The position numbers and the translations under genes are program-made. A stretch of 26,324 nucleotides of DNA from a virus: positions 1 to 26,324 of IMG/VR virus record IMGVR_UViG_3300031722_000146; one strand, given 5' to 3'. This document shows positions 1-26,324 of this stretch, piece by piece; the stretch's first letter is position 1; each line of letters opens with the position of its first letter. The notes under the pieces were generated by a model. It did no database searches and was not told where the DNA came from. It saw nothing but the letters and a program-made list of their open reading frames with translations.

Positions 1-315
1 ATTATCACACGGAGCATATTTGCCTACTTTAACCGGGGTAATGCCAATATAATTCTGTGTAATGAAATCCATTTTCTTGCAAAAGGAATTCATTTCTTCC
101 AACTTGAGCGAAAAATAACCCTTGTAACCCTTCTTCACGAAGTAATATCGGAGCGAAGTTCCGCCGATCGGTTTAATTCCCGAGAACTTAATCAGGCATT
201 TGCGCCAAATATCTTTATCAGGTAATCCGTGCATCTGTAAAGCTGCAACGTAACGGATTTGTTTTTCTGTCATTTCTCCGTAGTTCCTCGGAGCAGTTAA
301 GTTGATTGTACTCAT
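1..315 (-). CDS. Phage structural-region protein, N-terminal part only
   Basis: The reading frame starts at the ATG at 313-315 and stays open for 105 codons to the window edge, so the C-terminus is missing. The N-terminus reads MSTINLTAPRNYGEMTEKQ. The visible part is basic and mainly helical, with an aromatic/lysine-rich segment (RYYFVKKGYKGYF) near residues 66-78. Its ATG lies one base after the stop of the DUF6712-like gene, so the two are co-transcribed and very probably translationally coupled. The position after portal and DUF6712-like genes suggests a connector, neck or tail-completion role, but that rests on context only. I do not recognise the family. Confidence 0.7.
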   Translation of the reverse strand, partial: MSTINLTAPRNYGEMTEKQIRYVAALQMHGLPDKDIWRKCLIKFSGIKPIGGTSLRYYFVKKGYKGYFSLKLEEMNSFCKKMDFITQNYIGITPVKVGKYAPCDN

Positions 316-316
316 A

Positions 317-1150
317 TTATCCGAAAAAATAAGTTGGATCCGATTGTAAATTCTGATAAACAGGTGTTGTTTTCAATGCGTATTCAGCACTATTTGCATA
401 TACTGTGTAAGTTTCCAGGTCCTTGTCGAGAATATTGCTGAGTATGTTGCATATTTTCTCAGCCTCATCCGTGTTTTTGTTTACTAGCTGGCCGAGAACC
501 ATTTTACAATGAATAATTATTACTTTAGAAGCCTCAGTGAACGTATTTAGGCGGGTTTCTGCAATTAATTGTTGCATATAGTCAGCACTAATCACTTTCT
601 CCAATATGTTTTTTTGCCAACTTACCAGGTTACTTTTTGCGTCCATAAATGATTTTCGCTTCACGCCGCTCACAGTGGCATATTTGGCGAAATCATTACC
701 GGTAAGTATCAAACAATTGGTCAAATCTTCAAATTCCGAAAAAGCAGTCCAGGCTGCCAACGCTTCAGCATCTTTCAAAATGCCCTGGATCAATAAATCA
801 GTATTCATATATAGTTGAACTGAGCACCATTCAATAAGTCGCTGCACTCGTTCTTTACTTGCCGGTAGCTGGTTGCTATTATTCACTACCGCAAAACCGT
901 TGTTCGTTTGTATCAGGTCAACAAAAGGAATAGCATTTTCGTACGCCTGGAGACAAAGCAAACGACTGGCAATAACTTTAAGTGGATTTTCAACGGGAAG
1001 AGTTTCAAAATATTGGGATAGATCTTCACCTAGAAATAAACCTATAAGTTGATTTTCGGCCTCCGACAAGTACGGCTCAATGGCATTGAATTGAGTTCCT
1101 TCAGCAGTGGGAATATACCCTACAAATTGTACAATTGTTGTAATTAGCAT
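317..1150 (-). CDS. DUF6712-like phage structural protein
   Basis: A 277-aa protein without signal peptide or membrane segment. The N-terminal part, with an FNAIEPYLSEAE segment near residues 21-32 and a GLFLGEDL segment near 37-44, resembles the DUF6712 proteins of Bacteroides phages, which sit in head/connector gene clusters and have no proven function. The rest is predicted mostly helical, with few charged repeats. It starts 6 bp after the portal stop and is followed after one base by the truncated gene at the window edge, so it belongs to the portal operon. A head-completion or connector protein is the most likely role, by inference from position. The family assignment is from recalled similarity, not a search. 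Confidence 0.7.
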   Translation of the reverse strand: MLITTIVQFVGYIPTAEGTQFNAIEPYLSEAENQLIGLFLGEDLSQYFETLPVENPLKVIASRLLCLQAYENAIPFVDLIQTNNGFAVVNNSNQLPASKERVQRLIEWCSVQLYMNTDLLIQGILKDAEALAAWTAFSEFEDLTNCLILTGNDFAKYATVSGVKRKSFMDAKSNLVSWQKNILEKVISADYMQQLIAETRLNTFTEASKVIIIHCKMVLGQLVNKNTDEAEKICNILSNILDKDLETYTVYANSAEYALKTTPVYQNLQSDPTYFFG

Positions 1151-1156
1151 AATATT

Positions 1157-2545
1157 TTAATTATCTTGGTTATCCTGGTTAGCGTTCGGATCAGCTGTTT
1201 TTGTTTTGGCTGAAGTACCTTCATCGAGCGTTGTCAGCTGCATAAATGGTGTATCTATTTTTACATCATTTTCCCATCCATTATAGTTGATTATCACAAA
1301 GTAAGGCTCAGCTAAAATCTGACGAATAGGAACATCCAATGCCTGTTTAATGGTAAAAAGTTCACGTTTATCACTTCCGGACATTCCGCCTTTCGATTTG
1401 CCTGGCACTGCACCAATCAAACTCGGGTGAATGCCATCGGCATAACATTCCATGTTGCTGGCTTCCTCAGTATCTTCAATCCAATCGCCACCCTCTTTGG
1501 TTGGGTTAATGACGTTAATACGAATCATAGAATTTTCTTTTCCGTTGGGGTCAACGTAGAATCCGGAGAACCAAACCTTGCCGGCATTGACAATACCTGT
1601 CAAAAATGACTTGATATTTTCCTTTTCAGCTTTTACACGCTCAACCTGTTTTTTTGGATCCGTAATATTTTCATCCCGGAAAACATTGTCCCAATAACTC
1701 TTATTGATTTCTACCTGATACTTGATCACCAATCCATTTTTGAATTTAATTTTTTTCCCTTCAGCAATCAGTTGCTTAATATCGTACCAACCGCTGTTGA
1801 AAACTGCCCAGCTGTACGGAAATGGATAGTATTTGTTACCCGGAATCGGAATGGCGTTACGCATCGCAAATTTTCGTACCGTTGTAGGCGTGTTGTTTTT
1901 TCCTTCTTCGTTTGGAATTATGCCCATGCGCATTTCCAAATCACCCAGTGGATCGCTTTCGTCAAGCAATTCTATCACCTCACAGTCGTCCCACACTGGA
2001 GTGCCTTTTTCGAAGTTGGCAAAATAAACATGCTCTATCCTACCCGTTTTCTTATTACAGGTTTCGAAACGGCAATAAGTAGCATCTTTATGCTTTATCT
2101 TCACAATTTTCTTTCCGTCGCCACTTAAAATAAGAACCGTAACGGTGAAGAAAAAGTGTTTAATATCCGTTTGTTGCTCCAACCAATATTTTACAGGCCG
2201 GTTATACTTGAAAAAAGTCAGCACTTCTTTATTTGTAATCTTCTTGCCTTCCTCCGGATGTTCAATTTTTAGTCCGGCACCGTAACCCGATAATATATTG
2301 AAAAATATATTCGACGACATTACTTCGTCATTTCTTCTCAATGCCAATACATTATTAGGCCTAAGGTTATCATCTCCCCAGGGAACAAAACCCCTAAAAC
2401 TATCCGGTGCACCCGATACGCGTGTAGGCGTTTGGCTCTGATCTATATCGAAAACGGTTACTCCCTCATTAATTTTATCCAGGGCGCGAGCTGCTATCTC
2501 ATCTACCGGAATTTCAAAAACCTGTTGGTCAAATTGCTGGTTCAT
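1157..2545 (-). CDS. Phage portal protein (putative)
   Basis: A 462-aa protein of typical portal length. Near residues 54-70 it has a W-G-D-D-N-L-R-P-N-N segment followed by helices, as in many Bacteroidota phage portals, where it marks the start of the wing/clip core. A conserved-looking segment near residues 374-400 (GIHPSLIGAVPGKSKGGMSG) resembles the portal C-terminal crown region where selected binding partners are checked. The last 25 residues are polar and low-complexity (Asn/Asp/Gln rich), probably disordered. As a dodecameric ring it would form the DNA entry channel at the capsid vertex and dock the terminase. It lies between a 73-aa protein and the DUF6712-like gene in one operon. 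Unusually, it is separated from the large terminase by about 5 kb of accessory DNA. Confidence 0.7.
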   Translation of the reverse strand: MNQQFDQQVFEIPVDEIAARALDKINEGVTVFDIDQSQTPTRVSGAPDSFRGFVPWGDDNLRPNNVLALRRNDEVMSSNIFFNILSGYGAGLKIEHPEEGKKITNKEVLTFFKYNRPVKYWLEQQTDIKHFFFTVTVLILSGDGKKIVKIKHKDATYCRFETCNKKTGRIEHVYFANFEKGTPVWDDCEVIELLDESDPLGDLEMRMGIIPNEEGKNNTPTTVRKFAMRNAIPIPGNKYYPFPYSWAVFNSGWYDIKQLIAEGKKIKFKNGLVIKYQVEINKSYWDNVFRDENITDPKKQVERVKAEKENIKSFLTGIVNAGKVWFSGFYVDPNGKENSMIRINVINPTKEGGDWIEDTEEASNMECYADGIHPSLIGAVPGKSKGGMSGSDKRELFTIKQALDVPIRQILAEPYFVIINYNGWENDVKIDTPFMQLTTLDEGTSAKTKTADPNANQDNQDN

Positions 2546-2547
2546 AA

Positions 2548-2769
2548 TTATATATAAATTTTTTGATCGTTTAATTCAAAAATGCAAATCACTCTCACTT
2601 TCCGCACTTCGCGGCTCTCGGTAAACAATAGGTTGGCTGTGCCTTTGTGATAGTTAGAAGTGCAAACTACCTTGTTACATACCATTATTTCACCGCTTGA
2701 AGTCCAAACCTTGCAATTGAATTCTTTTTTCGAATTCAGTGTTTTTCGTAACGTACTAATATGCAGCAT
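2548..2769 (-). CDS. Small conserved phage protein upstream of portal
   Basis: A 73-aa protein. I start it at the ATG at 2767-2769, one base after the stop (2771-2773) of the 362-aa gene. A longer frame beginning at 2820 would overlap that gene by 50 bp and is less likely. The protein begins MLHISTLRKTLNSKKEF and contains a REVRKV segment followed by a beta-strand-like end (FELNDQKIYI). Small proteins of this shape, with an S-R-E-V-R-K type motif, occur beside structural genes in Bacteroides phages, as far as I recall. Function unknown; a small virion or assembly protein would fit the position. Confidence 0.65.
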   Translation of the reverse strand: MLHISTLRKTLNSKKEFNCKVWTSSGEIMVCNKVVCTSNYHKGTANLLFTESREVRKVRVICIFELNDQKIYI

Positions 2770-2770
2770 A

Positions 2771-3859
2771 TCAATTAAATGTATTATCAAATGTGGCATC
2801 GAATATTCCTTTGGCTGCATTCACAAATTGAATACTGCTATTTTTGGCCTTTCGATACGTGAACGAAAATCCCTCGAGTTCGTTAGCGTCAGTATCTGTT
2901 TTATCGAATCCTGTCAGCGTTATTTCTTCATCCGATCCGGTTACACCAGGTGTATAGGTCGACACGTTATAGCTGAGCAACAAATCATCAATCCACTCCA
3001 TTTCACTCTCCCACAGAAAACCGCTATACTGTGCCGTTTCAGCAATAAAATCTTGTGTGATTTTCCGGTACCGGCTTTGAATATTCCCAAGGTTGAATTC
3101 TCCGGATTTTTTCACGTCGCTTCTACCGGTAGCCGTAAAGGTTTCGAGCACACCAAAACTATTCACGAATACAAAGTGCTTCCGGTTTCGGTAGATATTG
3201 AAGTCATTCAGGAAAGTATAGTTATTCGTTTCGAATTCGGTACCTGTAATCCATATCTCATACAACAGGATTTCGGCATTTACATCCAACCCCGAAGCTG
3301 TAATTACAGCACCCATAGAGGTGTTTATCGTTGTAATCTTGTTTTCGGTAGAAGCTGCTATCGCCGCCAATGTACCGGTAGCTTCCGCCCAGTGATCAAC
3401 GGAGTAATATTTTATTTTAAAATGCGGTGTTACAGCTCCGTAACTAGGTTTATGCAAAAAGGAAAGGTATTCATTTCGGCTTTTCGAGGTGCGTTTTTCG
3501 GTGTACGATCGGGTCAGGAAATTTTGAGCAGTCCAGGTACCCGGGTCAACGGTCATATCGGCTTCGCATTTCAGAACCGAAAAAGCGATATCATGTGTGT
3601 AGGCATCTTGAGTAATGGTGTATGAAAAGTCAAGAAGTAAGTTCTGAAGGCTGAGATATTTCTCAACAATTTCGCCAATATTGCGAATTTGTATCTTATT
3701 TTCCACATCGAAAACATAACTTTCCGACAGGATTACATCAGCCCCTTTTTTCAACTCAAAAATCACCGGTGTACTCACATCGGTTTTAATCAGAATAATA
3801 TCCGGTATATTTTTCTGAAAATAGAGTGCTCCAGCTTGCAGTTCTTGAGATATAGTCAT
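2771..3859 (-). CDS. Phage structural protein, possibly tail/baseplate
   Basis: A 362-aa, beta-rich protein with many aromatic residues and short repeats of T/S and N, and no signal peptide or membrane segment. A segment near residues 224-240 (FVFVNSFGVLETF) is of a kind I associate with virion proteins of Bacteroidota phages, but I cannot name the family. Its ATG directly follows the poly-U tail of a strong terminator-like hairpin (3860-3907), so there is no room for a promoter between that hairpin and the start. It heads the left structural operon, followed by the 73-aa, portal and DUF6712-like genes. A tail or adsorption-apparatus component is an inference. Confidence 0.6.
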   Translation of the reverse strand: MTISQELQAGALYFQKNIPDIILIKTDVSTPVIFELKKGADVILSESYVFDVENKIQIRNIGEIVEKYLSLQNLLLDFSYTITQDAYTHDIAFSVLKCEADMTVDPGTWTAQNFLTRSYTEKRTSKSRNEYLSFLHKPSYGAVTPHFKIKYYSVDHWAEATGTLAAIAASTENKITTINTSMGAVITASGLDVNAEILLYEIWITGTEFETNNYTFLNDFNIYRNRKHFVFVNSFGVLETFTATGRSDVKKSGEFNLGNIQSRYRKITQDFIAETAQYSGFLWESEMEWIDDLLLSYNVSTYTPGVTGSDEEITLTGFDKTDTDANELEGFSFTYRKAKNSSIQFVNAAKGIFDATFDNTFN

Positions 3860-3907
3860 AAAAAAAGCGGTTGATTAATTTGATAGTACAAATTAAGTCA
3901 ACCGCTT
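3860..3907 (-). terminator. Strong hairpin plus poly-U abutting the start codon at 3859
   Basis: The arms AAGCGGTTGATTAATTTG (3865-3882) and its complement (3889-3907, one bulged G at 3897) form an 18-bp stem with a 6-nt loop. In the minus-strand direction it is followed by seven U (3866-3860) and then directly by the AUG of the 362-aa gene. It has the full form of an intrinsic terminator for the accessory genes to the right. Confidence 0.8.
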
Positions 3908-3950
3908 GAGGGTAAAAAAAGACAGTGAACAGTATTACTTTACTCTTAAA

Positions 3951-4385
3951 TCAGAATACTTTAGGCTCTGTAAGACTTTTTACGCTGTTATCCATATTTT
4001 CTATTTCAAATTTAGAGCCATTTTCAAATTCTACTTTAAATTTACGACCAGGTTTTATTTCATCAATCGATTTTTCAATATTAGAAATATGATTCTTAAT
4101 TTCTAAATTCAATTCATCGATTATAACTTTGAATCTATGAAGTATAGTATTGATTGGAGCGCCATGTGGCGCTATCTGATTAAAAGAGAAATAATGCTCA
4201 TTACTTGTCATTGATATATCAATATTGTCAATTTCTACATGAAATAAAACATCATTAGCTCTTACCTGACAATCATATATAACACCAATTTCACTTCTTA
4301 GCGTATACCAACCTTCAATCATAGAACTTCTATTCTCGAATAAGTACTTGCTTTCAAGTTCCTTAATAATTTCTGATCGTTTCAT
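3951..4385 (-). CDS. Hypothetical accessory protein
   Basis: A 144-aa protein. I chose the ATG at 4383-4385 (MKRSEIIKELE...), 19 bases after the previous gene's stop. The upstream frame to 4469 overlaps that gene and reads like out-of-frame sequence. It is rich in charged residues, I and E, with a helical N-terminus and a C-terminal half (near residues 95-140) that alternates K/E and looks coiled or elongated, ending near NGSKFEIENMDNSVKSL. There are no cysteines that suggest metal binding, no signal peptide and no membrane helix. It is the last gene of a four-gene accessory operon that ends at the hairpin at 3860-3907. Family not recognised. Confidence 0.6.
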   Translation of the reverse strand: MKRSEIIKELESKYLFENRSSMIEGWYTLRSEIGVIYDCQVRANDVLFHVEIDNIDISMTSNEHYFSFNQIAPHGAPINTILHRFKVIIDELNLEIKNHISNIEKSIDEIKPGRKFKVEFENGSKFEIENMDNSVKSLTEPKVF

Positions 4386-4404
4386 ATTACAAATGTATAA
4401 ATTA

Positions 4405-4929
4405 TTAGTGTTCGCGCAATTCCAGTTCGCCATCTTTTCGCATGAGCCACACTGGAGTCGAATCTTCAAAGCCTATAGTGTAACCATGTGTTGCCAAATA
4501 TGCAGCTATTTCGTTTGTCGATAAGTCTGCCATTGGCCGGATATCGAGTTTAATTTCTTCACTCGTTTTGCGGATCGTTGTATTTTCTTTCGTTGCCGGT
4601 TGAAATTCTCCACAATACCGGGATAAGATTATTTCTTTGAATGTAATTGGTCCTTGCTTGGCCTTCGATTCGTATTGTTCTTTTAGGAATTTAAGCAATT
4701 TTGTTGCATCAATTTTACCCTTAGCCCAACTGTTAGCCATAAATTCATCCCATAAGTATGCATCACCGGTGTATTTGCCATTTTCCGTCACGCGAATAAT
4801 TATTGCGCCTTCCGTACCTGTATCTGCAATTTCAGAAATCATATCATAACATTTCTGCACAAACTCATCGTTATCCTCGAAGGAAATATAATAAGCTTCG
4901 TCATTGATCATTATTTCTGCTTGTGTCAT
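4405..4929 (-). CDS. Hypothetical phage accessory protein
   Basis: A 174-aa acidic soluble protein. Residues 1-100 look like one alpha/beta domain (MTQAEIMINDEAYYISFED at the start). Residues 118-172 form a second small module, with an RKTSEEIKLDIRPMADLST-type linker and a compact end (YTIGFEDSTPVWLMRK). I recall similar C-terminal modules at the ends of other Bacteroides phage proteins but cannot name them. The ATG overlaps the stop of the upstream 81-aa gene (ATGA). It is preceded by a strong Shine-Dalgarno, AAGGAGG, about 6 bases upstream, which is uncommon in this genome. Function unknown. Confidence 0.65.
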   Translation of the reverse strand: MTQAEIMINDEAYYISFEDNDEFVQKCYDMISEIADTGTEGAIIIRVTENGKYTGDAYLWDEFMANSWAKGKIDATKLLKFLKEQYESKAKQGPITFKEIILSRYCGEFQPATKENTTIRKTSEEIKLDIRPMADLSTNEIAAYLATHGYTIGFEDSTPVWLMRKDGELELREH

Positions 4930-5171
4930 GACTGGCCTCCTTCCTCATTCAATTTATTGAAATCATCTTTTATGCAAATCAAATTAATCAGAGATTCTTT
5001 GATCTGAATATCAAAGTCATTTGTCAATATCATAACTCGACAAAGAAGATCTTGCATTTCAGATAGGTAAGTTGCATATCTTTCAGGTGCATCACTTTCA
5101 GCCCAATTACCTAATATTTCAGCTGCATTATCTGTGACTTTAAATCCATTAATAATAGTGGCTGCTTTCAT
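4926..5171 (-). CDS. Small hypothetical accessory protein
   Basis: An 81-aa, mainly helical, acidic protein (MKAATIINGFKVTDNAAEIL...). The start overlaps the upstream stop by the ATGA arrangement. It is preceded by a strong ribosome-binding site whose sequence, GGAAGGAGGCCA, is almost identical to the one before the next gene. Both upstream proteins therefore end in a similar E-G-G-Q peptide. It is the second gene of the operon behind the structured leader. No cysteine pattern, signal peptide or membrane helix; I do not recognise the family. Confidence 0.6.
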   Translation of the reverse strand: MKAATIINGFKVTDNAAEILGNWAESDAPERYATYLSEMQDLLCRVMILTNDFDIQIKESLINLICIKDDFNKLNEEGGQS

Positions 5172-5407
5172 ACTTGGCCTCCTTCCACTAAATTAAATTT
5201 TAATTCTGTGGTACCCATTACAAATGCTACGTTGGTAGTAGTTCCATCGTACTTAAAGTCAACCAGTGCTTCCTGGTCAATGGCTTGTTTCAAATTCAAA
5301 TAAAGTGATTTCAGGAGTAAGCGAGCATCCGACATTGGCACTACTCTCACTTCGTGCACGGGATTTTCTTTTGTAGGTTTAATCCTACGGGTTTGATTTG
5401 TTTTCAT
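5168..5407 (-). CDS. Small hypothetical protein, first gene behind structured leader
   Basis: A 79-aa protein with a basic N-terminus (MKTNQTRRIKPTKENP) and a helical middle followed by strands (FKYDGTTTNVAFVMGTTELKF). The ATG at 5405-5407 directly follows one arm of a 14-bp inverted repeat (5408-5421), so the base pairing of the leader can reach the start codon. Its stop overlaps the ATG of the 81-aa gene. It heads the operon of four genes (5407 to 3951). Function unknown; it is the gene whose translation the leader would control first. Confidence 0.6.
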   Translation of the reverse strand: MKTNQTRRIKPTKENPVHEVRVVPMSDARLLLKSLYLNLKQAIDQEALVDFKYDGTTTNVAFVMGTTELKFNLVEGGQV

Positions 5408-5519
5408 TTCGGGAGTTTCGTGTTTTTGATTTTATGGCAATAAAAGAAGCGATGCCAATATCACGCTACGAAACTCCCGAAGGTATTACCGCTCCAAACG
5501 GCTCGTGATATGGCATCGC
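5408..5519 (-). promoter_or_regulatory. Candidate structured 5' leader RNA with two interleaved inverted repeats
   Basis: Two long inverted repeats are nested out of order. Repeat A, TTCGGGAGTTTCGT (5408-5421), is the exact complement of A' (5468-5481), 14 of 14. Repeat B, GCGATGCCAATATCACG (5449-5465), is complementary to B' (5504-5519) except for one bulged A. In the transcript the order is B', A', B, A, then AUG with no gap. This allows either an H-type pseudoknot or two competing hairpins, one of which reaches the start codon. I do not match it to a known riboswitch class. Confidence 0.55.
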
Positions 5520-5549
5520 CATATTTTCAATAAGTTAGTTTTTGGGCAT

Positions 5550-5582
5550 AAAAAACCACATCGTTATGTGGCACGTAGTGCC
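5550..5582 (-). terminator. Intrinsic terminator after the PH-domain gene
   Basis: On the minus strand the stem CCACAT (5561-5556 arm) with loop AACG pairs to ATGTGG and is followed by six U (5555-5550). A second small hairpin, GGCAC-N3-GTGCC (5570-5582), lies just before it. It is about 65 bases beyond the stop of the gene at 5646-6017 and separates that unit from the structured leader. Confidence 0.65.
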
Positions 5583-5645
5583 TTCGTAAGAGTTTCGTAC
5601 TGCAAATATCGGAATGTTTTTTGAATTGGCAATGCAAAAATGAAA

Positions 5646-6017
5646 TTATTTTGAAAATTCTTGTACTTTCTTCCTAAAACCGAAAGGGTCTCTAATTGTA
5701 TAATAAATTTCTTTCGTTCCTCCAGAACCAATAATAGTAATTGATCCATAATTAAAAATTCTCCCTAATATTCCCTGATCAACATTTACACTTTCAATTT
5801 TAGAATGGTTCATTTCAAATATCTTTCTACTAATCCACCCAATTTTTATTATTACCCTTTTATTCGTTACAGCAAATTCATCTGTTTTCATTTCAATAAA
5901 TGGAATAATGAATAGTGATAATATACCAGTTAAACGCCAAAATATTATTGGGTGATAGGTAGTTTTAAGTTCTATTTGTTCATCTTTAATAAGATTACTT
6001 TCAATATAGTTACTCAT
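5646..6017 (-). CDS. PH-domain (bPH2/YdbS-like) membrane protein
   Basis: A 123-aa protein. Residues about 22-43 form one hydrophobic segment (IIFWRLTGILSLFIIPFI), followed by the hallmark of bacterial PH domain family 2 (YdbS-like): FAVTNKRVIIKIGWISRK at 48-65. The domain continues with IESVNVDQGILGRIF and the GSITIIGSGG turn. Proteins of this family are membrane-anchored, with the PH-like fold on the cytoplasmic side; their ligands are mostly unknown. It follows the lipoprotein gene after 16 bases, so the two form a small moron-like unit that could alter the lysogen's envelope. That role is inferred from context. Confidence 0.7.
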   Translation of the reverse strand: MSNYIESNLIKDEQIELKTTYHPIIFWRLTGILSLFIIPFIEMKTDEFAVTNKRVIIKIGWISRKIFEMNHSKIESVNVDQGILGRIFNYGSITIIGSGGTKEIYYTIRDPFGFRKKVQEFSK

Positions 6018-6033
6018 AATATAGTTAGTTATA

Positions 6034-6312
6034 TTATTTCTTTGTTTTTCCAGTACAAACTGTTTTTGAAGTCATAGTGTAACCACCCGAAGAAGATGTA
6101 ACAGTTGTAGTTAGTTCTTTCATGTAGTTATTCGCCTCCGCTTCAGTCAAATCGCATTTTTCAACAGTTCCGGTAGCTGTTGAACTTTGCCCCGCCATGG
6201 TAACAGTTGTTTTAATACTAAATTCCCAACATGCCTTTACATCTAACCCACCTTCAGATGTACATGAGATAAAAAACATAGCCATTACAGCCAATAATAA
6301 AAATTTCTTCAT
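6034..6312 (-). CDS. Small predicted lipoprotein
   Basis: A 92-aa protein with a clear lipoprotein signal: basic MKK, a hydrophobic stretch and the lipobox F-I-S-C with the lipidated Cys at residue 17. The mature part is about 75 residues, Thr/Ser-rich, beta-like, with three further cysteines (in ACWEF, EKCDL and TVCTG) that could form a disulfide. S-E-G-G follows the lipid-modified Cys closely, which in Bacteroidota resembles but does not meet the surface-export signal (K/Q/A-D-D/E) pattern. A good -10-type element (TATCTTTG) lies about 30 bases upstream, so it can be expressed from the prophage. Superinfection exclusion or surface change is possible but not shown. Confidence 0.7.
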   Translation of the reverse strand: MKKFLLLAVMAMFFISCTSEGGLDVKACWEFSIKTTVTMAGQSSTATGTVEKCDLTEAEANNYMKELTTTVTSSSGGYTMTSKTVCTGKTKK

Positions 6313-6341
6313 AAATATTTATTTTAAAATTAAGTTGAGCA

Positions 6342-6349
6342 CAAAGATA
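6342..6349 (-). promoter_or_regulatory. Bacteroidota-type -7 box upstream of the lipoprotein gene
   Basis: The minus strand reads TATCTTTG, which matches TAnnTTTG exactly, 30 bases before the lipoprotein ATG. A TTTG (6368-6365) occurs only 15 bases further upstream, in the tail of the previous terminator, which is closer than the usual 19-21. The -7 box is good; the -33 element is doubtful. Confidence 0.45.
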
Positions 6350-6365
6350 ATAAATATATTAACGC

Positions 6366-6393
6366 AAAAAAGCCCCGCATTTTTGCGAGGCTT
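6366..6393 (-). terminator. Intrinsic terminator after the 180-aa gene
   Basis: On the minus strand, AAGCCTCGC (6393-6385) pairs with GCGGGGCTT (6378-6370), with one G-U pair and a 6-nt A-rich loop, and the right arm is followed by U residues. It lies 18 bases beyond the stop at 6411. Confidence 0.8.
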
Positions 6394-6410
6394 TAATTGT
6401 TACTTCAAAT

Positions 6411-6953
6411 TTATAATTCTAGCATTTTATAACCATACCTGGCAGAACCATTCACCCGCTTAACCATTTTTTTAAATCCAATACCAGTTAAACACGTTCC
6501 CACATTTATAATTGTCGTATGCTCTTTTATTTCATCATCCAATTTATTGAAAATATCTGTTGGTAACATAAATGTATATGATTCATCAGCATTTGGAATT
6601 CTGTATTTATTTAATATAAATTTTTCTATATCAGGTATAAACTTTCTTTTTGGAAAAACCAATTTTGAAATTGCAGCTTTACATATCGCTTTTTTATATT
6701 TAACTAACTTTGAGTTTATTGAAGAAACAACCAAAATGAATACAATGAAATCTTCAATATCAAAACATAAATATCCTTCGCTTGTGATATTTTCAATTTT
6801 AAAATTAATGTTGAGTCCTCGTTTATTAAATTCTATCATTGTATTGATAAAGTTTATCTTGTAATCTTCACAAAATAGCTTTATCGGAATAAATATTTCC
6901 GAATCAATCTCTAATGTCTTAATTTTCCATCCCCATAAATATTCTGTTTTCAT
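6411..6953 (-). CDS. Hypothetical accessory protein behind the repeat region
   Basis: A 180-aa protein. I use the ATG at 6951-6953 (MKTEYLWGWKIKTLEID); an in-frame start at 6986 would overlap the -7 box found at 6976-6983. It is rich in I, K and F, and its codons are markedly A/T-rich compared with the structural genes. It contains a helical middle (KLVKYKKAICKAAISKLVF near residues 94-112) and a compact C-terminal region (INVGTCLTGIGFKKMVKR near 148-165). No signal peptide or clear membrane helix. It stands alone, with its own promoter and terminator, next to the gene-free region, as expected for a moron gene. Family not recognised. Confidence 0.6.
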   Translation of the reverse strand: MKTEYLWGWKIKTLEIDSEIFIPIKLFCEDYKINFINTMIEFNKRGLNINFKIENITSEGYLCFDIEDFIVFILVVSSINSKLVKYKKAICKAAISKLVFPKRKFIPDIEKFILNKYRIPNADESYTFMLPTDIFNKLDDEIKEHTTIINVGTCLTGIGFKKMVKRVNGSARYGYKMLEL

Positions 6954-6975
6954 AAGCTTATATATTAAATTTCTG

Positions 6976-7011
6976 CAAATATACATATTTTTTACATACT
7001 ACATACTACAC
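6976..7011 (-). promoter_or_regulatory. Promoter with repeat-covered -33 region for the gene at 6411-6953
   Basis: The minus strand carries TATATTTG at 6983-6976, an exact TAnnTTTG -7 box, 22 bases before the ATG. The expected -33 region has no TTTG; instead it has two tandem copies of GTAGTATGT (6993-7011). This arrangement suggests that a protein binding the repeats could activate or block the promoter. Confidence 0.5.
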
Positions 7012-7400
7012 TTTTCGGAAAAACGCGCAAAATCAACAAAAAAATATTACCTACCTCACTCACTACTTACTATTAGTTATATATATCTAATTATCATTTA
7101 TTTAAATTTATATTTTAAGTAGTAATAGGTGCTTAGAATATCCATATGAATTATTACATACTACATTTTTAAATATGTAAAATCTTAAATGTCAAAATTA
7201 TAATTGTAGTATGTTTAATTTTTATCATATAAATAAATCCAGCATAATTACAGTTAATAATATGTTGTAGTAATAGTAGTAACATGCAAAAAAAACATTA
7301 TTCTATTAAAATTTAGTACTCACTTACTACCTTTAAACAATTGTAATACAAAAACATACATAGTTAATTTATTTATAATAGTAACATAGTAAGATACTTT
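6993..7400. repeat. AT-rich region with a scattered TACTAC/GTAGTA repeat array
   Basis: This is the right part of a gene-free interval (6987-7894). It is extremely A/T-rich and carries many copies of TACTA/TAGTA in both orientations: TACATACTACATACTACAC (6993-7011), CACTACTTACTATTAG (7061-7076), AAGTAGTAATAG (7117-7128), TTACATACTACATTTT (7154-7169), its inverse ATTGTAGTATGTTTAA (7202-7217), GTTGTAGTAATAGTAGTAAC (7264-7283), TACTCACTTACTAC (7317-7330) and ATAGTAACATAGTAAG (7378-7393). Such an iteron-like array in AT-rich DNA could be a replication origin or a repressor/activator binding region. I see no gene. Confidence 0.5.
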
Positions 7401-7598
7401 TAAAATTTGTTGTATTCTCCTTTATTTATATATATTATTCTTATCTTATTAGTAATCAATTAGTTATAATAAAAGAATATATAAACACATAACGTGTGTA
7501 TGCGCCAATAAAAAAAACTGTCTAAATGGTTTTAATGGAGTTGATTACATATTGTTTTCGGCTGAATCTTTAAGCTGTTTGCATCTGTTTTCCGCCTT

Positions 7599-7886
7599 TC
7601 AGTATACTACCATACTATATATCAGCACAAAACGCCTTTGCAAACTTTTATTTAAAGTTTGTTGCTGTCGATAGACCCCGCCCCGCCCTGCCGCTCCGAT
7701 GTCATTACAAGGCTCAAAAAGCGTGTTATATGTCAGAAAATTAAGAAAAACGGGTGGTAAAACGGCCATTACTCTATCAATGTCCTGAAAGGAGCATTGA
7801 TTGTGTAATGACAACTTAGCTTCCTACAAAAATCAATGCATGCATTGTGTTTTGGAAGCATTGGAGGTGAGATGTAATGACATGAA
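7599..7886. other. Gene-free, inverted-repeat-rich patch of different composition
   Basis: In sharp contrast to the AT-rich stretch beside it, this segment holds a C-rich tract (CCCCGCCCCGCCCTGCCGC, 7676-7694) and many dyads. A perfect 8-bp hairpin CAAACTTT-N5-AAAGTTTG lies at 7641-7661. A hairpin with one bulge, CAATGTCCT/AGGAGCATTG, lies near 7780-7800. A 14-bp palindrome, CAATGCATGCATTG, lies at 7834-7847. TGTAATGACA occurs at 7804-7813 and 7873-7882 and inverted at 7699-7708. A 71-codon frame crosses it but looks non-coding. It looks like a recombination, transfer-origin or control segment brought in from another element. Confidence 0.4.
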
Positions 7887-7912
7887 GTGAGCGACTAGAT
7901 GAAGTCGCTCAC
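7887..7912 (-). terminator. Perfect hairpin across the terminase stop codon
   Basis: GTGAGCGACT (7887-7896) and AGTCGCTCAC (7903-7912) form a perfect 10-bp stem with a 6-nt loop. The terL stop codon (7895-7897) is inside it. No U-run follows on the minus strand, so it may be a transcript-end stabiliser or a factor-dependent terminator rather than a classical one. Confidence 0.45.
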
Positions 7913-9547
7913 AAGGCTGGAGTTGAATGAGGATTCAACGGGGAAGTTATTCATTCCAATGTAAAGACTATCGAATGCGTCAGTACCATCGGTTCGGTGT
8001 TCGCGTAAGTCTTCGTCGCTCTCTGCGAGCTTCTCTCCGCGCTTATCTTTCTTAAACCCTTCTGGACCCTGATAGATTCCTGTTTGCTCCATAGCGAGCA
8101 AAAGAGGTTCGTTGTTTGGCTTATTGAATAGAGGGTACAAACCTTTCTGTCCTTTCAATCCCATGTTGATAAGTAGGTGCTTATCCATGTGATTAAGTGG
8201 ATTGCCAATGTGTACACCTGTAACGTGCCACTTGTTACTCCTGAAGGTGTCCATGACAACAGTTGCAAAGTCACTGTCATTGACTGCATAGTTACTACCC
8301 AGTGCTGTGTTATCGTAATAGTAAATCACTTCCTTACATTGTTGATCACGATAGTAGTGGCAGAAGTCATTGACTAACTCAACTAACTTACGATCATACT
8401 TGACAAAGAATGATTTCAATACCTTTAGCTTAATGCCTGAGCGTTGTCCCGCTACTATCCAGTTGATGTTGGCGTTGTAGTCCATTGAAATACATATGGG
8501 CTTATTGCGGTCTAAATCGCCATCCTGAAGACATGATAAGTCTTTTGTTTTGTTGAAGTCATACTCTAAGTTAAGAATGTAAGAGTTATCGAAATCAGTG
8601 TAATAATGCAGATTTTCATTCAGGTTGTTGTAGAAACCATCCTTGAGTAATCCAACACGCTTGCAAAGTATTGATGTCTGGAAAATCAATGGTGGTAAAT
8701 CACGCTTCATTTGCTTGATATAGCCCTCACCTAATACCTGCAGGTTTTCTATTGAGCTAAACACATTGTAATCGACTGCAACACTTCTAAATTGCGCTAA
8801 ATCCCGACAAAGTGTTTTGTAATAATCAAATAAATAACCTTTAGGTTGAATTCCTTTTGATTGAAATTCCTTTATTTTATTAAGTATTCGCCACTTTTCG
8901 TAAATGATTCCGTCGATATGTTCGATTAGTTCCGGATCGCATTTGTCCTCATACCCTAAGAACCAACTACCTTTCTTCGTAGTCGGCATGTCGGAAATGA
9001 TCATCATGGAGTGATGATAAGACAGATGGCCAAAATGAGCTTTAGTTCCACCATTGGCCGGAATCGTTTCGTTATTCAATTTTTCGAAGTCCAGGAACTT
9101 GGCTTCGTCGCAAAGAATGGAGTCGAAAGTCATAGAGTTTGATGATCCGGGAACATCCTGAGAAATGATTGGCATAATGCTTCCATTGTACCAGGTGATG
9201 CAATGATCGTAACTTGCCGGTTCTAATCGTGGCTTTTCGAATTTTAAACCAGGTTCTGGACGTCTACCAATCACATAGTGGACATTACGCTTGAATCCAA
9301 TATTATCAAAGGCTTCTAATGTTCCTGGTAATGTACGGGTATTTGCCTGCTGGAATGTGCCGGCAATGATGCCATGGGTACCTCGCGGCATGCGCTGCAT
9401 ATTGCGCTGAAGATACGGTTGAGCAATGCCGTGAGACTTACCCAAACGGCGACCACCAACCACAACAGTTGTTTTGCACTCACGAAGCATTACTTTGCGT
9501 TGACAGTCGTTGAAATATATTTGCTTGATTTCCTTACTGATTGGCAT
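7895..9547 (-). CDS. terL: Terminase large subunit
   Basis: A 550-aa DNA-packaging motor protein. The ATPase domain has a Walker A-like GGRRLGKS at residues 31-38 and a Walker B SILCDE at 143-148, with Asp147 and the catalytic Glu148. The C-terminal RNase H-like nuclease domain shows acidic motif I near residue 348 (ISMDYNA), a second acidic element (YYYDNTA near 413) and a third near 525 (TDGTDAFDS). It would pump DNA through the portal using ATP and cut the concatemer. The start overlaps the stop of the second small terminase-like gene by 14 bp. Packaging type (cos or pac) cannot be read from the sequence. The next structural gene lies 4 kb away, past accessory DNA. Confidence 0.92.
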   Translation of the reverse strand: MPISKEIKQIYFNDCQRKVMLRECKTTVVVGGRRLGKSHGIAQPYLQRNMQRMPRGTHGIIAGTFQQANTRTLPGTLEAFDNIGFKRNVHYVIGRRPEPGLKFEKPRLEPASYDHCITWYNGSIMPIISQDVPGSSNSMTFDSILCDEAKFLDFEKLNNETIPANGGTKAHFGHLSYHHSMMIISDMPTTKKGSWFLGYEDKCDPELIEHIDGIIYEKWRILNKIKEFQSKGIQPKGYLFDYYKTLCRDLAQFRSVAVDYNVFSSIENLQVLGEGYIKQMKRDLPPLIFQTSILCKRVGLLKDGFYNNLNENLHYYTDFDNSYILNLEYDFNKTKDLSCLQDGDLDRNKPICISMDYNANINWIVAGQRSGIKLKVLKSFFVKYDRKLVELVNDFCHYYRDQQCKEVIYYYDNTALGSNYAVNDSDFATVVMDTFRSNKWHVTGVHIGNPLNHMDKHLLINMGLKGQKGLYPLFNKPNNEPLLLAMEQTGIYQGPEGFKKDKRGEKLAESDEDLREHRTDGTDAFDSLYIGMNNFPVESSFNSSLVSDFI

Positions 9548-10124
9548 ATTTCTCTAATTCACGAATGTCAATATCCTCATAGGTGACATCTTCAATGTCT
9601 TCCATGTATTTCTTTTTCATAGCAGCAATTTTCTCTCTAATGTTTGGAATAGGTTTTATTCCGAGGACTGAAGGATCATCAGTTGCTTCATAAAGTTGTG
9701 GGATGATGTCTTCCCATGGTATGCGCTCAGCATCTTCCTTATCGAGCTGGTTGTACTTGCCGTAAGTGTTATTACATTTATCCATGGCTATAGGGTCCTG
9801 CTGAAGCTCAGCCATGTTGTAAGCCTTTTCATTTCTGTAATTAAACCTGAACCTGTGCCAGTCTTTTGATTGTTTATTGATTGATCCCAATAAATCTTTT
9901 ATCAATCGTAAATCCTCATATGCAGCGCTGCGCTCGATTCCAAATTGATTTTGGAGGTGTAAAATTATTTCCCGGTCTTTTTTTGACGGAAACTCAAGCA
10001 TAATCGTATAGCCTGAGCGAATGCGAAGTAATTTATCACGTTGTTGCTGTGGAAGGTGTGACAGCTTACTAACGTCGTCGTATAAGTGTTGCACACAGAT
10101 ATCGTAAGTGTCTCGTTTAGCCAT
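9534..10124 (-). CDS. Terminase small-subunit-like protein
   Basis: A 196-aa protein. Residues 45-95 (LEFPSKKDREIILHLQNQFGIERSAAYEDLRLIKDLLG) look like a helix-turn-helix followed by a long helix, as in phage small terminases and related DNA-recognition proteins. The C-terminal third is acidic (DIEDVTYEDIDIRELEKYA) and could contact TerL. The gene overlaps terL by 14 bp and the preceding 93-aa HTH gene by 8 bp, so the three are translated together. Of the two HTH proteins here, this one is adjacent to terL and is the likelier small subunit, but that choice is inferred. Confidence 0.6.
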   Translation of the reverse strand: MAKRDTYDICVQHLYDDVSKLSHLPQQQRDKLLRIRSGYTIMLEFPSKKDREIILHLQNQFGIERSAAYEDLRLIKDLLGSINKQSKDWHRFRFNYRNEKAYNMAELQQDPIAMDKCNNTYGKYNQLDKEDAERIPWEDIIPQLYEATDDPSVLGIKPIPNIREKIAAMKKKYMEDIEDVTYEDIDIRELEKYANQ

Positions 10125-10398
10125 TTTCGTTCAAGTTTTGCTCAAGCATGTATTTTTGTGTCAATTCAATTCCAATTGTGGATCCTGCTTTTCCCAATTC
10201 AATTTCCTGTCGGCGAAGTTCCAGGACTGTTTGTACTTTTCCTTTTCGATAAGCAATGCCAGGGCCTGAAGTTTTTACCGATATCGACTCTCTGAGTTCA
10301 TCTTCGTCCATCTCGAGCAATACAGCGATATCTGATATCTTCATTAAGAGTGAAGCATATTCTTGTATTTTAATTAAATCATCCTCTGTATATGGCAT
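10117..10398 (-). CDS. Small HTH protein of the terminase cluster
   Basis: A 93-aa protein whose first 45 residues (MPYTEDDLIKIQEYASLLMK, then ISDIAVLLEMDEDELRESI) form a predicted helix-turn-helix. A helical segment rich in Arg/Glu/Leu follows (TVLELRRQEIELGKAG). Proteins of this type precede the terminase in Bacteroidota phages and are often called DNA-packaging or small-terminase proteins. It overlaps the PLD-like gene by 20 bp and the next HTH gene by 8 bp. It may recognise the packaging site together with its neighbour, or act as a regulator. Confidence 0.6.
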   Translation of the reverse strand: MPYTEDDLIKIQEYASLLMKISDIAVLLEMDEDELRESISVKTSGPGIAYRKGKVQTVLELRRQEIELGKAGSTIGIELTQKYMLEQNLNENG

Positions 10399-10903
10399 TT
10401 TGTTTCAATCGATTAATTGATTCTGATAAGTTTTCGTAGATAACTGAGTCCGTTGTTACGAGCTCGCATTCTTCGCGGTTTCCACGGGTAGCATTTTGAC
10501 TACCAATTACACACACTTGATACTTTGGTGAGTCAATCCGAATAATTTTTGCGTGTGTTTTGGCGTAATAGATTTCATCAAATGTATTTTCGGCAAATCG
10601 GATCAGGTTCTCAGTTTTCTGAATGGCCTTGAAATCTAATAGCACGGTAATTTTGGCTATTAATCCCATTTTCCGGAACATGTGTACCTTTCGAATAAAT
10701 TCCTCCGAAATAGAGAATGTAATCACTGTTATTTCGGCCGATCCGGTTTGCTTGAGTAACCACTCAAGTAAATCGTAGAGCTGTACGCCTGAATTCAAAT
10801 AAGCCCCGAGATAGTCGGGGCTTAATGGTTTCAATATGGAGTCGATTTTATTCAACTTCGTTGTCGATTTCCTGCTCAACAGCTTTGTTGTACAAATCTT
10901 CAA
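10379..10903 (-). CDS. PLD-like nuclease-family protein of the terminase cluster
   Basis: A 174-aa protein with one phospholipase D superfamily motif: His117-x-Lys119-x4-Asp124, then G-S-Q-N (134-137). With a single HxK motif it would need to dimerise to make an active site, as small PLD-family nucleases such as Nuc do. The N-terminal LKPLSPDYLGAYLNSG segment is, as I recall, conserved in PLD-like proteins beside the terminase in Bacteroides phages. A nuclease role in packaging or recombination is plausible but unproven. The start at 10903 overlaps the previous gene by 56 bp, and codons 27-34 form a terminator-like hairpin (10801-10823). Confidence 0.75.
   Translation of the reverse strand: MKICTTKLLSRKSTTKLNKIDSILKPLSPDYLGAYLNSGVQLYDLLEWLLKQTGSAEITVITFSISEEFIRKVHMFRKMGLIAKITVLLDFKAIQKTENLIRFAENTFDEIYYAKTHAKIIRIDSPKYQVCVIGSQNATRGNREECELVTTDSVIYENLSESINRLKQNAIYRG
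10801..10823 (-). terminator. Terminator-like hairpin inside the PLD-like coding sequence
   Basis: AAGCCCCGA (10801-10809) and TCGGGGCTT (10815-10823) form a perfect 9-bp GC-rich stem with a 5-nt loop, followed on the minus strand by ATTTG rather than a long U-run. It lies 25 bases beyond the stop of the 352-aa gene yet inside the next gene's codons for L-S-P-D-Y-L-G-A-Y. Confidence 0.5.
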
Positions 10904-11906
10904 CTACCTGAGGTGTGAGCTCCAGTTCTCCAAATTTACCCAGCGAACCAATTGTTGAAATGATAACAGCTTTTTCAACGTCGTTTTTCAACAGTGTTTT
11001 GATTTGACTGATTACATTTTCTTCCGGAGTTTCTTCATTCCCTGCAGGCGAATCTGTTTCAGTTTTTTCAGTTACTGCAGCAGCTGGAGTTTCTTCTACA
11101 ATTTCTTCTTTTTCAGAATTAATTACTGCAGTAGCAATCTCTTTTTCGGTTATTTCAACTTTTGGCGCAACTTCTTCCGTTTCTTTCACTTCCATTACAA
11201 TCACACCCAATGCTTTGAGTTTTTCAGTGATTTTAGGCGAAACGTTCTGACCGTCCAGAATCAATTCGTTATAGCGATTTTGAGCATCTTCCAGGGCTTT
11301 TTCGCTTAATGGTTCATCCTTGAGTCGACTCAAGTAAGTGCGATGTGCCTGAACCTGTTTTATGTCGAGTCTTTCGATTTTTTTGTTGGGATCGAATGAA
11401 GCCAAATCGAACGTATCGTAAGTTTCCCAGTTGGCAGTTAGTTCACTATCCAATGCCATCAGTTCGGTTACGAATGGAAGGCGATCGGCAACCGTCGAAC
11501 CGCTTGAGCTAAGAATTTTCAAGCGTTCCTGAAGGGAGCGCATTTTTTGGTAAATAGCCGTGTTAGTTTCGGGAATTGCCTGGATAAAATCAGGTAGTTG
11601 ATCGTGATCGGCACGTTTACCTTTACCGTCGATTTTAGCAGTGGCCTTGTCGAAAATCTTTTCAAATGCATTTAATTGCGGATTTTCCGGTTTTTCGGCA
11701 ATTGCTTCAGGCGCTTTATCACCAATGTAAGTTCGGAGTACGAATTCAATTTTTTCGAAGTTCTCTTTTCGGATCACATTCTGATACAAAATTTTGTTGC
11801 TGGAAGCTTGGAGCAATAATTTTGCACCTAATTCCAAATCTCTTTCGGCAGCCGGTTGATTCAACCAGTCATACACCTTTTTTTCAAATTCATTTAATTT
11901 GGCCAT
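10848..11906 (-). CDS. Acidic helical phage protein, unknown
   Basis: A 352-aa protein. Residues 1-230 are mostly helical, with a regular N-terminus (MAKLNEFEKKVYDWLNQ). Residues about 238-305 are low-complexity, very rich in Glu, Thr, Val and Ala (EIVEETPAAAVTEKTETDSP), and likely disordered. The final 45 residues are again helical (NDVEKAVIISTIGSLGKFG). The layout, two ordered parts joined by an acidic linker, would suit a scaffold, chaperone or packaging-related protein, but I do not recognise the family. A good promoter lies 40-70 bases upstream, so this gene probably opens the PLD/terminase operon. Confidence 0.6.
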   Translation of the reverse strand: MAKLNEFEKKVYDWLNQPAAERDLELGAKLLLQASSNKILYQNVIRKENFEKIEFVLRTYIGDKAPEAIAEKPENPQLNAFEKIFDKATAKIDGKGKRADHDQLPDFIQAIPETNTAIYQKMRSLQERLKILSSSGSTVADRLPFVTELMALDSELTANWETYDTFDLASFDPNKKIERLDIKQVQAHRTYLSRLKDEPLSEKALEDAQNRYNELILDGQNVSPKITEKLKALGVIVMEVKETEEVAPKVEITEKEIATAVINSEKEEIVEETPAAAVTEKTETDSPAGNEETPEENVISQIKTLLKNDVEKAVIISTIGSLGKFGELELTPQVVEDLYNKAVEQEIDNEVE

Positions 11907-11944
11907 GTTTTTTAAAAATTATGGGGTTTGTAAATTGTTGAATT

Positions 11945-11976
11945 CAAAAGTAAATAGCATGTAATTACATAAAAAA
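11945..11976 (-). promoter_or_regulatory. Candidate promoter for the packaging operon
   Basis: The minus strand has TACTTTTG (11952-11945), an exact TAnnTTTG -7 box, with a TTTTTT tract 18 bases upstream (11976-11971) in place of TTTG. It is 39 bases before the ATG at 11906 and just downstream of the terminator of the capsid operon and the tandem repeats. Confidence 0.5.
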
Positions 11977-11998
11977 GACAGAAAGAAGTCGGGTAAAA

Positions 11999-12070
11999 AC
12001 AGGCTGAGACAGGATGAAACAGGTGGAGACAAGAAACAGACAAGAAACAGACAAGTGGAAACAAGCTGAA
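11999..12070. repeat. Seven imperfect 10-11 bp tandem repeats
   Basis: Units in order are ACAGGCTGAG, ACAGGATGAA, ACAGGTGGAG, ACAAGAAACAG (twice), ACAAGTGGAA and ACAAGCTGAA. They fill the gap between the capsid operon terminator and the promoter of the next operon. No reading frame of note. Confidence 0.75.
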
Positions 12071-12071
12071 A

Positions 12072-12105
12072 TAAAACACCCTCGTAACGTGAATTACGAG
12101 GGTGT
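12072..12105 (-). terminator. Intrinsic terminator of the capsid operon
   Basis: ACACCCTCGTAA (12076-12087) and TTACGAGGGTGT (12094-12105) make a perfect 12-bp stem with a 6-nt loop. The minus-strand transcript then reads UUUUAUUU. It lies 25 bases beyond the stop at 12130. Confidence 0.85.
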
Positions 12106-12129
12106 GAGAAATTTTCGATTAACCAGCGG

Positions 12130-12687
12130 TTACGCTCCTGGGTTGATTGTTCCGTCTTCGGTTACAATTTCACCCGGGTAGAATAATCCCGGTGCTACGT
12201 CGCTGACAGTGGCCGTGATTGTAGTACCCATTTCGTCGGTTACAGCTCCGCCCAATTTTTGGTCAATAGACGAATCCGTTTGGAACATCTCGTTACCAAT
12301 TACACGCCATTTCTTTTTCTTAGTTTGAGCTAAGTAAACGAAATCATCGTTGTTTGCCTGGCGTGCAAATCCTGAAGCTTCTTCTTCAGTGCCCGGGTGC
12401 TGCATGGTAAATGAGTTCAAAAACGTTTTGCTTGGGCGTGTTCCCTGGCTTTTTCCATCAAGTGGTGATTTTTCAACCAACACCGTGATTTTTTGCCATT
12501 TTTTACCCACTGCAAGCGTGAAGTCGCCCACATACACCACCAGTTCACCCATTCCGGTTACAAATGTATCTGGAAGCGTTGGCCAGCCCAAAATGTCGCG
12601 TTTTGCGATGTAGTAAACATCTTCCATCACTCCCGGAAGATTTACCGATCCAACTGGAAAATTTAGTTCTTTATAGTTCAAAGACAT
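12130..12687 (-). CDS. Structural protein after the major capsid gene (tail-tube or decoration candidate)
   Basis: A 185-aa, beta-rich protein without signal peptide. A clear Shine-Dalgarno (AGGAGA) lies 9 bases before the ATG. The C-terminal part has turns rich in Gly/Thr (GTTITATVSDVAPGLFYPG near residues 154-172) after a segment W-R-V-I-G-N-E, which hints at a beta-sandwich such as tail-tube or head-decoration folds. It follows the major capsid gene after 35 bases and ends at the operon terminator, so it is probably made in large amounts. The precise role is not decidable from sequence alone. Confidence 0.6.
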   Translation of the reverse strand: MSLNYKELNFPVGSVNLPGVMEDVYYIAKRDILGWPTLPDTFVTGMGELVVYVGDFTLAVGKKWQKITVLVEKSPLDGKSQGTRPSKTFLNSFTMQHPGTEEEASGFARQANNDDFVYLAQTKKKKWRVIGNEMFQTDSSIDQKLGGAVTDEMGTTITATVSDVAPGLFYPGEIVTEDGTINPGA

Positions 12688-12722
12688 AATTATTATCTCC
12701 TATTTTTTATGTGAATGAATAA

Positions 12723-13685
12723 TTAAGCCACGAATAATTTACCAACCAACAGACGCTCAGCGCTGATGCTTTCGAACTGGGTACCGAAGTACATTACCAT
12801 TACAAAATCCAAAATCAATGGGTGATGTTTTTCAACTGTGATCGTTTCTTCCTGGCTCATTTGATCAACACCAATCAACATATTTCCCTGAGTTGTCAGG
12901 TGAATGTATGGAGATGCTTTTTTGTTTGCCAATGGAACTAACTCACACATATCGTCAGAACCTTCCAAATACGTTTTCTTGAATTCTTTGTTGTAAGGCA
13001 AAGATCCATTCAACTGTTGGTAGTCGTCGTTATATGCATTGTAAATAGCTTTGCTGACAAACATTTTACAGCTTTCGCCCTGAAGCTCGTCAGTGGCTGA
13101 AGTATAAAATGCTTTCAACTTAGTTACGCAGTTATTTGCTGTGATAGCAGCATCAAAATCGTAACGGTTACCTTTGACAACTGTAATATTTCCTGCAGTA
13201 ATTTCGGCAGCCGTAATGGTATCAAAACCATTGTACAGATCGGCAGTGGTAGAACCACCGGCATTGCGAACGGCACCCCACAAACTTTTGTTGAATGCTT
13301 TAGAAACTTTCTTCGCTAAGAAAGCAACCACCTTGAGGGTGATATCGGTACTTTTCAATCCATCGCCGCTGAGTACTGCGCTTCCATAAATGGAATCGGC
13401 CACTGAGTTAGGAGAGAATTTCTTGATAACAGAACCGCGATACGTGGTAAGTGTACGACCTTTGATCGTTACATCGTCGGTATCGGTACGGCTTTCGCTG
13501 TATGGACCTACCTCGATAGTGCCATCCAGTTCGCCAACAACTTCTTCGCCACGGATACCGGTGCGAACAGTCATGTGCTTGAGTGATGATTCCATGCCAA
13601 TAACAGGCATCATCAACAAGTCTTTGCGGTATTTTTTAGCCGAAGCAGCTAATTGAGCATCGGTAATAGCAACTTGATTTGACAT
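12723..13685 (-). CDS. Major capsid protein
   Basis: A 320-aa protein directly downstream of the head protease. The N-terminus is helical and Ala/Lys-rich (AITDAQLAASAKKYRKDLL), and there is an extended E-loop-like region near residues 45-85 (RTGIRGEEVVGELDG). Then come a conserved-looking A-domain with SKAIYNAYNDDYQQLNG near residues 211-228 and an ending with I-S-A-E-R-L-L-V-G-K-L. The layout and length fit an HK97-fold capsid subunit of Bacteroidota phages; the fold itself is inferred. A short leader separates it from the protease, and the following gene is the 185-aa structural protein, which shares its terminator. Confidence 0.8.
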   Translation of the reverse strand: MSNQVAITDAQLAASAKKYRKDLLMMPVIGMESSLKHMTVRTGIRGEEVVGELDGTIEVGPYSESRTDTDDVTIKGRTLTTYRGSVIKKFSPNSVADSIYGSAVLSGDGLKSTDITLKVVAFLAKKVSKAFNKSLWGAVRNAGGSTTADLYNGFDTITAAEITAGNITVVKGNRYDFDAAITANNCVTKLKAFYTSATDELQGESCKMFVSKAIYNAYNDDYQQLNGSLPYNKEFKKTYLEGSDDMCELVPLANKKASPYIHLTTQGNMLIGVDQMSQEETITVEKHHPLILDFVMVMYFGTQFESISAERLLVGKLFVA

Positions 13686-13714
13686 ATTGTGTAAATTTTA
13701 AAAATGAATAATTC

Positions 13715-14749
13715 TTAGTCAGGAAGCTCATTGAAGAGTTTACGAGCGTTTGCAACTGCATTTTGAAACTCATCTTTTTCCTCGCCACCGTTGTCGTCGG
13801 TTTCTTTATCCAATTCCTTGGATCTATCTCCGGCACCATTTTGAAGGTTGGTAATTTGAGTTTTTAAAGCAGTAATTTCGGTTGCTTGTGTTGCAACTGT
13901 ACCTTCGGCAGTTTCGGCGCGTGTTACGGCAGCCGTAACATTGGCTTTTTCGGTCACTACATTGGCTTTTTCGGTAGCAACCGAATTTTCCAATGCATCA
14001 ATTTTGGTTTCGATTTTTTCGATTTGCTCCTCGTTGAGATAAGCACCTTCGTCAGTCGAAGCCAATTCGGTAACACCAATCACGGTGTTCACTTTTGCGA
14101 ATTGTTTTTCCATTTTTTTATTAATTTGATTGGTGAATAAGTTTTCGGTGTGAATGCGATTGGTAGGCAACCCCATGGCGTTGAACTTGTCTTGCATGTT
14201 CACGAAATTGGTTTTCTCGTTGGTTTTGATTATTCCGTCGACAAAACCCCAGTCGAGCGCTTCTTGAGCATTAAGCCAACCGCCAATTTTCATAAGGTCG
14301 ATCAGGTCGTTTATTGGCTTACCTGTTTTTTCGGAGTACAGCTGAGCGATCACGAGATCCATTTTCTCGTTATCCTTTTTATTGGCTTCCAGGTCGGCAA
14401 TAATGGCGGCCAGTTCGTCAGCGTTTTTCGAGCCGTAAACATCAATCCAGTTCATTACTTTGTGGATCAGGTAAAATCCAGAGCTCGAAATCTCGGTAGT
14501 TTTAGCTCCAAGTGCAGCCAGTGTGGCAGCCGAAGCGTTGAAACCATACATGTCGACCTTTACGTTTCCGTGTTCCTGGAATCGATCTTTGATTCCTAAG
14601 CCGTGATCGAGAGAACCGCCGAGGCTACTCATGCGAACCATTACCTGCGGATCTTTAGTTTGAGCCAGCATGTATTTCACGTAGCCTTTGGAGTAATAAT
14701 ATTCTCCGATAGCTCCGTCAATGTCAATGTTATAGGTAGTTTTAGCCAT
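13715..14749 (-). CDS. Head maturation protease (ClpP-like) with scaffold-like C-terminus
   Basis: A 344-aa protein. Residues 1-175 form a ClpP/crotonase-type serine protease: the S-L-G-G-S oxyanion region at 42-46, nucleophile Ser73 in FNASAA, and catalytic His96 in YLIHK. The third catalytic residue is not obvious. From about residue 235 to 305 comes an Ala/Glu/Thr-rich coiled coil with near-repeats (V-A-T-E-K-A-N-V-V-T-E-K-A-N-V), then an acidic tail. Protease-scaffold fusions of this kind direct capsid assembly and then digest the scaffold. It immediately precedes the major capsid gene. Its ATG abuts a hairpin with eight U, an arrangement also seen at 3859. Confidence 0.85.
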   Translation of the reverse strand: MAKTTYNIDIDGAIGEYYYSKGYVKYMLAQTKDPQVMVRMSSLGGSLDHGLGIKDRFQEHGNVKVDMYGFNASAATLAALGAKTTEISSSGFYLIHKVMNWIDVYGSKNADELAAIIADLEANKKDNEKMDLVIAQLYSEKTGKPINDLIDLMKIGGWLNAQEALDWGFVDGIIKTNEKTNFVNMQDKFNAMGLPTNRIHTENLFTNQINKKMEKQFAKVNTVIGVTELASTDEGAYLNEEQIEKIETKIDALENSVATEKANVVTEKANVTAAVTRAETAEGTVATQATEITALKTQITNLQNGAGDRSKELDKETDDNGGEEKDEFQNAVANARKLFNELPD

Positions 14750-14788
14750 AAAAAAAAGTTGCAGTGTGGTTAATTACACTGCAACTTT
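14750..14788 (-). terminator. Terminator-form hairpin abutting the protease start codon
   Basis: AAAGTTGCAGTGT (14755-14767) and ACACTGCAACTTT (14776-14788) form a perfect 13-bp stem with an 8-nt loop. In the minus-strand transcript it runs into eight U (14757-14750) and then directly into the AUG of the protease. It lies about 27 bases after the stop of the 147-aa gene. Confidence 0.8.
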
Positions 14789-14815
14789 ACGGCTATTGAG
14801 GGAAGGAAAAAAAGA

Positions 14816-15259
14816 CTATAAAGAGATGATATCGATAGGTGGAAGGGTTGAAACCCATGTTATTTCAAAGTTTACGGCCCGAATGCCCGAAGGATTTGCA
14901 TCGTTCACGGGTGAGAAAATGATTTCCGGATAGGGTTTTTTGTCTATTCCTACCAGGTATTTATTTTTATATACATCGGTTAGTCTGAAGGCGTGAAAGA
15001 TAGTTTGCAACCGGTGTTGCAATCCGGAGTTTTGTTCGTCGTGAATTGCTCCGGTAATTTTTGTTGTATAAACCAATCCGTTTGGCGTGCGCTCCGAAGT
15101 TGTATTGCACGCTGCCGGTTCGGTTAAGTTTAATTTCGTGAAATTACCAAGTGCCGAAATTGTGTCACCAGGTGCGAGAATTCGCTTAGGCGAAAGTGTC
15201 ATTTCTTCTACCGGAATAAATTCTACAGATAGTATAGTTGGAAGCGATCTTGTACTCAT
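14816..15259 (-). CDS. Phage virion-region protein, unknown
   Basis: A 147-aa soluble protein with mixed strand and loop character (MSTRSLPTILSVEFIPVEEM at the start; ITWVSTLPPIDIISL at the end). It contains a GLQHRLQTIFHAFRLTD segment near residues 86-102. It is the last gene before the hairpin that precedes the protease, and lies downstream of a 9-bp tandem repeat array. Its position at the head of the capsid genes suggests a virion or assembly role, but I do not recognise the family. Confidence 0.6.
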   Translation of the reverse strand: MSTRSLPTILSVEFIPVEEMTLSPKRILAPGDTISALGNFTKLNLTEPAACNTTSERTPNGLVYTTKITGAIHDEQNSGLQHRLQTIFHAFRLTDVYKNKYLVGIDKKPYPEIIFSPVNDANPSGIRAVNFEITWVSTLPPIDIISL

Positions 15260-15277
15260 AATATTATGTTTTAAAAA

Positions 15278-15340
15278 AAGTGCGTGAAGTGCGCAAAGTG
15301 CTGAAAGTGCGTGAAGTGCGTAAAATGCTTAAAGTGCTGC
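15278..15340. repeat. Seven tandem 9-bp repeats
   Basis: Units: AAGTGCGTG, AAGTGCGCA, AAGTGCTGA, AAGTGCGTG, AAGTGCGTA, AAATGCTTA, AAGTGCTGC. The array lies in the short gap between the 159-aa and 147-aa genes. Read on the plus strand it would encode a repeating E-V-R-K-V-L-K peptide, but no convincing gene follows from it. Confidence 0.8.
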
Positions 15341-15375
15341 TTTACGACCAAAACGGCTTCGAAGTCAATGAGTTT

Positions 15376-15855
15376 TTAGGTGATTTTTATGCCTTTTTTT
15401 TTGCCGTACTGTTGGTTGAGTCGGTGGAATCTTTGCGAAACCGTATCCCAGTGTTTTTCGTCAATTCCATGTTTTTCCATATAGGCGTAAATAAGCGCGG
15501 CTCTTTTCTTCTTTCGGCCTAAACTGTCGACCTGGCAATTGATCAGATCAGTTATTTCGTGAAAGAGGTTTTTATCGAAAAGCGTTGAGAAACTTTCAAT
15601 CAATGCTGTTTTACTGCTCCGGTGTAGGTAGTTGTACACTTCCGGATTTTTGCCTTTGAAAAACGGAATTGAAATGGTTATGTTAGCACCCTCTCCGGTA
15701 TCAGGCATTTCGCCTGCAGGCAGTTTTGCCAGTAGTTCATTAAGTATTCTTGATTCGGGGGAATCTTTAATGAGTTCTACCGGATGTCCGAAGCTATGAT
15801 TCAACCATTGCTCCAGGTATTCGGGTACTGTCAGATATACATTGAAGTTGCTCAT
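15376..15855 (-). CDS. Conserved phage protein, possible DNA-binding C-terminus
   Basis: A 159-aa protein. I use the ATG at 15853-15855 (MSNFNVYLTVPEYLEQWL); the frame opens four codons earlier, but this start fits the family shape. Segments VEIPFFKG-like (TISIPFFKGK near residue 66) and a C-terminal KKKRAALIYAYMEKHGID near 114-131 resemble a widespread protein of Bacteroides phages that I recall without a function. The C-terminal helices are basic and could bind nucleic acid. It stands between the small early genes and the capsid genes and could be a regulator of the switch to late genes; this last point is speculation. Confidence 0.6.
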   Translation of the reverse strand: MSNFNVYLTVPEYLEQWLNHSFGHPVELIKDSPESRILNELLAKLPAGEMPDTGEGANITISIPFFKGKNPEVYNYLHRSSKTALIESFSTLFDKNLFHEITDLINCQVDSLGRKKKRAALIYAYMEKHGIDEKHWDTVSQRFHRLNQQYGKKKGIKIT

Positions 15856-15902
15856 AATTGTATGCAATATTAGTTTGTAAGTTAGTTGATTAAAAATTCA
15901 GT

Positions 15903-16091
15903 TCAATGTCTTGTAAATAATATTTTTGGACGGTGTTTAAGATCATATAAAAGATTGTTTCTTTCAAAAATCCATGCTGTACTTATTGCACATCCAGCTT
16001 CTTGATATCTTTTAATTGCGGCATCAATGTCTTGCAATCTTTGTTCTTTCCAGAGATACTCTGGGATAATGCCTTTAGGTGGTTTTTTCAT
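15903..16091 (-). CDS. Small conserved phage protein
   Basis: A 62-aa basic protein (MKKPPKGIIPEYLWKEQRLQ). The I-P-E-Y-L-W-K-E-Q-R-L-Q-D-I segment is of a type that recurs in small proteins of Bacteroidota phages, in my recollection, with no known function. It begins 6 bases after the stop of the preceding 163-aa gene. Helical, soluble, with a single Cys. Confidence 0.6.
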   Translation of the reverse strand: MKKPPKGIIPEYLWKEQRLQDIDAAIKRYQEAGCAISTAWIFERNNLLYDLKHRPKILFTRH

Positions 16092-16097
16092 AATACA

Positions 16098-16589
16098 TTA
16101 TTTGTGATATTTGTACGGGCGCTCATGCCCTTTGTGCCTTTTTTCAGTCTTTATCTTATCATCATAAGCTTTGAGTTCTATAGCTAATGATTTGATATCT
16201 TCAGCTGCAATACTTGCTTGTATACTGAGATTTTGAAATTCTACCGGTATTTCAGGCTCATTTAAATATTGCTTTCTGAATTCACCTAGTGATAAAGTTG
16301 CTTTGAGACACTCTAAATATCTATCCTGATCATCCGCTTCTTTCATTCCGGGCAAAGTAGGATATCTAACCATATGCTCATGAGCTATAATTACGGTTCT
16401 GGCCTCATCTATTCCACAAATAATGCCTTGTAAACCACCATAGCGAATGCTTCCGATCCGTTTAGTCTGCGAATACAGCTTCATAATATCATTGGCTAAT
16501 GCACTGTACATTGATTCCGGAATGGCGCTTCCCTCCCATTCAGTCTCCCTCTCGTATGCTTTGAATAATTCTAAAATTTGATTTTTCAT
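16098..16589 (-). CDS. Hypothetical phage protein
   Basis: A 163-aa, predominantly helical soluble protein with a basic C-terminal tail (KTEKRHKGHERPYKYHK). It starts 2 bases after the stop of the zinc-finger-like 72-aa gene and ends 6 bases before the 62-aa gene, so it is firmly within the middle operon. A GGLQGIICGIDEARTVI segment near residues 51-67 looks like the core of a small globular domain. Family not recognised. Confidence 0.6.
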   Translation of the reverse strand: MKNQILELFKAYERETEWEGSAIPESMYSALANDIMKLYSQTKRIGSIRYGGLQGIICGIDEARTVIIAHEHMVRYPTLPGMKEADDQDRYLECLKATLSLGEFRKQYLNEPEIPVEFQNLSIQASIAAEDIKSLAIELKAYDDKIKTEKRHKGHERPYKYHK

Positions 16590-16591
16590 GA

Positions 16592-16810
16592 TTAATCAGT
16601 TATTGATTCAATTTTTTCTGCATTATTCTGGAATAATGGACTGCCAGTAATCATATGTATTTGCTCTTTTCCTAAGTCTCCATTGCAATGAGGACAACGC
16701 TTGTTTTCCATCATTTCAATTATTACTGAGGGATTTTCATAAGTTCCAATTATCTGTGCAAGCTTTCCCCTCCATTTTAGATAATCACCGCATTTTGCTC
16801 GTTTGCTCAT
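16592..16810 (-). CDS. Small protein with a CxxC pair
   Basis: A 72-aa protein with a good ribosome-binding site (AAAGGAAA) before its ATG. It has one CPHC motif at residues 39-42 and another Cys at 7 (KCGDYLKW), which together with a His could bind one zinc ion. The rest looks like a small beta-barrel (LKWRGKLAQIIGTY). One base separates its start from the preceding stop. A nucleic-acid-binding or host-takeover role is conceivable but not supported directly. Confidence 0.6.
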   Translation of the reverse strand: MSKRAKCGDYLKWRGKLAQIIGTYENPSVIIEMMENKRCPHCNGDLGKEQIHMITGSPLFQNNAEKIESITD

Positions 16811-16811
16811 A

Positions 16812-17240
16812 TTATTTCCTTTCTACTGCTACTTTGATTGAATATCTAACTCTGTGATGATAGGGAGAAATGCGTTGTTGTCTTTCGGACCTAACATACT
16901 TATGGTCTTTGACTACTTCCTTAATGAGATAATACATTGCTTGCTCGTTTAATTGTTCATCCCTAAATCTTGAAGTGTCTTGGTCTAATATTGCCGTAAA
17001 TTCACATATATCGTAATATTCATGTTTTATATATCTAACTTCACCTTTTATCAACGCATCGAGTGTATTTGGTTTATTTATTCCAGACCTTGCAATCACT
17101 TCCAGCATCTCAATGTAATTTTTTGGCAGTCGAACTTTTATACTATCCTTTTTATCAATTTTGAGCAATGTACTCAACTTTGCTTGTTGTCTTTGTTGCT
17201 CCTGTGCTGCCTTAATGGCGTTTATTATGTATTTGATCAT
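16812..17240 (-). CDS. Hypothetical phage protein
   Basis: A 142-aa basic protein. The N-terminus is helical, Gln/Ala-rich (AIKAAQEQQRQQAKLSTLL). A K-V-R-L-P-K-N-Y-I-E-M-L segment near residues 36-47 resembles the strand and first helix of ribbon-helix-helix proteins, but the match is weak. The C-terminus is Arg/His-rich (SPYHHRVRYSIKVAVERK). It follows the 89-aa membrane-anchored protein after 7 bases. Function unknown; DNA binding is possible. Confidence 0.55.
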   Translation of the reverse strand: MIKYIINAIKAAQEQQRQQAKLSTLLKIDKKDSIKVRLPKNYIEMLEVIARSGINKPNTLDALIKGEVRYIKHEYYDICEFTAILDQDTSRFRDEQLNEQAMYYLIKEVVKDHKYVRSERQQRISPYHHRVRYSIKVAVERK

Positions 17241-17247
17241 AATCCTT

Positions 17248-17517
17248 TCATTGTTTCTTCGTATTTATCTGCTGTGACTTGCTGAACTGAGTAAACTGAC
17301 CGTCGGTGTCCGGGGTTTCTTTAATTACTCCAAGGTCGGCATTAATTTGCTCACAAGTAGCGTATATGTCCTGGTACTCGTCGTATGAAATGACAGCTCC
17401 TTTCATACTGTTTGCCACATGATCACCGGCAATGCTACAAGTTCGACAAGTGAACAATCCAACTGTTACTCCAATTAGCACTAAAAGCACTAACATGATT
17501 CTTCCAAATGTTTTCAT
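17248..17517 (-). CDS. Small membrane-anchored protein
   Basis: An 89-aa protein. I start it at the ATG at 17515-17517 (MKTFGRIMLVLLVLIGVTVG); the longer frame begins with a TTG. Residues 4-24 are one hydrophobic helix, followed by a pair of cysteines in TCRTC and a soluble polar domain of about 60 residues with a third Cys. The topology would be a short cytoplasmic N-terminus and an outside domain. It could be a spanin-like or exclusion protein, but it lacks a lipobox and has no lysis genes beside it. Not recognised. Confidence 0.55.
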   Translation of the reverse strand: MKTFGRIMLVLLVLIGVTVGLFTCRTCSIAGDHVANSMKGAVISYDEYQDIYATCEQINADLGVIKETPDTDGQFTQFSKSQQINTKKQ

Positions 17518-17526
17518 ATAATTCAA

Positions 17527-17556
17527 TCAGTGGATTTTTTAATCCCGTCCAAGGCG
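17527..17556 (-). repeat. Intergenic leader resembling the one at 18145-18182
   Basis: On the minus strand GCCTTGG-N3-GGGATTAAAA follows the stop of the DUF2829 gene and leads to the ATG at 17517. It closely resembles the leader that precedes the DUF2829 gene, where GCCTTGG-N2-GGG is followed by ATTAAAA. The two leaders look like copies. Confidence 0.45.
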
Positions 17557-18057
17557 TTAGTCTAGAATTGTCCAGTCTTCTGATAGCATATCAGTTTGAG
17601 AAGCTAACCAGCCGTTTACAATTGTTCCATCAGCTGCTTTCATACAGATATAAGCCGTGAACTTCACATTGTCACCAAAATCAATTGGTAATCGATTACC
17701 TTCTCCATCGACAATGTCCTGCAGATAAAAATCCTTTACAGTTTGGGGTAGTGATTTTATTTTGTCCACTACCGTTTCAATATTAATTTCATCGGCAGGA
17801 CGCATAAAAACAAACATCCCTTTACCATTCCAGCCCTCGCGAGCTACTCGTTTACCTTTTTTCAAAGCATCCAGAGCAGTTCCGAATGAAAATAAAATGT
17901 CTTTATCTACGACAATGTCGGCTTGAGTCAAATCAAGATAATACTCTTTTCCTACCTCAAAAACCTGTGCTGCCGGACTCTCATCGCTTATCCACATTTC
18001 GAGATTTGCAAGCGAAGTCCATCTGGAGAAAGATTTGTTTTCTTCACTCCCATGCAT
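17557..18057 (-). CDS. DUF2829 / Tad2-like protein with an N-terminal phage domain
   Basis: 166 aa from the first ATG. Residues about 55-165 match the DUF2829 domain: [20 protein letters not shown] near 62-81, then YICMKAADG and the ending [17 protein letters not shown]2829 is the family of Tad2, the Thoeris anti-defence protein that binds and hides the signal gcADPR. Here it is fused to an N-terminal domain ending [10 protein letters not shown]. That domain's homology-like sequence continues 29 codons upstream of the ATG, to 18144, without ATG, GTG, TTG or CTG. The true start may be an ATT at 18144 or 18141, or the start may be lost. Anti-defence activity is inferred from the family. Confidence 0.8.
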
Positions 18058-18144
18058 TACTGCAGCTAATTTTACCTCATGTTGTTCGCTGTCTTTTGAC
18101 TCATTTGAAATACAAACGAATTTTGTTCTAACTTTTTGAATAAT

Positions 18145-18182
18145 TTAAATTAATGGGTTTTAATTGAGCCCTCCCAAGGCTA
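18145..18182 (-). repeat. Intergenic leader copy upstream of the DUF2829 gene
   Basis: The minus strand carries GCCTTGGGAGGG, then ATTAAAA and ATTTAAATTATT. Compared with 17527-17556, the place where the ATG should stand (AATTATATGAAAA there) reads AATTATTCAAAAA here. Confidence 0.45.
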
Positions 18183-18185
18183 TGT

Positions 18186-18389
18186 CTAATTTTCTCTTAT
18201 TGCTTTTATAATTCCAATAATCAGGGCAATGATCAGAATGATAACTATGATTGCTAAACCTCCCCAAAATGGAGCTGTAACCCACCACCATGACCAATTA
18301 ATCACTTTGCACAATTTGAGTACAATGAAAGCTACTCCCAGCAATGACATTGCGCTAATGCCGGCATTTGACGTTTTTTCTGTTGACAT
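18186..18389 (-). CDS. Small two-helix membrane protein
   Basis: A 67-aa protein with two hydrophobic helices: one near residues 12-29 (ISAMSLLGVAFIVLKLCK) and one near 40-62 (PFWGGLAIIVIILIIALIIG), joined by a Trp-rich loop (NWSWWWV). It ends in a short basic tail (KAIREN). Two helices and this size fit a class II holin, but there is no endolysin next to it, so membrane accessory protein is the safer name. It precedes the DUF2829 gene. Confidence 0.65.
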   Translation of the reverse strand: MSTEKTSNAGISAMSLLGVAFIVLKLCKVINWSWWWVTAPFWGGLAIIVIILIIALIIGIIKAIREN

Positions 18390-18415
18390 AATTTAAAATT
18401 TTAGTTGTTGATATT

Positions 18416-18835
18416 TTATTCAATTATTGTTGTAATAGAGTAAGTTTGTTTCTCTTTCACCATATCGAAATCCATACATTTGTTTTTCTCATATACTGCG
18501 AAAGCAAGTTTTCTAAGTCGCTCATATTGTGCCCTGGTGATTGGAATAAATGACTCTAATGAGCTATTCATATCAGTTTTATGCTTGTACAACTCAGGAA
18601 CTGATTTCGCCCAGTGTCCATGGCATGAATCTTTACCAAATTCAATTTTAAAATCAGAATTATGAAATTTATTCATATCCTTGCTTATATGACATCTCAG
18701 CTGTTCTAAAAATGTAAAAGACTTTTGCTTGACTTGTCTTGCTTGAGAGAATGAATCTTCTTCCATTATGGCTTCCAATTCAATTGAAACCCATGATCTA
18801 TTCCATTTTCGTTTGTAGAAATAATGTACTTTCAT
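18416..18835 (-). CDS. Hypothetical phage protein
   Basis: A 139-aa basic protein (MKVHYFYKRKWNRSW at the start) with four Cys and several His, spread without a clear zinc pattern (LRCHISKDM, KDSCHGHW, KNKCMDF). The middle is helical. The ATG is 15 bases after the stop of the VirE-like gene, in the replication operon. A TTAAGTTGAT motif (18841-18850) lies just before it, as it does before other genes of this phage. Family not recognised. Confidence 0.55.
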   Translation of the reverse strand: MKVHYFYKRKWNRSWVSIELEAIMEEDSFSQARQVKQKSFTFLEQLRCHISKDMNKFHNSDFKIEFGKDSCHGHWAKSVPELYKHKTDMNSSLESFIPITRAQYERLRKLAFAVYEKNKCMDFDMVKEKQTYSITTIIE

Positions 18836-18850
18836 AATTGTTAAGTTGAT

Positions 18851-20089
18851 TTATTCTTTTATTTCTACCACATTATATCCATATCTCGGCGAGAACTGGT
18901 CTTTCTTTTTCATCTCGCGGGTAAAGCCCTGGGCTTTCAGTGCCTGGCCTATTGTTACGTCGGACACGTCGGACATTGACGTAGTGATTTTGCGACGTTG
19001 CTTCATGTCCTGGTGTATTTCGCTTGGTTGCTTGAATACGATAGTATTAGGATCATCATCCGGTGTTGCTACCCGATAGTTTTCTTTGATCAACTGATAA
19101 GCATGTGTAACTATCAGGTAGCGTTTGTTGTATTCACGAAATTCGTTGAAGTCGATTTCATTCCATACATAGTCGTAATCGGCATTTTTGAAAAGTACAT
19201 ACGCTTCGGCCCACATCTGATCTACATCCACTTCGCCTATATAGGCTTTCCAATCGATACTCTCCATTTCGATAGTTGCCCAACGGCGATATCCAAAGTT
19301 AGGGTATAGAAAACCGCCCATCTCCTGGGTTTTATTGCTTGTAAAAGCACCGCTTCCATAGCGGGTGGCCGCAATGGTTCTGCTTCGCGAAAGCATGTAT
19401 TCCATGGTGGAAAGTGCTTGCTTCAGTTCTTCCGGATTGAACTTGGTGATACCGTACAGCTCATCGAAGTTTATAATAAAGTTTTTTGCAAATGCTTGAG
19501 ACATATCGAATTTTTCGCTTTTGCGGGATTGGATATAATACGATTTTAGCGGTTTTGGCGTCAGAAATCGCAGGATCCTCGTTTTCCCAACTCCTTCATC
19601 GCCGTGAATAAATCCTATCATGGCATCGTTTTCTTTGTAGCCAAGCGCACAGGCAATGCTTGCAACCATCCATTTTTTGAGAATGTATTTAAACCGGTCC
19701 TGGTAATAGCCTTCGGTTTTGTCGCCAAAGTCGCGAACAATGACATGTTTGCAAAACTTATCAATGTGGCTTTCGCCTTTCCACTGGCCGTTCAATCCCT
19801 CCAGATATTCGGTGATAGGATTGAATGTGGTAATTTGATTTTTTGAGGCAAGTATTTTCTTCAGTATCGAATCACAACCTCTCAATCCGCATCGCTCCAT
19901 GTGCAATGACAGATCGACGAAATCAATTTCATCTTTGTAAAGTGTTTTGTCTTTGGCGGCTATAAGTGTTTTCGAGGTATCGAAAACGTTTATTTTTACT
20001 TCGTAATGCTCAGCAAGGAAATCTTCTACTTGTTGTACCCGGTCGGTCGATTTATCCCGTTTTTTTGTCTCTTTGTACTTGAAAGCCAT
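18851..20089 (-). CDS. VirE/VapE-type P-loop ATPase, replication protein
   Basis: A 412-aa protein of the virulence-associated E family, phage and island proteins related to the D5/SF3-like helicases. The AAA+ core has Walker A GDEGVGKT at residues 163-170, Walker B IINFDE at 205-210, a sensor-like SNKT at 251-254 and the typical GYRRWATIEM near 266-275, whose arginines could act as a finger. The N-terminal 150 residues show the helical region of the family but no zinc finger or primase motif. A C-terminal extension (about 345-412) is basic and may be a winged helix. It would unwind DNA at the origin or support primase. It lies in one operon with a DnaC-like loader. Confidence 0.8.
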   Translation of the reverse strand: MAFKYKETKKRDKSTDRVQQVEDFLAEHYEVKINVFDTSKTLIAAKDKTLYKDEIDFVDLSLHMERCGLRGCDSILKKILASKNQITTFNPITEYLEGLNGQWKGESHIDKFCKHVIVRDFGDKTEGYYQDRFKYILKKWMVASIACALGYKENDAMIGFIHGDEGVGKTRILRFLTPKPLKSYYIQSRKSEKFDMSQAFAKNFIINFDELYGITKFNPEELKQALSTMEYMLSRSRTIAATRYGSGAFTSNKTQEMGGFLYPNFGYRRWATIEMESIDWKAYIGEVDVDQMWAEAYVLFKNADYDYVWNEIDFNEFREYNKRYLIVTHAYQLIKENYRVATPDDDPNTIVFKQPSEIHQDMKQRRKITTSMSDVSDVTIGQALKAQGFTREMKKKDQFSPRYGYNVVEIKE

Positions 20090-20145
20090 GGATCAGTTCA
20101 ATTTTTAGTGTGAATGGTGAAAGTAAGGTTCAAAAGTAACCGTCA

Positions 20146-20370
20146 TTAGCCGGCTAAAAAATTACCCATTTCGCCATCGTCCCTATCGAAGCAGGGAAAA
20201 GGAAACTCCGATTCAACAGTGTGTTGAAGTTCTACACATAGTTTGTAGGCTGCACAAGTATTGCACGAATCTTCCGATTCTTCTGTGTCGCGTGGAATTG
20301 GATTAAAATTGAATTCCTGCTCATCTACGGTGAGTTTATTTTGGTCGGGTGAAATTGTTACTGTTGCCAT
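20146..20370 (-). CDS. Small cysteine-rich protein
   Basis: A 74-aa protein. Four cysteines (CNTC near 36-39, C45 and C60) are spaced as for one zinc site, within a strongly acidic frame (DTEESEDS). It starts 4 bases after the stop of the ASCH-like gene and is 57 bases upstream of the VirE-like gene. Similar small Cys-rich proteins are common in early operons of Bacteroidota phages. Function unknown. Confidence 0.6.
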   Translation of the reverse strand: MATVTISPDQNKLTVDEQEFNFNPIPRDTEESEDSCNTCAAYKLCVELQHTVESEFPFPCFDRDDGEMGNFLAG

Positions 20371-20374
20371 GGTA

Positions 20375-20818
20375 TTAGTATTTTAAATCGGTGAAGTGAA
20401 TAATTTTGCCTTCGAAGCCATCCCAGAACCAGTCGAAGAAATCTATTGTTGAATCAAAACCGTCATTTGCGGCCAGTAAATCGACAGTTTCGCGGATGAG
20501 AACTTTATCGTCTACTGTCACTTTAAATCCCATAACGAATTGAATTCCTTTGATAACTACTCTGTATACATAATAATCGTCATTTAAAATACCGTCATGC
20601 CTTTCAATCTTGATCTGCTGAGTCGATTTACATTCTCCCTTAAGGAACATCATGTATCGCTTAGTTCTTACTCCATGGGCATGTTGTATTTTCATTCCGG
20701 CACGCCAGCGATTGTTCTTGTCAATCCGGAGAGAGTGCTTTTTAGTTCCGAGCAGTATCTTTTTGGCAAAGTTGGTGAAGCCACCCCAAGGCCAATACAT
20801 TTTGTAACCTAGTATCAT
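20375..20818 (-). CDS. ASCH-like phage protein
   Basis: A 147-aa protein. I use the ATG at 20816-20818, which has a strong AAAGGAG site 7 bases upstream and follows the previous stop by two bases. The sequence MILGYKMYWPWGGFTNFAKK, then KKHSLRIDKNNRW and the ending FEGKIIHFTDLKY match a family of Bacteroides phage proteins that I relate to ASCH domains, a fold close to PUA that binds RNA or modified bases. The pair of aromatic-rich ends is typical. A role in RNA handling or host takeover is inferred only from the fold. Confidence 0.65.
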   Translation of the reverse strand: MILGYKMYWPWGGFTNFAKKILLGTKKHSLRIDKNNRWRAGMKIQHAHGVRTKRYMMFLKGECKSTQQIKIERHDGILNDDYYVYRVVIKGIQFVMGFKVTVDDKVLIRETVDLLAANDGFDSTIDFFDWFWDGFEGKIIHFTDLKY

Positions 20819-20820
20819 GG

Positions 20821-21093
20821 CTATTCTCCTTTTATTTCTTCGAAATAACCTTTGATCCAATGCATTTCTAAACCAATTGTACTGCTTTTAGATAATGATT
20901 CCAACATAATTGTCTCATCTCCGGTTATGCCATTAAAATAGCCTGTCCACTGATCGCCATTGATTAATGGAATTACAAGTACTTTGTCCGGATCACAATT
21001 TGAAATTTCATCTTTATTTTTCCATTCCATTTCAATCTCTCTTTTCCCTTCAGGAAAATTGATTTCTACTGTTGCAATAATTTGTTGTTCCAT
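20821..21093 (-). CDS. Small hypothetical protein
   Basis: A 90-aa acidic protein with strand-rich composition: FPEGKREIEMEWKNKDEI near residues 14-31, VLVIPLINGDQWTGYFNGITG near 39-59, then ETIMLESLS. The segment W-T-G-Y-F-N-G-I-T-G followed by a short strand recalls Sm-like or SH3-like small barrels, but the match is weak. It ends two bases before the ASCH-like gene's ATG and starts 11 bases after the 48-aa gene. Function unknown. Confidence 0.6.
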   Translation of the reverse strand: MEQQIIATVEINFPEGKREIEMEWKNKDEISNCDPDKVLVIPLINGDQWTGYFNGITGDETIMLESLSKSSTIGLEMHWIKGYFEEIKGE

Positions 21094-21104
21094 AAAATTT
21101 AAAA

Positions 21105-21251
21105 TTAAGTTTTGTAAATATTTGATTTGATTCGTTTCAAGCCTTCAATACGATCCCAAATGAAATTGAGCGGGAATTGCAAATAAAGGATTGACAATTC
21201 GTAAATCTTCGCATCAATTTCAATAATCAATATTGCTTCGTCACGGGTCAT
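21105..21251 (-). CDS. Small hypothetical protein (48 aa)
   Basis: A short frame with coding context. The ATG at 21249-21251 overlaps the TGA of the helicase loader (ATGA), and the TAA is at 21105-21107. The protein begins MTRDEAILIIEIDAKIYEL and is helical, with a few aromatic residues (LYLQFPLNFIWDR). Overlap with the loader and the lack of any other gene in this gap support it. It may act with the loader, but this is not known. Confidence 0.6.
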   Translation of the reverse strand: MTRDEAILIIEIDAKIYELSILYLQFPLNFIWDRIEGLKRIKSNIYKT

Positions 21252-21940
21252 GTTGGTTGATTTCGGGAGTAATTAGGGCGTCGGCTGGTACCGGCAAGAA
21301 AAACCCGATTGACGTGTTCGTCGAACCGTTTAGCAATAAATTCATGGTATTGCTCCTCGAGCATTTCGGGTGTCATATTCGTACTCCCGTAGGTGAAAGC
21401 ACCATACTCAGCACGAATGGCCAATAGGTTCGATAGTGGGTTTACTACCGTGCCAAATGCGTTGACAATATTCGGCTCCTTGCCCATGTCCTGAATGCAG
21501 AGTGGCTTTTTGGAAAAAGGGATTATTCCATTCAACCTGATCTGATCGGCCAGTTCTACGGCGTGAATTTCGGTTACTTCTTCTTTGCCGAAAAATTTCA
21601 AGTCGTTCAATACCCGGCAGAATGCCGATATCATGACTGACTTTCCACAACCGTAAGCTCCATTGAGAACTATTCCGGCCAGTGAGTTTATTTTATCCTG
21701 GTTAGTGCGCATGGCGTAGGAATAAAATATATCTACCAATGGGCGATTGAATTCATCAATCACAAATTTCGATTTACTTTTGTGATCCAGCAGCGTTTGA
21801 CGTGCACGGATTTTGAACAATGCTTCGAAATCTTCGGCTGACATTTGCTGTGATGGCGACTGCAGTTGTTTCATTTGTCGCTCGAGCTGAGCGAGTGCAG
21901 CTTCAATCACAGGGTTTATATGTTGGAAGTCTTTGTACAT
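21248..21940 (-). CDS. DnaC/IstB-type AAA+ helicase loader
   Basis: A 230-aa ATPase. Walker A GAYGCGKS lies at residues 94-101, Walker B LCIQDMG at 147-153, and a sensor-1-like STNM at 186-189, the order found in DnaC, DnaI and IstB proteins. The N-terminal 60 residues are Gln-rich and helical and would contact the helicase. The C-terminal end (RVFLAGTSRRPNYSRNQPT) supplies Arg residues that could be the finger. It would place the host DnaB-type helicase on the phage origin. The preceding 155-aa gene resembles a replication organiser, giving the usual organiser-loader pair. It is odd that a VirE-type ATPase follows in the same operon. Confidence 0.75.
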   Translation of the reverse strand: MYKDFQHINPVIEAALAQLERQMKQLQSPSQQMSAEDFEALFKIRARQTLLDHKSKSKFVIDEFNRPLVDIFYSYAMRTNQDKINSLAGIVLNGAYGCGKSVMISAFCRVLNDLKFFGKEEVTEIHAVELADQIRLNGIIPFSKKPLCIQDMGKEPNIVNAFGTVVNPLSNLLAIRAEYGAFTYGSTNMTPEMLEEQYHEFIAKRFDEHVNRVFLAGTSRRPNYSRNQPT

Positions 21941-21942
21941 GA

Positions 21943-22059
21943 TCAGAAAATTAAAGTTTGAATAAATGATTCGATTTTGTCGAATGAGTATGCGATTGCC
22001 AATAAAATGAAAGCAGTTGCCGTTAGGACTAATTGCTTGAGAAACTTTTTGTCACTCAT
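21943..22059 (-). CDS. Tiny single-pass membrane protein (38 aa)
   Basis: The frame MSDKKFLKQLVLTATAFILL runs from the ATG at 22057-22059 to TGA at 21943-21945, with one hydrophobic helix (residues 9-24). Its start overlaps the end of the 46-aa gene and its stop is two bases before the loader's ATG. The tight packing argues that it is translated. A basic N-terminus suggests it stays inside. Function unknown; a small holin or membrane toxin-like role is possible. Confidence 0.6.
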   Translation of the reverse strand: MSDKKFLKQLVLTATAFILLAIAYSFDKIESFIQTLIF

Positions 22060-22192
22060 CGTCTTTTAGATTTTCCTGCTCATTGTTTGTGATCCACGAT
22101 CGGCAACACATGATAATAAATCCAAGGATAGCAATTCCGAAGAATATTCCCGTAGCTGTTAGTACTGTTGCCAGTGGTGACATGTTATCCAT
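22052..22192 (-). CDS. Tiny single-pass membrane protein (46 aa)
   Basis: From the ATG at 22190-22192 the frame reads [20 protein letters not shown], with one hydrophobic helix (residues 6-28) followed by CCR and a polar tail (NNEQENLKDDE). It overlaps the stop of the 155-aa gene by 8 bp and the next tiny gene by 8 bp. The two tiny proteins are both membrane-spanning and overlap, so they may act as a pair. Family not recognised. Confidence 0.6.
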   Translation of the reverse strand: MDNMSPLATVLTATGIFFGIAILGFIIMCCRSWITNNEQENLKDDE

Positions 22193-22652
22193 AACCCGAT
22201 CCCTTTCCTGAGGTTGGCTCATTTTTAGCCGGCTGTGTTGAAGCTTTTTCGTCTATTGCAAAGAAGTTTCTGTACCGGCAAGTCATTGCATATCGGAGGA
22301 ACTCCACTGCTTTGGCTTCGTCGCCCTTGGATATCGACTCCAGGTGCTCAAGTGCCGATTGTTCGCTATTCGTGCGCATTATCTCACCATGTTGCTCACT
22401 CAGGTAGTTTTTCCATCGTGCCCATATCTCAGTCATTTCCTTGGTGTGGAATGGGAATTTTATTTCCAATTCTACCGGAGTAATGAAAGTGTCGAAATCG
22501 GCAGCTGCTTTCTTCAGTGTGTTGAACTTTTTGATAAAAGCGTTGGCTTGCTTGAGTGCCATGCCCGAAAGTCCGGCTTTGTCCAAAAAGTTTTCAAACT
22601 CAGTGTCAGCATCATTCAGCTGATCACAGATTGCTTTCCATTTAGTTTTCAT
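22185..22652 (-). CDS. Replication-organiser-like protein
   Basis: A 155-aa protein. I use the ATG at 22650-22652, which overlaps the TGA of the SEC-C gene (ATGA). The middle part has [21 protein letters not shown] near residues 66-86, then [20 protein letters not shown] and C-R-Y-R-N-F-F. This is the layout of the C-terminal helical module of many phage replication proteins (a W-x-x-W-K helix, then a G-D-E helix and W-R/F-F end), usually beside helicase loaders. The C-terminal tail is polar and disordered-like. As it precedes the DnaC-like loader, replication initiation or loader contact is likely. Confidence 0.55.
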
Positions 22653-22807
22653 TCCGATTTGAAAATTTGAGTTTTTGCACCACAACATTTTTTGGCTTTA
22701 ATTCCACTACCACAAGGGCAAGGCTCGTTACGCTGCACTTTTAGTGCGTTTACAGGTTTCCCATTCCAATCGGGGAATGTCAGAACTGTTCTTTGAGGCT
22801 TATTCAT
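22649..22807 (-). CDS. SEC-C motif zinc protein (52 aa)
   Basis: A 52-aa protein from the ATG at 22805-22807 to TGA at 22649-22651. Residues 26-43 are [10 protein letters not shown], then K-K-C-C-G, the SEC-C zinc-binding motif with Cys30, Cys32, Cys41 and a final pair position Cys42. In SecA this motif contacts SecB and ribosomes; small free-standing SEC-C proteins occur in phages and bacteria with no fixed role. It overlaps the following replication gene by ATGA, so it is translated with it. An upstream N-terminal arm ([16 protein letters not shown]) is not typical of other SEC-C proteins. Confidence 0.8.
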
Positions 22808-22825
22808 ACTATCCGTTTTAAAAAA

Positions 22826-23041
22826 TTACTCGTTTGATTTCGCCCAGGGAGTTTTGATTGATAATTTCAAAATTGCTCTTTCCCTTGCTACATCTTCGAA
22901 CTCTTTTGAGGTCATTTCCTTGATTGTTATCGAGATTGTTTCGCCGTCGGGTACCGCTTCCATCTCGTTAAGGACATCGATTAAATCGGTTGTCATAAAA
23001 TCCGTCTTTGTTGGCGGGTGTTCTATTCTATATGTTTTCAT
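22826..23041 (-). CDS. Small hypothetical protein
   Basis: A 71-aa protein with an ATGA overlap to the ASCH-like gene before it. A DTLIDVLNEMEAVPDGETISIT-like region near residues 20-42 shows a helix followed by a turn and a strand. The segment KEMTSKEFEDV follows, then a helix rich in Lys/Arg. It has no cysteines, no signal peptide and no membrane helix. Role unknown. Confidence 0.6.
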   Translation of the reverse strand: MKTYRIEHPPTKTDFMTTDLIDVLNEMEAVPDGETISITIKEMTSKEFEDVARERAILKLSIKTPWAKSNE

Positions 23042-23589
23042 TTGTCCGGAAGTGATTTATTAATATTGAATCTAAATTCGTAACGCCATATCCAGGGATT
23101 GATCGGAACATCCAACACACCGTATTTGTCAACCCACTGAGTGAAGAATGAACCCCGGGCATCTTTCATAAATGGGTGCCCGGATTGTTGTTTTTTCAAT
23201 ACTTCAGCGGGAAAAAGTTTCTTCGGGCAATAGTGTCGATATCCGTTTTCTGTTTTCTCCAATCCGGTGCGCTGCGCATCTTCCTCGGTTACATTCTCCA
23301 GGCGAATGAGTTTAGCATCCAAAATGTCAATGTACATTGGTCCGTATGACCATTTGTAGGTTTCACCCACTTTGTATGCCGGTTTTAGAATGGCTATAGC
23401 TGCTGCCATAGTTTCAATGCCATGGCATTGCAGCACATTGGTTGTTTCCAGGCTTAGTTCCCAAATGCTCGGATCGGAATTGACCATCAACATGCCTTTG
23501 CCTTTTTTGTCGAAGAACACATCTACGTCGCCACTGATTACCTTCGGGTTTAAATCAGGTTGTGGGTAGATTGGCTTTGTCTGTTTCAT
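23038..23589 (-). CDS. ASCH-domain-like phage protein
   Basis: A 183-aa protein. The segment IAILKPAYKVGETYKWSYG near residues 66-84, then IRLENVTEEDAQRTGLEKTE near 95-114, F-F-T-Q-W-V-D-K-Y-G and the ending NPWIWRYEFRF follow the order of phage ASCH-domain proteins (often named morphogenetic proteins): a V-G-D/E-x strand, an I-T-E-E-D-A helix, a W-D helix and the NPWVW-Y-F strand. ASCH domains are related to PUA folds and are thought to bind RNA or modified nucleotides. It stands in the early operon, so nucleic-acid modification or host takeover is more likely than virion assembly. Confidence 0.7.
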   Translation of the reverse strand: MKQTKPIYPQPDLNPKVISGDVDVFFDKKGKGMLMVNSDPSIWELSLETTNVLQCHGIETMAAAIAILKPAYKVGETYKWSYGPMYIDILDAKLIRLENVTEEDAQRTGLEKTENGYRHYCPKKLFPAEVLKKQQSGHPFMKDARGSFFTQWVDKYGVLDVPINPWIWRYEFRFNINKSLPDK

Positions 23590-23601
23590 TGGGTAAATTG
23601 A

Positions 23602-23796
23602 TTAATTGTTTAACTTTAAGTTGAATTCTGGTTTGGCTACTTTGTTTTGGAAACATTCACCTTGAGAGTTCCAAATCATGCGCTTTCCGTCTTTATATCC
23701 AATTGCTTCCCGAACACCGGTTGCTGTGGATTTGATTTCTTCAATATGTACTTGCTGAGCCAATAGGGCTGTTTCAAATTTGTTTGTTGTATACAT
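23602..23796 (-). CDS. Small hypothetical protein
   Basis: A 64-aa basic protein (MYTTNKFETALLAQQVHIEE) that starts three bases after the previous stop and precedes the ASCH-like gene by 12 bases. It has a central strand-turn-strand (GVREAIGYKDGKRMIWNSQGE) and a single Cys. No recognisable family. Confidence 0.55.
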   Translation of the reverse strand: MYTTNKFETALLAQQVHIEEIKSTATGVREAIGYKDGKRMIWNSQGECFQNKVAKPEFNLKLNN

Positions 23797-23799
23797 GAC

Positions 23800-24066
23800 T
23801 TATTGATTTTCCGCTATAAAGCAATTTTTAAATAATACAGTATTTGAATAAGTTTTATTAAGGATCGCTGCTCTGCCTGTGAATCCTTTAACGGTAACAT
23901 CTAAAACCGAGCAATGATATCTATTTAAATTATCGACAATGATTGGGGGTATTTCGTTGAAAAGAACTAGCCCTTCATATTGATAAATAAACTTGTCTTG
24001 TGTTCCCACGTAGAATTTAATTCCGGCCTGAAATTGGGCGCGGGTGATTGGTTTGGGCTTTGCCAT
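23800..24066 (-). CDS. Small hypothetical protein
   Basis: An 88-aa basic protein. I start it at the ATG at 24064-24066 (MAKPKPITRAQFQAGIKFYV), which shares one base with the TAA of the 130-aa gene (TAATG). The longer frame is out-of-frame overlap. It has a compact strand-rich body (FYVGTQDKFIYQYEGLVLF) and two cysteines. It is translated together with its neighbours in the early operon. Function unknown. Confidence 0.6.
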   Translation of the reverse strand: MAKPKPITRAQFQAGIKFYVGTQDKFIYQYEGLVLFNEIPPIIVDNLNRYHCSVLDVTVKGFTGRAAILNKTYSNTVLFKNCFIAENQ

Positions 24067-24458
24067 TATTCGACAATTTTGAGATAGCAACAACAGTATG
24101 ATCCGGAGAACCCATCTAACCAAACTACATTGTCACCACACATCCATTGTGGACCATGAGTAACATTCCAAACCTTATCTTTATACTGAGGCAGGTCGCC
24201 CTCAGCTCCGGTCATAATAACCCTCGTTCCTGGAATCATTGACAACTGGCGTTGTTCTTCCACGTAAGCCATGTGAGAAATGATAATTGTACTTGAGCCT
24301 TTGCCAATTTTAGAGAATAGAACTTTAGAAGGTTTATCTTTACCAAACAGATTTTCCGCGAATAATTTTATTCTTCCCTCAGTCATAGAATAGGGCTTAT
24401 GCTGAGTTTTCATTTGAATCGAATCTTCGAATAGTTTTTGTGCTTGAGCTAGTGTCAT
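24066..24458 (-). CDS. Hypothetical phage protein
   Basis: A 130-aa protein. The ATG at 24456-24458 lies two bases after the 66-aa gene's stop and has a strong GGGGAGGAA site 5-9 bases before it, so I prefer it to the upstream frame. The N-terminus is helical (MTLAQAQKLFEDSIQMKTQH), and the C-terminal half has tight strands (VIMTGAEGDLPQYKDKVW, DNVVWLDGF) and ends in a CCCYL run. This could be a small barrel domain, but no family is recognised. One member of the early operon. Confidence 0.6.
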   Translation of the reverse strand: MTLAQAQKLFEDSIQMKTQHKPYSMTEGRIKLFAENLFGKDKPSKVLFSKIGKGSSTIIISHMAYVEEQRQLSMIPGTRVIMTGAEGDLPQYKDKVWNVTHGPQWMCGDNVVWLDGFSGSYCCCYLKIVE

Positions 24459-24460
24459 AT

Positions 24461-24661
24461 TTATTCCTCCCCTAACTCCATTTGCCAATCAATAACTTCA
24501 TCCAGCATTTCCTGAAGTCTTTCAGTTTTTTCATTGAATGTTTCTCCTTTTTCTGAGTCTTGCCATTTTTCAGAGGCATTTTCAAATTTTTCTTCTCGTT
24601 TTGAAACCAGTTCTTCCAAGTGTTCTTGGAGTTTTTCCATGAGTTTAATTGTTGTTTTCAT
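24461..24661 (-). CDS. Small coiled-coil protein
   Basis: A 66-aa protein that is almost wholly one charged helix (MKTTIKLMEKLQEHLEELVS, then KREEKFENASEKWQDSEKG). It has regular heptads, and so probably forms a coiled coil. It is the first gene after the 181-bp control region and starts the run of early genes down to 15.9 kb. Two identical 14-bp leader repeats stand 9-42 bases before its ATG. It could be a regulator or an assembly partner for the next protein. Family not recognised. Confidence 0.6.
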   Translation of the reverse strand: MKTTIKLMEKLQEHLEELVSKREEKFENASEKWQDSEKGETFNEKTERLQEMLDEVIDWQMELGEE

Positions 24662-24669
24662 TGCTTTTA

Positions 24670-24703
24670 AAAATTAAGTTGATATATTTAAAATTAAGTT
24701 GAT
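24670..24703. repeat. Two direct 14-bp leader repeats
   Basis: AAAATTAAGTTGAT occurs at 24670-24683 and again at 24690-24703, 20 bases apart, just upstream of the first early ORF. Thirteen of the 14 bases recur at 6326-6338, upstream of the lipoprotein gene, and shorter forms occur at 18840-18850 and 21101-21107. Confidence 0.7.
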
Positions 24704-24710
24704 TTAAAAA

Positions 24711-24837
24711 AGAAAAGAGAGGATTGGCGAATACACTATTATTACTATCACAACCGATTATTGATTAATTGATTAATGAGCCTTTCCTCTCTTTTTTTGT
24801 CGACCCTATCGACGCACTCCCAACGCTTTGGGTAGTG
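24711..24837 (-). promoter_or_regulatory. Control region between the LuxR-type gene and the early operon
   Basis: This gap of 181 bp holds several dyads. AGAGAGGA (24716-24723) pairs with TCCTCTCT (24785-24792) across 61 bases; U-runs flank this pair on both strands, so it could terminate in either direction. GTCGA-N5-TCGAC lies at 24799-24813 and CCCAA-N4-TTGGG at 24819-24832, directly after the LuxR-type gene. I see no clear TAnnTTTG box. The DNA may be a target for the LuxR-type protein that is encoded just upstream. Confidence 0.4.
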
Positions 24838-24842
24838 GGTTT

Positions 24843-25403
24843 TTAAACTAATTTCTTTCGGTGCGCATAATCAGCAAGTTGCGACTTGCTATGAAAATCA
24901 AGTTTCCGAAGCATATTATTTGTATGATTTTCCACAGTCTTCGGACTCAAGCAAAGTTCGTCGGCTATTTCAATCACCCTTTTGCCAATTGCGATCAATC
25001 GTAATACGCGCATTTCTCCATCGAGAATCACTATTTTTTCAGTTGGACTACATATATGGCCTTCCGATCTGCATTCGCCGGCTAATGGGCAGCTCACATA
25101 TTCAAAATTCCAAATTCCGTTTTCGTCAATATCCCATTTATTGTCGAACTGTGCCCAATTGCATTTTATAAACCCACATACCACCCGAAATTCAAAGTAC
25201 CATATATTGTGAATGTTATTGGGGTAACGAGAACAAAGCTCTTCATATGCTTTGGGATATATTTTTCGTATTGCTTCGTAGATTGGAGAAACTATTTCTC
25301 TGTGATTTTCAGTCAATACATATATGTCTTCGTCGTAATGGCGAACTTCAATCGTTCCACCTCTTGGGCGGGTATTAAATTCAAAGCATTTCAGTTGACA
25401 CAT
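24843..25403 (-). CDS. LuxR-type HTH regulator with an N-terminal cysteine cluster
   Basis: A 186-aa protein. I use the ATG at 25401-25403, which overlaps the previous gene by 23 bp; the longer frame begins inside that gene. Residues 130-186 are a LuxR/GerE HTH (EMRVLRLIAIGKRVIEIADE, then LSPKTVENH and a final helix). Five cysteines (76, 81, 105, 111, 118) with the form C-P-L-x-G-x-C-x6-C precede it and could bind zinc or an iron-sulfur cluster. Proteins with this build are frequent in Bacteroides prophages next to the early promoter. It is probably an activator of phage genes that responds to a metal, redox or host signal; this is inferred. Confidence 0.75.
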   Translation of the reverse strand: MCQLKCFEFNTRPRGGTIEVRHYDEDIYVLTENHREIVSPIYEAIRKIYPKAYEELCSRYPNNIHNIWYFEFRVVCGFIKCNWAQFDNKWDIDENGIWNFEYVSCPLAGECRSEGHICSPTEKIVILDGEMRVLRLIAIGKRVIEIADELCLSPKTVENHTNNMLRKLDFHSKSQLADYAHRKKLV

Positions 25404-25620
25404 CTTTGATAGTTTTTGAGGGGTTAAGCAATTCGGCCAAAATTTCAATTTCTTTTCGTTTGTAATTTTGTTTTTTGAGCTTGTAGTAAAATGTGTTTTG
25501 CGACAAGCCACTTTCTTTTAAGAACGCATCGCGAGTAAGAACTTTATTCCTGTCGTTTAGCGAATCGTAATGAGTGATAAACTTCATTATGATCTTTTTT
25601 TCTTGTTTTGTTGTTTGCAT
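25381..25620 (-). CDS. Small HTH protein, Cro-like
   Basis: A 79-aa basic protein. Residues 31-68 (AFLKESGLSQNTFYYKLKKQ, then EIEILAELL) form a helix-turn-helix. A second ATG at 25585-25587 (MKFITHYDSLND) is an alternative start that gives 68 aa and may be the better one. It is the first gene read leftwards from the divergent control region and overlaps the LuxR-type gene by 23 bp. Its place opposite the repressor is that of a Cro-type protein, which would shut the repressor promoter by binding the same operator. That role is inferred. Confidence 0.65.
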   Translation of the reverse strand: MQTTKQEKKIIMKFITHYDSLNDRNKVLTRDAFLKESGLSQNTFYYKLKKQNYKRKEIEILAELLNPSKTIKDVSTEML

Positions 25621-25638
25621 TTAGTTTTTTATTACTAA

Positions 25639-25669
25639 TTTGGTATTGCAAAACTAATATATATATTTG
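25639..25669 (+). promoter_or_regulatory. Repressor promoter, Bacteroidota consensus
   Basis: TTTG at 25639-25642, 19 bases, then TATATTTG at 25662-25669 match the TTTG-N19-TAnnTTTG consensus exactly. The predicted start of transcription, near 25676, lies at the edge of the 7-6-7 dyad and about 40 bases before the repressor ATG. Confidence 0.75.
25649..25656 (-). promoter_or_regulatory. -7 box of the divergent early promoter
   Basis: The minus strand reads TAGTTTTG, an exact TAnnTTTG, 29 bases before the Cro-like ATG at 25620. No TTTG stands 19-21 bases upstream; instead that position is inside the dyad operator, so the promoter may need an activator or be blocked by the repressor. Confidence 0.5.
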
Positions 25670-25673
25670 GATT

Positions 25674-25693
25674 AACTGTACTTTAATACAGTT
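25674..25693. promoter_or_regulatory. Dyad operator
   Basis: AACTGTA, six bases, TACAGTT: a perfect 7-6-7 palindrome. It covers the start of transcription of the repressor promoter and the -33 position of the opposite early promoter, the ideal place for a dimeric repressor to control both. Confidence 0.65.
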
Positions 25694-25716
25694 ATTTTAT
25701 AATTATTTTTCATATA

Positions 25717-26139
25717 ATGTATAATTTACAACATATCAAGACATTAGCGGAACAACGGAAAGTAACGTTAAAGGACGTATTCACTCATGCTGGAATGAGT
25801 GAGGCAGGTTTCCATCGGTCCATAAAAAATGGAAATATGGGTATTGAATACTTAGACAAAATAGCTGATTTCTTTGATATTAGCGTATCAGAACTAATTA
25901 ATGACTCCAGATTAAAGTTATTAAAGTCACCGGATAATGTATCAGAGAATGTAGGAGTATATAAGAAGTTAGTTACAACTCAAGAGGAACTAATCAATAA
26001 GCAAGAGAAGCTCTACAATAGTTCAGTAAGAGAGGTACAAGATTTGAAAAAACAAGTCGAGAAATTAAAAAATGAAGTTGAATTGTCCAGTGGATATTCT
26101 TTGGTTGCTACCCCACCGGTGGAATTGAAGAAAAAATAA
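25717..26139 (+). CDS. XRE-family phage repressor with coiled-coil C-terminus
   Basis: A 140-aa protein and the only convincing gene on the plus strand. Residues 1-65 form an XRE/Cro-C1 type HTH (VTLKDVFTHAGMSEAGFHRS, then GIEYLDKIADFFDISVSELI). Residues about 80-125 form a coiled coil (KLVTTQEELINKQEKLYN) for dimerisation. It has no peptidase (LexA-type) domain, so induction would not be by RecA-driven self-cleavage. It is transcribed away from the early genes, from a consensus promoter with a dyad at its start site, and ends before a terminator-like hairpin. It is the candidate lysogeny repressor. Confidence 0.7.
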   Translation: MYNLQHIKTLAEQRKVTLKDVFTHAGMSEAGFHRSIKNGNMGIEYLDKIADFFDISVSELINDSRLKLLKSPDNVSENVGVYKKLVTTQEELINKQEKLYNSSVREVQDLKKQVEKLKNEVELSSGYSLVATPPVELKKK

Positions 26140-26140
26140 G

Positions 26141-26319
26141 TAGACGTTTCCAGATTTATAGACGTCTGTAGACAAAATAGACTCATACCACATATAATAA
26201 GGATGCCGTTTGCGTAATATGGAGAGACTCCCTCCAGCTCCACTCATATTACGTAAACGTCCGATAACTAACAAGTTATCGGGCGTTTACTCGTTTTTAT
26301 AAACGTCTAAAAACGTCTA
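26141..26319. other. Candidate phage attachment site (attP-like) with core and arm repeats
   Basis: The 18 bases GACTCCCTCCAGCTCCAC (26226-26243) look like the 3' end (T-arm and acceptor stem) of tmRNA or an alanine tRNA, a common integration target. They are flanked by inverted arms GTTTGCGTAATATG (26208-26221) and CATATTACGTAAAC (26245-26258), which differ at one base. Outside lie AAACGTCTA-type repeats: TAGACGTTT at 26141-26149, TAGACGTCTG at 26159-26168, AAACGTC at 26255-26261 and AAACGTCTA at 26301-26309 and 26311-26319. This is the pattern of core and arm sites of a tyrosine integrase. No integrase is in the window, and upstream sequence is not tRNA-like. Confidence 0.45.
26253..26298 (+). 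terminator. Long hairpin terminator beyond the repressor
   Basis: GTAAACGTCCGATAACT (26253-26269) pairs with AGTTATCGGGCGTTTAC (26274-26290) over 17 positions with one G-U pair and loop AACA. On the plus strand TCG and then five U follow (26294-26298). The left arm also takes part in the inverted repeat of the att candidate, so two structures compete. Confidence 0.65.
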
Positions 26320-26324
26320 TTTTT

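Follow-up and report, generated by a model that had tools for sequence, protein, structure and literature searches.

Anatomy of the leader

What does a leader do in which two long inverted repeats are interleaved and the last arm runs into the start codon of a phage operon? We addressed this question in a stretch of viral DNA of 26,324 nucleotides (IMG/VR record IMGVR_UViG_3300031722_000146, positions 1 to 26,324; hereafter the window), where the leader lies on the minus strand upstream of an AUG at 5407. A first-pass annotation had described two repeats in the transcript order B', A', B, A, and both their coordinates and their pairing were confirmed: A' (TTCGGGAGTTTCGT, 5481-5468) and A (ACGAAACTCCCGAA, 5421-5408) form a perfect 14-bp inverted repeat (14/14), and B' (GCGATGCCATATCACG, 5519-5504) pairs with B (CGTGATATTGGCATCGC, 5465-5449) over 16 bp with one bulged U. 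As had also been stated, A' and B are 2 nt apart and arm A adjoins the start codon, ending at 5408 with the ATG at 5407. Absent from that description was a third element, A1, which comprises TACGAAACTC (5599-5590) and CGAAGG (5586-5581) and is a partial direct copy of A directly 3' of a -7 box (GATATTTG, 5610-5603). It was recognised from the leaders of relatives, found via the 79-aa and 174-aa operon proteins, as a repeat of A with which the predicted transcript begins, behind a GATATTTGCA box; in these leaders A is wholly different yet still matched. The features of the leader and the operon are as follows.

5603..5632, minus strand: promoter (-33 box TTG at 5632-5630, -7 box at 5610-5603), with boxes that we take to be of the Bacteroidota promoter type
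5581..5599, minus strand: A1, putative first target, bipartite, complementary to A' (A1:A' -33.1 kcal/mol in the window)
5570..5582, minus strand: hairpin H1 (GGCAC UAC GUGCC), by direct reading
5550..5571, minus strand: H2, an intrinsic-terminator-like hairpin within the leader (CCACAU AACG AUGUGG UUUUUU), by direct reading
5449..5519, minus strand: putative antisense RNA element, B'-inner hairpin-A'-B (isolated fold -30.2 kcal/mol, closing stem p = 0.93)
5504..5519, minus strand: B', 5' strand of the closing stem, pairs with B
5501-5489, minus strand: inner hairpin region of the element
5468..5481, minus strand: A', putative antisense segment for A and A1, by complementarity
5449..5465, minus strand: B, 3' strand of the closing stem with one bulged U, pairs with B'
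5408..5421, minus strand: A, putative second target, by complementarity to A', adjoining the AUG of the first gene
5168..5407, minus strand: first gene of the operon (79 aa), without Pfam or PHROG family and with homologues behind several other leaders
4926..5171, minus strand: second operon gene, 81 aa, of a family common to related operons
4405..4929, minus strand: third operon gene, 174 aa, with a C-terminal domain conserved in related operons
3951..4469, minus strand: fourth operon ORF, 160-172 aa, no family assigned

TTTGCA, which also served as the anchor of leader extraction, stands immediately 5' of A1 in 24/24 leaders, and the sole promoter-like box conserved in all leaders is located upstream of A1 and not between the arms, where a transcription start had been considered. 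The terminator, previously thought to close the preceding unit, is located at 5571-5550, i.e., downstream of the promoter and inside the same leader, between A1 and B'. H1 shares bases with the 3' end of A1 and reaches 2 nt into the terminator stem, and this 2-nt overlap, judged by eye, recurs in the leaders possessing a terminator. No Shine-Dalgarno sequence is evident at the start codons behind the module, and on the operon strand of the window the longest uninterrupted complement of A' found outside the leader is 9 nt.

Distribution of the layout

The layout promoter-A1-(B'-hairpin-A'-B)-A-AUG occurs in 39 IMG/VR contigs besides the window (L045 is cut by the contig end), IMG/VR members having been added by pattern scans for two common B' types. 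Twenty-four leaders were parsed, 22 of which have distinct A1-A'-A sets, and this recurrence in differing sequences is the best evidence that the arrangement is real. The closing stem comes in two subtypes, GCGATGCC... and ACGGCTGTA/TACAGCCGT, both of which precede related as well as unrelated first genes. A terminator is present in nearly all leaders and missing from L033, one of two modules with different A (the other is L036) on the IMG/VR contig 3300020048_000273. Pattern matches at L031, L052 and L066 were dropped after reading, the layout being absent or the match due to chance.

A promoter-anchored search for the layout, with no sequence given, returned a single site in the window and a single site in every one of six database phages: MT835542 and MT835559 (human fecal), Polaribacter phage Leef_1, Flavobacterium phage laban6-1, Cellulophaga phage Ingeline_1, and Porphyromonas phage031a. 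The A, A' and B sequences of these phages are unrelated to their IMG/VR counterparts, only the layout being common to both, and a control with 60 double-strand shuffles yielded 1 hit. The same search found no site in three related phages (MZ447863, Flavobacterium phage 1H and Bacteroides phage BT-TP2; L069, L071 and L073). DNA and protein searches of isolate phages gave no match to the leader of the window or to the 79-aa protein, and a type II leader gave chance matches of 20-25 nt only; the collection of bacterial genomes yielded no relative of that protein, no prophage copy in a scan with one exact pattern, and one chance pattern match, to a Ruminococcus MAG (L066).

In Ingeline_1 and phage031a, the CDS is annotated as starting precisely at the AUG that overlaps A. 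In Leef_1 (L068, NC_062750.1), the annotated start of gp29 (24539-24991) is probably too far upstream, inside the leader, and an in-frame ATG at 24710 overlaps A and gives a 93-aa protein. In laban6-1 (L070, minus strand near 13090), the ORF that begins with the ATG at A is only 15 codons long and overlaps the next ORF, an arrangement which suggests a leader peptide with translational coupling, like icd and orf45.

Conservation of pairing

Compensatory change, which the first-pass annotation had proposed to look for in the stems, proved to be massive: A:A' is kept paired while the sequence of A diverges, the identity of A between leaders averaging 48% (minimum 14%) with 20 distinct 10-mers among 22. 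A MAFFT alignment of the full leaders introduced gaps into A and A', and pairs were instead counted on gap-free registered helices, which were picked by best complementarity: A:A' was paired in 97.7% of positions vs 57% with partners permuted (112 cells changed on both sides), and A1:A' in 98.6% vs 58%. The fairer control is therefore the duplex energy re-optimised for each non-cognate combination, and here the cognate A:A' duplex reached -24.0 vs -11.0 kcal/mol for non-cognate ones, and the cognate A1:A' duplex -35.2 vs -19.4 kcal/mol. By duplex energy, the own A' ranks best or second best in every case, and A1:A' is stronger than A:A' in 24/24 leaders. A1, A' and A co-vary such that A' can pair with either target. 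The two modules of genome G004 differ in A, and pairing across them is about 8 to 14 kcal/mol weaker than that of cognate partners.

The conserved helices contain G-U pairs and the orientation is identical in 24/24 leaders, which argues for an element acting at the RNA rather than at the DNA level. Repeats of 10-17 bp, some inverted and some direct, in the neighbourhood of a promoter could also represent operator repeats, an invertible segment (A1/A' or A'/A), or a replication or packaging site, and invertible promoters are common in Bacteroidota. However, in addition to the uniform orientation and the G-U pairs, A differs at nearly every locus, whereas recombinase and operator sites are conserved, and the place of the element is fixed between promoter and AUG, so that a DNA-level function appears very improbable. 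Invertible DNA, operator repeats, a replication origin and also a ligand riboswitch were considered and rejected.

Predicted folding

The 113-nt leader folds at -39.6 kcal/mol vs -25.1 +/- 3.6 kcal/mol in dinucleotide shuffles (z = -4.0, 0/200). Some arms are A-rich, which might raise the suspicion that the repeats arose by chance or from the composition of AT-rich DNA; given this z-score, the single hit in the layout-search control and the non-cognate duplexes, we assign practically no probability to that explanation, which is refuted by the comparative data.

All fold predictions refer to equilibrium, without pseudoknots or co-transcriptional folding. In the window, the B'/B stem alone closes a compact 71-nt RNA bearing A', and B'/B is likewise predicted to close the isolated B'-to-B element elsewhere (closing stem probability 0.92-0.97 in 24/24 leaders, with the inner hairpin formed); A' in the isolated element is partly single-stranded (mean 0.53 unpaired, 24 leaders). 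In the nested equilibrium fold of the full leader, A' pairs mainly with A (mean 0.84) and less with A1 (A1:A' 0.13), and therefore the default in cis appears to be a covered start region, for which A1, the stronger partner of A' when present as a separate strand, may compete. When the A1 footprint was masked in silico, terminator formation was not consistently raised, a result covering part of the leaders and obtained with a footprint that extended into the terminator.

These results support the original proposal that the leader of this phage accessory operon regulates in cis as an RNA and is able to mask the start region. The more specific proposal, an H-type pseudoknot or riboswitch-like switch, is not supported in that form: B'/B closes the 71-nt RNA by itself, and A' has two alternative partners, A1 and A. 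The order of the arms permits a pseudoknot in which both stems coexist, but this is probably not the right reading; the nested folds favour exclusive A:A' and B:B' states, as predicted by a folding method that cannot represent pseudoknots. More generally, the leader could be a purely cis-acting translational switch (an H-type pseudoknot or two exclusive hairpins) which senses a ligand, a protein or a gene product and involves no antisense RNA in trans. A:A' alone can hide the start region, the leader fold is stable, and A:A' dominates it. However, such a switch leaves unexplained why every leader carries, at its 5' end, a third matched copy (A1), and A varies freely among related phages with complementarity alone being kept, although a ligand- or protein-binding site would be expected to be conserved; moreover, the same first-gene family is found behind different A sequences and behind both B subtypes. 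We therefore consider a cis-only switch unlikely.

Operon genes and phage context

In the operon of the window no antirepressor is recognisable and the products are without known family or fold; AlphaFold gave modest models for the 79-aa and 174-aa proteins, with no PDB match. Among the operons of relatives, P22_AR_N/PHROG anti-repressor Ant domains were found in those of L057 (2e-31) and L036 (8e-35), KilA-N domains in those of L008 (1e-16) and L034 (1e-15), and in Leef_1 an annotated anti-repressor Ant (25352-25885) lies two genes downstream of the module. A tyrosine integrase is encoded in 9 of the 14 contigs searched, including 8/8 of those longer than 32 kb; the phages carry integrases. 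In the leaders, A is located at or beside the AUG. The module occupies a variable spot amid late genes. In phage031a (L075, 2570-2800), it precedes a primase-containing early operon, not an accessory operon.

Among the first and second operon genes of related leaders, a fast-evolving family of about 80 aa recurs, marked by the basic motif RRxRPxKPV at the N terminus. Just upstream of the module, the window encodes a 123-aa protein (5646-6017; PHROG 3707, 'membrane-flanked domain', moron category), and a small secreted, lipoprotein-like or membrane gene occupies the same place in many relatives. A 191-aa protein (6411-6986) resembles, by eye, the operon protein of L024 (+1166; sub-threshold P22_AR_N match, E 0.026) and may be a diverged antirepressor-like protein. 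At the right end of the window (25381-26139), two divergent small genes form an HTH-like pair (25381-25620, minus; 25717-26139, plus); the product of 25717-26139 matches phage transcriptional regulators (PHROGs), and the pair looks like a lysogeny switch.

Proposed mechanism

We conclude that the leader, in a temperate phage of Bacteroidota, is probably a control module based on antisense RNA that works like C4 (P1/P7), CI (P4) and IsrK (Gifsy-1), and the best reading is that it represents a new Bacteroidota antisense RNA family. One promoter would give rise to an RNA that starts with A1 and may stop at the terminator; the read-through RNA would contain the stem-closed antisense element, then A at the start codon region, and then the small-ORF operon, where several relatives have an antirepressor or KilA-N gene. 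By holding A in cis, A' would keep the first gene untranslated, and the element, released or acting in trans, might silence other copies in an immunity-like manner, the sign of this trans regulation being part of the proposal. A1, whether it is part of the full-length transcript or of a short RNA ending at the terminator, could compete for A' and thereby relieve or tune the block, and pairing of A' with A1 may favour termination, with the qualification that the terminator is not universal.

One sub-variant of this antisense module, the likelihood of which overlaps with that of the module itself, would follow IsrK more closely: the terminated 5' RNA containing A1 activates in trans by stripping A' from A on the read-through mRNA, the element serving as a lock only. 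The succession of A1 and terminator in nearly all leaders, the greater strength of A1:A' throughout, and the published mechanism of IsrK (PMC4825925) are in accordance with it. However, L033 possesses A1 but no terminator, and C4/CI and IsrK belong to a single type of locus, so that both readings may hold at once; as a separate explanation it is at best tentative. Equally speculative is the extension of the antisense module to an RNA circuit that is self-contained and can be re-coded freely, in which each cassette would have its own A1/A'/A 'address', A1-type short RNAs would activate and A'-type elements silence matching cassettes only. Bacteroidota prophages would then fall into private immunity groups that sense copy number, and G004 would contain two orthogonal circuits.

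Proteobacterial phages are the ones for which antisense control in the manner of C4/CI/IsrK has been described, and neither Rfam nor the literature searched, which lay mostly outside subscription journals and preprints, showed a counterpart in Bacteroidota. If the proposal is correct, a widespread class of temperate Bacteroidota phages, among them prophages of the human gut and of Porphyromonas, uses this RNA switch, which would be convergent with, or very distantly related to, C4/CI/IsrK and would operate at start codons lacking a Shine-Dalgarno sequence. It would also explain immunity groups among these prophages, readable from about 15 nt, and it offers some 20 natural antisense/target pairs on which specificity is directly testable.

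Comparison with known RNA systems

None of the 4227 Rfam models matched the leader at gathering, and at E up to 10 there were only chance-level miRNA and sRNA matches far below the gathering scores; Rfam thus bears out the earlier statement that the leader belongs to no known riboswitch or cis-regulatory family. With E values up to 10 allowed, neither the leader of the window nor that of L013 was matched by the models C4 (RF01695), isrK (RF01394) and c4-a1b1 (RF03163), and the C4 model had no match at gathering in L067, L068, L070, L072, L074 and L075. In the controls, the C4 model hit P4 at 74.9 bits, isrK and c4-a1b1 were also found in P4, and the triple search recovered A1 (+8651), A' (+8463) and A (+8384) of P4 in the same order, A1 lying within Rfam isrK and A' within Rfam C4.

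C4 of P1/P7, with its targets a1b1 and a2b2, resembles the module in the succession of promoter, upstream target, stem-closed antisense element, downstream target and, in some of the operons behind the module, antirepressor (in the P1 annotation, promoter-a1-b1-C4-a2-b2-icd-ant1), and the downstream target is in both located at the translation start of a small ORF. The defining arrangement of C4, an antisense segment with an upstream and a downstream target in one transcript, was found in 24 leaders and six phages, and C4 has target-specific variable segments, as here (PMC5320573). However, the module has one long antisense segment (11-19 bp with A) between inner hairpin and closing stem, whereas C4 uses two short loops, a' and b'; compared with the P4 alignment, closing stem B'/B and inner hairpin are present, but A' is not in a C4-like third hairpin. 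C4 itself is processed by RNase P and active in trans. The target of the module is located at or on an AUG without evident Shine-Dalgarno sequence, and the phages are those of Bacteroidota, not Proteobacteria.

CI of P4 resembles the module in that its seqB is complementary to two copies of a sequence, of which one lies upstream and the other downstream (seqA/seqC), and the module of phage031a, placed before a primase operon, is in the position of CI in P4. There is no sequence or covariance-model similarity between the two, and CI works by premature termination (PMC4825925), whereas in the module a role of termination is suggested by the terminator that separates A1 from the element. IsrK of Gifsy-1, a short terminated RNA that activates an inactive read-through mRNA (PMC4825925), shares with the module the promoter, the short terminated RNA and the read-through mRNA with a sequestered start, both predicted for the module, and, in some of the operons, the antirepressor downstream. 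Its sequestering segment is located in orf45, while that of the module is in a stem-closed leader element. IsrK and C4/CI belong to one locus type, both being present in P4. P22 sar is not known to sit in a leader between two copies of its own target. As an antisense RNA that limits antirepressor translation (PMC12197685), sar would otherwise be similar to the putative antisense RNA of the module. The best reading of these comparisons is that the module operates in the manner of C4/CI/IsrK but belongs to none of these families, because the covariance-model tests for C4, isrK and c4-a1b1 fail despite the same order and logic.
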